Below, piece after piece: positions 1 through 64,000 of a stretch of 64,000 nt of DNA. This DNA is from an uncultured Bacteroidota bacterium (lineage in GTDB: Bacteria > Bacteroidota > Bacteroidia > Flavobacteriales > Flavobacteriaceae). Each line of letters opens with the position of its first letter. Position 1 is the first letter of the stretch. The position numbers and the translations under genes were made by a program. The DNA lies in contig CAIWKX010000045.1 in assembly GCA_903913315.1 (NCBI GenBank), forward strand, positions 1 through 64,000, read 5' to 3'. The notes under the pieces were generated by a model. That model was given only the letters and a program-made list of their open reading frames with translations, was not told where the DNA came from and searched no databases.

Positions 1-271
1 AACGATAGACTATCCACATTATTTTACACCTAATGGGGATGGAATACATGATACATGGAATATTATTGGATTAAAGAATGATTTAAGTGCAAAAATTTAT
101 ATCTTTGACCGCTACGGAAAACTAATCAAACAAATCAGTCCAGCGGGATTGGGATGGGATGGAACCTATAACGGAAACCTAATGCCATCAACGGATTACT
201 GGTTTACGGTTGATTATAGTGAAGCCGCAGCGTTGAAACAGTTTAAAGCGCATTTCTCATTAAAAAGATAA
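1..271 (+). CDS. C-terminal fragment of a secreted protein with T9SS type B (gliding-motility) sorting domain; 5' end outside window
   Basis: Open frame from base 2: TIDYPHYFTPNGDGIHDTWNIIGLKNDLSAKIYIFDRYGKLIKQISPAGLGWDGTYNGNLMPSTDYWFTVDYSE...FKAHFSLKR*; FTPNGDGxxDxW..IFDRYGKLI..WDGTYNG is the type B CTD signature. Confidence 0.9.
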   Translation, partial: TIDYPHYFTPNGDGIHDTWNIIGLKNDLSAKIYIFDRYGKLIKQISPAGLGWDGTYNGNLMPSTDYWFTVDYSEAAALKQFKAHFSLKR

Positions 272-278
272 TATAACA

Positions 279-1280
279 ATGAAATTTAGACATTTTTTTC
301 TAGTTTTAGTATTATTAATTACTAAACAATCTTATTCCCAAGAAATATTACCGGTTTATTCCGATTATTTGTCAGATAATTATTTTTTATTACATCCATC
401 AATGGCTGGTGCTGCCAATTGTTCTAAATTACGCCTAACTGGTAGACAACAATGGTTTGGTCAAAGTGATGCCCCATCACTTCAAACATTAAGTTTTAAT
501 GGAAGAGTTTCCGACCAAGATGGAATAGGGATTATATTATTAAATGATAGAAATGGATATCATTCACAAAAAGGATTTAGAGCAGCTTATGCACATCATA
601 TTATGTTTTCACGTGATGACATTGATTTGAATCAATTGTCATTTGGTATTAATGCTGGTTTTGCGCAAAGTATTCTAGATGAAACAGATTTTTTGGTAAA
701 TAATCCTGCTTATGATCCGATAATTGATGGAACTATTGTTCAAAAAGCATCTTATTTTAATATGGATATCGGAGCATCATATAATTTTTTAGATTTTTAC
801 GCTCATTTTACAGTGAAAAATGTTTTGGCTAGTGCTAGAAGTTTGTATACGGATAAAGAACCTGTAAACTTGAAAAGATTGATTTATAATATGGGATATA
901 CGTTTGGAGATTCAGAAAGAATCATGTTTGAACCTTCAATGATGTTTCAACATGTTTTTCAAACCAACGAATCTATTATAGATTTAAATTTAAAAGCATA
1001 CAAAACACTTGATTTTGGTAAGTTGTGGGGAGGAATATCCTACAGAAGAAGTTTGGATGGTGCAGAATATTATGAAGGAAATTCAATAACAACTCAAAAA
1101 CTACAATATTTCACTCCAATATTAGGATTAAATTATCAAAACTATATGTTTGCTTATACCTACTCTCATTTGATGGGTAATGTTAATTTTGATAATGCTG
1201 GTTTTCATCAAATTACATTAGGTATAAACCTATTTTGTAAACCAGAAAAATATCACTGTAATTGTCCTGCAGTTAATTAA
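279..1280 (+). CDS. PorP/SprF family type IX secretion system outer-membrane protein
   Basis: ORF 333 aa with signal peptide; HPSMAGAANCSKLRLTGRQQW motif; directly downstream of a type B CTD protein. Confidence 0.9.
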   Translation: MKFRHFFLVLVLLITKQSYSQEILPVYSDYLSDNYFLLHPSMAGAANCSKLRLTGRQQWFGQSDAPSLQTLSFNGRVSDQDGIGIILLNDRNGYHSQKGFRAAYAHHIMFSRDDIDLNQLSFGINAGFAQSILDETDFLVNNPAYDPIIDGTIVQKASYFNMDIGASYNFLDFYAHFTVKNVLASARSLYTDKEPVNLKRLIYNMGYTFGDSERIMFEPSMMFQHVFQTNESIIDLNLKAYKTLDFGKLWGGISYRRSLDGAEYYEGNSITTQKLQYFTPILGLNYQNYMFAYTYSHLMGNVNFDNAGFHQITLGINLFCKPEKYHCNCPAVN

Positions 1281-1286
1281 TAATAC

Positions 1287-1318
1287 AATCCCGATAGTAA
1301 TATCGGGATTCTTTTTTT
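1287..1318 (+). terminator. Rho-independent terminator
   Basis: AATCCCGATA-gtaa-TATCGGGATT followed by CTTTTTTT. Confidence 0.85.
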
Positions 1319-1327
1319 ACTATCATT

Positions 1328-1846
1328 ATGATTATAAAATCTGTAAATGGCAAATCGCCAAAAATACCAGAAGATTGTTATGTAGCCGAAAATGCTACAA
1401 TAGTTGGCAATGTTGAATTTGGGTCACAATGTAGCATATGGTTTAATGCAGTAGTTCGTGGAGATGTGAATTATATCAAAATAGGAAATAAAGTAAATAT
1501 TCAAGATGGTGCTATTATTCATGCAACCTATCAAAAACATCCTACTACGATTGGGAATAATGTTTCTATAGGTCATAATGCGATTGTTCATGGATGTACA
1601 CTTCATGACAATGTTCTTATTGGTATGGGAGCAATTGTAATGGATAATTGTGTGATTGAAAGTAACTCAATTGTTGCTGCAGGTTCCGTGGTAACTCAAA
1701 ATACGACAGTTGAATCTGGAACTATTTATGCGGGTGTTCCTGCTAAAAAAGTAAAAGAAATAAATGCTTCTGATTTTTCTGGAGAGATAGAACGCATTTC
1801 TAATAATTACGTTATGTATTCTAGTTGGTATAAACAAGAGGAGTAG
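1328..1846 (+). CDS. Gamma carbonic anhydrase-like hexapeptide-repeat protein
   Basis: 172 aa; left-handed beta-helix hexapeptide repeats, VVRGDVNYIKIGNKVNIQDGAIIHA, IGHNAIVHGC, GVPAKKVKE. Confidence 0.9.
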   Translation: MIIKSVNGKSPKIPEDCYVAENATIVGNVEFGSQCSIWFNAVVRGDVNYIKIGNKVNIQDGAIIHATYQKHPTTIGNNVSIGHNAIVHGCTLHDNVLIGMGAIVMDNCVIESNSIVAAGSVVTQNTTVESGTIYAGVPAKKVKEINASDFSGEIERISNNYVMYSSWYKQEE

Positions 1847-1860
1847 TTGAAATAATTTGT

Positions 1861-2778
1861 CTATATTTTAAGCAAAGCCCTTCCGTGAATTAGGACATCT
1901 GGATTAATAAGTATAATACTAAAAACTCCAGTTACAATTAGAAACTTAAGTATGTTATGCAGTTGTAGGTATTGTAGTTTATTATTTGCTTTCCATAACA
2001 AAAGTAAGAAGAAAATCAAAATGATTAAACTTATATAAAAATAGATGTCCATATAGCCTACGTCGTAAGTTTCTACAAGAAGGTATGCTGGTATTATTGT
2101 GAGAATGGTTAAAATAGTTATGATTTTTTTTGCGAAATCTTCTCCAAATATAATTGGTATTGTTTTATAATCGTTTGCAATATCCCCTTTGATGTTTTCT
2201 AAATCTTTTATTATTTCTCGAATCAATATAAGTAAGGATAAGAATGCAGCATGTGCAAAAATCTGTGGATAAATATTCTTATAATATAAAAGGATTGCAA
2301 AGAAAGGCAGTACTGCTAATAAAGAAGCAGTTAGATTTCCAATGATAGGGTATCTTTTTAATTTATGGGAATAGAACCAAATCATGAATATATATACTGA
2401 AAAGAATAGCACTGCTCTAAGTGACACTAAAAGTGCTAATAATGCGACTACAAAGTTAACTGTAAAATAGATTTGAAGTTTGGTTCGTTGGCTTACTAAT
2501 CTATCTATTTTAGATTTGTTTGGACGATTGATTAAGTCTTTTTTGCTGTCGTAAAAATTGTTGATAATGTAACCAGAAGCTATGGTTAAAGTAGAAGCCA
2601 TCACAATAATATAAAGATTAAAATCAAGTAAAATTGTAAGCGCTCTTTTCTCAGGGGAAAATATAAATATGGCCGATAAATATTGAGCTAATGCAATAAT
2701 CGGAATATTGTAGCCACGAATGACAGAAAACATACTGATAATTTTCATTATAGTAAGTTTGGATTGTCGGCTTAACAT
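1861..2778 (-). CDS. UbiA-family prenyltransferase (geranylgeranylglycerol-phosphate geranylgeranyltransferase-like)
   Basis: 305 aa polytopic membrane protein with NNFYDSKKDLINRPNK (first Asp-rich motif) and REIIKDLENIKGD. Confidence 0.85.
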   Translation of the reverse strand: MLSRQSKLTIMKIISMFSVIRGYNIPIIALAQYLSAIFIFSPEKRALTILLDFNLYIIVMASTLTIASGYIINNFYDSKKDLINRPNKSKIDRLVSQRTKLQIYFTVNFVVALLALLVSLRAVLFFSVYIFMIWFYSHKLKRYPIIGNLTASLLAVLPFFAILLYYKNIYPQIFAHAAFLSLLILIREIIKDLENIKGDIANDYKTIPIIFGEDFAKKIITILTILTIIPAYLLVETYDVGYMDIYFYISLIILIFFLLLLWKANNKLQYLQLHNILKFLIVTGVFSIILINPDVLIHGRALLKI

Positions 2779-2790
2779 AATGGTACGTTA

Positions 2791-3729
2791 TTAGAATTGG
2801 TAAACAACTTCTAATTTATAATCTTTTAAAGATATTTTAGCTTTTTCTAAATCTTCAGTAAATCCTAGTATGTAACCACCCCCACCAGAACCACAAAGTT
2901 TTAAGTAGTAATCGTTGGTGTCAATTCCTTTTTGCCAAATTCCATGGAATTGTTCTGGAATCATTGGTTTGAAGTTGTTTAAAACAACGGCAGAAAGTTT
3001 TTTTGTATTGGAAAACAATGATTTTTTATCACCACCAAGAAAGTTTTCAACACATAAATCAGTATATTTTACAAATTGGTTTTTCAACATCGTACGGAAA
3101 CCTTGATCTTTCAAGTTTTCCATAAAGATATTTACCATTGGAGCAGTTTCTCCAACAATTCCTGAGTCTAATAAGAAAACGGCACCTTTTCCTTCTGAGC
3201 TTTGTGATGGAATTCCAGTAGCTTCAATATTATCTTTGGAATTGATAAGAATAGGAATACTTAAATAGCTGTTTAATGGGTCAAGTCCTGAACTTTTTCC
3301 ATGGAAAAAAGATTCCATTTGAGAGAAAACAGTTTTTAATTGAAGTAGTTTTTCTCTAGTTAAGTTTTCTAAAACTGTGATTTTATTGTGGGCATATTTG
3401 TCGTAAATAGCAGCGACTAATGCTCCACTACTACCCACTCCATATCCTTGTGGGATACTAGAATCAAAATACATTCCTCTTTCCACATCGGCGTTTAAAA
3501 GATCTAAATTGAAGGTTACTAATTCAGATTGTTCCCTTTGCAAATGCTCTAAATAGATAACAAAACGTCTTAAACTTTCATTTGATTTTATAGCTTCTTC
3601 CGATGGGTTTTTCTCCACTTTTAGAGCTCCATTGTAAAAATTATAGGGAATAGATAAGCCTTTAGAATCTTTGATGATTCCATATTCTCCGAAGAGTAAT
3701 ATTTTTGAGTAAAATAAGGGTCCTTTCAT
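2791..3729 (-). CDS. GHMP kinase, mevalonate kinase-like
   Basis: 312 aa; IPQGYGVGSSGALVAAIYDKY GHMP ATP-binding motif, KLCGSGGGGYILGF C-terminal motif; adjacent to mvaD. Confidence 0.85.
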   Translation of the reverse strand: MKGPLFYSKILLFGEYGIIKDSKGLSIPYNFYNGALKVEKNPSEEAIKSNESLRRFVIYLEHLQREQSELVTFNLDLLNADVERGMYFDSSIPQGYGVGSSGALVAAIYDKYAHNKITVLENLTREKLLQLKTVFSQMESFFHGKSSGLDPLNSYLSIPILINSKDNIEATGIPSQSSEGKGAVFLLDSGIVGETAPMVNIFMENLKDQGFRTMLKNQFVKYTDLCVENFLGGDKKSLFSNTKKLSAVVLNNFKPMIPEQFHGIWQKGIDTNDYYLKLCGSGGGGYILGFTEDLEKAKISLKDYKLEVVYQF

Positions 3730-3753
3730 ATTCTGATTTGAGGTATTGTTAAA

Positions 3754-4866
3754 TTATAACTTTTGTGCACCAAAACCAATTTTATCACAAATATACTGAC
3801 CATTTTGACAATAGCCAATTAATTCGTCCTTAATAAATTGTAAAGTTTCAACTCTAACGTTTTCGGGGTACAAAACATGTACATTGGCTCCGGCATCAAG
3901 TGTAAAACAAACTGGAATTTTAGTTGCATTTCTAAACTTCCAAATCCTGCTAATGATTTCTAATGTATTAGGTTTCATTAAAATAAAATAAGGTATCGAA
4001 GTCATCATCATTGCGTGCAAAGTCAAAGCTTCATTTTCTACAATTTGGATGAATTCGAATAAATTCCCATTCTCTAAAACGAGTTTTATCGCTGATAAAT
4101 TTTGATGGGCTTGAGAAAATCTTTGTTCAGCAAATGGATGGTTGAGCATTAAGTCATGTCCAATAGTACTTGATACTTGTTTTTCACCTTTATCAACCAA
4201 TAAAATAGTGTCTTGATAGTTCTTGAAATTTGCATGAATTTCTGATGGAAGTTCAATGCCAAATAAATCAGAGCTTTCAATTATTTCTTTATGGTTGCCC
4301 CAAACTACAATGTTTCCTTTTATGCTTCTGCAAGCACTTCCTGAACCCAATCGTGCTAAAAAAGATGCTTTTTGATAAAAGAAATTGTCTGTCATTGTTG
4401 GATTCAATTCTTTTTCAAGACTCATGATATTCATCGCTAACGCTGCCATTCCTGAGGCTGAAGAAGCTATTCCTGAACTATGTGGAAAGGTATTTTGTGT
4501 GTTAATTGTGAAATGATAGTTTTTTAAATACGGGCAATAGATTTCAATTCGTTCAAAGAATTTCTGAATTTTTGGTTTGAAATCTTCCTTTGGTCTTCCT
4601 TCAAAAAGTAAATCAAATGAAAAATTTGAACAGTCTCCTTTTTTTATAAATTCCAAAGTGGTAATTGTTTTACAATGGTTTAATGTAAAACTAATGGAAG
4701 GATTGGCAGGAATCTGCTCCGCCTGATCGGTTTTTGAGTTCGGGTGATGTTCTTTTTTGCCCCAATATTTTACTAATGCAATATTACTCGGCGCACTCCA
4801 TTGAAAACTTCCATCGCTAACCGGAGTTTCACTTTTATTGAAAATAAAATCCTTTTCAGAAACCAT
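3754..4866 (-). CDS. mvaD: Diphosphomevalonate decarboxylase
   Basis: SAPSNIALVKYWGKKE, NTFPHSSGIASSASGMAALA, FTLDAGANVHVLYP motifs; start placed at internal ATG (MVSEKDFIF) because the ORF extension to 4953 overlaps the divergent tspO start region. Confidence 0.9.
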   Translation of the reverse strand: MVSEKDFIFNKSETPVSDGSFQWSAPSNIALVKYWGKKEHHPNSKTDQAEQIPANPSISFTLNHCKTITTLEFIKKGDCSNFSFDLLFEGRPKEDFKPKIQKFFERIEIYCPYLKNYHFTINTQNTFPHSSGIASSASGMAALAMNIMSLEKELNPTMTDNFFYQKASFLARLGSGSACRSIKGNIVVWGNHKEIIESSDLFGIELPSEIHANFKNYQDTILLVDKGEKQVSSTIGHDLMLNHPFAEQRFSQAHQNLSAIKLVLENGNLFEFIQIVENEALTLHAMMMTSIPYFILMKPNTLEIISRIWKFRNATKIPVCFTLDAGANVHVLYPENVRVETLQFIKDELIGYCQNGQYICDKIGFGAQKL

Positions 4867-4922
4867 AAATTGAAAATTTATACAAAGATACTTTTTTATG
4901 AAAGCAATATTAAATGGAATAG

Positions 4923-4930
4923 TATATTTG
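4923..4930 (+). promoter_or_regulatory. Bacteroidetes -7 box (TAnnTTTG) upstream of tspO
   Basis: TATATTTG matches the TAnnTTTG consensus. Confidence 0.5.
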
Positions 4931-4947
4931 TGATAAATATAAACAGA

Positions 4948-5424
4948 ATGCAAAAAATTTTGAGAATTGCGGTAGTCTTAATGACGTGTTTGGTTGTAGG
5001 TTACTTATCAGGAATGATGACAAAAGAAAGCATTACCACATGGTATCCAACATTAGTTAAACCATTTTTCAATCCCCCCAATTGGGTCTTTGCACCCATC
5101 TGGACTATTCTATATATTATGATGGGAATTGCAGGTGGTTTAGTATGGAATGCAATTGAGACTAATGAGAAAGTAGTAAAAACTGCGTTCAAATATTTTA
5201 TCATACAATTAGCATTGAATTCGGTATGGTCTTTTATTTTCTTCTATCTACACAATCCGTTTTTGGCATTAGTCGAAATTATTCTTTTGTGGCTACTAAT
5301 TTTTGAAACATATAATCAATTTAAGTTGATAGATAAAAAAGCAGGGATGTTGATAGTTCCTTATTTGGTTTGGGTGAGTTTTGCCACTTTTTTAAATGCT
5401 AGTATTTGGTGGTTGAATAGGTAG
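4948..5424 (+). CDS. tspO: TspO/MBR family tryptophan-rich sensory protein
   Basis: PTLVKPFFNPPNWVFAPIWTILYIMMGIAGGLVW; five TM segments; start at the ATG 17 nt after a TATATTTG box. Confidence 0.9.
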   Translation: MQKILRIAVVLMTCLVVGYLSGMMTKESITTWYPTLVKPFFNPPNWVFAPIWTILYIMMGIAGGLVWNAIETNEKVVKTAFKYFIIQLALNSVWSFIFFYLHNPFLALVEIILLWLLIFETYNQFKLIDKKAGMLIVPYLVWVSFATFLNASIWWLNR

Positions 5425-5534
5425 TGAAATATTTATTTTTTTTCAACTTATTCCTATTTCAAAAAGACATATTTCAAATCTTTTTAATGCAAAGAGGAAC
5501 TTCATATATTATCTAAAAAACTATCCTTTATTCC

Positions 5535-5566
5535 TTTGACATTTGAACATAAAAAAACTACTTTTG
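5535..5566 (+). promoter_or_regulatory. Bacteroidetes-type promoter for purH
   Basis: TTTG (5535) ... about 20 nt ... TACTTTTG (5559-5566), exact TAnnTTTG. Confidence 0.65.
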
Positions 5567-5587
5567 CGGGCTTAACAACACAACATA

Positions 5588-7114
5588 ATGAGCACTACAA
5601 AAACCATTCAATCTGCTCTAATTTCGGTCTTTGATAAAACCGGTTTAGAGCCTATTGTGAGACGACTTCACAATCAAAAGGCTATCATTTATTCTACTGG
5701 AGGAACCGAAGATTTTATTAAAAATCTAGGTATTCCTGTAGTTCCTGTAGAAGACGTCACTTCTTATCCATCTATTTTAGGTGGTCGTGTTAAAACATTA
5801 CATCCAAAAGTTTTTGGAGGTATCTTAAACCGTCAAGACAATCCAACCGATGTAGAACAAATGGCGGCATTTGATATTCCTCAAATCGATTTGGTGATTG
5901 TAGATTTATATCCATTTGAAAAAACAGTTGCTTCAGGAGCAAGTGAAGCTGATGTTATTGAAAAAATTGACATTGGTGGAATTTCTTTAATTCGTGCTGC
6001 TGCAAAGAATTTTAAAGACACTGTAATTGTTCCTTCTGTGGAAGAATACGAATTGTTTTTAGGGATGATTACCGAAGGGAATGGTGCTACAACTTTAGAA
6101 CAGAGAAAATATTTGGCTACTAGAGCCTTTCATGTTTCATCTAATTATGATACAGCGATTTTCAATTATTTCAATACTGAAGATACTTATTATAAAGAAA
6201 GTATTGCAAATGGCCAAGTGCTTCGCTATGGTGAAAATCCTCACCAAAAAGGTTTTTTCTTTGGTGATTTTGATGCTATGTTTACTAAATTGCACGGAAA
6301 AGAATTGTCATACAACAACCTTTTAGATGTTGATGCGTCAGTTAACTTGATTGCAGAATTCAAAGATAACGAACCAACTTTTGCTATTTTAAAACACAAT
6401 AATGCTTGTGGATTAGCAACAAGAAAGACTATGAAAGAAGCTTATGTTGCTGCTTTGGCTTGCGATCCAACTTCGGCTTTTGGTGGAGTATTGATGGCTA
6501 ATGGGCATATTGATACCGCTACAGCAAAAGAAATTAGTTCATTGTTTTGTGAGGTGGTTATTGCACCTAGTTATGATGATGATGCGTTAATTATTCTACA
6601 AGAAAAAAAGAACCGAATCATATTGGTAATAAATGATGTACCTTTACCTCAACGTCAAGTAAGAACTTGTTTGAACGGATTGTTGGTACAAGATAAAAAT
6701 AACATTACAGACACTAAAGAACACTTAAAAAACGTTACTAACACTGCTCCAACCGAACAAGAAGTAGCTGATTTATTATTTGCCTCTAAAATTTGTAAAA
6801 ATACTAAATCAAATACAATTGTTTTTGCTAAAAATGATACTTTGATAGCTTCAGGAACAGGACAAACATCTAGAGTAGATGCTTTGAAACAAGCAATTGA
6901 AAAAGCTGAATCTTTTGGTTTTGATTTACATGGAGCAGTGATGGCAAGCGATGCTTTCTTTCCGTTTCCAGATTGTGTAGAGATTGCACATCATGCAGGA
7001 ATTACAGCGGTTATTCAGCCCGGTGGTTCCATAAAAGACGAATTGAGTATCAATTATTGCAATGAAAATAAAGTTGCAATGGTATTTACGGGAACTCGTC
7101 ATTTTAAACATTAA
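5588..7114 (+). CDS. purH: Bifunctional AICAR formyltransferase / IMP cyclohydrolase
   Basis: 508 aa; LISVFDKTGLE, GGRVKTLHPKVFGGIL, LRYGENPHQKG, LKHNNACGLA, AFFPFPDCVEIAHHAGITAVIQPGGS. Confidence 0.97.
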   Translation: MSTTKTIQSALISVFDKTGLEPIVRRLHNQKAIIYSTGGTEDFIKNLGIPVVPVEDVTSYPSILGGRVKTLHPKVFGGILNRQDNPTDVEQMAAFDIPQIDLVIVDLYPFEKTVASGASEADVIEKIDIGGISLIRAAAKNFKDTVIVPSVEEYELFLGMITEGNGATTLEQRKYLATRAFHVSSNYDTAIFNYFNTEDTYYKESIANGQVLRYGENPHQKGFFFGDFDAMFTKLHGKELSYNNLLDVDASVNLIAEFKDNEPTFAILKHNNACGLATRKTMKEAYVAALACDPTSAFGGVLMANGHIDTATAKEISSLFCEVVIAPSYDDDALIILQEKKNRIILVINDVPLPQRQVRTCLNGLLVQDKNNITDTKEHLKNVTNTAPTEQEVADLLFASKICKNTKSNTIVFAKNDTLIASGTGQTSRVDALKQAIEKAESFGFDLHGAVMASDAFFPFPDCVEIAHHAGITAVIQPGGSIKDELSINYCNENKVAMVFTGTRHFKH

Positions 7115-7172
7115 TTTTATTATTTTTGTGAGCTTAAAATATTTATAACAAACTAAAACCCTTTTATTAAGT

Positions 7173-8201
7173 ATGGGATTTTTTGATTTCATGACTGAGG
7201 ATATAGCAATTGACCTTGGTACCGCAAACACGCTAATCATACACAACGATAAAGTTGTCATTGATAGCCCTTCTATTGTTGCCAGAGACAGAGTATCTGG
7301 AAAAATCATTGCTGTTGGAAAGGAAGCAAGCATGATGCAAGGTAAAACTCATGAAAACATAAAAACGATACGCCCATTAAAAGACGGAGTAATTGCCGAT
7401 TTCGATGCCTCCGAAAAGATGATTAGTATGTTTATCAAAAGTATTCCAGCTTTAAAGAAAAAAATGTTCACTCCAGCTTTACGTATGGTGGTTTGTATTC
7501 CGTCAGGAATTACAGAAGTAGAGATGCGTGCCGTAAAAGAAAGTTGTGAGCGTGTAAACGGAAAAGAAGTATATTTGATTCATGAGCCAATGGCTGCTGC
7601 TATCGGAATTGGAATTGATATTATGCAACCCAAAGGAAATATGATTGTTGATATTGGGGGTGGAACAACAGAAATTGCTGTCATCGCTCTTGGTGGAATT
7701 GTTTGTGATAAATCCGTTAAAATTGCAGGTGATGTTTTTACTAATGACATCATTTATTACATGAGAACGCAACACAATCTTTTTGTGGGAGAAACTACAG
7801 CTGAGAAAATTAAAATCACGGTAGGGTCAGCCACTGATGCTTTAGATACTCCTCCAGACGATATGTCGGTTCAAGGAAGAGATTTACTTACTGGTAAACC
7901 AAAACAAGTAGAAGTTTCTTTTAGAGAAATAGCCAAAGCCTTGGACAAATCCATACAGCGTATTGAAGATGCGGTTATGGAAACTTTATCGCAAACGCCT
8001 CCTGAATTAGCGGCTGATATTTATAATACGGGTATTTATTTAGCTGGTGGAGGTTCAATGCTTCGTGGTTTAGATAAACGTATTTCATTAAAAACTGATT
8101 TACCCGTATATATTGCAGAAGATCCATTGAAAGCTGTGGTTAGAGGAACAGGTATGGCATTAAAAAACATTCCAAAATTTAGAAGCATCTTAATTAAATA
8201 A
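7173..8201 (+). CDS. mreB: Rod shape-determining protein MreB
   Basis: MGFFDFMTEDIAIDLGTANTLI, IHEPMAAAIGIGIDI, IYLAGGGSMLRGLD. Confidence 0.98.
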   Translation: MGFFDFMTEDIAIDLGTANTLIIHNDKVVIDSPSIVARDRVSGKIIAVGKEASMMQGKTHENIKTIRPLKDGVIADFDASEKMISMFIKSIPALKKKMFTPALRMVVCIPSGITEVEMRAVKESCERVNGKEVYLIHEPMAAAIGIGIDIMQPKGNMIVDIGGGTTEIAVIALGGIVCDKSVKIAGDVFTNDIIYYMRTQHNLFVGETTAEKIKITVGSATDALDTPPDDMSVQGRDLLTGKPKQVEVSFREIAKALDKSIQRIEDAVMETLSQTPPELAADIYNTGIYLAGGGSMLRGLDKRISLKTDLPVYIAEDPLKAVVRGTGMALKNIPKFRSILIK

Positions 8202-8253
8202 TATTTCAAGAAACAAGTTTCACACTGAATACTGACCTTTGAACTAAAAAGAA

Positions 8254-9081
8254 ATGCAGCAAATATTTAATTTTATATTTAAAAACAGCTATCGTATGCT
8301 GTTTTTGCTGCTTATGGTAATATCCTTATTACTTACTATTCAATCCCATTCTTATCATAAAAGTAAAGTCATTAGTTCTGCTAATTTCTTTACAGGTGGC
8401 GTCTATCAAATGACCAATAACGTAGAAGGTTATTTTAATCTAAAAGTTCAAAATGAAGAACTGGCAAAAGAAAATGCTCGTTTGAAAAGTTTACTCTTTA
8501 ATATAAAAGATACTACTAAAGTACCTGATTTAGATGCTATAAAAGCGGGAAAGAAAATCGATATTATCATTTCTAAAGTGATTAAAAACTCTTATAGCAA
8601 TCAAGTTAACTTTCTTACTTTAAATACGGGATCTAATCAAGGAGTAAAACCCGAAATGGGAGTTATCAATAGTTTAGGAATTGTAGGTGTAGTAGAAAAC
8701 ACTTCGGCAAATTATTGTACTGTTTTGAGTATTTTAAATACAGAGTCTCCAATCAATGCTAAAATAAAAAAATCAAATCATATTGGTTCTTTAACTTGGA
8801 ATGGTAAAAATACAGGATTCGTTCAATTAACCGATGTTCCTAGATTAGCAACAGTAAAAAAAGGAGATACTATTGTTACTGGAGCTCAATCCACAATATT
8901 CCCCGAAAACATTGGTATTGGAACAATAGAAAAAATCTACACTGACAATCAAACCAATTTCTACACTATTGATGTGAAATTGTTTAATGATATGACTAGT
9001 TTAGGTCATGTTTATATCATAAAAAACAAAGATAGAGACGAGATTATCAACTTAGAAAAAAAGAGCGAAAAGAATGAATAG
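8254..9081 (+). CDS. mreC: Rod shape-determining protein MreC
   Basis: Position after mreB; N-terminal TM, coiled coil, LNTGSNQGVKPEMGVINSLGIVGVV. Confidence 0.95.
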   Translation: MQQIFNFIFKNSYRMLFLLLMVISLLLTIQSHSYHKSKVISSANFFTGGVYQMTNNVEGYFNLKVQNEELAKENARLKSLLFNIKDTTKVPDLDAIKAGKKIDIIISKVIKNSYSNQVNFLTLNTGSNQGVKPEMGVINSLGIVGVVENTSANYCTVLSILNTESPINAKIKKSNHIGSLTWNGKNTGFVQLTDVPRLATVKKGDTIVTGAQSTIFPENIGIGTIEKIYTDNQTNFYTIDVKLFNDMTSLGHVYIIKNKDRDEIINLEKKSEKNE

Positions 9082-9580
9082 TGCTATGTTATTTAATATT
9101 GCCCGATTCATTTTGCTGCTTGCGGCACAAGTCATTATATTTAATAATTTCAACTTTTTGGGTTATATCAATCCGTATCCTTATATTTTATTTATTATTC
9201 TTTATCCAGTAAATGGAAACAAATACGGTTTATTAGCAGCTAGTTTTTTACTAGGATTAACAATGGATTTCTTTTGTAATTCTGGCGGAGTTCATGCCGC
9301 TTCTTGCTTAATGTTGGCTTATTTTAGACCTTCAATATTTAAGTTTTCTTTTGGATTGAGTTATGAATATCAAACAGTACGATTAAATGATGTATTGACT
9401 CCGGAGCGTTTTTCATTTATTCTGTTGGCAGTAATAATTCATCATCTCACCTTATTTATATTAGAAGTATTTACTTTTGAATACCTTTGGAATATTATAT
9501 TAAGAACTTTTGTTAGTACTATATTTACCATTATAATTTGTATCTTAATTATTTACTTAATCAAGCCAAGTAAACGATGA
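9074..9580 (+). CDS. mreD: Rod shape-determining protein MreD
   Basis: 168 aa multi-TM; overlaps mreC end and pbp2 start. Confidence 0.88.
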   Translation: MNSAMLFNIARFILLLAAQVIIFNNFNFLGYINPYPYILFIILYPVNGNKYGLLAASFLLGLTMDFFCNSGGVHAASCLMLAYFRPSIFKFSFGLSYEYQTVRLNDVLTPERFSFILLAVIIHHLTLFILEVFTFEYLWNIILRTFVSTIFTIIICILIIYLIKPSKR

Positions 9581-11556
9581 GAAAAGCATTGCTACCCACT
9601 ATAGTAATTGTCACAGCAAGTTTGTTGATAATAAGGCTTTTTTATTTGCAAGTTATTGATGATTCCTTAAAACTTAAATCTGAAAATAACGCCATTAAAA
9701 TTAAATATGATTATCCTGAAAGGGGTTATGTATATGATCGATATGGTAAACTTTTGATTGCAAATCAACCATCTTATGACATTATGGTGATTCCTAAAGA
9801 TGTTAAAGAATTGGATACCACTGAATTTTGTTCCCTATTAGATATTACTAAAGATTTTTTCATCAAAAAGATGGTTAAAGCTAGAGTATATAGTCCAATG
9901 TTGCCTTCTGTTTTTCTTCCTCAATTGAATAAGGTTGAATATGCTGCTTTTCAAGAAAAAATTAGAAAGTTCACTGGGTTTTATATTCAAAAGCGTTCTT
10001 TAAGAGATTACCAAGTTGATTATGGCGCTAATGTTTTTGGTTTTATCACGCAGGTAAATGAAAATATCGTAAAGAAAAATCCATATTATGTTGGTGGTGA
10101 CTTAATTGGAAAACAAGGAATCGAAGAAAGTTATGAAACTTATTTGAGAGGACAAAAAGGGGTGAAATATGTTTTAAAAGATAAATTCAACAGAGAAATT
10201 GGTTCTTATAAAGAAGGAAAATACGATACTATTTCCAAACAAGGAGATGATTTAACCTTGACTATTGACGGTGATTTACAGAAATATGGAGAAGAATTAA
10301 TGGTCAATAAATGGGGAGGAATTGTAGCAATTGAACCTAAAACGGGTGAAATTCTAGCATTGGTTAGTGCTCCAGATTTTGACCCTGCTTTATTAGTAGG
10401 AAGAAGACGTTCTAAAAACTATACATTACTGCATAATGACTCTATTGCAAAACCTTTATATGATAGAGGGCTTTTGGCAGAATATCCTCCTGGGTCACCC
10501 TTCAAAATATTAACCGCTTTGGTAGCACTTCAAGAAGGAGTAATTGATGAAAATACTACTTTTTATTGCAATCATGGATTCAGTTATGCACGAGGCAGAT
10601 TTATGAAATGTCACTGTCATGGAGGTGCCATGCAATTGCATAATGGTATTTATGAATCGTGTAACACCTATTTTTCTAATGTTTATATTAGAACCATCAA
10701 TAAATATAACAACCATCCTTATGCAGTTGATGTTTGGGCCAATCATATAAAAAGTTTTGGACTTGGAACTTTTATGGGATATGATTTACCTATTGGAAAA
10801 AAAGGTAAAATTCCAACTTCCAAAACCTATAAAAAAGTATATGCTGGATGGAATTGGGACGGGAAAACTATAGTTTCTAATGCTATTGGTCAAGGAGAGG
10901 TTTTAACAACTCCTATTCAGCTAGCTAATTTGATGGCAGCAGTTGCTAATAGAGGATATTATTATACACCCCATATCGTTAAGAAAATAAAAGGAGAAAT
11001 TTTAGACAAAAAGTTTAGAACTAAACATGTTACTACTATCGACAAAAAATATTTTGAACCTGTAATTAGTGGAATGTTTGATGTGTATAATAAAGGAACT
11101 GCTTTTGGATTGGGAGTAGCAGGAATAGATATTTGTGGTAAAACTGGAACTGCAGAAAACTATTTGAAAGTAAATGGCAAACGGATAAAACTCCAAGATC
11201 ACTCTATTTTTGTTGCCTTCGCACCCAAAGATGATCCTAAAATTGCCATTGCAGTTTTTGTTGAAAATGGGTATTGGGGAAAACGATGGGCAGGACCAAT
11301 TACTACCCTGATGATTGAAAAATACTTGAGAAGAAAAATCACTAAAACAGACTTTGAAAAAAGAATGTTAGAAGGAAGTTTGAAAGATCAATATAGCAAA
11401 TTATATCCAAGTAAACATCAAGATAGTCTTTCGTTGATTAATTCTAGGTTTAAAGATAGTATTACCAAAGTAAGAGCGTCTAGAGATTCTATTACTATAA
11501 AAGACAAAAAAGAGGTAAAATTTGACTCTGTAAAAAACAAATTGAAAACCAAATGA
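9577..11556 (+). CDS. mrdA: Penicillin-binding protein 2 (peptidoglycan transpeptidase)
   Basis: PPGSPFK (SxxK region), ESCNTYF (SxN-type), ICGKTGTAEN (KTG); 659 aa. Confidence 0.96.
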   Translation: MRKALLPTIVIVTASLLIIRLFYLQVIDDSLKLKSENNAIKIKYDYPERGYVYDRYGKLLIANQPSYDIMVIPKDVKELDTTEFCSLLDITKDFFIKKMVKARVYSPMLPSVFLPQLNKVEYAAFQEKIRKFTGFYIQKRSLRDYQVDYGANVFGFITQVNENIVKKNPYYVGGDLIGKQGIEESYETYLRGQKGVKYVLKDKFNREIGSYKEGKYDTISKQGDDLTLTIDGDLQKYGEELMVNKWGGIVAIEPKTGEILALVSAPDFDPALLVGRRRSKNYTLLHNDSIAKPLYDRGLLAEYPPGSPFKILTALVALQEGVIDENTTFYCNHGFSYARGRFMKCHCHGGAMQLHNGIYESCNTYFSNVYIRTINKYNNHPYAVDVWANHIKSFGLGTFMGYDLPIGKKGKIPTSKTYKKVYAGWNWDGKTIVSNAIGQGEVLTTPIQLANLMAAVANRGYYYTPHIVKKIKGEILDKKFRTKHVTTIDKKYFEPVISGMFDVYNKGTAFGLGVAGIDICGKTGTAENYLKVNGKRIKLQDHSIFVAFAPKDDPKIAIAVFVENGYWGKRWAGPITTLMIEKYLRRKITKTDFEKRMLEGSLKDQYSKLYPSKHQDSLSLINSRFKDSITKVRASRDSITIKDKKEVKFDSVKNKLKTK

Positions 11557-12815
11557 GACACCAAAGTATAAAGAACAATATCGACTGGATAAGCGTGGTC
11601 ATCTTTATTAGTTTGGTAATAATGGGATGGCTTAATATCTATTCCTCTTCATTGTCATCAGTTACGGGTGATACCTCTATTTTTGATTTGTCTCAGTTTT
11701 ACGGAAAACAATTATTGTATATTGGATTGGCCTTTCCATTAATTTTGATGATATTATTTGTGGAAGGGAAGTTCTATGAAAAATATTCTTCCGTTATCTA
11801 TACTGTTTCTATGTTATCTATTGCAGGTTTGTTTGTTTTTGGAAAATCTGTCAAAGGGCAAGCCAACTGGTATTCTTTTGGATCTTTTGGAATTCAACCC
11901 TCAGAATTTGCCAAAGCTGCCACAGCATTAGCATTAGCAAAATATTTATCAGATGTTCAAGTAAATTTAAAGAATTTGAATCATCAAATGATTGCAATGG
12001 CAATTGTTTTTTTTCCAGCTTTATTGATTGGTATTCACGACCCAGGGAGTGCTTTAGTGTATGCTATTTTCTTTGTGGTACTTTATCGTGAAGGATTGCC
12101 AGGATGGTACTTAATGACAGGTTTTATTGCCATAATTTTGTTTGTTTTAATGTTAATCACCAATAATCCTTTTATTGTAATCGGTATTGCATTTCTAGTT
12201 TTGGCTATTAATTATTACCGAAGTCGATTGATTGATAGAAACCTTATTGCCAGTGGTATTGTATTGGTTATTATTGCGCTTTTCTCTTTTTCTGTGAGCT
12301 TTGTTTTTAATAATATTTTTAAGCAACACCATAGAGATCGTTTTAATATTTTACTTGGGAAACAAGTCGATATGAAAGGAATTGGATACAACATCCATCA
12401 ATCCGAAATTGCTATTGGATCTGGAGGTTGGATTGGAAAAGGCTATCTGGAAGGAACACAAACCAAAGGAGGTTTTGTACCTGAACAACATACAGATTAT
12501 ATTTTTACAACAGTAGGAGAGGAGTGGGGATTTTTAGGTTCATTAGTGGTGATTGGGTTATTTGTAGCTTTATTTCTCCGGATTATTTATTTAGCCGAAA
12601 GGCAGAAAACAAAGTTTAGTAGGGTGTATGGCTATTGTGTAGCAGGAATCCTTTTTACGCACTTTTTTATCAATATTGCTATGGTGGCAGGAGTTTTTCC
12701 AACGGTTGGAATTCCGTTGCCGTTCTTTTCTTATGGAGGTTCTGGACTATGGGGATTTACAATATTGTTATTTATTTTCTTAAAAATGGATGCAAATAAA
12801 ATCAATGAATGGTAG
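11553..12815 (+). CDS. rodA: Rod shape-determining protein RodA (SEDS glycosyltransferase)
   Basis: FGIQPSEFAKAATALALAKYL, VPEQHTDYIFTTVGEEWGFLG, PLPFFSYGGSGLW. Confidence 0.97.
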   Translation: MRHQSIKNNIDWISVVIFISLVIMGWLNIYSSSLSSVTGDTSIFDLSQFYGKQLLYIGLAFPLILMILFVEGKFYEKYSSVIYTVSMLSIAGLFVFGKSVKGQANWYSFGSFGIQPSEFAKAATALALAKYLSDVQVNLKNLNHQMIAMAIVFFPALLIGIHDPGSALVYAIFFVVLYREGLPGWYLMTGFIAIILFVLMLITNNPFIVIGIAFLVLAINYYRSRLIDRNLIASGIVLVIIALFSFSVSFVFNNIFKQHHRDRFNILLGKQVDMKGIGYNIHQSEIAIGSGGWIGKGYLEGTQTKGGFVPEQHTDYIFTTVGEEWGFLGSLVVIGLFVALFLRIIYLAERQKTKFSRVYGYCVAGILFTHFFINIAMVAGVFPTVGIPLPFFSYGGSGLWGFTILLFIFLKMDANKINEW

Positions 12816-12850
12816 GATTGACTACTTACTTTTATCTTAGGTATATAATC

Positions 12851-12880
12851 AAACCATAATGACGTGTTATGGTTTTTTTT
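12851..12880 (+). terminator. Rho-independent terminator after rodA
   Basis: AAACCATAA-tgacgtg-TTATGGTTT followed by T run. Confidence 0.85.
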
Positions 12881-13292
12881 TAAACCAAATGGAAGTTACA
12901 GATTGCTAATAATGAATAAAAATACAAAAGTTGCAAAAGCATTTAATAGCACTGCAGTTCATTTTGACGCAGGTGAAATCGCAATTGTATTTTAGATTTT
13001 TTTGTTATTAGAAACTAATAAAAATGTCTAGTTTCTTTTGACTGCGTGATTATTGATTAAATGTGATACTACCGTTTTATTTTATCAAAAAGTAAATCGT
13101 TTAAATCAATCTCATACTCAATTGTTCGGATAAAATTTTGATTATTTTAGCTTTTATAATTGTATGTAAAAATATTGTTTCAATTACTTTTACTCTTTTG
13201 CGTAATATTTTTTTGCAGTTTTTAATCTCTCCTTTTTCTCTAAAAAAAATTAAATCTAAATTTGAAACTAATTCAAGAACCCTTTTTTTAGG

Positions 13293-13315
13293 AATAGGAT
13301 AGTGGTTATCCTATT
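13293..13315. repeat. Short perfect inverted repeat
   Basis: AATAGGATA-gtggt-TATCCTATT. Confidence 0.55.
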
Positions 13316-13647
13316 TTGAATGAAAAATAAATCATTACCATTTTTTCTCTAAATAAGTACTTTTACAATAATCAATTTGTCTATTTGAGTTGAATTCAAT
13401 TTTTTCTCTTAATTTTTTTTCTCTCCATTGCGGAAGCTATAAATCCATTTAACTAAATTATTTTTATTGTTCAAAATAATTCCAATACTATCATCTTTTA
13501 TTTGTGCAATAGGATTGTATAATTTTTCTTTGTTTTTGTTTTTACCAGATGATATAAATATTAATGTGGGTAAAATGATTATTGATTTTGACATTATTTT
13601 TATTATTTCAATCCTCCACATTATTGTAGCTGCCATTGCACCATTTT

Positions 13648-13916
13648 TTTGCGCACTAGAAAGGATTTTTTGCGCACTAAAAAGGATTTTTTGCGCACTA
13701 GAAAACATTGTTTGCGCACTAAAAAGGAAGTTTACCGCACTAAAAAGGAAGTTTACATGTCAAGAAAAAATCCTTTTTAGTGCAATTATTTATTTTTTTA
13801 GGAAGAAAAAATCCTTTTTGACCAAGAAAAAATGTTTTTTGACCAAGAAAAAATGTTTTCTAGTGCGCAAACAATGTTTTCTAGTGCGCAAACAATGTTT
13901 TTGTACCTCAAAAAAT
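13648..13916. repeat. Degenerate 21-bp tandem-repeat array arranged as two inverted arms
   Basis: GCGCACTA at 13651, 13672, 13693, 13714 and CCGCACTA at 13735, exactly 21 nt apart; right arm has reverse-complement units at 13812, 13833, 13854, 13875, 13896, also 21 nt apart. 13691-13725 is complementary to right-arm TTTTCTAGTGCGCAAACAATGTTTTCTAGTGCGCAA with one mismatch. Confidence 0.93.
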
Positions 13917-14429
13917 TAATTTCTCATACTGAAAAAAAGATCTCGAGTAGTCAAAACTATTTTTGTAGGACAGCAATCTGATTTTATAATTGTAATTGTT
14001 TTAGAACGTCGTGGTGTTCAAATATAAAAAGTGTTATTGCTCAATAAAATGCTACGGTTTGTTATTTTGACTTGAAATTTGTAGTAATCAAATGTTCAAA
14101 AAAAAAGTAGAATACGAGGCTTTTTTAGTGATTCTATTTTTTTTTGATAAAGATGACGCATTTTTATACCCCTTATGAATACTGACTTTTTTTATTGATA
14201 TAAAAATATTTTCTTAAACTGTCTTATTTAAATAATTGAAATTCAATTTTTTGACGCAAAACATCAGGTAAAAGTCAACACCTTAAGAAAGTAGTGCTAT
14301 CATTCGAATTGCATTATGCTAATCGCGATTATCCTTAACGTAGCAGTAATTAAGTTTGTCGGATAATTTCATATATTTGACAAAATTAATAACATCTATC
14401 TACCCGTTGGATGAAAATGAAAAGCCTAA

Positions 14430-14876
14430 TTGATGATCAAAAAAATAAATAAGACATCTTATTTCTATATTGCCACAGGATTGATTATTAGTTTATTTTC
14501 AATTGTTTCGCAGAACAAGCAGGTTTTAAATTTTGATGATATTTATTATGTTACTTCTGGAAATGATTTGGCACTGTATGTTTTTTTAATTTTTTTGGTA
14601 TTTGGAACCCTCTTTTTAGTGATTGAAAAACACTTAAGTTTTAGAATAACAGTTTTTCAATATCTTACGTTTACAATTCCTTTTCTCTATTTTATATTTT
14701 CAGATTGTATTATTAACAATATTCCTGGAAATTACCTTATCAATCCGATAGCCAATAAATTGATTAATATTTATATTCCAGTAGGTTTACTTGTTTGTTT
14801 CTATCTTAGTATTATTCTTTTTATTGCATTTTTTGTTTACTCTTTTTTTGAAGTGTTCCAAAGGAAGAAATGTTAA
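14430..14876 (+). CDS. Hypothetical membrane protein (about four TM helices)
   Basis: 148 aa hydrophobic ORF without a recognised family; isolated between non-coding stretches. Confidence 0.6.
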   Translation: MMIKKINKTSYFYIATGLIISLFSIVSQNKQVLNFDDIYYVTSGNDLALYVFLIFLVFGTLFLVIEKHLSFRITVFQYLTFTIPFLYFIFSDCIINNIPGNYLINPIANKLINIYIPVGLLVCFYLSIILFIAFFVYSFFEVFQRKKC

Positions 14877-15007
14877 AATAGAATAGGGTGTGCGATGACT
14901 ATTCCTACTTATAATAATCTCTTGCTTGGTTTGAAATCAATAGTGGAAAATTGATAAGAAAGCAACAAACAAAAACAACATTTAAGAATAGAAATACATT
15001 ATTACTC

Positions 15008-15469
15008 ATGAAACATCTATTATTTATAGCAACGATGTTGCTGACATTTGGGTGGGTTACTGCTCAGACAAAAATTTATACTGCCGAAGGGAATTATAAA
15101 GGAAAATTAAAATATATAATTGAGGGAGAAAAAATTTATTATGCCGAAGGAAATTATAAAGGGAAACTTGCTTTTTTAAGTGAAGGGGATAAATTATTTT
15201 ATGCTGAAGGGAATTACAAAGGAAAATTAGCAACAATCTTTGAAGGGGATAAGATTTTTAATGCTGCGGGGAATTATAAGGGCAACCTCTATATGGTGTT
15301 GGAAGGAGATAAAGCCTATTATGCAGAAGGAAACTACAAAGGGAAACTTTTATTTATAAAAGAAGGCGATAAAATTTATTATGCCGAGGGCAATTATAAA
15401 GGCAAACTTGCTGCTATAATTGAAGGCGGACTTTCGCGGGCTATTGTATTTGTGTTGCTTAACAATTAA
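15008..15469 (+). CDS. Secreted 20-aa repeat protein, hypothetical
   Basis: Start at ATG MKHLLFIATMLLTFGWVTAQ (signal peptide); repeats of the form YAEGNYKGKLxxxxEGDKxx about 6 times. Confidence 0.8.
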   Translation: MKHLLFIATMLLTFGWVTAQTKIYTAEGNYKGKLKYIIEGEKIYYAEGNYKGKLAFLSEGDKLFYAEGNYKGKLATIFEGDKIFNAAGNYKGNLYMVLEGDKAYYAEGNYKGKLLFIKEGDKIYYAEGNYKGKLAAIIEGGLSRAIVFVLLNN

Positions 15470-15525
15470 AATAAACTAGATAGAAATTCCTTATTATAGT
15501 CATTTTATATAAAAAAACAAAAAAA

Positions 15526-15562
15526 ATCCCTTTTCAGTTTTGTCTGAAAAGAGATTTTTATA
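15526..15562. terminator. Bidirectional terminator-like hairpin between convergent genes
   Basis: AATCCCTTTTCAG-ttttgt-CTGAAAAGAGATT with flanking A and T runs. Confidence 0.7.
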
Positions 15563-15577
15563 GTATAGCAACTTGTG

Positions 15578-16096
15578 TTATGCTTTTTTCTTTTTTTCTG
15601 CTTTGGTTGGAGCAGGTTTTGGGTCGGCGACATAATTTTTTACAATTGCATTTGCGCTTTCAATCCATTTAGAAGGTCCTCCGGCCACATAACCAGTGCT
15701 TCCTAATTTTTCTAAATTGATTTTACCATCCTCTTTAACAGAAGGTTTTACAAACCAAACCGTTGGATAACCTTGCACTTCAAACATTTGTTGCAATTGT
15801 CCATTTTGCTGTTTTATTTCATCCGATTGTGGTGTTTTTCTTGGGTAATCAAGTTCAACCAAAATAGCATGATCTTTTACCCAAGCTGTAAATTCGGGTG
15901 TTTTAAAAACTTCATTTTGCAAACGAATGCACCAACCACACCAATCGCTTCCAGTAAAAAATAAAAACAATGGTTTTTGCTCTTGTCTTGACGCTTCAAC
16001 GGCTTTACTCATGTCAGTATACCATGTTTGTCCTTCTTGTGCTTGTGCTGCCATTCCAGAAACCACTAGCATTACTATAAATAGTATCTTTTTCAT
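15578..16096 (-). CDS. Secreted thioredoxin-family protein
   Basis: Signal peptide; KPLFLFFTGSDWCGWCIRLQNEVF (WCGWC), GYPTVWFVKP. Confidence 0.88.
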   Translation of the reverse strand: MKKILFIVMLVVSGMAAQAQEGQTWYTDMSKAVEASRQEQKPLFLFFTGSDWCGWCIRLQNEVFKTPEFTAWVKDHAILVELDYPRKTPQSDEIKQQNGQLQQMFEVQGYPTVWFVKPSVKEDGKINLEKLGSTGYVAGGPSKWIESANAIVKNYVADPKPAPTKAEKKKKA

Positions 16097-16153
16097 TTAT
16101 TTAAATTTTATGTTGTATTCCGTTTTCAAAAATAATGCCGAAATTTAAGTAAA

Positions 16154-17677
16154 TTATTTTACTTCTTGCATTAGTTTTTTTACTAATGGTGAAATTACTA
16201 TTAAAAGGACTCCTGCAATTAAGGCATAAAGACCAAGTTGTTTGTAACCTTCTGTGTAGGTCATTAGTATATCATAATTTGTTGCGCCAACTTTTGCTTC
16301 AGAAAGTGATGCTCCTATTAAACCCGCAACATATTGCCCATAAGCACTTGCAAGAAACCACATTCCCATCATCATTCCTTGAAGATTTTTGGTAGAAAGT
16401 TTTGTCATAATTGACAAACCAATTGGTGACAAACACATTTCGCCAAGTGTAATTACTAATAATGCTAAAGTAAAAATATTTAAAGATGTAATTCCTTGTG
16501 CATTTGCGAAAAATTTGGTTGCAAAAATCACATAATATCCTAATCCTAATAGGATAAATCCTAATCCAAACTTGATAAGTGTGTTTGGCTCAAATTTTAT
16601 AGAATTTAACCAAATCCATAATAAGCCAATAGGAACCGCAACCAAAAGTATAAAAAATGCACCTCCAGAATTGTTTACACCATTTGCATCTAAGTTCATT
16701 CCCAAAAGATTTTTATCTAAATTCTCGGCAGCAAAAATGCTTAAAGACCCTCCACTTTGCTCATAAATTCCCCAAAAAATGATTGAGAAAAGAATAAATA
16801 CTAAAGCAGCCCACAATTTTTTTCTTTCAGCTGGAGTAACTTTAGTCATTTCATAGAAAAGATAAAGCAACGTTAAAGGACCAATTGTCCACATAAAATA
16901 GTCAGTATATTCTGTTTTAGAAACCATTATTTTAATAATTGGAATTAACAAAATTGTTCCAGCATAAACTGAATATTCCATCCATTTTGCTATAGGTTTT
17001 GACTTAACTTCAGCCAATGGATGACCAGGTTGCAAACCAATTGTTCCAAGAGATCTTTGTGTAAATATAAAATTCACAAGACTGATTATCATTACTATTG
17101 CAGCTAGTCCAAATGCTACATTCCAACGTTTATCTTCTGGAATTAAATTAGCAAACATTTCTCCTTTTCCGATAGCAATACATAAATATCCACCTAAAAG
17201 TGCGCCAAGATTAATGCCTGCATAAAACAATGAAAATCCAGCATCCGTTCTAGAATCTCCAGCTTTATAAAGTTTTCCAACCATTGTTGAAATATTTGGT
17301 TTGAAAAAACCTGTGCCAATTATGGTAAACGAAATTCCTAAAAAGAAATATTGATGAGGGTCGGTTGCAAGAATTGCACTACCAGTTATCATCAATAAAC
17401 CACCCCAAAAAAGTGATTTTCTAAAACCCAATATCTTATCTGCAAAAAGCCCTCCGATAAAAGTAAATGCATATACAAAAGCTTGAGTTGCGCCGTATTG
17501 CAAATTGGCATCCGTTTTATGAAAGTTTAATTGAGAAATCATAAAAAAAACCAACATCCCTCTCATTCCGTAAAAACAAAATCGTTCCCACATTTCTGAA
17601 AAGAAAAGACTCCAAATTTGTTTTGGATATTTTCCTTCAAAATCTTGAATTTGCTCTATTGTTAAGTCTTTGCTCAT
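16154..17677 (-). CDS. Peptide MFS transporter (POT/PTR family)
   Basis: FFSEMWERFCFYGMRGMLVFFM; GLFADKILGFRKSL; FYAGINLGALLGGYL. Confidence 0.93.
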   Translation of the reverse strand: MSKDLTIEQIQDFEGKYPKQIWSLFFSEMWERFCFYGMRGMLVFFMISQLNFHKTDANLQYGATQAFVYAFTFIGGLFADKILGFRKSLFWGGLLMITGSAILATDPHQYFFLGISFTIIGTGFFKPNISTMVGKLYKAGDSRTDAGFSLFYAGINLGALLGGYLCIAIGKGEMFANLIPEDKRWNVAFGLAAIVMIISLVNFIFTQRSLGTIGLQPGHPLAEVKSKPIAKWMEYSVYAGTILLIPIIKIMVSKTEYTDYFMWTIGPLTLLYLFYEMTKVTPAERKKLWAALVFILFSIIFWGIYEQSGGSLSIFAAENLDKNLLGMNLDANGVNNSGGAFFILLVAVPIGLLWIWLNSIKFEPNTLIKFGLGFILLGLGYYVIFATKFFANAQGITSLNIFTLALLVITLGEMCLSPIGLSIMTKLSTKNLQGMMMGMWFLASAYGQYVAGLIGASLSEAKVGATNYDILMTYTEGYKQLGLYALIAGVLLIVISPLVKKLMQEVK

Positions 17678-17697
17678 ATTTATTTAATTTAAAAAAA

Positions 17698-17725
17698 CAA
17701 ACCTACAAGAATTCTTGTAGGTTTG
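17698..17725 (-). terminator. Perfect 28-nt palindrome; terminator of the upstream POT gene on the - strand
   Basis: CAAACCTACAAGAA/TTCTTGTAGGTTTG; on the - strand followed by TTTTTTT. Confidence 0.8.
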
Positions 17726-17753
17726 AAAGATATAAAATATTTTTTAAAACAGA

Positions 17754-19283
17754 TTATCTATTTTCTATTTCTAAATCTACACTTTCTACATGTTCGTTGT
17801 GCATTCTTTTTTCTAACCAAGAGCTCAACACAAACAAAATGACAGCAGCAGTTCCTGACATTATAATAAACAAGATGAAAAACTCATATAAATTGGTAAT
17901 TTGAAATCCTATAAATGAAGTAGCTCCACCTTTACCATCTTCTCCACCTGGAATTAAGGCGCTTAATGTTCCAGCAAATTTATTGGCAGCAGCATTAGCC
18001 AAAAACCAAGTTCCCATCATCAATGAAGATAATCGTAAAGGAGCTAATTTTGACACCATTGACAAACCAATTGGTGATAAACATAATTCACCAATAGTAT
18101 GAATTACATATAAACCAATTAACCACCACATTGATACTTTTTCTCCAATTCCCAATCCTTTAACAGCAATGGCGATGACAACATATCCCATTGCTACTAA
18201 TCCTAAACCTATTGCCATTTTCTTTGGAGAGGATGGTTCTAATTTTCTTGCATATAAGAAGCCCCAAACTATAGTCATAATTGGCGCCAAAGAAATAACT
18301 GCTAAAGGGTTTACAGATTGAAAGTAAGAAGCAGGCATTTCCCAACCAAAAATTGTTCTTTCTGTTTGTCTTTTTGCAAATAATGTTAATGAAGCTCCAG
18401 CTTGTTCAAACGCACCCCAAAAGAAAATCACGAAGAAAGCAAGTATAAAAATCACCGTAATTCTCTGTGTTTCAATTTTCGATAAACTCTTATCACTGAA
18501 AATTAATACCGGCATAGCAACCATTGCGCCGTAAATGAAATAACTAATAATATCTACATCACTTTTGAACATTTGTTTGAAGTTCAACATAAAAAAGATA
18601 ATGGCAATTGAACCAATAATCATCCCAATACTTTTAGGATCTAATTTTTTTACTGGTAAACCAATATGTTTACCTTCTTCTGAAACAAGAAATTTTTTCT
18701 GTCCAAAAACAAAAGCCACTAAACCTAATAACATTCCAATACAAGCTGCTAAAAATCCCCATTTGTATGCCATAGACCCACAAATTAAAGGTGAAAAGAA
18801 TGCTCCAAGATTAATCCCCATATAGAAAATTGTAAAGGCACTATCAATTCTTCTGTCATTTGCAGGATATAATTGTCCAACCATTGTTGAAATATTGGGT
18901 TTGAAGAAACCATTTCCAATAATGATTACTGTTAATCCCATCCACATAATAGAAACACCACCATGTGCTCCTGCGGAAGCGCTTAAGAACATTAAAAATT
19001 GTCCTAATGCCATTAATAATCCTCCAATTACAATACTTCTTCTGTTTCCTAAAAATTTATCGCATAAATAACCTCCTAAAAGAGGAGTTAGATATACTAA
19101 TCCTGTATAACTTCCATAAATTTGAGACGCATCTGCATCATTCATTGATAATCCCACTAATTTATCAGTCATAAATAGGATAAAGATGGCTCTCATTCCA
19201 TAATAACTGAATCGTTCCCACATTTCTGTGAAGAAAAGGAAATATAGTCCTTTAGGATGTCCTGTTTTTATTTTCTCACTCAT
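17754..19283 (-). CDS. Peptide MFS transporter (POT/PTR family), second copy
   Basis: FFTEMWERFSYYGMRAIFILFMTDKL; GNRRSIVIGGLLMALGQF; FYMGINLGAFFSPLI. Confidence 0.93.
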   Translation of the reverse strand: MSEKIKTGHPKGLYFLFFTEMWERFSYYGMRAIFILFMTDKLVGLSMNDADASQIYGSYTGLVYLTPLLGGYLCDKFLGNRRSIVIGGLLMALGQFLMFLSASAGAHGGVSIMWMGLTVIIIGNGFFKPNISTMVGQLYPANDRRIDSAFTIFYMGINLGAFFSPLICGSMAYKWGFLAACIGMLLGLVAFVFGQKKFLVSEEGKHIGLPVKKLDPKSIGMIIGSIAIIFFMLNFKQMFKSDVDIISYFIYGAMVAMPVLIFSDKSLSKIETQRITVIFILAFFVIFFWGAFEQAGASLTLFAKRQTERTIFGWEMPASYFQSVNPLAVISLAPIMTIVWGFLYARKLEPSSPKKMAIGLGLVAMGYVVIAIAVKGLGIGEKVSMWWLIGLYVIHTIGELCLSPIGLSMVSKLAPLRLSSLMMGTWFLANAAANKFAGTLSALIPGGEDGKGGATSFIGFQITNLYEFFILFIIMSGTAAVILFVLSSWLEKRMHNEHVESVDLEIENR

Positions 19284-19314
19284 TTTAAATTGTTTTAGTT
19301 TGTATTTAGTTTGT

Positions 19315-21483
19315 TTATAGTTTCTCTTTAATAAAATTGGTCATTTTGTTAAACAACTGAATTCTGGTTTTACCACCATATATTCCGTGGTTTTTATCTG
19401 GATAAACCGCCCAATCAAATTGTTTATTGGCTTGAACTAATGCTTCTATAAATTGCATTGAGTTTTGAAAATGTACATTATCATCAGCCGTTCCATGAAT
19501 CAAAAGGAAATTACCTTTTAATTTACTAGCAAAATTTATTGGCGAATTATTATCATATCCATTGGCATTTTCTTGTGGTGTCTGCATATAACGCTCGGTG
19601 TAAATGCTATCATAGAATCTCCAATTGGTAACAGGTGCAACGGCAATAGCCATTTTAAATACATCGGCCCCTTTTAAAATACAATTACTTGCCATAAATC
19701 CGCCAAATGACCAGCCAAATATACCAATTCTAGTTTTATCTACATAACTATAATTCCCGATTACTTTAGCGGCATCAATTTGATCTTCTACTTCATATTT
19801 TCCTAATTCTTTTTGTGTCAATTTTTTGAAAGCAGCTCCTTTAAAACCTGTTCCTCTCCCATCCACACAAACAGTGATGTATCCTTGTTGCGATAACATC
19901 ATAAACCAATAATCATTAGTATCTAACCAATCTTTAGCTACTTGTTGAGAACCTGGTCCAGAATATTGATACATAAATACTGGGTATTTTTTAGTAGCAT
20001 CAAAATCTTTTGGTTTAATCATCCAAGCGTTCAATTTGTTTCCTTTTTCAGTAGTCAATTCAAAGAATTCTTTGATTGGTAAATTGTACTTTTTTAATTT
20101 ATCTACTAATTCAGTATTGTCAACAATTGCCTGAATTTGCTTTCCGTCTTTTGAAGCATTTAAAGTATAAGTAGGAGGGACTGTCGGACAAGAATAGGTA
20201 TTAATAAAATAATCGTAATTTGGACTGAAAGTTGCCGAATTCGTGCCTACTTGTTGCGATAGTTTTATTTTGTTTTTTCCGTCTAAACTAATTTTATAAA
20301 CATCTCTAACAGTGGAACCATTTTCAGTTGATTGATAGTAAACTGTTTTCGTTTTCTCGTCAAAACCATAATAGGAAGTTACTTCCCAATTACCTTTTGT
20401 GACTTGGTTTTTTAACTTCCCTGTTTTATCATATAAATAAATATGGTTGTAACCATCTTTTTCAGAAGTCCAGATATAACTATTGTCTTTCAAAAAAGTT
20501 AAGTTATCGGTTACATCAATATAAGCAGCATCTTTTTCATTCATGACTACTTTTGCTACGCCAGAAGTTCCATCTACAAAAATCAAATCTAAATTGTCTT
20601 GGTGACGGTTCAATAATTGTGCACAAAGTACATTGGCATCGTTTGTCCATTTCATTCTAGCAATATAAAAATCAGAATAATTACCTAAACGAATTGCCTT
20701 TGAAGTAGCACCCACGACATCATAAACGAACAAAGAAGCCACAGCATTTTTTTCTCCAGCTTTAGGATATTTAAATGTTTCAACGGTTGGATATAAATCT
20801 TGATGATAAATATTCATAGAAAATTCAGGTACTTCACTTTCATCAAAACGGATGTAGGCTAACTTTTTACTATCAGCACTCCAATCAAAAGCTCTTACAA
20901 AAGCAAACTCTTCTTCATATACCCAATCCGTGATTCCGTTGATGATGGCGTTTTTCTTTCCGTCAGTAGTAACTTGAGTAGTTTTTTTGGAAGTTAAATC
21001 ATAAACATACAGGTTGTTTGTTTTAGCATAAGCAATTTTAGTTCCATCAGGAGAGAAGGTTGGCTCTTGAACTTGTTCAAATAATTTGGTTGTTTGTTTG
21101 GTTACGGTATTATACAAATAATAATCAGCAGTAAAAGAATGACGAAAAATTTGATTGGTTTTATTTGCAATCAAAATCTGTTTTTCATCTTTACTGAAGG
21201 TATAACTATCAATTCCTTCTGATAAGGAAGCAATGTTTTTAGTATCAATTAAAGTAGCAACTTTTTTAAGAGTAGCATAATCATATAAATCAATTTGTTG
21301 ACTTCTGCTGGTTCTATCAGAGTTTAAAACGGTATATTGATTGGTGTTTTTTAAGGCTTGAAGTTCATCCATTCCTTTAGCTCGGAATGCTCCAGTATAG
21401 ATATCTTCAATTGTTATTTTTTGTTGTGCAACTACTGAAAAAGTAGTGAGTAGTAACAATGTAATAAATTTTATTGACTTCAT
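19315..21483 (-). CDS. S9 family prolyl dipeptidyl peptidase (DPP-IV-like)
   Basis: GIFGWSFGGFMASN nucleophile elbow, HGTADDNVHFQNS, YPDKNHGIYGG; start moved to MKSIKFITLLLLTTFSVVAQ signal peptide. Confidence 0.93.
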   Translation of the reverse strand: MKSIKFITLLLLTTFSVVAQQKITIEDIYTGAFRAKGMDELQALKNTNQYTVLNSDRTSRSQQIDLYDYATLKKVATLIDTKNIASLSEGIDSYTFSKDEKQILIANKTNQIFRHSFTADYYLYNTVTKQTTKLFEQVQEPTFSPDGTKIAYAKTNNLYVYDLTSKKTTQVTTDGKKNAIINGITDWVYEEEFAFVRAFDWSADSKKLAYIRFDESEVPEFSMNIYHQDLYPTVETFKYPKAGEKNAVASLFVYDVVGATSKAIRLGNYSDFYIARMKWTNDANVLCAQLLNRHQDNLDLIFVDGTSGVAKVVMNEKDAAYIDVTDNLTFLKDNSYIWTSEKDGYNHIYLYDKTGKLKNQVTKGNWEVTSYYGFDEKTKTVYYQSTENGSTVRDVYKISLDGKNKIKLSQQVGTNSATFSPNYDYFINTYSCPTVPPTYTLNASKDGKQIQAIVDNTELVDKLKKYNLPIKEFFELTTEKGNKLNAWMIKPKDFDATKKYPVFMYQYSGPGSQQVAKDWLDTNDYWFMMLSQQGYITVCVDGRGTGFKGAAFKKLTQKELGKYEVEDQIDAAKVIGNYSYVDKTRIGIFGWSFGGFMASNCILKGADVFKMAIAVAPVTNWRFYDSIYTERYMQTPQENANGYDNNSPINFASKLKGNFLLIHGTADDNVHFQNSMQFIEALVQANKQFDWAVYPDKNHGIYGGKTRIQLFNKMTNFIKEKL

Positions 21484-21611
21484 TTTTTTAGTAATTAAAT
21501 AAGAGCTCAATTTTAGTGAAAAATTTGCAAATAATAGCCGTTTATTGTTAGAAATAATATTTTGTATGGGGAATGAAAATTAGATTAAGTACTAGAAACG
21601 ATAGAAGGAAA

Positions 21612-21650
21612 TAAAAAAACCGTCTCAATTTTAATTTTGAGACGGTTTTC
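21612..21650 (-). terminator. Terminator after vanZ-family gene (- strand)
   Basis: AAAACCGTCTCAA...TTGAGACGGTTTT with T run on the - strand; overlaps the stop codon region. Confidence 0.75.
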
Positions 21651-22014
21651 TTTTACTATATTTAATAAATGAAGTAATAAAAAATAAACCCGTTATGGCT
21701 CCAATTGAATTGGCAACGGCATCCATCACTTCTGGAGTTCGTGTTTTTGTAAAACCTTGACAAATCTCCATTAAGATTCCATATCCTATGGCAGACAGCA
21801 CAACGATTAAATTTGTTTTTTTAGAAATATGTATTCCTTTTGTAACTAAAAACCAAAGTACGACAAAAACAAAGTAGAATGTAAAATGTACATATTTGTC
21901 TTTGTTAGGTATTTTAATCGTACTTCCAATATTCCCTAAGCTAATTAAACTTAAAACTGTAATCATTACAGTCCAAAGAATAGCCAATAGAAGATATGTT
22001 TTTTTATTAAGCAC
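21631..22014 (-). CDS. VanZ family protein
   Basis: 127 aa; [52 protein letters not shown]. Confidence 0.88.
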
Positions 22015-22387
22015 CTATTAAATTTCCGTAAGCTTCATGGCTCAATAATTCATCCCATTGAGAAAGATCAGACACTTTTACTTTTACCATCCAACCTTTA
22101 CCATAAGGATCAGAGTTAACGGTTTCTGGGTTGCGTTCTAAATCTTCATTAAACTCGATGATTTCTCCGGACATTGGTAAGAATAAATCGGATACAGTTT
22201 TTACTGCTTCAACGGTTCCGAAAACTTCATCTTTATCTAAAGTTTGGTCTAAAGTTTCTACTTCAACATAAACGATATCTCCAAGTTCGCTTTGTGCAAA
22301 ATCTGTAATTCCGATTGTAGCTATTTCCCCGTCAATTGAAACCCATTCGTGGTCTTTAGTGTATTTTAAATTAGTTGGTATATTCAT
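22007..22387 (-). CDS. gcvH: Glycine cleavage system protein H
   Basis: [38 protein letters not shown] (lipoyl lysine), [10 protein letters not shown]. Confidence 0.97.
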
Positions 22388-22464
22388 TTGTTTGTGTGTT
22401 TTAAATTCGGGTCAAATGTATTGTTTATTCTTAAATCTATAAAAGGATTCTATTATAATTTTCA

Positions 22465-25400
22465 TTAATTTCCAAAGCGATATCGCAATGTAAATCCACC
22501 TTGAATATTTGTCATTGGAAATGATGTAGAAATTACAGCTTTGGAGAAAGAATGATTATAATATAGAATAATCGTTAAGTTCTTACTTAAGGCATAATCA
22601 GCAGATAATTTACCTGTATAAATGTTTTGACCTCCGCCTAATTGGTTGTTATCATAATCTAAATAACGAACTATAGTTTTGTTATTACGATAAGAGAAAT
22701 CAATTTTTAAGTTAATATCACTTTTAATGATTCCAGTAGGACTATCAGCTAGTTTACTAGAAAAAATTACGTCTTTAAATCGATATCCGGTTCCAATTAC
22801 ATACTCAATTCCTTTTACTTCTGTCAGTAAATTATTGTCAAAACTTAATGACAATGCTCTATCTTTTTTAATTTCAGCAAGAAGTTTGAAAGAGCTTTTT
22901 GTTTCTAAATCTATCTTAATTAATGGATTAAATTGTTCCACTAGATTGACATTTCCTATAATAGTTTGGCTATAAAAATTTCCATTAAGAGGATTAATTT
23001 CATTGGCATGTTGATTATAATCTAAATTAGAACGGAATGAGTTGATCGTATAAGAAGCCATATAGGCGTGTTGTATAGAGAAACGCTTAAATTTATCTTT
23101 AAAAAATTGATAACGCATCAATCCTGTATATTTTACATTCCAGTTTGGAATAGGAATATTTCTAAAAAGCCCTAATGAAACACTTGAAGCACTAGTGCCC
23201 GTGTAGGCTGACAAAAATGCAGGTAATAATACTTCTTGTTTGTCTTTACCAAAACCAGTTGGAAATCCGTCAGCATCTAATGAATAGTGAGCACCATTAT
23301 AATAATTTTGAGCCAATCTATTTGCAATAGTTAACCTATTATTTCTAAAATCGTCAAAAGCAGAAGAACTAAATTCATCGCTATGTTTAAAGGCCGTTGA
23401 AATTAATAGGGTTGAAATGGCAAAGTTACCCGTGTCATAAGGGGATAAAGAATTATATTGCCCATTAGTTACATTATATTGTTCAGAATAATTATCCGCA
23501 TAAGTTCTTTTACCATTTAAATCAATTTTAAAATCTGGAAATAATTCCATATTGGCTGTAAAATCTAGAGTTCTGGTGATGGTATGTAAATAATTTTGAT
23601 TAAAATCAGGATAATTCGTTAACCATCCTCTCTCAGCTGCCGCAAAACGGATATCATCTTGCGCACCGAAACCAAAACCAAGTGATGGTTTTGCACTTCC
23701 AAAAAATCCAACACTAGGTAGGAATCCAGGTAAAGAGGTGCCTTCGTTTTGAGTATAATTTAATTGAAGATTTTTAAGACTGGTAACAATACCAATCAAC
23801 CCGTTTAAAAATGGATTAACATCTTTTATAGGTGCTGCTTTTTCACTGTTGATTTTCTCGCCAGGTTTAGGTGGACCCACTGGAGCAGTTTTTGCTGGTT
23901 TTTTAGTTTTGGAAAGTCCAATATATTTGTAAAAAGCGTCCATATTCAATTGAGTATTCAATTTATGAGCACCCGAATTTTGAATGGAGTTTCCTAAGTT
24001 ATATGTAATACCATCATCTCCAACGGCAGAAGATAAAGCAGTTGATGCACGTTGCCAACTATATGTTCCAATATAAGTATAGTTAGATTTAACAAAACTC
24101 AAAAAGGGAAGTTTATTGATAGGTAATTCATAATTTACAGTAATCTGCTGATTGTGCTGATTTGGGATTCCTGGATTCCAATAGTCTGTCCAAATAGTAT
24201 AAGTGTTATCAGGGACATTGTTTTCATTCATGTAATTTTTAACAATGTTATTTGAAGTTGCATTAAAGTTAATTTTTAAAGCTTTAGTTAGATTATAATT
24301 GAATCCATATTGATAATTGAACAAGAAGTTTCGCTGGTATAAAGCATCTAATCCTATACCTTCCACATCAATCAATCTGAATTGCTGTCTATTAAACTGT
24401 CTTGAAATATTTGAACTAAAAGTGACATTGGTAGGAACATAGTTAAAATTAAAGTCACTTAACAATTTCCAATAACTACTTTTCTTAAATCTTTTTACTT
24501 GTTTAAAAGGTTCAATAGGTTTCGCCTTAAAAGCAAATGCATAATCAGCTGTTGTGGTTACTTTTTGATCAATATAATTTTCAAGTTCATAGTTATGTTT
24601 ATCTACTTGATTATAAGTGCAAGATAACGTTAGATTTTCAAGGTCATAAAAATGAGGTATAGCTTTTTCAGCTCTTTGTTTTTTCATTCCTATGAAATTA
24701 ATACTTTTTCTTTTTGTATAATCGATCGCTCTATCTTTTAAATTTTTCTTTGATGCGGCATCTGTAGTTTCATTAATCAATTGTTTTAATTCAATATCTT
24801 GATTAAATGGATCATATTTAGGGGTAATAAATTCTTCTCCCACGCTATAATTGAAAGGTAAATTAACTCCCCATTTTTTAGGTAATAATTTACCTAAACT
24901 CATATTGGAAACAATATTGTATTGTAAATCGTCTTCCATGCTCCTCTGCTGAGGTCCCTGCTCTAAAGTCCCAAATCCAATAGTACTCATTTTTCCAGTA
25001 GCTGAAACCGTTGCGAAATCGGCAAAATTTCCATCCATATTAGCCACAGCAGCCATCCCTCCTGAATTATCCATTTCAGAAAGTCGCAATTCATCAAACC
25101 AAGCTTCACCTTTTAATCTTCTTGGCATCAAAGGGTGTTGAGGTGTATTTAATACATTGGTTTGATTTTTTAAACCAAGCATTAAAGTTCTTACTAGTCC
25201 GAAATTAGGATTTCCTCTTATCCCAAATCGAAGTTTATTTACTTTATTTATAGCAGTTGGATCTAAATCTTCCTCATTCATCCAAAAAATTTCCCCAGGA
25301 GAAGTGTAAACATGGCTCATTGCCAAAACTTTTAATTTAGTTAAAAGTGCTAAAGAAATATCCATTTGATTGGCATCAGGCCAAACACCATTTGGAGTAT

Positions 25401-28400
25401 TATTTCCATATTGAGTAGTCTTTAAAGGAATTTCAACTTGATAGAAATTGTCAACAAAATCACCTCCAAAACGCATAAAGGCTACCATTTCATTATCTTG
25501 TAATGGATTGTTGTCAACGGGTGGAGCTAAAGCTTCTGCGTGTAAAAACATTCTCAATTTTTTGTATTGGCGCATGTCTATACTTTCGTTTTTGAATACA
25601 GCTCGTGAATCTCCTGGTTCTAAACCATAATCGGTCAAGGTACCAACTCTAATAGATAATGATTGTTCGTTTTGAGGAATTAGAGTATTATTATTATATA
25701 GTTGTTCTAAAGTTACTCCAGGAGGTAGTACATAATTAATTGGGGATCTACTTCCGTTTTCTTGAATATTTACCGCAAATGAATCATAGTCTGTATTATC
25801 ATCTGTTGGATCAGTATCATTAGGGTCAAGAGTTAAATTGTATTTAATCCAATCACCGCGTACTAAATCTAAAGAACCAAAACGAACCGTCATTTGATCA
25901 GAAAATTTAGTCATAAACATTCTCATAAAACTTATTGAACGGAAATCGGAAATTCCACCAATAATATTATTTGGTTGGTTGATTGGAATTTTAAATTGAA
26001 TCCATCTAGCATTTGTAGTTGATCCATTCGGAAGGGTTACTTGTGTTGGCAAAATGCTAGTAATATAATTATTGCCAACACTAGCTAAATCGGCAGGGCT
26101 AACTTTAATGCTATATTCATAATATGCATTAATAGTACTCATTGTGTTATCTCTATTAATATCTTCAACATCGGGAATTGTAGTGGATCCTCTATTGGTA
26201 TCAGATACATTAATAGGTGAATTTCCTTCTGTTCCATTATAGTTTTTATATCGGTCAAAGATACTTCCGGTAGTATTTAAAAAATAGGTATAATCGTCTG
26301 CTGCAGGGTCAGCAAAAGAGGCGAACGCAGGATATTTTGCTGCTTCTTGTGCATCATTTAATCCATTTAATCCAACATCTTGAGAAGTTCTATTGTTTGG
26401 ATCGGAGTCAAAAGCATAAATTAAAGATTGTGAAGCAGGAACATTTCCCCAAATAGTAGGAGTTCCTAAAGTTTGATTATTGCCAACCCCGTTTTCATAA
26501 AATTTATTACCATCTTGAAGAATATCTTCTGATATTTGTCCCAAATCAAAATAGATTCTTCCAGTATTTGTAGTAGCAGGTAAATTTGGATTGCCTGCAT
26601 CAGTATATGGATCCATCATCCAAAATTGAATGTATTCTACATTGGCTTGTTCGAAATCAGTTGTATTTAGAGCACGTACTATCCCTCCAAAACTATCTGT
26701 AGGACTAGGTAAAGTACCATTTGCAGCAGACGCTGGATTAAAATTGTATGGTCCACGTTCTTTTGGAAAATAAGTTAAATCTAACGTATTCACTACCTGT
26801 GATTGCCCTGCTGGAATGACCACTGAAGGATAAAGTTCAGTGCTAAATACCCTTCTGGTAGAATTATAAGATAAATCTTGGTCAGTCATTCCTGATGGCA
26901 ATTGAGTATAAAAAATAGGGTCAATAGTATACCATGCTAATTTGGCTCTTTTGAAGCCGTAATCTAATCCATTAGAAGCGGCTCCAAAATCTTGATAATC
27001 TGTCGGAGTACCAGTTGTTGGTTTTACAGGAGTAGAACTTAAAAACCAAGAATAGGGTGATTTCATGTCCATATTGGTTTGTGAACCTTCAAAATCTTCT
27101 ACATAAACGGTAGATTCTCCATTGAATTGATCTGCTTTAGGTGTGCCAGGTTTTAAATAAGCTACTTCTCCTCGAAATGAAAAATTTGAGGGAACATCCG
27201 TATCCATATTTGGCAATTTGTTTACCAAACGAGTAAAGAAGGGAACTTGTGTAGAATAACTAGTATTTAATCCATAAATTGTATTGTTAACCGATTCATG
27301 GCCATATGTAGTTTTTTGTGTATATGGACGTTCAGACAGTTTTAACATAGTCGCACCCACAAGAAATTTATCTGTAAATTTATGTTCAGCATTAAATCCA
27401 TAAAAACGTTTGGTTTGTTGCCCAAATGTAGAGTTGTTTTCTACCGACACAACTATTGGAGTATTTGAGGCTGACAAAGCAGGGTCAAGAATTTGTACTC
27501 TACCGGCCTGATAATTTACGGTGTAATCTACACCCTCAATTAATTTTCTCCCTCCAGCAGTTACTGAAACCGAACCTTTTGGTACATTAAATGCTCCAAG
27601 TGGAATTCCATCCCCTCCTGAAGATTTGAAAGTTCCTCTTAATTCAAACTTGTTCTTCTGACTGTCTTGTAATGCAGCTGTTTGTGAAGTTTTATATAAA
27701 CTAGTGTACACATATTTCAACTGATTTTCATTATAAGGTGGAGTCGGGTTTAGATAATCATCATAGTTTTCTAACGGACTATTTCTTAATTTTTCAAATA
27801 AATGTCTTCCAAAAGGCTCTGCCGATGTAAAGATTATTCTTCCGTTTTGTTGGTCAACAGTAAGTCCAGGTAAAAAATCAAAAAAACCATCACCATCTTG
27901 TTGTGGGTCATTACTAAAGTTTAATCGGTCTAAATCAAATACTCGTAATAAAGGAGTTTCTTCAACACCTAAAGGAAGAGCGGGCGCAGTTGTACTCGCT
28001 TTTGTAATATAATTTAATGGTGCAGGGTCGCTATATAGAATGTTGAATTTAAAATCTTCTTTTTGCATTTGAAAACCACTCGGAATTTGATAAATGTTTT
28101 TCATCATTAATCCCCAAACTGGTTTTGTAACATCAGTTAAACTACTTTTAAGTAATTTTAAAACTAAGGATTGTGTTGTTGGAACTCCAGTGGCACTTAC
28201 TTGAGTAGCCGTAACACCATCTGTCCCAAATTCACCCACTTGATAGACTTGGTCTCCAATAGTATATTGATAAGCTACTGCTAGAATTTCATCACTAGTC
28301 AAACGTTGTTGCAACGAGATATACCCTAATTGCGCATTATAAGTGAATTCATTTGGAAGTAATTTTCTAGCGTTTTCTAATTTAGAATAATCTGCTCCTT

Positions 28401-29739
28401 CACTAACGGGTACAGAGTTATTAAACCCAACATTAGTAGTGGAAATTTCTCTAATATTAGTGTTTAGTAATCCAGTTCCTGTTACTATCAATGAAGGATT
28501 ATATTTATTGTTAGGATTGTTTGGTGGAGTGTCAATTGGTTTTAAAAAGAAATCATTTGCCTGATAAGGATGAATATCAGCAGGCGCAATTGCAACAATT
28601 TGACTATCAGGGATAGTTGTAGGTACTGTAACTGATTTGTCTGTTAAGCGAGCCTCACCTAAATCTTGAATTGCTACAATATTCCTTAAATTGTTATTTG
28701 TAGTGCTAACATGATTTTGTTTATTTGTAATCCAAACTTCTATACGAGTGATTTGAACTCTACTATCAATAAAAGGATAGTTTTTTAAAGCAAAATCATA
28801 TCTGTTTCTGAAATATTGTGATAAGAAAAAGTGTCTATCAGCATCATAAGCTTGGGCAAAAATATCAAACTTTTGAACGGTTCCTCCTCCTTGAGCAGTC
28901 ACGGTTTTGGTTTGAGATTTCTGTTCGGCAAAAACACCAGTAATGGTTGTTTTTCCGAACTGAAATTGTCCTTTTACTCCAAATAAACTTTGTGCACCTC
29001 TTATCAATGAACTGTTAAGCGGCATACTAACGTTTCCAACTTCAATTTTTTTAATAATATCGTCTTCCGAAGGACTAAAATCTAATTTAATAAGATTTTG
29101 AAACGCAAATGTTGAATGAGTATCGTAATTTGCATTTACATTGACACGAGTACCTACTTTTCCCATCAAACTCATACTGATTCTTTGATTGAAATCGAAA
29201 GTAGTTGTAGATCTGTTTCGTGGTGAGAATGATGGATTATCTTGTTTGGTGTGTCTAAATCCTAAATCCATTTCTACAGATCCAGTCGGCTTTACGTCAA
29301 TAGTATTGCTTCCAAAAATAGTTTCAAAAAAACTAGAATTTACATAATAACGTGGCAATAAATTTTTCTTTTTATCTACACTAGCTGCTTTTTTACCATC
29401 AATAGCATCCGTTTTGTCTTTAAAATAATCATGCATTGACTCTCTAAGCACCATTTGTTCATACTCCTTTGGTGTTAATATGATAGGATAATTAATGTTA
29501 AATCCTTCAAAAGTTGTGCTTAAAATATAACGATCAGTAGTTGGGTCATATTTATAGGCCTCAATAACACTTTTTGGGTTGTTAATTTTAATTTTTCCTT
29601 TGTTGTATCCAACGGTGTCTAACACCTTTGTTTTTGTTGTGTCAATTTGTGCAAATGATGCTTGACTTACTAGCATCATTATCACGATGAAGGCTAGTTT
29701 ACTAATTATATGAGTATATTTATTGTAATGTGTTTTCAA
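22465..29739 (-). CDS. sprA: SprA, T9SS translocon / gliding motility outer-membrane protein
   Basis: 2424 aa; signal peptide, very large beta-barrel protein; gene order sprA-gcvH-vanZ and ruvA-maeB typical for Flavobacteriia. Confidence 0.95.
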   Translation of the reverse strand: MKTHYNKYTHIISKLAFIVIMMLVSQASFAQIDTTKTKVLDTVGYNKGKIKINNPKSVIEAYKYDPTTDRYILSTTFEGFNINYPIILTPKEYEQMVLRESMHDYFKDKTDAIDGKKAASVDKKKNLLPRYYVNSSFFETIFGSNTIDVKPTGSVEMDLGFRHTKQDNPSFSPRNRSTTTFDFNQRISMSLMGKVGTRVNVNANYDTHSTFAFQNLIKLDFSPSEDDIIKKIEVGNVSMPLNSSLIRGAQSLFGVKGQFQFGKTTITGVFAEQKSQTKTVTAQGGGTVQKFDIFAQAYDADRHFFLSQYFRNRYDFALKNYPFIDSRVQITRIEVWITNKQNHVSTTNNNLRNIVAIQDLGEARLTDKSVTVPTTIPDSQIVAIAPADIHPYQANDFFLKPIDTPPNNPNNKYNPSLIVTGTGLLNTNIREISTTNVGFNNSVPVSEGADYSKLENARKLLPNEFTYNAQLGYISLQQRLTSDEILAVAYQYTIGDQVYQVGEFGTDGVTATQVSATGVPTTQSLVLKLLKSSLTDVTKPVWGLMMKNIYQIPSGFQMQKEDFKFNILYSDPAPLNYITKASTTAPALPLGVEETPLLRVFDLDRLNFSNDPQQDGDGFFDFLPGLTVDQQNGRIIFTSAEPFGRHLFEKLRNSPLENYDDYLNPTPPYNENQLKYVYTSLYKTSQTAALQDSQKNKFELRGTFKSSGGDGIPLGAFNVPKGSVSVTAGGRKLIEGVDYTVNYQAGRVQILDPALSASNTPIVVSVENNSTFGQQTKRFYGFNAEHKFTDKFLVGATMLKLSERPYTQKTTYGHESVNNTIYGLNTSYSTQVPFFTRLVNKLPNMDTDVPSNFSFRGEVAYLKPGTPKADQFNGESTVYVEDFEGSQTNMDMKSPYSWFLSSTPVKPTTGTPTDYQDFGAASNGLDYGFKRAKLAWYTIDPIFYTQLPSGMTDQDLSYNSTRRVFSTELYPSVVIPAGQSQVVNTLDLTYFPKERGPYNFNPASAANGTLPSPTDSFGGIVRALNTTDFEQANVEYIQFWMMDPYTDAGNPNLPATTNTGRIYFDLGQISEDILQDGNKFYENGVGNNQTLGTPTIWGNVPASQSLIYAFDSDPNNRTSQDVGLNGLNDAQEAAKYPAFASFADPAADDYTYFLNTTGSIFDRYKNYNGTEGNSPINVSDTNRGSTTIPDVEDINRDNTMSTINAYYEYSIKVSPADLASVGNNYITSILPTQVTLPNGSTTNARWIQFKIPINQPNNIIGGISDFRSISFMRMFMTKFSDQMTVRFGSLDLVRGDWIKYNLTLDPNDTDPTDDNTDYDSFAVNIQENGSRSPINYVLPPGVTLEQLYNNNTLIPQNEQSLSIRVGTLTDYGLEPGDSRAVFKNESIDMRQYKKLRMFLHAEALAPPVDNNPLQDNEMVAFMRFGGDFVDNFYQVEIPLKTTQYGNNTPNGVWPDANQMDISLALLTKLKVLAMSHVYTSPGEIFWMNEEDLDPTAINKVNKLRFGIRGNPNFGLVRTLMLGLKNQTNVLNTPQHPLMPRRLKGEAWFDELRLSEMDNSGGMAAVANMDGNFADFATVSATGKMSTIGFGTLEQGPQQRSMEDDLQYNIVSNMSLGKLLPKKWGVNLPFNYSVGEEFITPKYDPFNQDIELKQLINETTDAASKKNLKDRAIDYTKRKSINFIGMKKQRAEKAIPHFYDLENLTLSCTYNQVDKHNYELENYIDQKVTTTADYAFAFKAKPIEPFKQVKRFKKSSYWKLLSDFNFNYVPTNVTFSSNISRQFNRQQFRLIDVEGIGLDALYQRNFLFNYQYGFNYNLTKALKINFNATSNNIVKNYMNENNVPDNTYTIWTDYWNPGIPNQHNQQITVNYELPINKLPFLSFVKSNYTYIGTYSWQRASTALSSAVGDDGITYNLGNSIQNSGAHKLNTQLNMDAFYKYIGLSKTKKPAKTAPVGPPKPGEKINSEKAAPIKDVNPFLNGLIGIVTSLKNLQLNYTQNEGTSLPGFLPSVGFFGSAKPSLGFGFGAQDDIRFAAAERGWLTNYPDFNQNYLHTITRTLDFTANMELFPDFKIDLNGKRTYADNYSEQYNVTNGQYNSLSPYDTGNFAISTLLISTAFKHSDEFSSSAFDDFRNNRLTIANRLAQNYYNGAHYSLDADGFPTGFGKDKQEVLLPAFLSAYTGTSASSVSLGLFRNIPIPNWNVKYTGLMRYQFFKDKFKRFSIQHAYMASYTINSFRSNLDYNQHANEINPLNGNFYSQTIIGNVNLVEQFNPLIKIDLETKSSFKLLAEIKKDRALSLSFDNNLLTEVKGIEYVIGTGYRFKDVIFSSKLADSPTGIIKSDINLKIDFSYRNNKTIVRYLDYDNNQLGGGQNIYTGKLSADYALSKNLTIILYYNHSFSKAVISTSFPMTNIQGGFTLRYRFGN

Positions 29740-29742
29740 AAA

Positions 29743-30324
29743 CTATAAATTTTTTAATGCTTGTTTAATAATCACTTCAACAGAGGCATTCGGATTTTCA
29801 CTAATTACTTTATCAACTAATTTTTCGGAAGATTTTCTAATAAAACCTAAAACTTCCAAAGCAGATAACGCTTCATCTCTATTTGTATTGTGTTGTGACA
29901 TCGAAACCTCGTCCAAATCATAAATTTTTAACACTTTATCTTTCAAATCAAGGATAGCTCTTTGGGCAGTTTTTCCTCCAATGCCTTTTATAGACTGAAT
30001 TGTAGCCACATCTCCACTTGCCAAAGCTTGAATAATTTGTTTGGGTTCTAATGAGGATAGCATTGTTCTAGCAATTCCAGCACCAATTCCAGAAACCAAT
30101 AATAACATCTTGAAAATCTCTTTTTCCGATTTTTCTACAAATCCATACAATGTATGTGCATCTTCTTTGATTATCAAATGGGTAAAGAGTTTTATAAAAT
30201 CGGTATTGGGCAATAGCGAATAGGTATGCAAAGAAATATTGATATGATAACCTACGCCATTGCAGTCTATTACTACTTCTGTAGGTGTTTTTTCAACTAA
30301 TTTTCCTTGAATGTGTGCTATCAT
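29743..30324 (-). CDS. ruvA: Holliday junction branch migration protein RuvA
   Basis: MIAHIQGKLVEKTPTEVVIDCNGVGYHINI, TLYGFVEKSEKEIFKMLLLVSGIGAGIARTML. Confidence 0.97.
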   Translation of the reverse strand: MIAHIQGKLVEKTPTEVVIDCNGVGYHINISLHTYSLLPNTDFIKLFTHLIIKEDAHTLYGFVEKSEKEIFKMLLLVSGIGAGIARTMLSSLEPKQIIQALASGDVATIQSIKGIGGKTAQRAILDLKDKVLKIYDLDEVSMSQHNTNRDEALSALEVLGFIRKSSEKLVDKVISENPNASVEVIIKQALKNL

Positions 30325-30390
30325 ATTATCTAGTATGCAATTCCAAATATAACAAAAAAGTTTAATTAGAGTTATTTTTTCGTTTTTCTG

Positions 30391-32688
30391 TTATTTTTTT
30401 ACTACAAAATTCTTAATTCTTTTCGCTTTTTCTTGTGCATCAACCACTGCAACAGCTGCCATATTGACCATTTCTTCCACACTAGCTCCCAATTGAAAAA
30501 TATGCACGGGTTTATCCATTCCAAGCATAATAGGTCCAATAGAATCTACTTTATATAATTCTTTCAATAATTTGTATGTAATATTTGCTGATTCTAAATT
30601 TGGAAAAATCAAAGTATTTACTTTTTTACCTGCCAATTTTGAAAAAGGGAATTTCCCTTTAAGCATTTCTGGATTTAAAGCAAAATCAGCTTGAATTTCC
30701 CCATCCACAATTAAATCAGGATAATAATGATGTAAATAGGCTACAGCTTCTCTCACTTTATTTGCACTTTCATGGGATGATGAACCAAAATTAGAAAATG
30801 AAACCATTGCAATTACAGGTTCAATTCCAAACATTCTAACTGTCTTTTCAGTCATTAAAGCAATTTTTGCCAAATCATCTGCCGACGGATTTGGATTAAT
30901 AGCTGTATCCGATAAAAACATAGGGCCACGATTGGTCATCATCATATTGGTGGTAGCAATTAATGAAATTCCAGGAGCTTTGCCAATCAATTGCATCAAA
31001 GGTTTTACAACAGCAGGATAACTTCTTGAATATCCAGAAACCATAGCGTCTGCATCACCTTGATTGACCATCATAGCTGCAAAGTAATTACGTTCTCGCA
31101 TCCATTTTTGTGCATCAAGCAAAGAGATTCCTCTTCTATTTCTTTCTTTCCAATAAATATCGGCATATTTTAATCGGCGTTTATCTTCTTCTTTAGTTTT
31201 AGGGTCAAGAATAGGTACATCAGCATCAAAACCGATTTCTTCTTTTAGTTCTAATATATCCTCTTTTCTCCCTAATAAAATGGGGTGACCAATACCTTCT
31301 TCAAATACAATTTGAGCTGCTTTTAATACATCCAATTGATCAGCTTCTGCAAAAACAATTCGTTTTGGGTCGGTTTTGGCTCTATTGGTAAGCAAACGAA
31401 CCATTTTATTATCAGACCCCATTCGTTCTAATAATTCCTCTTCATATTTTGCCCAATCAGTAATTGGATGTAAAGCGACACCACTATCCATTGCTGCTTT
31501 TGCTACAGCAGGTGATACCATAGTAATCAATCTTGGATCGAAAGGTTTTGGGATGATATATTCTCTGCCAAAGTTTAGTTTGGTTTCGCCATAAGCAATA
31601 TTTACTTGTTCAGGAACCATTTCTTTTGCCAAAGCAGCCAAAGCTCGAACAGCAGCCATCTTCATAGCTTCGTTAATTTTAGTTGCTCTAACATCTAGTG
31701 CGCCACGGAAAATATAAGGAAAACCAAGTACATTATTAACTTGATTAGGATGGTCTGAACGACCTGTTGCCATAATAATATCTTTTCTTGTAGCTATGGC
31801 AACATTATAATCTATTTCTGGTGTTGGATTTGCCATGGCAAATACAATAGGGTCTTTTGCCATTCCCAATAACATTTCTGAGGTAAGAATATTTCCAGCT
31901 GAAAGTCCTAAAAATACATCGGCATTTACTAATGCTTCTTGTAGTTTAATACCTTTTTTACCATAAGAATATCTTTTTTGCAAGTCAGATAAATCGGTTC
32001 TATCATTTGATAAAACACCTTCTTTATCAAACATGATAATGTTTTCTAAGTTTACACCAAGTAAGACATACAAATTAGCGCAAGCTAAAGCTGCTGAACC
32101 TGCCCCAGAAACTACTAGCTTTACATTTTCAATTTTCTTTCCAGCTAATTCCAATGCATTTAGTAAAGCTGCAGAAGAAATTATAGCTGTGCCATGTTGA
32201 TCATCATGCATCACCGGAATATTCAATTCTTCCACCAAACGTCTTTCTATTTCAAATGATTCTGGAGCTTTGATGTCTTCAAGATTGATTCCACCAAATG
32301 TTGGAGCGATGTTTTTTACGGTGGCAATAAATTCTTCGATGTCTTTTGTACCTACTTCAATGTCGAACACATCAATGTCAGCAAAAATTTTAAATAATAA
32401 AGCTTTTCCTTCCATAACGGGTTTCGAAGCTTCTGGACCAATATCGCCCAAGCCTAATACAGCCGTGCCATTTGAAATAACCGCTACGAGATTTCCTTTG
32501 GAAGTATATTTGTAAACATTGTTAACGTCTTTTGCAATTTCTAAACAAGGTTCTGCAACACCCGGTGAATAGGCCAAAGACAAATCTCTTTGTGTTGCGT
32601 ATTTTTTTGTTGGAACAACTTTTATTTTACCTGGAGTAGGTTTAGCATGATATAAAAGTGCTTCTCTACGTTTACTTGATTTATTCAT
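30391..32688 (-). CDS. maeB: NADP-dependent malic enzyme with C-terminal phosphotransacetylase-like domain
   Basis: 765 aa; YSPGVAEPCLEIAKDVNNVYKYTSKGNLVAVISNGTAVLGLGDIGPEASKPVMEGK; C-terminal PTA-like domain. Confidence 0.96.
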   Translation of the reverse strand: MNKSSKRREALLYHAKPTPGKIKVVPTKKYATQRDLSLAYSPGVAEPCLEIAKDVNNVYKYTSKGNLVAVISNGTAVLGLGDIGPEASKPVMEGKALLFKIFADIDVFDIEVGTKDIEEFIATVKNIAPTFGGINLEDIKAPESFEIERRLVEELNIPVMHDDQHGTAIISSAALLNALELAGKKIENVKLVVSGAGSAALACANLYVLLGVNLENIIMFDKEGVLSNDRTDLSDLQKRYSYGKKGIKLQEALVNADVFLGLSAGNILTSEMLLGMAKDPIVFAMANPTPEIDYNVAIATRKDIIMATGRSDHPNQVNNVLGFPYIFRGALDVRATKINEAMKMAAVRALAALAKEMVPEQVNIAYGETKLNFGREYIIPKPFDPRLITMVSPAVAKAAMDSGVALHPITDWAKYEEELLERMGSDNKMVRLLTNRAKTDPKRIVFAEADQLDVLKAAQIVFEEGIGHPILLGRKEDILELKEEIGFDADVPILDPKTKEEDKRRLKYADIYWKERNRRGISLLDAQKWMRERNYFAAMMVNQGDADAMVSGYSRSYPAVVKPLMQLIGKAPGISLIATTNMMMTNRGPMFLSDTAINPNPSADDLAKIALMTEKTVRMFGIEPVIAMVSFSNFGSSSHESANKVREAVAYLHHYYPDLIVDGEIQADFALNPEMLKGKFPFSKLAGKKVNTLIFPNLESANITYKLLKELYKVDSIGPIMLGMDKPVHIFQLGASVEEMVNMAAVAVVDAQEKAKRIKNFVVKK

Positions 32689-32959
32689 TGTGGTCTTTTT
32701 ACATTCTGACTTACAAAGGTAAAAGTATCAACCGAAAAAGGAAATTTTTAAGGAGTTTCTTTTAAAAGAAAATTTATTTTTTGACAGCTCAAATTTTGAG
32801 GTAAGTATATTAAATGTTCAACTATTTTACTCTTATAAATATATCTTTTAGATATTTCCAAATCTTGTAGAAAACCAATTTAGAATTTTCTAATTCAAAA
32901 ATTACTTTTTAAATAGAAATAAAATGTCTTAATATGTAGAAATATATTTTAATGAAACT

Positions 32960-32997
32960 AAAAAAAACCCAATTCAAAAACTTGAATTGAGTTTTTT
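32960..32997 (-). terminator. Terminator after DUF2752 gene
   Basis: CAATTCAA-aaac-TTGAATTG flanked by A and T runs. Confidence 0.75.
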
Positions 32998-33022
32998 CTA
33001 TTTTAGACTAAATTTAGAAAAA

Positions 33023-33337
33023 TTAAGTTAATTTCCCAAGAATGCCTGGCAATGATTTTCCATTCCGTTCATAAAAAGCTTTAACCCATAAAGGAATTAA
33101 TAATGGTACTACAATAAACGATAATTTATTATATTCCCAAGCTTTATGAAAATCAAAATGAATAAAATGCATAGTAGCTTTAGTCATTCCACAAGCATAG
33201 CATTCACGCCCAGCTAATAATTTAGATAAACAGATACTCTCGCCAGAATCAAAAAAAGTTGCGGGTAAAAGCAATAATACAAATGGCGTTATTATTGTTA
33301 CCCAAATTCTGATATTGAATACAAGTTTTTTAATCAT
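33023..33337 (-). CDS. DUF2752-family membrane protein
   Basis: CLSKLLAGRECYACGMTKATMHFIHFDFHKAWEYNKLSF. Confidence 0.85.
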   Translation of the reverse strand: MIKKLVFNIRIWVTIITPFVLLLLPATFFDSGESICLSKLLAGRECYACGMTKATMHFIHFDFHKAWEYNKLSFIVVPLLIPLWVKAFYERNGKSLPGILGKLT

Positions 33338-33339
33338 TG

Positions 33340-33702
33340 TTACAATGTTTTATCATAACTGCCATTTTTAGGCTGTAAATCTCCGGTGCAAATTCTAATC
33401 AAATCGATAAGAGCCCATACACCACAACCTCCTGCAGTTAACAATTGAACAATACCTTGCCAAGTGTAACCTAAATAAAAACGATGTATCCCAATTCCAC
33501 CAACTAAAATAACTAAAAGCAAAGCTACAAGTTGACTTTTTCCACTTGAAGCCGCAGCTGGAGAAGAAAATTCAGCATGTTTTTTTTCAACAACAACTGT
33601 TGAGTTATTAGTTGTTTTTCTTTCAACTGGGAAAGAGGCATAAGTTGCTGAAATTGAAACTAACAAAAACGCAACCAAACTAAAAAATAATTTTAATCTC
33701 AT
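33340..33702 (-). CDS. TM2 domain-containing protein
   Basis: LLVILVGGIGIHRFYLGYTWQGIVQLLTAGGCGVWALIDLIRI; start set to ATG at MRLKLFFSLVAF (signal peptide). Confidence 0.9.
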   Translation of the reverse strand: MRLKLFFSLVAFLLVSISATYASFPVERKTTNNSTVVVEKKHAEFSSPAAASSGKSQLVALLLVILVGGIGIHRFYLGYTWQGIVQLLTAGGCGVWALIDLIRICTGDLQPKNGSYDKTL

Positions 33703-33756
33703 AAATAATAAAGTATTAAAAGGTTTATATTTGACCAAAATAACAAAAAAATCCAT

Positions 33757-34629
33757 ATGAATAAGAAAATTTTATTTTTTTTTCTTTTTAGTTTAAATTT
33801 TTATTCTCAAAGTAAGTATGAATATTTTGGTGCTTTAAAATTAAATGGTGATGATAAAACCATCATATCTTATCGATTGGTTTTTATTGAGGATAAAGGT
33901 AAAATCGAGGGGTATTCTCTAACAGATTTAGGAGGTAATCACGAAACAAAAAATAAAATATCAGGAACTTATAATGAAAAAACTAAAAATTTAAAGTTTA
34001 AAGAAGAGGACGTTTTATATACGAAATCACCTTTAAGTGACGATGTTTTTTGTTTTGTTAATTTTTCTGGAAAAGTAAAATTAACTGATGAAAAAAATAA
34101 AATTGATGGAGATTTTAAAGGGTTTTTTAAAAATAAAACTAAATGTATTGATGGTACTTTAACTTTAATTGGTTCAAAAAAGATATATAAGCTACTTAAT
34201 AAAATAAATTCAAAAATTCAAAAGTCAAAAAAAGTAGATAATGTTACTAAAGTCAAATTCAATCCAATTCATATTTTAGACAGTTTAAAAGTTAATAATT
34301 TAGGTAAGGATCAAAATTTGAGTGTATTTGTAAAATCAGATAAAATACAACTTGAAATTTGGGATTCTAAAATTGAAGATGGTGATAAAATTGATTTATT
34401 TCAAAACGGAAAAAAAATAATAGACAACTATACAGTTTTAAATAAAAAATTGGGTATAAATGTTAAACTTGACTCTGAAAAGAATATTTTTAGAATTGAA
34501 GCAATAAGTGAGGGTGAGATAAAGCCTAATACTGCAATGATTCAGCTCATAGATGATGACAAAACATATGAGTTATCAACAAATCTCAAAAAGGGAGAAA
34601 AAACATCTATTACAATAATTAGAAAATAA
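33757..34629 (+). CDS. Hypothetical secreted protein
   Basis: 290 aa with N-terminal signal peptide MNKKILFFFLFSLNFYSQ; no family recognised. Confidence 0.75.
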   Translation: MNKKILFFFLFSLNFYSQSKYEYFGALKLNGDDKTIISYRLVFIEDKGKIEGYSLTDLGGNHETKNKISGTYNEKTKNLKFKEEDVLYTKSPLSDDVFCFVNFSGKVKLTDEKNKIDGDFKGFFKNKTKCIDGTLTLIGSKKIYKLLNKINSKIQKSKKVDNVTKVKFNPIHILDSLKVNNLGKDQNLSVFVKSDKIQLEIWDSKIEDGDKIDLFQNGKKIIDNYTVLNKKLGINVKLDSEKNIFRIEAISEGEIKPNTAMIQLIDDDKTYELSTNLKKGEKTSITIIRK

Positions 34630-34635
34630 AAACAA

Positions 34636-34668
34636 ACCCCTGATTCATTTATTTGAATCAGGGTTTTT
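34636..34668. terminator. Bidirectional terminator between convergent genes
   Basis: CCCTGATTCA-tttatt-TGAATCAGGG + TTTTT. Confidence 0.85.
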
Positions 34669-34691
34669 ATATTCTATATTTTAAAATTAAA

Positions 34692-36842
34692 TTATTCCGC
34701 TTTAGGAGTAATCTTATTTTCTTCTCTTGGAGGTCTTGGCAATAATGCTTTTCTAGAGACTTTTTCTTTTCTAGTTTTTGGGTCAATACCTAAATATTTC
34801 ACCATAAATACATCACCCATATTCACAACATCAGAAACATTTTCAGTTCTTTCCCAAGCCAATTCAGATACGTGTAATAAAACTTCGTTTCCTGGAGCTT
34901 GTGTATATTCTACAACAGCGCCAAAATCAAGCATTTTAATTACTTTCACTTCATAAGCTTCTCCCATTACTGGTTTAAAAATGATAGAGTCAATTTTAGC
35001 TAATACTGCTGCAATTCCATCTGGATCTGTTCCAAGTATTTCAACAACACCTTGCTCATCCACTTCATTAATAACAATAGTACAACCAGTAGCTTTTTGC
35101 AATTCTTGAATCACTTTTCCTCCAGGTCCAATCAAAGCACCAATAAAGGCACCAGGAATAGTTCTCATGATAATTTTTGGAGCATGTTTTTTAACGTCAG
35201 CTCTTGGTTTAGCAAGAGTTTCTGTAAGTATTCCAAGGATATGCATACGACCATCACGAGCTTGAGCCAAAGCTTGCTCCATGATTTCATATTTTAATCC
35301 ATCAATTTTGATATCCATTTGACATGCTGTAATACCTTCTGAAGTTCCAGTTACTTTGAAATCCATATCGCCTAAATGATCTTCATCACCTAAAATATCT
35401 GATAGAACAGCAAAACGTTCTCCATCAGTAATCAATCCCATTGCAATTCCTGAAACTGGACGAATCATTTGAATACCTGCATCCATTAAAGATAATGTTC
35501 CAGCACAAACTGTAGCCATTGAAGATGAACCATTAGATTCTAATACTTCAGAAACCACACGAATCGTATAAGGACAATCTGCAGGAATCATGTTTTTTAA
35601 AGCACGTTGTGCCAAGTTTCCATGACCTACCTCTCTTCTTGAAGTTCCTCTTAATGGACGAGCTTCTCCAGTTGAAAACGGTGGAAAATTATAATGTAAA
35701 TAAAATTTTTCTTCTCCTTGTTCACTTGGTGAATCAATTTGGTTAGCTTCTCTGGATGTTCCTAAAGTAGCTGTTGCTAAAGCTTGTGTTTCTCCACGAG
35801 TAAACAAAGCTGAACCGTGAACTGATGGTAAGTAATCTACTTCACACCAAATAGGTCTGATTTCTGTAGTTTTTCTTCCGTCCAAACGAGTTCCTAAGTC
35901 TAAAGTTACATTACGAACAGCTTCTTTGTTGACTTTGTAGAAATATTTTCCAACAAGATCTCCATTTTCTGCTAATTCTTCTTCTGTGAATAATGTTTTT
36001 ACTTCTTCTTTTACAGCATCAAACGCAGCCGAACGTTCGTGCTTAGCTGAACCTTTGCTTGCAATAGCGTAAATTTTATCGTAAGCTGCGGCTCTTACTT
36101 TCGTGTAAATAGCTTCGTCAGATTTTTCAGTTTCGTAGGTACGAACTTCTTTTTTTCCAAAAGCATTTGCCAATCTTTCTTGAGCTGCAATTTGTACTTT
36201 AATATGTTCGTGAGCAAATTTAATTGCCTCTACCATTTCTTTTTCCGAAATTTCTTTCATTTCCCCTTCCACCATTGCAATAGAATCAGTGGAAGCTCCA
36301 ATCATCATATCAATATCTGATAATTCTAATTGTGCACGACTTGGGTTAATGATGAATTTTCCATCAATTCTTCCAACTCTAGCTTCAGAAATTAAGGTTT
36401 CAAATGGGATGTCAGACAAGGCAAGTGCTGCCGAAGCGGCTAATCCTGCTAGTGCATCTGGCATAACATCATCATCATGAGACATTAATTGAATCATAAC
36501 TTGAACTTCTGCATGATAATCACTTGGGAAAAGCGGACGTAAAACACGGTCAACTAATCTCATTGTAAGCACTTCGCTATCACTTGGACGTGCTTCTCTT
36601 TTAAAGAAACCTCCAGGGAAACGACCTGCTGCAGCAAATTTTTCACGATAATCTACCGTCAAAGGTAAAAAATCAATGCCAGGGCTTGCTTTTCTTGAGG
36701 AGACAACTGTACCTAAAATAACAGTGTTTCCAATTCTAACTACTACAGATCCGTCCGCTTGTTTAGCCAAACGACCTGTCTCGATTGTGATGTTTCTTCC
36801 ATCACCTAAATCGATACTTTCTACAAATAATTGTGGAATCAT
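34692..36842 (-). CDS. pnp: Polyribonucleotide nucleotidyltransferase
   Basis: 716 aa; two RNase PH domains, [23 protein letters not shown] domain, S1 domain. Confidence 0.98.
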
Positions 36843-36951
36843 AAATTTAATTCTCTAAAGTTAAACATGGGTTTAGTTGTGTTGTTTTGTCGCGTAGTAA
36901 GTGCTCTAAATCCCAATGAAAAACCAACTTTTTTTAATATAAAAGCTAAAA

Positions 36952-36976
36952 AAAAGAGGCGCAAAAGCACCTCTTA
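36952..36976 (-). terminator. Terminator after rpsO
   Basis: AAGAGGCGC-aaaa-GCACCTCTT; T run on the - strand. Confidence 0.7.
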
Positions 36977-36985
36977 TAATTTGTA

Positions 36986-37255
36986 TTATTTTCTAATACC
37001 TAATTCTTTAATTAATTCACGATATTTCACAACATCTTTTTTCTTCAAGTAATCAAGAAGAGCTCTTCTTTTTCCTACCAAAAGAACTAATGAACGTTCT
37101 GTGTTGTAATCATGACGATTTTTTTTCAAGTGCTCAGTCAAGTGAGTGATTCTAAATGTGAATAACGCTACTTGTCCTTCTGTAGAACCTGTGTTTTCAG
37201 CTTTTCCTCCGTGTTTAGCGAAGATTTCAGCTTTAGTTTCTTTACTTAAATACAT
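36986..37255 (-). CDS. rpsO: 30S ribosomal protein S15
   Basis: GSTEGQVALFTFRITHLTEHLKKNRHDYNTERSLVLLVGKRRALLDYLKKKD. Confidence 0.98.
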   Translation of the reverse strand: MYLSKETKAEIFAKHGGKAENTGSTEGQVALFTFRITHLTEHLKKNRHDYNTERSLVLLVGKRRALLDYLKKKDVVKYRELIKELGIRK

Positions 37256-37386
37256 TCCAATATTATTTTAAATGATTATTATGTATGAATTAAGATTTTC
37301 TCAATTCGAGCGCAAAAGTACACTTTTTTTTTAAAAACACAAGAAAAATAGCTGTTTATTGATATTTTTTTGCAAATAATTTGTCA

Positions 37387-37842
37387 CTAAAACAATTTGG
37401 CAACTTCTTCATTTACAAATTCTAAAAAGCGTTCATCTTTTTCTGAAAAGGGGGCAATTGTGTGACTATCAATGTCAATTTGACCAATATTTTCTCCATT
37501 AACAAATAGCGGAATTACAATTTCCGCCTTCACAGTAAAACTACAAGCGATATAATTGTTTTGTGCACTAACATCAGGAACCACAAAATTTTTATTAGAT
37601 TCAGCTACTTGCCCACATATTCCTTTTCCAAATGGTATTATAGTGTGGTCTGTTTTGGCGCCAAAATAAGGTCCAAGATGTAAAGTTTTGGACTCATGAT
37701 TAGAAAAATAAAATCCAACCCAATTATAATAAGGTATGGTCTCTGATAAGTACTGGCAAAGAGTTTTTAATTTATGTTCTGTTGTTGAAGTTGCATTAGA
37801 AAGAATGCTAATAACTTCAGGTTTTAAATCGTCAAAATTCAT
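37387..37842 (-). CDS. GAF domain protein, free methionine-(R)-sulfoxide reductase-like
   Basis: YYNWVGFYFSNHESKTLHLGPYFGAKTDHTIIPFGKGICGQVAESNKNFVVPDVSAQNNYIACSFTVKAEIVIPLFVNGENIGQIDIDS. Confidence 0.88.
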   Translation of the reverse strand: MNFDDLKPEVISILSNATSTTEHKLKTLCQYLSETIPYYNWVGFYFSNHESKTLHLGPYFGAKTDHTIIPFGKGICGQVAESNKNFVVPDVSAQNNYIACSFTVKAEIVIPLFVNGENIGQIDIDSHTIAPFSEKDERFLEFVNEEVAKLF

Positions 37843-37898
37843 ATTCTAATTTTTTTTACAAAAGTAATACTTACTTTTACATAAAATTTAATAAAAAG

Positions 37899-38450
37899 GT
37901 GAAAGAATACCTAATTCAGTTCAAGCCATTTCTATTGTTTCTTACCAAGTTTGCCATTAGCTATTTGGTATTGTCAATTGCATATCAAACTTATCTTAAC
38001 CAATTTGACATAAAAAAAAATGAAGTTGATGGTTTTACTAAAATAGTAGCCAATCAATCTCAAAGTATTCTTTCTGTTTTTAACGACCATTCGTATACTT
38101 TGCCTAACCCAAAGGAACCTAGTGTTAAGTTATACTACCACGACAAATGGGTTTCAAGAATTATTGAAGGCTGTAATGCCTTAAGTGTTATTATTCTTTT
38201 TATTAGTTTCATAATTGCCTTTTCTGGAAAATTCAAAAAAACATTGATTTTTATTTTAGTTGGTAGCCTACTCATTCACGTCTTCAATGTGATTCGAATA
38301 GCTTTGCTTTGCATGGCAATATTCCATTTTCCACAATATGAACATCTTTTACATGGTGTAATTTTTCCACTATTTATTTACGGAGTTGTTTTTTTTCTTT
38401 GGGTTATTTGGGTTAATAAATTTTCATCTTATGCTAAAAAATCTTCTTAA
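37899..38450 (+). CDS. xrtF: Exosortase family protein XrtF (GTG start)
   Basis: Membrane protein with IEGCNALSVIILFISFIIAF and HVFNVIRIALL (exosortase Cys/Arg/His motifs). Confidence 0.85.
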   Translation: MKEYLIQFKPFLLFLTKFAISYLVLSIAYQTYLNQFDIKKNEVDGFTKIVANQSQSILSVFNDHSYTLPNPKEPSVKLYYHDKWVSRIIEGCNALSVIILFISFIIAFSGKFKKTLIFILVGSLLIHVFNVIRIALLCMAIFHFPQYEHLLHGVIFPLFIYGVVFFLWVIWVNKFSSYAKKSS

Positions 38451-38874
38451 AAATAAAATTAATTTGTTCTCCGTAATTATATTGTTACTGCTATTAATTG
38501 TCATTAGAGCATTTGAAGACTCTCTTTTTTATGACCCTTTTCTAAACTATTTCAAAGATAATTACACCAATATGCCTTTGCCAAAAATCAATATGATTAA
38601 ACTATTTTTTAGCTTAGGATTTCGTTTTTATCTCAATTCGATGATTTCTTTAGGTTTGTTATATCTAATTTTCCACGATTCAAAAATCATGAAATTTTCT
38701 ATTTTTCTATTTTCTTTTTTTGGAATTCTATTAATGGTAACTTTCTTTTTTGTACTGATTAAATTTGGAGAAGAAAATAAAATGGCATTATTCTACATCC
38801 GAAGATTTATTATTCAACCCATATTTTTGATTCTTTTTATTCCCGCATTTTATTATCAGAAAAAGATGAAATAA
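38431..38874 (+). CDS. Exosortase F system-associated membrane protein
   Basis: Overlaps xrtF; VIRAFEDSLFYDPFLNYFKDNY; LGFRFYLNSMISLGLLYLIFHD. Confidence 0.8.
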   Translation: MLKNLLKNKINLFSVIILLLLLIVIRAFEDSLFYDPFLNYFKDNYTNMPLPKINMIKLFFSLGFRFYLNSMISLGLLYLIFHDSKIMKFSIFLFSFFGILLMVTFFFVLIKFGEENKMALFYIRRFIIQPIFLILFIPAFYYQKKMK

Positions 38875-38913
38875 ATTTTATTTTCGTACCTTTATATGAC
38901 TAAATAAATAACG

Positions 38914-39750
38914 ATGAAAGTTATTAAACATTCAGGAACTATTGTTGAATTTGACCCTGAAAAATTAAAAAAATCACTTTTAAAATCGGGTGCTAATTCA
39001 GTTGTCGTGGACAATATTCTAAAAGTCATCAAGCACGAAATGTATGATGGCATTCCCACTAAACAAATTTATAAAATGGCTTTTGGATTGCTTAAAAAAG
39101 CATCTAATTCCCATGCAGCTCAATACAATTTAAGAGCTGCCATTCAAATGCTCGGACCAGCAGGATTCTTTTTTGAAAAATACGTTGCCCGTCTTTTTGC
39201 ATCTGAAGGGTATACCACTAAAACTAATCTAGTTCTTCAAGGTAAATGTGTTTCTCACGAAATAGATGTTGTAGTAAAAAATGAAGGAGAAATTGCAATG
39301 ATTGAATGTAAGTTTCACGCGGGGAGAGATGTAGTTTCAGATGTTAAAGTGCCTATGTATATACTCTCTAGATTTAATGATTTAAAAGATAGAAAATTAT
39401 CTATTTTCAGCAATAACGATTTTATTTCTAAGTGTTGGATTGTAACCAATAATAGGTTCAGTTCAGATGCCATTGCTTTTGGAATTTGCTCGGGTATTAA
39501 TATGTTAAGTTGGGATTATCCTAAAAATGAAAATTTGCGCACTAAAATTGATAACGATAAATTGTATCCTGTCACCTGTTTGACCACACTTTCATTGGCA
39601 GAAAAAGACAAATTACTTGTGCTAGATGTTGTTTTGGCAAGTGAGTTACTAAATAACTTTCAAAGTTTAGAACAAATCGGCTTGAGCCAGAATAGAATAA
39701 AAAATGTGTTAAAAGAAGTAAACGATTTATGTAAAAATATACTGTCATGA
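38914..39750 (+). CDS. ATP-cone domain protein with C-terminal restriction-endonuclease-like (Mrr/PD-(D/E)XK type) domain
   Basis: N-terminal MKVIKHSGTIVEFDPEKLKKSLLKSGA (ATP-cone); FEKYVARLFASEGYTTKTNLVLQGKCVSHEIDVVVKNEGEIAMIECKFHAGRDVVSDVKVPMY (E...D-x10-ECK nuclease core). Confidence 0.85.
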   Translation: MKVIKHSGTIVEFDPEKLKKSLLKSGANSVVVDNILKVIKHEMYDGIPTKQIYKMAFGLLKKASNSHAAQYNLRAAIQMLGPAGFFFEKYVARLFASEGYTTKTNLVLQGKCVSHEIDVVVKNEGEIAMIECKFHAGRDVVSDVKVPMYILSRFNDLKDRKLSIFSNNDFISKCWIVTNNRFSSDAIAFGICSGINMLSWDYPKNENLRTKIDNDKLYPVTCLTTLSLAEKDKLLVLDVVLASELLNNFQSLEQIGLSQNRIKNVLKEVNDLCKNILS

Positions 39751-41102
39751 AAGTATCATTTATTGGTGGAGCTGGAACTGTAACTGGTTCAAAAACTCTA
39801 ATAGAAAGTAACGGAGTTAGAATTTTAATTGATTGCGGACAATTTCAAGGGATAAAATCCTTGCGAGAACTCAACTGGGAACCACTTCCAATTTTGCCTT
39901 CAACCATTGATTTTGTTTTGTTGACTCACGGACATTTAGATCATTGTGGTTGGTTGCCACGATTAGTCAATCAAGGATTTGAAGGTAAAATATATTGTAC
40001 CAATCCTACCAAAGAAATTGCAAAATTAATCTTGTTGGACAGTGCCAAAATTCAAGAAGAAGAAGCCCATCAAGCCAATGAAGGCAACTATTCTAAACAT
40101 GAAATTGCAGAACCTTTGTATGATGTGGCTCAAGCGGAAAGCACGTTTCCTCATTTTCGAGTGATTAAAGAAAATGAGAAGTTTAATTTAGACGCAGAGA
40201 TTTCAGTCGTTTTCACAAATGCAGGACATATTCTTGGAGCTTGTTCGATTGCAGTAACGGTAGAAGGTAAAACTCTTGTTTTTTCAGGTGATATTGGTCG
40301 CGATGATGATGTCTTAATGTATGCGCCAACCAAACCTAAACAGGCTGATTATATCTTTTTAGAAAGTACTTATGGAAACAGAATTCATCCCGATGAAGAT
40401 GTAAAATTATTGTTAGAAACCTACATTAACACAACCTATTCCAAAGGAGGAACTGTAATCATTCCGAGTTTTGCGGTAGAGCGTGCGCAAACAATTATGT
40501 ATTTATTGTGGCAATTGAAAGAAGAGGATAGAATTCCAAATATTCCGTACATTATTGATACTCCAATGGGAATTAGTGTATTGGAAATCTTTCAAAATAA
40601 TAAAAAATGGCACAAATTATCGGATGAAGATTGTGTGGACATGTGTAAAATGTTTTCTATGATTTCAGATTATCAAGAAACGATTGCTGCTATTTATGAT
40701 AAACAGCCTAAAGTGGTCATAGCCGCTAGTGGAATGATTACAGGAGGTAGGGTATTGAGTTATTTAGAACGATATATTGGTTTATCACAAACAACCGTAA
40801 TTATTGTAGGATATCAAGCCGAAGGAACTCGGGGAAGAAAATTACTTGAAGGTGCAATCGACTTAAAAATTAGAGGAAAATATTATGATGTAAAAGCCAA
40901 AATAGTTGAAATTGAAGGATTATCGGCTCATGGAGATCAAAATGATTTGTTGAATTGGCTTTCTGCATTGGAACATAAACCTAAAAAACTGTTTATCGTT
41001 CATGGTGAAAACCAACCTGCTGATGAACTTCGAATTAAAATACAAGAAAAATACAATTTTGATTGTGTTGTTCCATTAATGGGACAAGCGTTTGAATTGT
41101 AA
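39747..41102 (+). CDS. MBL-fold metallo-hydrolase with beta-CASP / RNA-specificity domain
   Basis: LTHGHLDHCGWLPRLVNQGF, FSGDIGRDDD, VIAASGMITGGRVLSYL, GLSAHGDQNDLLNWL. Confidence 0.95.
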   Translation: MKVSFIGGAGTVTGSKTLIESNGVRILIDCGQFQGIKSLRELNWEPLPILPSTIDFVLLTHGHLDHCGWLPRLVNQGFEGKIYCTNPTKEIAKLILLDSAKIQEEEAHQANEGNYSKHEIAEPLYDVAQAESTFPHFRVIKENEKFNLDAEISVVFTNAGHILGACSIAVTVEGKTLVFSGDIGRDDDVLMYAPTKPKQADYIFLESTYGNRIHPDEDVKLLLETYINTTYSKGGTVIIPSFAVERAQTIMYLLWQLKEEDRIPNIPYIIDTPMGISVLEIFQNNKKWHKLSDEDCVDMCKMFSMISDYQETIAAIYDKQPKVVIAASGMITGGRVLSYLERYIGLSQTTVIIVGYQAEGTRGRKLLEGAIDLKIRGKYYDVKAKIVEIEGLSAHGDQNDLLNWLSALEHKPKKLFIVHGENQPADELRIKIQEKYNFDCVVPLMGQAFEL

Positions 41103-41143
41103 ACTTTTAACATAGATTTACATCAGAACACTGACTGTTTAAT

Positions 41144-41151
41144 TATATTTG
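41144..41151 (+). promoter_or_regulatory. Bacteroidetes -7 box just upstream of ATG 41156
   Basis: TATATTTG exact match to TAnnTTTG; 4 nt before the start codon. Confidence 0.5.
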
Positions 41152-41155
41152 CGCT

Positions 41156-41557
41156 ATGAATTTTAGAAAGCACATAGGTTTATTTTTGACTTTTTTCTTG
41201 CTGGTTTCCACCTTGGGATTGGCTTTTAATGTGCATTATTGTGACAATGAGATTGCGTCAGTTTCAATAAACACGGCATCAAATTCTCAAGAAATTGAGA
41301 AAAATTGTTGTGGTAAGATTGAGAAAAAGTCTAAATGTTGCAAAAATAAAATCATCAAAACCAATGAGAAATCCGATCAAATTACGGTCAAGATTTCTTC
41401 TTTGGATGTCAATTTTATTCTATTTTTTAGCGAATGGAAGCCGGTTGTTTTTGGCGATGTTTTCAACTTCAAACCAAGAGAAATTGCTACTTATTACTGC
41501 GATGCTAATGCACCGCCATTATACCTCTTGTATAGCCAATATACTTTTTACGCCTGA
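41156..41557 (+). CDS. HYC_CC_PP-type small cysteine-rich membrane protein (probable metal-handling)
   Basis: NVHYCDNEIASVSIN...KNCCGKIEKKSKCCKNK...DANAPPLYLLY; upstream of a TonB receptor and an HMA protein. Confidence 0.82.
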   Translation: MNFRKHIGLFLTFFLLVSTLGLAFNVHYCDNEIASVSINTASNSQEIEKNCCGKIEKKSKCCKNKIIKTNEKSDQITVKISSLDVNFILFFSEWKPVVFGDVFNFKPREIATYYCDANAPPLYLLYSQYTFYA

Positions 41558-41636
41558 TTTAATTGTAATTCATGTCAGATTTTCTATTCTTTCTGAGAAT
41601 CAAAACCTTTATGAATAACAATTAAATTTTATTACA

Positions 41637-43643
41637 ATGAAAAAAATAACATTATTTCTAATGTTAGTGATTTCTTCAATAACATATTCACAAGTAAAAT
41701 TGGATACGGTTAAAATAGTTAACACTAAAAAAGGAATAAGAAAATCAATTAAAACAATAGCCAATACTAGCATTGTATCTAGTAAAGAATTACTAAAAGC
41801 AGCATGTTGTAATTTGGCTGAAAGCTTTGAAACTAATCCATCTATTGACGTCAATTTTTCGGATGCATTAACGGGGACAAAACAAATAAAAATGTTAGGG
41901 TTGACTTCTCCCTATCTTATGATAACGGAAGAAAATATTCCTTCAATTCGTGGGGCTTCTCAAGCTTATGGATTATCATTTACACCGGGAACTTGGGTAG
42001 AAAGTATTCAAATTACCAAAGGAGCTGGAAGTGTTGTTAATGGCTATGAAAGTATTTCGGGTCAGATTAATACGGAATTAATTAAGCCGATGAAAGACGT
42101 TCCGTTTTTTTTGAATCTATATGGTGCTTCCGATTCGCGATTTGAATTGAATACTCATTTTAACAACAAAGTTTCTAATCATTGGGCCACTAGTTTGTAT
42201 CTTCATGGCAATGAACGTTCAGTTAAAAATGATATGAATCACGATGGGTTTTTAGATAATCCGTTGGGTAAACAAGTAAATATGGTCAATCGTTGGCAAT
42301 ATTCCAATCCAGAAACAGGTTGGGTTTCGTTTATCAATTTTAAATATATGCAAGATGATAAGCAAACTGGTCAATTGGATTTTGATAAAAACAGAGATAA
42401 ACTAACTACTAATTATTGGGGTTCTGAAATCAATACCAACCGATTTGATTTTACATCAAAAGTAGGTTATCTATTTAAAGACATGCCTTATCAAAGTATT
42501 GGATTTCAAAATGCATATAGTAACCACAATCAAGATTCGTATTTTGGTTTGAATCAATATACTATCAAGCAACAGAGTTATTATTCAAATTTGATTTTCA
42601 ATTCGATAATTAATAATACAATGCACAAATTTGTTACTGGATTGAATTTTACATACGATAAATATGCTGAATTTGTCAATCTTGAAGATGTTAGTCGAAT
42701 CGATAATTCAGTTGGAGGTTTCTTTGAGTATACTTATGACAATAACGATAAATTCAGTTTGATTTTAGGAGGAAGGGTTGATTATCACAATAGATTAGGG
42801 GTCTTTGCAACACCAAGAATACATGTTCGTTACAACCCTTGGGAAAAAGCAGTACTTCGATTTTCTGCGGGAAGAGGCAAACGCGCGGCAAATATTTATG
42901 CTGAAAATCAAAATCTTTTTGCAAGCTCAAGGACTTTTTCTGTTTTAGATACCAATGGAAAAATCTATGGTTTAAATCCTGAGATTGCTTGGAATTATGG
43001 TTTTAGTTTTACTCAAAACTTTTTGATGTTTGGAAAAGCAGCCGATATCACCTTAGATGTTTATAGAACTGATTTCCAAAATCAAGCTATAGTAGACCTC
43101 TTTCAGTCTGCGCAAGAGGTTTTATTCTATAATTTAAAAGGGAAATCCTATGCTAATAGTTTTCAACTTGATTTCAATTATGAAATAATAAAACACTTGA
43201 ACTTGCGAACAGCCTACAAATATTATGATATTTCTACTGATTATTTATCTGGAACTTATCAAAGACCTTTACAAGCCAAGCATCGTTTTTTTGGAAATTT
43301 AGAATATGAAACCCATATTAAATCAAAAGGAAAACAATGGAAATTTGATTACACATTAAACTGGTTAGGAAAGCAACAATTACCAAATACATCTAGCAAT
43401 CCAATTGTTGACCGATTACCTGAGTTTTCACCATCATTTGCTGTAATGAATATGCAAATTACTAAGACTTTTTCCTCAGTCTTTGAGCTTTATATTGGAG
43501 GAGAAAATATTGGAAATTACCGACAAGATAAAGCTATATTAGGCGCTAATAATCCATTCGGACCCACTTTTGACACTTCAATAATATATGCGCCCGTTTT
43601 TGGTCAAATGTATTATGCTGGTTTACGATATAAATTAAAATAA
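41637..43643 (+). CDS. TonB-dependent receptor
   Basis: 668 aa; plug domain (LLKAACCNLAESFETNPSIDVNFSDALTGTKQIKMLGL), beta barrel, terminal GLRYKLK. Confidence 0.92.
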   Translation: MKKITLFLMLVISSITYSQVKLDTVKIVNTKKGIRKSIKTIANTSIVSSKELLKAACCNLAESFETNPSIDVNFSDALTGTKQIKMLGLTSPYLMITEENIPSIRGASQAYGLSFTPGTWVESIQITKGAGSVVNGYESISGQINTELIKPMKDVPFFLNLYGASDSRFELNTHFNNKVSNHWATSLYLHGNERSVKNDMNHDGFLDNPLGKQVNMVNRWQYSNPETGWVSFINFKYMQDDKQTGQLDFDKNRDKLTTNYWGSEINTNRFDFTSKVGYLFKDMPYQSIGFQNAYSNHNQDSYFGLNQYTIKQQSYYSNLIFNSIINNTMHKFVTGLNFTYDKYAEFVNLEDVSRIDNSVGGFFEYTYDNNDKFSLILGGRVDYHNRLGVFATPRIHVRYNPWEKAVLRFSAGRGKRAANIYAENQNLFASSRTFSVLDTNGKIYGLNPEIAWNYGFSFTQNFLMFGKAADITLDVYRTDFQNQAIVDLFQSAQEVLFYNLKGKSYANSFQLDFNYEIIKHLNLRTAYKYYDISTDYLSGTYQRPLQAKHRFFGNLEYETHIKSKGKQWKFDYTLNWLGKQQLPNTSSNPIVDRLPEFSPSFAVMNMQITKTFSSVFELYIGGENIGNYRQDKAILGANNPFGPTFDTSIIYAPVFGQMYYAGLRYKLK

Positions 43644-43661
43644 CAATTAAAATAAATAAAA

Positions 43662-44003
43662 ATGAAAAATGTAGTTTTAGGAATGTTGTTACTAATTGTA
43701 ACTTTTTCAACTCAAGCACAAGAGAAAAAAAATAAGAATGCGAAATATACTATTGAAGTAAATGGAAATTGCGAACAATGTCAGCGTCGAATTCAAAAAG
43801 CCGCTTATTCAGTTATAGGGGTGAAGTCGGCGATTTGGAATGTAGAAACACATCAGTTAAGTTTGATTTTGAATGAAGAAAAAAGTTCTCTGTTAGACGT
43901 AAAAAATGCCATAGCCAAAGCAGGTCATGATGTGAATGATGTAAAAGCAACTAAAGAAGCCTATGAAAAACTTCCCAATTGTTGTTTATACGAAAGAAAA
44001 TAA
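43662..44003 (+). CDS. Secreted heavy-metal-associated (HMA) domain protein
   Basis: YTIEVNGNCEQCQRRIQKAAYSVIGVKSAIWNVETHQLSLIL; signal peptide. Confidence 0.9.
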   Translation: MKNVVLGMLLLIVTFSTQAQEKKNKNAKYTIEVNGNCEQCQRRIQKAAYSVIGVKSAIWNVETHQLSLILNEEKSSLLDVKNAIAKAGHDVNDVKATKEAYEKLPNCCLYERK

Positions 44004-44071
44004 TAAAATATTAATTGTGATGTAACGTAATTATAAGTACTTTCACAAACTGAATTTTACCCAAAAATTAT

Positions 44072-44740
44072 ATGACTCATTTCGATTGGAAACAACTTTT
44101 TAATCCCGAATTCTATATTCTTTTAGAAATAGGTGGAGTAAAAATTGGATTGTATGTAGTGCTTTTCATTGTCTTTGCCGAAACAGGATTACTAGCTGGG
44201 TTTTTCCTTCCAGGAGATAGTTTATTATTCCTTTGCGGAATCTATAGTGAATCATTAATGAAGGAATTATCCACCGGAAGTGATTTTTGGAATGTAACTT
44301 TTCTTGCCGCATTAATATCTTTGATGGGTATTTTTGGAAATATTCTAGGTTTTTGGGTAGGTTCTAAAAGTGGCACCTATCTATTTAAAAGAGAAGACAG
44401 TTTCTTTTTTAAGAAAAAATACCTCTTTCAATCGAAAGATTTTTTTGATAAATATGGAACAAAAGCCATTGTTTTTGCTCGGTTTTTACCAATAGTAAGA
44501 ACCTTTGCGCCTGTGGTGGCTGGAATTGTAGAAATGGATAAAAAGAAATTTATGTTCTTTACCATTTTAGGTTCTATTTTATGGTCGTTTACCATGACTT
44601 TTGCAGGTCATTATTTGTATGAATTATTTAAAGAAAAATTGGGTATCGATTTAAAACATTACATTGAATTTATTGTTATAGGTATTATTTTAATTACAAC
44701 AGTTCCAGTAGTTACAAAATTACTTATGAAACGAAAATAA
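44072..44740 (+). CDS. DedA family membrane protein
   Basis: FAETGLLAGFFLPGDSLLFLCG, FGNILGFWVGSKSG, FARFLPIVRTFAPVVAGIVEM. Confidence 0.94.
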   Translation: MTHFDWKQLFNPEFYILLEIGGVKIGLYVVLFIVFAETGLLAGFFLPGDSLLFLCGIYSESLMKELSTGSDFWNVTFLAALISLMGIFGNILGFWVGSKSGTYLFKREDSFFFKKKYLFQSKDFFDKYGTKAIVFARFLPIVRTFAPVVAGIVEMDKKKFMFFTILGSILWSFTMTFAGHYLYELFKEKLGIDLKHYIEFIVIGIILITTVPVVTKLLMKRK

Positions 44741-44759
44741 ATAAATGTTTAAATATTGA

Positions 44760-44798
44760 AAATCCGCTTGGTCTACTGATCAAGCGGATTTTTTTTTG
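44760..44798 (+). terminator. Rho-independent terminator after dedA
   Basis: AATCCGCTTG-gtctactgat-CAAGCGGATT + T8. Confidence 0.92.
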
Positions 44799-44806
44799 GT
44801 AATATA

Positions 44807-45037
44807 TTAAACAACATGTTTGATGCATTAAGCATCAAAATAGATGCTTAATGCTTTAATAATGAATTATAATGCTTCAATTATGAAGCAAAAAGCATCA
44901 AAAATTATGTTAAAAGCATCAAAAATTATGTTAAAAGCATCAAAAATGATGTTAAAAGCATTAAAAATGATGTTAAAAGCATTAAAAATGATGTTAAAAA
45001 CATCATATAATATGTTTAAAGCATCATTTTTAATGTA
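44807..45037. repeat. Degenerate 21-bp tandem-repeat array (about 11 units) with intra-unit and inter-unit dyads
   Basis: AAAAGCATCAAAAATTATGTT x2 (44891, 44912), AAAAGCATCAAAAATGATGTT (44933), AAAAGCATTAAAAATGATGTT x2 (44954, 44975), AAAAACATCATATAATATGTT (44996), TAAAGCATCATTTTTAATGTA (45017); degenerate units in the same phase back to about 44807; GCATTAAGCATC-aaaata-GATGCTTAATGC at the left end. Confidence 0.95.
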
Positions 45038-45048
45038 AATTTCAAAAA

Positions 45049-45085
45049 AAAAATCTGCCTAGTTTTTATACTAAACAGATTTTTT
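45049..45085. terminator. Terminator-like hairpin downstream of metK
   Basis: AAATCTGcctAGTTTttatactAAACAGATTT with A and T runs on both sides. Confidence 0.6.
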
Positions 45086-45208
45086 TATGATTTAGAATTT
45101 ATATTTAATGTAGTACTATTTCATTAATACAAAAAGTATGGTTTTACTCATTCTATTAATATTTTATGAAGAGCTTTTAAAGATAAATTTCAAAAAAGAC
45201 GACTATTT

Positions 45209-46459
45209 TTAAATTCCAAAAGTAGTTTTAACTTGGTCTACAAAATCTAATTTTTCCCAAGTAAACAATTCAACGGTTACAGTTTTATTGTCTCCATTTG
45301 GAGTTTTAAAGGTCTTAGTAACTGTTTCAGGTTTTCTTCCCATGTGGCCGTATGCAGCAGTTTCACTATAAATTGGATTTCTTAATTTCAAACGTTGTTC
45401 AATAAAATAGGGACGCATATCAAAAATAGCTTCTACTTTTTTACTAATTTCTCCATCTGTTAAATTTACCTTAGCAGTTCCATAAGTAACAACATTAATA
45501 GAGGTTGGTTTTGCAACACCAATAGCATAAGAAACTTGAACTAATATTTCATCACATATTCCGGCAGCAACCATGTTTTTTGCAATATGACGTGTTGCAT
45601 ACGCAGCACTTCTATCCACTTTACTTGGATCTTTTCCAGAAAAAGCACCGCCACCGTGAGCTCCTTTTCCACCATAGGTATCTACAATAATTTTTCTGCC
45701 GGTTAATCCAGTGTCTCCATGGGGTCCACCTATTACGAATTTCCCAGTTGGATTAATATGATAAGTAATGTCATCATTAAAGAAGTAAGCATATTGAGGA
45801 TATTTAGCTTTAATTCTTGGAATCAAAATTGAAATCAAATCGCTTTTAATTTTTGCTAACATTTCTGCTTCTGGAGCAAAATCATCATGTTGTGTAGAAA
45901 TAACTATAGCATCAATTCGTTGCGGTTTGTTATCGTCTGAATATTCTAAAGTTACTTGCGATTTTGCATCTGGACGTAAATAAGTAATTTCAGAATTTTC
46001 TCTTCTCAAATTAGCCAATTCAATTAGCAAAGCATGCGACAAATCTAAAGCCAAAGGCATATAATTTTCAGTTTCGTTAGTTGCATAACCAAACATCATT
46101 CCTTGGTCACCAGCACCTTGTTCTTCTTTACTAGCTCTATCAACTCCTTGATTAATATCAGCTGATTGCTCATGGATTGCCGATAAAACACCACAAGAAT
46201 TTGCTTCAAACATATATTCGCTTTTAGTATAACCAATTTTCTTGATTACATCTCTAGCAATAGTTTGAACATCTAAATAAGTGTTTGATTTTACTTCTCC
46301 AGCTAAAATTACTTGACCAGTAGTAACCAATGTTTCGCATGCTACTTTAGATTCTGGATCGAAAGCTAAAAAGTTATCAATTAGTGCATCTGAAATTTGA
46401 TCAGCTACTTTGTCTGGATGTCCTTCACTCACTGATTCTGACGTAAATAAATAAGCCAT
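45209..46459 (-). CDS. metK: S-adenosylmethionine synthase
   Basis: [65 protein letters not shown]. Confidence 0.98.
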
Positions 46460-46681
46460 AATATAATTTATTTTAAATTAATTTTTGTGAAGAAAATAAG
46501 AAAATTGCAAAGGAAATACTAAAGAAGAGTTTCTGCTTTAGCATTTTTTAACGAGGTTGCAATCAGTTCAAATTTTTCCTCTTTTTATCTGAGGCAAATG
46601 TATAAACTCATTTTTAAATATAAACCCATTTTTTCAAATATTTTTTTATATTTGCTAAAATTAAATTAAAACAATATAAAT

Positions 46682-47614
46682 ATGAAAAAACTATTACTTT
46701 CTTTAACCTTATTATGTATTGGCTTTGTTCAAGGCCAAAATCTTTTTTCTTTTGGGTTTGATGGAGCAACGGCAGATATGGTTACTGCTGGATGGCAACT
46801 AACGAATCAAAGTACTCCAATTTACACGGGAGCACCTACATGGAGTATACCTTCTACAGCACCTACATCAACATTTACTTCTGGTGGACAAGCTGGTGGG
46901 GCAACTTCTTTTGCATTAATAAACTACACTAGTACAGGAACTTCTGCAACAGCTGGTTCAGGAACAATTAGTAATTGGATGATTTCACCAGTGATAAATG
47001 TGCAAAATGGAGATGTAGTCTCTTTTTACACAACTTATGGAGGTACTGCTGCACAAGAAAGTTATGCAGATAATATGCAATTACTTATGAGTACGCATGG
47101 TGCATCAAGTGTTATTCCTTCCACAGGTGCTGCTGATGTTGGTGATTTTACAAATAATTTGGTTGAGATAAATCCAACTCTTAACCCTACAGGATATCCA
47201 GTAGGATGGACTCAATATACTTATACTATTTCAGGATTGTCTGCAGCAACAGATTGTATGTTTGCTTTCAGATATTATGTAACTGATGGAGGTCCAGGAG
47301 GTACAAATTCAGATATTATTGGAGTGGATACGTTTTCAGTAGATAGACCATTGGCTAGTACACAAACTTTCTTTGCAAACAATTTTTCTATTCAACCAAA
47401 TCCAGTTAAAGATATTTTTACTGTAACTTCTAAAAACGGAACATTTATAAACAATATAAAAGTGACAGACATTAACGGAAGAATTGTAAAAGAAGAAAAC
47501 AACTCTGATTTGAATGCTACGCAAGTTAATATTTCTGATTTGTCATCTGGAGTTTATTTTGTTAAAATTCAATCCGATTTAGGTGTTGGAACTACAAAAA
47601 TCATTAAAGAATAA
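46682..47614 (+). CDS. Secreted choice-of-anchor-type protein with T9SS type A sorting domain
   Basis: Signal peptide; NFSIQPNPVKDIFTVTSKNGTFINNIKVTDINGRIVKEENNSDLNATQVNISDLSSGVYFVKIQSDLGVGTTKIIKE. Confidence 0.9.
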   Translation: MKKLLLSLTLLCIGFVQGQNLFSFGFDGATADMVTAGWQLTNQSTPIYTGAPTWSIPSTAPTSTFTSGGQAGGATSFALINYTSTGTSATAGSGTISNWMISPVINVQNGDVVSFYTTYGGTAAQESYADNMQLLMSTHGASSVIPSTGAADVGDFTNNLVEINPTLNPTGYPVGWTQYTYTISGLSAATDCMFAFRYYVTDGGPGGTNSDIIGVDTFSVDRPLASTQTFFANNFSIQPNPVKDIFTVTSKNGTFINNIKVTDINGRIVKEENNSDLNATQVNISDLSSGVYFVKIQSDLGVGTTKIIKE

Positions 47615-47634
47615 TCATTCGATTTAATTCTTAG

Positions 47635-47664
47635 AAAGGAGCTCTTATCAGCTCCTTTTTTTTG
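47635..47664 (+). terminator. Rho-independent terminator
   Basis: AAAGGAGC-tcttatca-GCTCCTTT + T run. Confidence 0.85.
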
Positions 47665-47768
47665 TCTTAAAACTATAGTTGTCTTAGATAAATTATCTAA
47701 AAAAAATGATTCATAATAAAAAATATAGAAAATTAATCTATTTAATTTTTATTATTAGAAAAATAATC

Positions 47769-47776
47769 TAATTTTG
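47769..47776 (+). promoter_or_regulatory. -7 box upstream of the SAM riboswitch
   Basis: TAATTTTG exact TAnnTTTG, about 31 nt before the aptamer. Confidence 0.55.
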
Positions 47777-47806
47777 CACCGTTAAGTTCATTTAACTTAT
47801 TGAAAT

Positions 47807-47906
47807 GTTATAAAGAAAGCCGGAGGGAATAGACCCGATGAAAGCTTAGCAACCCTACCTTGTAGAAGGTGCTACATTCTATCCTGATTTATTGGGAGAA
47901 GATAAC
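47807..47906 (+). promoter_or_regulatory. SAM (S-box, SAM-I type) riboswitch aptamer
   Basis: GTTATaAAGAAAGCCGGAGGGAATAGACCCGATGAAAGCTTAGCAACCC...AAGGTGCTACATTCTATCC...GGGAGAAGATAAC: conserved GGAGGGA, GACCCGATGAA, GCAACC, AAGGTGCTA and P1 GTTAT/ATAAC. Confidence 0.95.
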
Positions 47907-47974
47907 ACAAGATTTTCTAGTTTTTTCTAGCCTTTCTTTTATAATATTTTGCAATTGTATAATTAAAGAAAGAT

Positions 47975-48976
47975 TTGAAATTGAAAAATAATCTACAACA
48001 CATTACTGTATCCAATTTCACTACCGAATCAGGGGTGTTATATCCCACTGTTAAACTAAGCTATCACGTTTTTGGTGTAGACTTATATAAGGCACCTGTA
48101 GTTTTAATCAATCATGCCTTAACGGGAAATTCTAATGCAACGGGATTAAAAGGATGGTGGAATGATTTAATCGGTGAGACTAAAACAATTGATACGCAAA
48201 AATACTCGGTTCTAGCTTTTAATGTTCCTGGAAATGGAATGGACAACAACATCATTGATTCCTATAATGATTTTACTGCTAGAGATATTGCTCGATTATT
48301 TATCTACGGAATTAACTATTTAGAAATCGAACAGCTCTTTGCTATTGTCGGCGGTTCAGTTGTCGGCGGGATAGGATGGGAAATGGTAGCGTTATCTCCA
48401 AAAATTGCAAAAAACTTTATTCCTATCGCTACAGATTGGAAGGCTACAGATTGGATAATAGCCAATTGTTTTTTGCAAGAACAAATCCTTTTAAACTCCT
48501 CCCAACCAATAGAAGACGCAAGAACACATGCCATGTTGTGTTACAGAACGCCAGAATCATTAAAAGAAAAATTCAATACATCTTATAACTCTAATTTGGA
48601 GAATTTCTCGGTAGAAAGTTGGTTAATGCATCATGGAGAAAAGTTGCAAAAGAGATTCCAACTTGCTGCTTATAAAATGATGAATCATGTATTAAAATCA
48701 ATTGATATTACACGTAACAGAGGCTCTTTTGAAGAGGTTGTCTCTGCCATCGAAGCCAATATCTACCTTGTTGCAATTGATTCTGATTTGTTTTTTACTT
48801 CAAATGAAAGCAAAAATACCTATAAAGAAATACTCAAATTAAAGAAAAATGTAAGTTATCATGAAATTAAATCAATTCATGGACACGATGCTTTTTTAAT
48901 AGAATACAATCAGTTAAACACTATACTTTCCTCAATATTTAAATTCTCAAATCAACCTTGCTATGAATGTATTTGA
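47975..48976 (+). CDS. metX: Homoserine O-acetyltransferase-like alpha/beta hydrolase (TTG start at 47975 or 47981)
   Basis: INHALTGNSNATG, VGGSVVGGIGWEMVALSP nucleophile elbow, IHGHDAFLIEY; under SAM riboswitch, followed by hom and metZ. Confidence 0.85.
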   Translation: MKLKNNLQHITVSNFTTESGVLYPTVKLSYHVFGVDLYKAPVVLINHALTGNSNATGLKGWWNDLIGETKTIDTQKYSVLAFNVPGNGMDNNIIDSYNDFTARDIARLFIYGINYLEIEQLFAIVGGSVVGGIGWEMVALSPKIAKNFIPIATDWKATDWIIANCFLQEQILLNSSQPIEDARTHAMLCYRTPESLKEKFNTSYNSNLENFSVESWLMHHGEKLQKRFQLAAYKMMNHVLKSIDITRNRGSFEEVVSAIEANIYLVAIDSDLFFTSNESKNTYKEILKLKKNVSYHEIKSIHGHDAFLIEYNQLNTILSSIFKFSNQPCYECI

Positions 48977-50096
48977 AGTTATAAAACCAACTCAAGACCC
49001 CAAAAAAGAAAACCAAGTTAAAAAAGTAAATATTGCTATTTTTGGACATGGTCTTGTGGGCGGAACATTGATTAATCAAATTCTGGATTCTTTCGAAAAA
49101 ATTATAAAAAGAAGAGATATTAAACTTTCTGTGTTTGCTATTGCTAATTCTAAGCATATTATTTTTAATAAAGAAGGATTTGATACAAATTGGAGGTCAG
49201 ATATTGAGACTAAAGGGAATCATTACACCGTTTTCGATGTCATATCTTATGCCAAAGAGCATCATCTAGAAAATTTAATTGCTGTGGATAACACCGCAAG
49301 TAGCTCTTTTGTTGAAAATTATATTCCATTAGTCGAAAATGGATTTGATTTGGTTTCTTCGAATAAGATTGCTAACACCTTGAGTTATTCATTTTATAAA
49401 GAAGTGCGAAATGTTTTAGAAGAAAAACAAAAAAAATATCTTTATGAAACCAATGTTGGAGCAGGTTTGCCTCTTATTGATACTATAAAACTTTTGCATC
49501 TTTCAGGAGAGAATATTACTAAAATAAAAGGAGTTTTTTCAGGGACATTAAGCTATCTGTTCAACAATTATTCTATTCAAGAACGATCTTTTAGTGAGAT
49601 TTTAAAAGAAGCAATTGCTAATGGATACACTGAGCCGGACCCTCGTGAAGATTTATGTGGAAATGATGTAGGGAGAAAATTATTGGTTTTAGCCAGAGAA
49701 TTAGATCTTCAAAACGAGTTTGATGAAATCAATATTGAAAACTTAATTCAAGAACATTTAAGAGGCGTAACTAAGGAAGAATTCTTAAATCGATTAGAGG
49801 AGTTAGATGAAAAATATAGCACTATAAAAAGGAATCAAAAAGCAAATCATGTGCTACGCTATGTAGGTGAATTATCGGGTGATTTGCAACAAGACAAAGG
49901 AAATTTAGAAGTAAAATTAGTTTCTATCCCACAAAATAGCGCTCTAGGTCAATTGCAAGGTTCTGATTCTTATTTTGAAATTTACACTGAATCCTATGGA
50001 GATAGACCTATCGTGATTCAAGGTGCTGGTGCTGGTTCGGCAGTTACTGCTAGAGGAGTTTTTGGAGATATTTTAAGATTGTCAGACAAAGGATAA
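48963..50096 (+). CDS. hom: Homoserine dehydrogenase
   Basis: VNIAIFGHGLVGGTLINQI, YETNVGAGLPLIDT, GVFSGTLSYLFN, GYTEPDPREDLCGNDVGRKLLVLARE. Confidence 0.94.
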   Translation: MNVFEVIKPTQDPKKENQVKKVNIAIFGHGLVGGTLINQILDSFEKIIKRRDIKLSVFAIANSKHIIFNKEGFDTNWRSDIETKGNHYTVFDVISYAKEHHLENLIAVDNTASSSFVENYIPLVENGFDLVSSNKIANTLSYSFYKEVRNVLEEKQKKYLYETNVGAGLPLIDTIKLLHLSGENITKIKGVFSGTLSYLFNNYSIQERSFSEILKEAIANGYTEPDPREDLCGNDVGRKLLVLARELDLQNEFDEINIENLIQEHLRGVTKEEFLNRLEELDEKYSTIKRNQKANHVLRYVGELSGDLQQDKGNLEVKLVSIPQNSALGQLQGSDSYFEIYTESYGDRPIVIQGAGAGSAVTARGVFGDILRLSDKG

Positions 50097-50099
50097 ATT

Positions 50100-50525
50100 A
50101 TGAAAATAACACTTAACAGAGTAAACGACAACTACCACTTTCAACTAAAAAATGAACGTGGACATATAGTAGATATTGACAATCGCTCCGAATTTGGAGG
50201 TGATGATTTAGGGGCAAGTCCAATGGAATTAATCTTGATGGCAGTTGCAGGTTGTAGTTCGATAGATGTGATTTCAATTCTAAAAAAACAACGACAAGAA
50301 ATCACTTCTTTCAAAGTTGAGGTTGAAGGAGAACGAGTTCAAATTGAAGATGCCAAACCTTTTAAAGAAATTACAGTTGTTTTCTTATTAGAAGGTAAAA
50401 TTGATTCGGAAAAAGCAATCCGAGCAGTTGAATTATCATTTGACAAATACTGTTCAGTTTCCAAAACATTAGAGCCGACAGCAATTATTAAATATAAAGT
50501 AATTTTAAATGACATTGAATTATGA
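50100..50525 (+). CDS. OsmC family protein
   Basis: GASPMELILMAVAGCSSIDVISILKKQRQ; VELSFDKYCSVSKTL. Confidence 0.9.
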   Translation: MKITLNRVNDNYHFQLKNERGHIVDIDNRSEFGGDDLGASPMELILMAVAGCSSIDVISILKKQRQEITSFKVEVEGERVQIEDAKPFKEITVVFLLEGKIDSEKAIRAVELSFDKYCSVSKTLEPTAIIKYKVILNDIEL

Positions 50526-51694
50526 GCGAACAAGAATTTGGTTTTGAAACTGAAGCCATACGGACTCAAATAGAACGTACTCAATACTTAGAACATTCTG
50601 TTCCATTATATATTTCTTCTAGTTTTGTGTTTGAAGATGCCGAAGATATGCGTGCTTCTTTCACGGAAGAAAAAGACCGCAATATTTACAGTAGATTCAG
50701 CAATCCAAATACATCTGAATTTGTAGAAAAGATTTGCAAAATGGAAGGAGCAGATGCGGGTTATGCTTTCGCAACAGGAATGGCGGCTATTTACTCAACT
50801 TTTGCTGCTTTATTAAATTCTGGAGATCATATCGTTTCTGCTGGAAGTGTGTTTGGATCGACTCATGCTTTGTTTACAACTTATTTTCCAAAATGGAATA
50901 TCACCACTTCTTATTTTGATATCAATAAACCCGAAACAATAGAAAGTTTTATTACATCAAATACCAAAATCCTTTATGCAGAATCGCCTACTAATCCGGC
51001 AGTAGATATTATTGATTTAGAATTGTTGGGCTCTATTGCTAAAAAACATAACCTACTATTAATTATTGATAATTGTTTTGCCACACCATATATACAACAA
51101 CCAATTAAGTTTGGAGCTGACCTAGTGGTACATTCGGCTACAAAATTAATTGATGGTCAAGGAAGAGTTCTAGGTGGAGTTACCGTTGGAAGAGAAGATA
51201 TAATTCGCCAGATTTATTTGTTTTCAAGAAATACAGGACCTTCCTTATCTCCTTTCAATGCTTGGATTTTATCTAAAAGTTTAGAAACTTTAGCAGTTCG
51301 CGTTGAAAAACATTCTGAGAATGCCTTGAAAGTGGCAGAGTTTTTAGAAAATCATTCCAATGTAAAACTAGTAAAATATCCTTTCTTGAAATCGCATCCA
51401 CAATATGAAATTGCCAAAAAACAAATGCGTTTAGGAGGCAATATTGTAGCTTTCGAAATTAAAGGTGGAATTGAAGCTGGGCGACAGTTTTTAGACAAAA
51501 TTCAAATGTGTTCTCTTTCTGCTAATTTAGGAGATACTCGAACCATAGTAACCCATCCGGCTTCTACAACACATAGTAAATTAACAGTTGAAGAACGTTT
51601 GGCAGTAAGTATCACCGATGGATTAGTGCGAGTTTCGGTTGGGTTGGAATCTGTAATTGATGTTATAAATGATTTAGACCAAGCATTAAAATAA
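50522..51694 (+). CDS. metZ: PLP-dependent O-succinyl/O-acetylhomoserine sulfhydrylase
   Basis: NIYSRFSNPNTSEFVEKICKMEGADAGYAFATGMAAI; ADLVVHSATKLIDGQGRVLGGV. Confidence 0.92.
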   Translation: MSEQEFGFETEAIRTQIERTQYLEHSVPLYISSSFVFEDAEDMRASFTEEKDRNIYSRFSNPNTSEFVEKICKMEGADAGYAFATGMAAIYSTFAALLNSGDHIVSAGSVFGSTHALFTTYFPKWNITTSYFDINKPETIESFITSNTKILYAESPTNPAVDIIDLELLGSIAKKHNLLLIIDNCFATPYIQQPIKFGADLVVHSATKLIDGQGRVLGGVTVGREDIIRQIYLFSRNTGPSLSPFNAWILSKSLETLAVRVEKHSENALKVAEFLENHSNVKLVKYPFLKSHPQYEIAKKQMRLGGNIVAFEIKGGIEAGRQFLDKIQMCSLSANLGDTRTIVTHPASTTHSKLTVEERLAVSITDGLVRVSVGLESVIDVINDLDQALK

Positions 51695-51721
51695 ATTATA
51701 GAAAAGGTTAACTAAAGTATA

Positions 51722-51729
51722 GTAGTTTT
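51722..51729 (+). promoter_or_regulatory. -7 box upstream of metH N-terminal domain gene
   Basis: TAGTTTTG matches TAnnTTTG about 29 nt before ATG 51758. Confidence 0.45.
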
Positions 51730-51757
51730 GCAGTATCTAAAGTGACAAAATAAAAAT

Positions 51758-52759
51758 ATGTTAAAAATACAACAAGCAATAAAAGAAAGAATCCTAGTCC
51801 TAGACGGAGCTATGGGAACGATGTTACAACGCAACAACTTCTCCGAAGAAGATTTTCGTGGTGAGCGTTTCAAAGATTTTCCACATCCATTAAAAGGGAA
51901 TAACGATTTACTTTCGATCACACAACCAGACGCTGTAAAGCATGTCCACCGTTTGTATTTTCAAGCAGGTGCCGATATCGTTGAAACCAATACATTTTCA
52001 GGAACTACAATTGGAATGGCTGATTATCATTTGGAAGATTTAGTTTACGAACTAAATTACGAATCCGCTAAAATAGCACGCCAAGTTGCAGATGAATTTC
52101 TTGACCGACCACGTTTTGTAGCAGGTTCTATAGGGCCAACAAACAGAACAGCTTCCATGTCACCCGATGTAAATGACCCTGGTTATCGTGCTGTTACCTT
52201 TGATGATTTAAAAGTTGCATACAAACAACAAGTTGAAGCTTTAATAGATGGTGGTTGCGATGTTTTATTAGTCGAAACTATTTTCGATACCCTAAACGCT
52301 AAAGCAGCACTTTTCGCAATTGAAGAAGTGAAAGAGAATAGAAATATTGATATTCCAGTAATGGTTTCAGGAACAATTACAGATGCTTCGGGAAGAACAC
52401 TATCAGGTCAAACTGTTGAAGCGTTTTTAATATCAATTTCACATATTCCATTGTTAAGTATAGGATTCAATTGTGCTCTTGGAGCTGATCAATTAAAACC
52501 TTATTTAAAACGTTTGGCAATGAATACGCAATTGAATATTTCGGCACATCCAAACGCAGGTTTACCTAATGCATTTGGACAATACGACCAAACACCATTA
52601 GAAATGCAAGCCTTAATAAGAGAATACCTAAAAGATAATTTAGTAAACATAATAGGTGGATGTTGTGGAACAACGCCCGAACACATCAAAGCAATTGCAG
52701 ATGTTGCCAAAGAATTCAAACCACGTATGGCAGTGACAAGTCGCGAATTGTCTGTGTAA
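51758..52759 (+). CDS. Homocysteine S-methyltransferase domain of split MetH
   Basis: LVLDGAMGTMLQRNNFSEEDFRGERF; GADIVETNTFSGT; GGCCGTTPEHIKAI. Confidence 0.93.
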   Translation: MLKIQQAIKERILVLDGAMGTMLQRNNFSEEDFRGERFKDFPHPLKGNNDLLSITQPDAVKHVHRLYFQAGADIVETNTFSGTTIGMADYHLEDLVYELNYESAKIARQVADEFLDRPRFVAGSIGPTNRTASMSPDVNDPGYRAVTFDDLKVAYKQQVEALIDGGCDVLLVETIFDTLNAKAALFAIEEVKENRNIDIPVMVSGTITDASGRTLSGQTVEAFLISISHIPLLSIGFNCALGADQLKPYLKRLAMNTQLNISAHPNAGLPNAFGQYDQTPLEMQALIREYLKDNLVNIIGGCCGTTPEHIKAIADVAKEFKPRMAVTSRELSV

Positions 52760-52781
52760 GAAGAAGCAAAATAAAATATAA

Positions 52782-55457
52782 ATGTCAAGAACAAACAAAA
52801 TAAATTTACAACTTTCAGGCTTAGAACCGCTTTTTGTTGATGAAAATTCAATTTTCGTAAACGTTGGAGAACGCACTAATGTTACAGGTTCTCGCAAATT
52901 TCTTCGACTAATTAAAGAAGAAAAATATGATGAAGCACTTTCTGTTGCTAGAGAACAAGTAGAAGGAGGTGCACAAATCATAGACGTTAATATGGATGAA
53001 GGTATGTTGGATGGCGTTTATGCCATGACCAAATTCTTAAATCTAATTGCTGCTGAACCCGATATTGCTAGAGTTCCTGTGATGATTGACAGTTCCAAAT
53101 GGGAAATCATCGAAGCTGGATTGAAAGTGATACAAGGAAAAGGTGTTGTAAATTCCATTTCACTTAAAGAAGGAGAAGAAGCATTTATTCATCATGCGAA
53201 GTTGATAAAAAGATACGGAGCAGCAGTAATCGTTATGGCTTTTGATGAAGACGGCCAAGCCGATACTTACGAAAGACGCATCGAAATTTGTAAAAGAAGT
53301 TATGATATTTTGGTTAACGAAGTTCATTTTCCAGCACATGACATCATTTTCGATCCCAATATTTTTCCAGTTGCCACTGGAATGGACGAACATAAATTGA
53401 ATGCCTTAGATTTTTTTAGAGCTACAAAATGGATACGAGAAAATCTGCCATATGCTAATATTTCTGGAGGTGTGAGTAATGTTTCATTTTCGTTTCGTGG
53501 GAATGATAAAGTGCGTGAAGCAATGCATTCTGCTTTTCTTTATCATGCCATCAAAAATGGAATGACCATGGGAATTGTAAATCCAGAAATGCTTGAGATT
53601 TATGATGAAATTGACCCAATTCTTTTGGAACATGTTGAAGATGTTTTATTGAACAGAAGAGACGATGCTACTGAAAGATTATTAGATTTAGCTGAAACCT
53701 TCAAAGGAGATTTTAAAGTTAATGAAAAAGCCATTCAAGAATGGCGCAACGGTTCCGTTCAAGAGCGATTAACTCATTCGTTAGTAAAAGGAATTGACGA
53801 ATTTATAGAAATTGATGTTGAAGAAGCACGTTTAACTTCTGAAAAAGCAATTGAAGTTATCGAAGTAAACTTAATGGCAGGAATGAATGTCGTTGGTGAT
53901 TTATTCGGAAGCGGAAAAATGTTTTTGCCTCAAGTAGTGAAATCGGCTCGTGTAATGAAGAAAGCCGTTGCTTATTTATTACCATTTATTGAAGCGCAAA
54001 AAGATGGAAAATCATCTTCGGCAGGAAAAGTCTTGATGGCAACTGTTAAAGGTGATGTTCATGATATTGGAAAAAATATTGTAGCCGTAGTTTTGGGTTG
54101 CAATAACTTTGAAATAATTGATTTAGGAGTTATGGTACCGCCCGAAAAAATCATTCAAGCGGCAATAGAGCATAACGTAGATATTATTGGATTGAGCGGA
54201 TTAATCACGCCTTCGCTTGATGAAATGGTTTATTTGGCTAAAGAATTAGATAAATTAAATATCAAAATTCCAATTATGATTGGTGGTGCAACTACTTCTC
54301 GAGCGCATACTGCCGTGAAAATTGCTCCAGAATACAAAGAAACAGTTATTCATGTAAATGATGCCTCGCGTGCTGTAACGGTAGCAAGTAATTTGCTGCA
54401 AGCAGAAACCAAAGAAGGTTATGCAAAAGCCATTCGTGAAGAATATGATAATTTGCGTGAAGGTTATTTGAACAGAAGTAGAGATAAAAATTATCTTTCT
54501 ATTGAAGAAGCACGTAAAAACAAATTACAATTGGATTGGAACAATTTCAATCCAGTAAAACCAAATTTCATCGGAACAAAAACCGTTGAAGTTGAATTAT
54601 CAGAACTAGTTGATTTTATTGATTGGACACCCTTTTTTCAATCGTGGGAATTGCACGGAAAATATCCAGCAATTTTAAAAGATGAAATTGTTGGAGAACA
54701 AGCCACAAATCTGTTTGAAGATGCTCAAAAAATGTTAAGTCAAATAGTTTCTGAAAAATGGTTGACTGCCAAAGGAATTCTTGGAATTTTCCCAGCAAAT
54801 CAAATAAACGAAGATGATATAGAGATTAGTACTCGCGATACACAACTTACCACCTTCTTAACTTTAAGACAACAATCTCAAAAAACTGCAGGTGCACACA
54901 ATATAGCCTTGGCCGATTTTATTGCACCGAAAGATTCAGGAAAGAAAGATTATATGGGCTGTTTTTGTGTAACAACGGGTTTTGGTGTGGATGAAAAAGC
55001 CCTTGAATTTGAAAAACAGTTGGACGATTACAATTCTATTCTGGTTAAAGCTCTGGGAGATAGATTAGCGGAAGCCTTTGCTGAATATTTACACCTAAAA
55101 GTACGCAAAGAACTTTGGGGTTATGCGTCGGAAGAACATTTGTCTAATCAAGAGTTAATCAATGAAGAATACAAAGGAATTCGACCGGCACCTGGGTATC
55201 CTGCTTGCCCCGACCATTTAGAAAAGCCAACTATTTGGAAATTATTAAATGTAGAACAAGAAATAGGAGTAACCTTAACCGAAAGTATGGCAATGTGGCC
55301 AGCAGCATCGGTTTCGGGATATTATTTTGCAAATCCAGAAAGTAAGTATTTTGGTTTAGGAAAAATTAAAGAAGATCAAATAATAGATTATGCCAAACGT
55401 AGAGGCGTTTCTACTGAAGTGGCAACAAAATGGCTTTCGCCAAATATTGCGGATTAA
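52782..55457 (+). CDS. metH: Methionine synthase, pterin-binding / cobalamin / AdoMet-activation domains
   Basis: [47 protein letters not shown] (B12-binding DxHDxG); [12 protein letters not shown]. Confidence 0.97.
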
Positions 55458-55478
55458 AAACAGATAACAAATAACAAA

Positions 55479-56435
55479 ATGAAAGTAACTCAACATATAG
55501 AAAATGCTCAAGGAAAACCATTATTTTCTTTTGAGATTCTACCTCCTTTAAAAGGGCAAAATATCCAATCTATTTTTGATAGTATAGACCCATTGATGGA
55601 ATTTAAACCACCATTTATCGATGTAACTTATCATCGTGAAGAGTATGAGTTTAAAGAGCTTCCAAGTGGTTTGTTGCAAAAGAAAGTTGTAAAAAAACGA
55701 CCAGGAACTGTAGGCATTTGTGCAGGGATTCAGAATAAATATTCGGTAGATGCCATTCCTCATATTTTGTGTGGCGGGTTTACTAAAGAAGACACGGAAA
55801 ATCTATTGATTGATTTGGATTTTTTAGGAATTGACAATGTTGTTGCGCTGCGAGGTGATGCTTTGAAAAATGAAACCTATTTTAAACCAGAAAAAGAAGG
55901 AAATGAATATGCATCAGAATTAGTTACTCAAATTAGCAATTTAAATAATGGAATTTATTTGGATGAAGACTTGAAAAATTCAGCTAAAACAAATTTTTGT
56001 ATAGGTGTTGCTGGTTATCCTGAAAAGCACATGGAAGCACCAAGTTTAGATAGTGACATTCATTTTTTAAAAGAAAAAATTAAAAATGGAGCAGAATACA
56101 TTATAACTCAAATGTTTTTTGACAATAAAAAATTCTTCGATTTTATTGATAAATGTAGAACAGCAGGAATTACTGTTCCAATTATTCCAGGATTGAAACC
56201 TATTGCCACTAAAAAACAACTGAATTTAATTCCACATCGATTTAGTTTAGAAATTCCAGACGATTTGATTATGGCAGTTGTAAAGGCAAAAGACAATGAC
56301 CATGTAAAGCAAATTGGCATTGAGTGGTGTCTACAACAAAGTAAAGAATTAGTTGCTGCTGGAATTCCCGTATTACATTATTATTCTATGGGAAAAGCTG
56401 ATAATATTAAGGCTATTGCAAAAGAAGTTTTTTAA
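55479..56435 (+). CDS. metF: Methylenetetrahydrofolate reductase
   Basis: FSFEILPPLKGQNIQSIFDSIDPLMEFKPPFIDVTYHREE; VVALRGDAL; ITQMFFDNKKFFDF. Confidence 0.96.
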   Translation: MKVTQHIENAQGKPLFSFEILPPLKGQNIQSIFDSIDPLMEFKPPFIDVTYHREEYEFKELPSGLLQKKVVKKRPGTVGICAGIQNKYSVDAIPHILCGGFTKEDTENLLIDLDFLGIDNVVALRGDALKNETYFKPEKEGNEYASELVTQISNLNNGIYLDEDLKNSAKTNFCIGVAGYPEKHMEAPSLDSDIHFLKEKIKNGAEYIITQMFFDNKKFFDFIDKCRTAGITVPIIPGLKPIATKKQLNLIPHRFSLEIPDDLIMAVVKAKDNDHVKQIGIEWCLQQSKELVAAGIPVLHYYSMGKADNIKAIAKEVF

Positions 56436-56512
56436 TTGGGTTTACACAAGAATCAAAATGTTAAACTTTCTCTTACTATAATTTAACGAGTTCAAAACAA
56501 ATATATTCTTTT

Positions 56513-56520
56513 ATATTTGT
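56513..56520 (+). promoter_or_regulatory. -7 box upstream of acyloxyacyl hydrolase-like gene
   Basis: TATATTTG. Confidence 0.45.
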
Positions 56521-56539
56521 GCCGCTTAAATAAATTAGA

Positions 56540-57628
56540 ATGAGGAAGTTTTGTTTATTAGTGTTATTAATGTCTTTGACGGGTTTTAGTCAAGATAATA
56601 AAGATAGTGATGCTATAGAAGTTTCTTTTTTCAGAGGAAATGTTATTCCTCATACAACTGATTTATATCATTTACAAGGTCATCCCGACGGAGTATTAAT
56701 GAGTTTTATAAAACAAACTCACGGTAAAAGTGAATGGCAATCCGCATTTAATTTTCCTGATTATGGAGTTTATTTTGAATATCAAAATTACAATAATGAT
56801 TTTCTTGGAAAAGTTTATGGATTAGGAGCTTTGTATAATTTTTATTTTTTAAATAGACATTTAGAACTGAAAGTATCCCAAGGCATAGGGTATGCAACCG
56901 ACCCCTATAATAAAGTGACAAATAGTAAAAACAAGGCATTTGGTTCAATATTAATGGCGAATACCAATGTTGGGTTGTATTACAAAAAAGAAAATATTAT
57001 TGATAAGTTGGGATTTCAGACCGGTTTATTGTTTACTCATTTTTCAAATGGAAGAACTAAAACACCCAATAGTGGTATCAATACATTATTGTTCAATTTA
57101 GGATTGAATTATGATTTTTCTAAAATCACAAAACGAAGTATCGATAGCACTTTAATACAGAAAAGTTATCGAGAATCAATTAAATATAATTTTGTGCTTC
57201 GTTCTGGAGTAAGTGAAAGTCCCGTAATTGGTAGTGGTCAGTATCCATTTTATCATATTGGTTTTTTTGCAGATAAACGGTTGAATCGAAAAAGTGTAAT
57301 ACAATTTGGTACGGAACTTTTTTTAACCAATTATTTAAAAGATTATATTAAATATATGTCCATTGCTTTTCCAGAAAAAAATGTAAGCCCAAATACTGAT
57401 TATAAACGAGTAGGTGTTTTTGCTGGTTATGAATTGAGAGTTAATAGAATTTCACTTGAAGGTCAAATAGGATATTATGTTTATCAGCCTTTTAAAGAGA
57501 CTATTTCAGTATATGATAGAATCGGGTGTAAATATTATTTTAATCCAAAATTATTTGCAGGTTTTTCGGTAAAAACTCATATGTTTGAAGCTGAAGCATT
57601 AGAATTTGGAATAGGAGTAAGATTATAA
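56540..57628 (+). CDS. Acyloxyacyl hydrolase / PagL-like lipid A deacylase
   Basis: Outer-membrane barrel with LLFTHFSNGRTKTPNSGINTLLFNLGLNYDF (PagL-like HxSN motif). Confidence 0.8.
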   Translation: MRKFCLLVLLMSLTGFSQDNKDSDAIEVSFFRGNVIPHTTDLYHLQGHPDGVLMSFIKQTHGKSEWQSAFNFPDYGVYFEYQNYNNDFLGKVYGLGALYNFYFLNRHLELKVSQGIGYATDPYNKVTNSKNKAFGSILMANTNVGLYYKKENIIDKLGFQTGLLFTHFSNGRTKTPNSGINTLLFNLGLNYDFSKITKRSIDSTLIQKSYRESIKYNFVLRSGVSESPVIGSGQYPFYHIGFFADKRLNRKSVIQFGTELFLTNYLKDYIKYMSIAFPEKNVSPNTDYKRVGVFAGYELRVNRISLEGQIGYYVYQPFKETISVYDRIGCKYYFNPKLFAGFSVKTHMFEAEALEFGIGVRL

Positions 57629-57637
57629 AGAAAAGCA

Positions 57638-58387
57638 ATGAAAAAATGTATTTTAGTAGTAAGTCTCCTATTGGTTTTTATTTCTTGCGAAAAACCGAGT
57701 GAATGTATTGAAAATACAGGGGATATTGTAAAAAGAACTATTCCAGTAAATCCGTTTGCCAGAATTAAAATATATAAAGGTATAGCTGTAGTAATTACGC
57801 AAGGAGATATATTCAAAGTTGAGGTGCAAAGCGGAAGCAATATTATAGATAATATTGAAATGGATCAAGTTGGTGATCAATTGATTTTTAAGGACAATAC
57901 TACTTGCAATTGGTTGAGATCTTATGGACAAACTATAGTTTATATAACAACTCCCACACTTTCAGAAATTTATTCAAAAACCGATAGAGATATTAGTTGC
58001 AATGGTGTTTTAACTTATCCCGTTATTAGAGTCTATGCGTTAGATGTAGATGGAGATGGTGAAGATGCTGCGGGTACAGGAGATTTTCATTTGAATGTCA
58101 ATAATTCTCAATTAGTAATAGAAAACAACAATGTTTCTAGGTATTATATTTCTGGTAATACAGATGAAGCACTTTTAAATTTCTATGCTGGTGATGGTCG
58201 TATAGAAGCTCCAAATTTAATTGCACAATCTATCAAAGTTTACGATAGAGGTTCTAATGATATGATTGTAAGACCAATTCAAAGTATTACAGGAACTATG
58301 GTTAGCACAGGGAATATAATATTGATGGACCACCCTCCAATAGTTGATGTACAACAATTGTATATGGGGCATATTATTTATAATTAG
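57638..58387 (+). CDS. Head GIN domain-containing lipoprotein (DUF2807-like)
   Basis: Lipobox VFISCEKPSEC; RTIPVNPFARIKIYKGIAVVITQGDIFKVEVQSGSNIIDNIE. Confidence 0.85.
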   Translation: MKKCILVVSLLLVFISCEKPSECIENTGDIVKRTIPVNPFARIKIYKGIAVVITQGDIFKVEVQSGSNIIDNIEMDQVGDQLIFKDNTTCNWLRSYGQTIVYITTPTLSEIYSKTDRDISCNGVLTYPVIRVYALDVDGDGEDAAGTGDFHLNVNNSQLVIENNNVSRYYISGNTDEALLNFYAGDGRIEAPNLIAQSIKVYDRGSNDMIVRPIQSITGTMVSTGNIILMDHPPIVDVQQLYMGHIIYN

Positions 58388-58394
58388 ACACTTA

Positions 58395-59294
58395 TTATTT
58401 TGAAGTTTTCTCTCTAAAAATAGTTTCCAGGTTTTTGCTTTTGAGATTGATTTGAAGTGTTTTTAATCCATTTTCTTGGGCAAAATCAAAAACAGATGAA
58501 CGTTTATCTTCTTTAGTTTCAAAAGTTAACTCCCATACTTTATTATGAATGTTTCTGTAGGATTTTAAATTGGATAAGGTATCGAATAATTTTTCATTTA
58601 CTTCTTTATCGAATTCTACTTCGATAACTTGTTCCATTAATTCAGAAACCAATTTATTTAGTTTTTTATCGGTAACTATTTTTCCTTCATTAATGATAAT
58701 GACTCTGTCGCAAATAGCTTCAACCTCTTGCATTATGTGTGTTGAAAGAAAAACAGTTTTGTTTTTACCAACATTTTTAATTACGTTTCTAATTTCTACC
58801 AATTGATTAGGGTCTAAGCCTGTGGTAGGTTCGTCCAAAATTAAAACATCAGGATTGTGTAAAAGCGCTGTTGCCAATCCAACTCGCTGACGATAACCTT
58901 TAGATAACTGCCCAATTTTTTTATGGCTTTCTGAAGTTAAGCCAGTCAATTTAACTACTTCTTCAATTCGTGATTTAGCCACTTTATACACATCGGCATT
59001 AAAAGCCAAATATTCGCGTACATATAAATCTAAATACAAAGGGTTGTGTTCTGCTAAATAACCAACCGAAAGTTGCACTGCTTTTTGATTTTCATTTACA
59101 TCATTACCATTAACCGAAGCTTTGCCTTCATCGGCATTTATATAAGTAGTCAAAATTTTCATTAAAGTAGATTTTCCAGCACCATTGGGACCAAGAAAAC
59201 CAACAATTTCTCCTTTCTTTACTGAAAAAGAAACATTGTCTAATGCTTTTTGAGTACCATAACTTTTTGAAATATTTTGAACTTCTATAGACAT
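58395..59294 (-). CDS. gldA: Gliding-motility ABC transporter ATP-binding protein GldA
   Basis: MSIEVQNISKSYGTQKALDNVSFSVKKGEIVGFLGPNGAGKSTLMKILTTY; LSKGYRQRVGLATALLHNPDVLILDEPTTGLDPNQ; start moved to internal ATG. Confidence 0.92.
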   Translation of the reverse strand: MSIEVQNISKSYGTQKALDNVSFSVKKGEIVGFLGPNGAGKSTLMKILTTYINADEGKASVNGNDVNENQKAVQLSVGYLAEHNPLYLDLYVREYLAFNADVYKVAKSRIEEVVKLTGLTSESHKKIGQLSKGYRQRVGLATALLHNPDVLILDEPTTGLDPNQLVEIRNVIKNVGKNKTVFLSTHIMQEVEAICDRVIIINEGKIVTDKKLNKLVSELMEQVIEVEFDKEVNEKLFDTLSNLKSYRNIHNKVWELTFETKEDKRSSVFDFAQENGLKTLQINLKSKNLETIFREKTSK

Positions 59295-59465
59295 AACTTG
59301 ATATTTGTAGCAAATGTAATAAATACTAAGAGAAATTAAAATCAATAATGTTAATAACGGTTAAATAGCCTTTTTATGATTTTACGAAAACGTTTCCGTA
59401 ACTTTTTTTTAATTTTTTGTAATGGCTTAACATTTTTTGTTACTTTAGCAAAACATAAAACAGCA

Positions 59466-59558
59466 ATGACCACAAAAGTAAACACATATTTTAGCTATTT
59501 CTTTTATTTCTTCTTCGGACAGAAAAAGGGATTGGTATTGTGTTATGTGAAAAAGTAA
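59466..59558 (+). CDS. Phe/Tyr-rich leader peptide (attenuator) upstream of pheA
   Basis: MTTKVNTYFSYFFYFFFGQKKGLVLCYVKK*; aromatic run YFSYFFYFFF at 59487-59516; followed by antiterminator and terminator elements and then pheA. Confidence 0.88.
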   Translation: MTTKVNTYFSYFFYFFFGQKKGLVLCYVKK

Positions 59559-59579
59559 AAGACGAAACAAACAATATAT

Positions 59580-59608
59580 AATCCCGATGTAAATCGGGAT
59601 TTTTTTTT
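59580..59608 (+). terminator. Attenuator terminator in the pheA leader
   Basis: AATCCCGAT-gtaa-ATCGGGATT + TTTTTTT, immediately before pheA ATG 59616. Confidence 0.9.
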
Positions 59609-59615
59609 GAATATA

Positions 59616-60443
59616 ATGAAAGAAAAAATTGCCATACAAGGAATAAAAGGATCATTCCATCATCAAGTTGCCTTAGAATATTTTCAAGAAAATGTTACTA
59701 TTAATGAATGTTTATCCTTTGAAGCGCTTGCCGATAGTTTGCTAAGCAATCTATCACAATTAGCCGTTATGGCTATAGAAAATTCTATTGCGGGTTCTAT
59801 TATTCCAAATTATGCGTTGATTGACGACAATAATTTTTATATTATAGGCGAATATTATTTGGATATTATTCAAAATTTGATGGGGTTAAAAGAGCAACGT
59901 TTTGATGAAATTCAAGAAGTACATTCGCACCCTATGGCGCTGTTGCAATGTATGGATTTCTTGAAAAAACATCCACAAATCAAATTAGTAGAAGATAAAG
60001 ATACCGCTGAGACTGCAAGAAGAATTCATCAAAATCAAATAAAAGGAATTGCTGCAATTGGAAGTAGAGTAGCCGCGGAATTATATGACTTAAATATAAT
60101 TGCGCCAGAAATTCAAACAGTCAATAACAACATGACTCGTTTTTTTATCATTAGTAAAGAAAAGGAAAAAGGTAATAATGACGAAATTAACAAAGCGTCA
60201 TTAAAATTTGAATTGGATGATACACCAGGAAGTTTAGCAACAGTCTTAAATGTAATGACTAATTGCAAGCTAAATTTAACCAAAATTCAGTCAATGCCCA
60301 TTATAGAAACTCCTTTTCAATACTCATTCTTTGTAGATGTAGTTTTTGAAAAATACAAACATTATGAAAAAGCGACAAAGATTTTACAATTGATGACCAA
60401 TCATTTTAAGGTGTTAGGAGAATATAAGAATAGAAAAATATGA
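59616..60443 (+). CDS. pheA: Prephenate dehydratase
   Basis: IAIQGIKGSFHHQVALEYF; AIENSIAGSIIPNYALI; EVHSHPMALLQC; ACT domain LKFELDDTPGSLATVL; start at ATG within ORF 59607. Confidence 0.95.
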   Translation: MKEKIAIQGIKGSFHHQVALEYFQENVTINECLSFEALADSLLSNLSQLAVMAIENSIAGSIIPNYALIDDNNFYIIGEYYLDIIQNLMGLKEQRFDEIQEVHSHPMALLQCMDFLKKHPQIKLVEDKDTAETARRIHQNQIKGIAAIGSRVAAELYDLNIIAPEIQTVNNNMTRFFIISKEKEKGNNDEINKASLKFELDDTPGSLATVLNVMTNCKLNLTKIQSMPIIETPFQYSFFVDVVFEKYKHYEKATKILQLMTNHFKVLGEYKNRKI

Positions 60444-61585
60444 TTACAACAGCAAAAAGACTTGATAGTGTTCAGGAATACTACTTCTCAAGAAAATTAA
60501 AAGAAGTAAGACAACTCATGTCTGAAGGAAAACCTATTATCAATATGGGTATTGGAAGTCCAGATTTGGCTCCGCATTCATCAGTAATTGAGGCGATACA
60601 AAATGCATTATTTGATGAAAAAGCTCATGAGTATCAAAGTTATCAAGGATTGCCTGAATTGCGTCAAGGTTTTGCTGATTTTTATGCAACTAATTTCAAT
60701 GTTGAATTAAATTCAGTTAACGAAATTCTTCCATTGATGGGTTCCAAAGAAGGAATTATGCATGTTTCATTAGCTTTTTTGAATGAGAATGATGAAGTAT
60801 TAATTCCAAATCCGGGATATCCAACCTATGCTTCTGTAACAGAATTGGTTCAAGCTAAAGCAATTTATTATGATTTATGTGAAAACAATGGTTGGCAACC
60901 CGATTTTGAAGAACTTGAAAAAAAGGATTTATCTAAAGTGAAATTGATGTGGGTTTGCTATCCGCATATGCCAACAGGAGCCAATGCAACTTTAGACTTG
61001 TATCAAAAACTAATTAATTTCGGAAAAAAACATAATATTTTAATTGTAAATGACAATCCGTATAGTTTTGTTTTGAATAATAATCCGTTGTCAATTTTTC
61101 AAATTGAAGGTGCGAAAGAAATTGCTTTGGAATTAAATTCTTTGAGTAAAACCTTCAATATGGCAGGTTGGCGTGTGGGGATGGTTGCAGGAAACGCTAG
61201 TTTGATTGATGCAGTTCTAAAAGTAAAAAGCAATATGGATAGCGGAATGTTTTATGGTATTCAAAAAGGGGCTATTGCTGCTTTACAATTGGGGAGAGAT
61301 TGGTTTGAAAGTCAGAATGAAATTTATTCAAAAAGAAGAAATCTAATCTTTCAATTGGCTCAAAAAATGAATTGCGCTTTTGATATCAATTCTGTTGGAT
61401 TGTTTGTTTGGGCAAAATTACCTGAGGGGAAACAATCAGAAGAATTTATAGATTATTTATTATATGAAAAACATTTATTTCTGACGCCAGGAACTATTTT
61501 TGGGAACAATGGCGAAGGATACATTCGATTTTCATTATGTGTAAAAGAAGAAAATATAGTAGAAGCAATAAAGAGATTTCAATAG
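60440..61585 (+). CDS. Class I/II PLP-dependent aminotransferase
   Basis: NMGIGSPDLAPHSSVIEAI; NPGYPTYASVTEL; NSLSKTFNMAGWRVGMVAGN. Confidence 0.94.
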   Translation: MITTAKRLDSVQEYYFSRKLKEVRQLMSEGKPIINMGIGSPDLAPHSSVIEAIQNALFDEKAHEYQSYQGLPELRQGFADFYATNFNVELNSVNEILPLMGSKEGIMHVSLAFLNENDEVLIPNPGYPTYASVTELVQAKAIYYDLCENNGWQPDFEELEKKDLSKVKLMWVCYPHMPTGANATLDLYQKLINFGKKHNILIVNDNPYSFVLNNNPLSIFQIEGAKEIALELNSLSKTFNMAGWRVGMVAGNASLIDAVLKVKSNMDSGMFYGIQKGAIAALQLGRDWFESQNEIYSKRRNLIFQLAQKMNCAFDINSVGLFVWAKLPEGKQSEEFIDYLLYEKHLFLTPGTIFGNNGEGYIRFSLCVKEENIVEAIKRFQ

Positions 61586-61688
61586 CAAAAATCAATATCA
61601 ATCAAAATAGATTGAAAATTTCCCAAATTATTAAAGTTTGATTTTTGAAGTTGTAATTGATTTTTGAAATTGAAAAAATAAATAGAAT

Positions 61689-62531
61689 ATGAAAGTATTT
61701 ATAATAGGAACAGGATTAATAGGAGGTTCAATGGCATTAGATATGAAATCAATTTATGATGATGCGACTATTTTTGGAATTGATGCTGATGAGAAACATC
61801 TTTATGAAGCACTACATCTCGGAATCATTGATGAAAAATCAACTGAAAGTGATTTAATTAACGCAGATTTAGTGATTGTTTCGGTGCCAGTTGATGTCGC
61901 TTTAGTAATTTTGCCCAATATTTTGAATGCGATTGGAGAACAAACATTGGTTTTTGATGTTGGATCTACTAAAAGTCCAATATGTGATGTTATTTCAACT
62001 CATCCGAAAAGGAGAAACTTTATGGCATGTCATCCAATTGCAGGTACAGAGTTTTCAGGACCCAAAGCAGCAATTAAAGGCTTGTTTGAAGGCAAAACCA
62101 ATATCATTTGTGAGGTGGAAAAGACCACTTTCAAATTGCAAGAAAAAGGAATGGATTTGTTTAAAAAATTAGGAATGCGCATACGTTATATGGATCCAAA
62201 ATCGCACGACAAACACATTGCTTATGTCTCGCATTTGTCACACATAAGTTCTTTTATGTTAGGTAAGACAGTCATTGAAAAAGAGAAAGACGAACAAGAT
62301 ATTTTTGATATGGCAGGATCTGGTTTTGAAAGCACCGTACGTTTAGCTAAAAGCTCCCCAGCCATGTGGACTCCCATTTTTAAACAAAATAAAAAGCAGG
62401 TGGTAAAGTCGCTAGAGGAATATATTTTGAATTTGACTCATTTTAAAGAGTTACTTGAAAATGATAAGTATGAAGAGGTATTTAATGAAATGCAAAACAC
62501 GAATAGAATTAAAGAAATACTAAACAGGTAG
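61689..62531 (+). CDS. tyrA: Prephenate dehydrogenase
   Basis: MKVFIIGTGLIGGSMALDMK; ACHPIAGTEFSGPKAA; HDKHIAYVSHLSHISSFML. Confidence 0.95.
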   Translation: MKVFIIGTGLIGGSMALDMKSIYDDATIFGIDADEKHLYEALHLGIIDEKSTESDLINADLVIVSVPVDVALVILPNILNAIGEQTLVFDVGSTKSPICDVISTHPKRRNFMACHPIAGTEFSGPKAAIKGLFEGKTNIICEVEKTTFKLQEKGMDLFKKLGMRIRYMDPKSHDKHIAYVSHLSHISSFMLGKTVIEKEKDEQDIFDMAGSGFESTVRLAKSSPAMWTPIFKQNKKQVVKSLEEYILNLTHFKELLENDKYEEVFNEMQNTNRIKEILNR

Positions 62532-62600
62532 TAGGTTTTAGGTGATAGGTTTTAGGAATTTTTCCAAACTTACAACCTACAACCCACGAATTACAACCTA
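62525..62600. repeat. 7-bp repeat tracts in inverted arrangement
   Basis: TAGGTTT TAGGTGA TAGGTTT TAGGAAT (62532-62559) and ACAACCT ACAACCC ACGAATT ACAACCT (62572-62599). Confidence 0.85.
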
Positions 62601-62607
62601 AATAAAA

Positions 62608-63693
62608 ATGGAAAATAATAAAGAAATGAGAACGTGGTTGAATGATTTTAATTTGCCACACCCAATTGTAATCGCTGGACCATGTAGTGCAGAAACAGAA
62701 GAACAAGTTTTGAAAATTGCTCATGAATTGAAAGATTCAAAAGTATCGGTTTTTAGAGCGGGAATTTGGAAACCAAGAACACGTCCGGGAGGATTTGAAG
62801 GCGTGGGTGAAATAGGTTTGAAATGGTTGCAAAAAGCCAAAGCAGAAACAGGTTTGTTGATGGCGGTTGAAGTAGCCAACGCCGCTCATGTGAAGTTAGC
62901 ATTAGAGCACGATATAGACGTGTTATGGATTGGTGCACGAACTACCGTCAACCCATTCGCAGTGCAAGAAATTGCAGATGCCTTGCAAAATACTGATAAA
63001 ATTGTCTTAATAAAAAACCCTGTGAATCCAGATTTAGCTTTGTGGATTGGTGGTGTAGAGCGATTGTATAATGCAGGAATTAAAAAGCTAGGAATTATTC
63101 ATAGAGGGTTTTCAACGTATGAAAAAACTAAATATAGAAACAATCCTGAATGGCAAATTGCTATTGATTTCCAACATAAGTTTCCTGATTTACCATTAAT
63201 TATTGATCCATCACACATTACGGGGAATAGGGAAATGATTTTTCAAGTGTCGCAAGAAGCATTGGATTTGAATTATGACGGGATGATTATTGAAACACAC
63301 ATTGATCCTGATAATGCATGGAGTGATGCTGCTCAACAGGTAACTCCAAGTCATTTAAAAAAAATCATTTTCGATTTAACTATCCGTAAAGAAACCGATG
63401 AAGCTGATGATTACCAACAAAGACTAAACAAATTGCGTGGAAAAATAGATGAATTTGATGCTAAATTATTAGACGTTATTGGAAAAAGAATGAAGGTAGC
63501 TGAAGATATTGGTGCTTTAAAAAAAGAAAAAAACGTAGCGGTTTTGCAAAACAAACGATGGAATGAAATTCTTGATAAAATGGTAGCTGACGGAAATCAA
63601 AAAGGATTGAGTGAAGAGTTTATTGTTCAATTTTTCAAAGCCATTCACCAAGAAAGTATTACACATCAAGAGAAAATATTTAATCAATTATGA
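62608..63693 (+). CDS. Bifunctional 3-deoxy-7-phosphoheptulonate synthase / chorismate mutase
   Basis: IAGPCSAETEEQVLKIA; RAGIWKPRTRPGGFEGVG; IDPSHITGNREMI; C-terminal chorismate mutase helix bundle LRGKIDEFDAKLLDVIGKRMKVAEDIGALKKE. Confidence 0.96.
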   Translation: MENNKEMRTWLNDFNLPHPIVIAGPCSAETEEQVLKIAHELKDSKVSVFRAGIWKPRTRPGGFEGVGEIGLKWLQKAKAETGLLMAVEVANAAHVKLALEHDIDVLWIGARTTVNPFAVQEIADALQNTDKIVLIKNPVNPDLALWIGGVERLYNAGIKKLGIIHRGFSTYEKTKYRNNPEWQIAIDFQHKFPDLPLIIDPSHITGNREMIFQVSQEALDLNYDGMIIETHIDPDNAWSDAAQQVTPSHLKKIIFDLTIRKETDEADDYQQRLNKLRGKIDEFDAKLLDVIGKRMKVAEDIGALKKEKNVAVLQNKRWNEILDKMVADGNQKGLSEEFIVQFFKAIHQESITHQEKIFNQL

Positions 63694-63779
63694 ATTGCGA
63701 ATTACGAATTACGAATTAGGTAATGTAAATATGTTGTAATTTTGCAATTCATAATTCGTAATTTACAATTCATAATTAA
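63692..63779. repeat. 7-bp repeat tracts in inverted arrangement filling the whole intergenic gap
   Basis: GAATTGC GAATTAC GAATTAC GAATTAG (63692-63719) and CAATTCA TAATTCG TAATTTA CAATTCA TAATTAA (63745-63779). Confidence 0.92.
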
Positions 63780-63781
63780 AT

Positions 63782-64000
63782 ATGACAGGTATCGTTTATA
63801 AATCTACCGGAAGTTGGTATACCGTGAAATCAAATCAAGGCGATTTTATGGAATGTCGTATCAAAGGAAAATTCAGAATTAAAGGAATCAAGAGTACCAA
63901 TCCAATTGCTGTTGGTGATATTGTAGATTATGATTTAGATGAAAGCTCTGACGTTGTTACAGGAACGATAAATAACATTCATGACAGAAAAAATTATATT
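63782..64000 (+). CDS. rsgA: Ribosome small subunit-dependent GTPase A, N-terminal fragment (runs off window)
   Basis: MTGIVYKSTGSWYTVKSNQGDFMECRIKGKFRIKGIKSTNPIAVGDIVDYDLDE. Confidence 0.93.
   Translation, partial: MTGIVYKSTGSWYTVKSNQGDFMECRIKGKFRIKGIKSTNPIAVGDIVDYDLDESSDVVTGTINNIHDRKNYI

Follow-up and report, generated by a model that had tools for sequence, protein, structure and literature searches.

The window analysed here, a 64-kb stretch of DNA (64,000 nucleotides), carries an aromatic amino acid operon which begins with pheA and continues with the genes for an aminotransferase, a prephenate dehydrogenase and a DAHP synthase fused to a chorismate mutase (DAHPS/CM). This gene order, pheA-aminotransferase-tyrA-DAHPS/CM, is common to most Flavobacterium relatives. 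The upstream neighbour, gldA, is divergent and lies on the other strand, and therefore a terminator ahead of pheA can serve only pheA and not the upstream gene. The elements found in front of the operon, its genes and some other RNA elements of the window are collected in Table 1.

Table 1. Features of the pheA operon, its leader region and further RNA elements of the window
Feature	Positions	Strand	Basis and remarks
Promoter-like site, Bacteroidota type	59417..59448	+	TTG-N21-TACTTTAG; from sequence; directly upstream of leader ORF
Leader-peptide ORF, 30 aa	59466..59558	+	MTTKVNTYFSYFFYFFFGQKKGLVLCYVKK; ATG 59466, TAA 59556-59558; sequence and conservation
Sensor codons, 6 Phe and 3 Tyr in 10	59487..59516	+	Sequence, third-position variation
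Antiterminator 5' arm	59528..59541	+	GGGATT-GG-TATTGT; pairs with 59571-59585
Antiterminator 3' arm	59571..59585	+	ACAATA-TAT-AATCCC; overlaps terminator 5' arm; sequence and RNAduplex
Intrinsic terminator (predicted)	59580..59608	+	9-bp stem (-12.3 kcal/mol) and T run; from sequence
pheA, prephenate dehydratase, first gene of operon	59616..60443	+	PF00800, E 9e-57; NF008865 best match, below its cut-off
Aminotransferase class I/II	60440..61585	+	Profile searches
tyrA, prephenate dehydrogenase	61689..62531	+	NF006307, above its cut-off
DAHP synthase fused to chorismate mutase	62608..63693	+	PF00793 and PF01817
S15-Flavobacteria ribosomal protein leader (RF03161)	37253-37320	-	73.4 bits
SAM-II riboswitch before metK	46528-46587	-	
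SAM-I riboswitch before homoserine dehydrogenase-like / O-succinylhomoserine sulfhydrylase cluster	47805-47908	+	

A preliminary description of this DNA had pointed out a 30-codon ORF with nine aromatic codons out of ten, and its coordinates were confirmed to the base, the codons of the run being TAT TTT AGC TAT TTC TTT TAT TTC TTC TTC. According to a six-frame scan, this is the densest 10-codon stretch of Phe and Tyr codons in the entire window, and shuffling the intergenic region 4000 times never produced a short ORF with at least nine such codons in ten. Two runs of eight Phe/Tyr codons were encountered genome-wide, neither of which was taken as a leader: judged from its context, the first reads as a Lys/Glu-rich coding sequence on the opposite strand, and the second would by its letters read as Lys/Ile codons. 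Among 26 leaders of the window's subclade, the run always ends in the residues Y-F-F-F, even though these four codons carry 12 synonymous third-position changes. In view of the high U content of Phe and Tyr codons and of the A+T-rich genome, one might suspect that the run works as RNA, providing a protein- or RNA-binding site or a pausing site, and that the ORF is incidental. We regard this as extremely improbable, given that the aromatic identity is held in frame despite the T/C swaps at third positions, that in-frame TGG (Trp) codons occur and that the shuffles never reproduced the run. Codons for both Phe and Tyr are present in the run of all 141 analysed leaders, and Trp codons occur as well in 34 of the 63 leaders of the wider set, compared to 14 of 78 from Flavobacterium. 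The codon mix on which the operon had been proposed to sense both Phe and Tyr is thus real, but because Trp codons are added in many relatives, the sensor is better described as "aromatic" than as one for Phe and Tyr alone.

The distribution of the leader was followed from close to distant relatives. We sampled 80 pheA loci of Flavobacterium, 79 of which were evaluable (L020 begins inside pheA and was left out), and a Phe/Tyr-rich leader was present at all 79. It was also found in 53 of 56 other Flavobacteriaceae genomes (46/49 and 7/7). Of the 31 genomes that represent other orders of the class, 22 carry it at a threshold of at least six aromatic codons in ten, and two more score five. The class in question should be Bacteroidia, as expected for a Flavobacterium. 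No recognisable leader was detected in the remaining 3 of the 56 family genomes and in about one third of the other class members, nor in the two genomes representing a second family of the same order (L113, L200). Among 45 genomes from outside the class, only two (L215 and L219) have a convincing aromatic leader; a G/C hairpin likewise precedes pheA in both, which hints at transfer or at an even earlier origin. The other loci from outside the class, many of which come from one family, served as a rough negative control.

Upstream of the leader, a motif of the -7 type (TAnnTT[TAC]G) occurs within the 45 nt preceding the ORF in 126 of 139 cases, whereas 8 would be expected from shuffled sequences. 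Downstream of it, the terminator described earlier just before the prephenate dehydratase gene was confirmed; its stem is formed by AATCCCGAT (59580-59588) and ATCGGGATT (59593-59601), followed by T to position 59608. The pattern is single in the 3.36-Mb assembly when searched as AATCCCGATN{2,6}ATCGGGATTTTTT, i.e. AATCCCGAT-N2-6-ATCGGGATTTTTT. A terminator consisting of a hairpin and a T run is predicted at all 141 leader loci analysed, the T run being nearly perfect (median 9 of 9, minimum 6). The hairpin ends close to the pheA start codon in Flavobacterium, at a median distance of 14 nt from the ATG, which would suit a translational mode of control where the hairpin blocks initiation and is opened by the ribosome on the leader, with no transcription termination involved. 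This mode appears highly improbable in view of the near-perfect T run behind the hairpin at every one of the loci and of distances to the ATG of up to 98 nt in some relatives.

The complementarity of the competing helix that had been read between the leader ORF and the 5' part of the terminator was also borne out, the two arms forming a duplex of -13.4 kcal/mol (RNAduplex). Both helices covary among the relatives, and the arms of a given genome pair far better with each other than with those of other genomes: across the set of 63 genomes, the mean pairing energy was -14.4 kcal/mol for own arms vs. -10.3 kcal/mol (sd 0.35) for swapped ones, with none of 5000 permutations performing as well, and shuffled leader arms reached a mean of only -6.8 kcal/mol. 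With one genome per terminator type, defined by distinct terminator 5' arms (n = 28), the comparison gave -15.25 kcal/mol for own vs. -10.35 kcal/mol (sd 0.53) for permuted arms, a value that 20,000 permutations never reached for the own pairs. Permutation tests of this kind leave shared ancestry partly in. A single inherited coincidence is unlikely because of the many arm types. Moreover, the arm motif (A/G)GGATTG falls in any of the three reading frames depending on the species, and in some it lies at the stop codon or beyond it, indicating that it is conserved as RNA. An ordinary constitutive terminator accompanied by a chance ORF might be considered because the genome contains a similar hairpin behind a different gene (L002). 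Yet such an arrangement is contradicted by conservation, since all three elements (aromatic run, terminator and alternative helix) are retained beyond Flavobacterium as far as other orders of the class, the arms covary and the terminator is placed between the promoter motif and the first gene; we assign it next to no likelihood.

The peptide itself deserves separate consideration because its tail, GQKKGLVLCYVKK, is kept as amino acids with synonymous changes in the window's subclade. This would fit a TnaC-like arrest in which the nascent peptide together with free Phe/Tyr or another ligand, rather than an uncharged tRNA, stalls the ribosome. Aromatic-codon density alone is common to all relatives, whereas order, flanks and tail vary between genera, and some leaders have their stop codon only 2-4 codons past the run, which makes nascent-peptide arrest very unlikely compared to stalling at the codons of the run.

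The geometry of the leader is that required for a sensor based on stalled ribosomes. In the 141 loci, the last aromatic codon and the start of the antiterminator 5' arm are separated by a median of 11 nt (range 5-18), with a median of 14 nt in the wider set, which places the arm where the leading edge of a ribosome held up in the run would lie. Footprint sizes were assumed to be the standard values for E. coli. With these, a stalled ribosome leaves the arm free and an advancing one blocks it, although the block at the stop codon is partial in the window: a ribosome standing there has a footprint of about 59538-59568 and reaches over the 3' part of the arm alone, leaving GGGATT uncovered. The earlier view that a ribosome reaching the stop at 59558 covers the arm therefore holds only for that 3' part in the source genome, whereas in the wider set nearly the whole arm is masked (median 1.0). 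Several short leaders (L037, L038, L045, L046, L058, L064 and L076) end with a stop codon placed directly where the antiterminator arm begins (TAAGGATTG) and offer a naturally occurring test of the masking model.

RNA folding with ribosome masks, a check proposed in the preliminary description, gave a divided answer depending on the transcript length. When the transcript was cut short of the terminator 3' arm, the antiterminator formed with a mean probability of 0.70 if the ribosome was stalled, of 0.10 if it stood at the stop codon and of 0.53 if there was no ribosome; the corresponding values for the window were 0.66, 0.21 and 0.64. For the full-length leader at equilibrium, the terminator was favoured in every ribosome state, with mean probabilities of 0.81 (stalled) and 0.96 (at stop), and still 0.93 in the window with the ribosome stalled. 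Equilibrium folding as the sole account was therefore rejected, because it did not reproduce the switch seen with the shortened transcripts. Since the terminator wins at equilibrium even when the ribosome is stalled, the switch must be kinetic and decided during transcription. The protector or pause (1:2) helix is weak in the fold of the window, and on average no strong helix was observed; the formation of the antiterminator about half of the time without any ribosome (0.53) likewise argues against a strong protector helix of the enterobacterial type.

Taken together, the region contains a short Phe/Tyr-rich ORF upstream of pheA, an intrinsic terminator between the two, and an antiterminator which cannot coexist with the terminator and is preserved through covariation. 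The classical architecture of ribosome-mediated attenuation suggested before is well supported by these elements, and we conclude with high confidence that the leader represents a predicted ribosome-mediated transcription attenuator of the operon, a reading based on sequence elements, conservation, covariation, geometry and folding under masks. RNA polymerase would start just upstream of the leader, which would be translated by a ribosome following it. If charged Phe or Tyr tRNA were short, the ribosome should stall within the aromatic run, with its leading edge ending just before GGGATTGG, and the arm left free could pair with ACAATA-TAT-AATCCC as soon as this was transcribed. By tying up the terminator's 5' half, this pairing would let the polymerase enter pheA-AT-tyrA-DAHPS/CM. 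With charged tRNAs available, the ribosome would pass over the arm or reach the stop codon, blocking the antiterminator, and the terminator would form. The parts of this scheme that we infer are where transcription starts, that the leader is translated and ribosomes stall on it, that transcripts actually terminate or read through, and that the operon responds to Phe/Tyr. Tentatively, and with a confidence slightly short of even, we further propose that all these leaders derive from one ancestral attenuator which pre-dates the diversification of the class, senses all three amino acids via mixed Phe/Tyr/Trp codons and has no strong protector helix, so that untranslated leaders would tend to read through.

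Compared with Rfam families, the leader gave only sub-threshold matches, and no fitting family was found. The enterobacterial Phe_leader (RF01859) shares a leader peptide with a Phe run, an antiterminator overlapping the terminator and the position upstream of pheA, but the score of 24.3 bits at a gathering cut-off of 55 bits provides no evidence of sequence-structure homology. Unlike its enterobacterial counterpart, the leader described here mixes Phe, Tyr and often Trp codons, precedes an operon which also includes tyrA and DAHPS/CM, and has shown no strong protector helix. The T-box riboswitch model did not match the leader or the window. Bacteroid-trp (RF01692), which shares the phylum and the logic but presumably senses Trp and controls trp genes, had no match in the window at its cut-off of 49 bits, and the pheA leader does not fit this model. 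In the source genome, a Bacteroid-trp leader (73.6 bits) precedes trpE; it contains a WWW run and has a terminator of its own.

The trpE region is present on two near-identical contigs, L158 (G000:C278) and L159 (G000:C145), each with the leader MNSILNNTWWWNNLRQTS and a terminator; TCACGAC, located in the loop and 3' arm of this terminator, is the complement of GTCGTGA at the leader stop. The duplicate contigs possibly reflect two strains in the assembly. A hisG gene was not found in the assembly (98.6% complete), which thus offers no second leader for comparison at that gene; the organism may be a histidine auxotroph, or there may be a gap at this position. Within the window, the SAM-II and SAM-I riboswitches listed in Table 1 belong to different classes and lie 1.3 kb apart.

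Attenuators in Bacteroidetes/Chlorobi were reportedly predicted by the groups of Vitreschak and Lyubetsky between 2004 and 2010. In an RNA-seq study of the F. psychrophilum transcriptome from 2021, structured 5' transcripts conserved in Flavobacteriaceae were described upstream of pheA and hisG, together with clues to leader-peptide attenuation in amino-acid operons (PMC9723704). Judged from the available portion of that paper, its pheA element is very probably the same as the leader described here, and its main text, to the same extent, does not give the codon run, the arms, their covariation or the range outside the family. The attenuator is of the classical kind and the element has been partly reported before in Flavobacteriaceae, leaving a modest novelty; relative to the accessible part of this report, the exact anatomy, the class-wide reach, the covariation of the arms and the Phe/Tyr(/Trp) codon mix are new. 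The pheA leader is a good candidate for an Rfam entry beside Bacteroid-trp. The results provide an exact and testable anatomy for an apparent regulator of Phe/Tyr synthesis across a class where leader-peptide attenuation has hardly been studied, and because the mechanism needs a ribosome pacing the polymerase, they bear on transcription-translation coupling in these bacteria.
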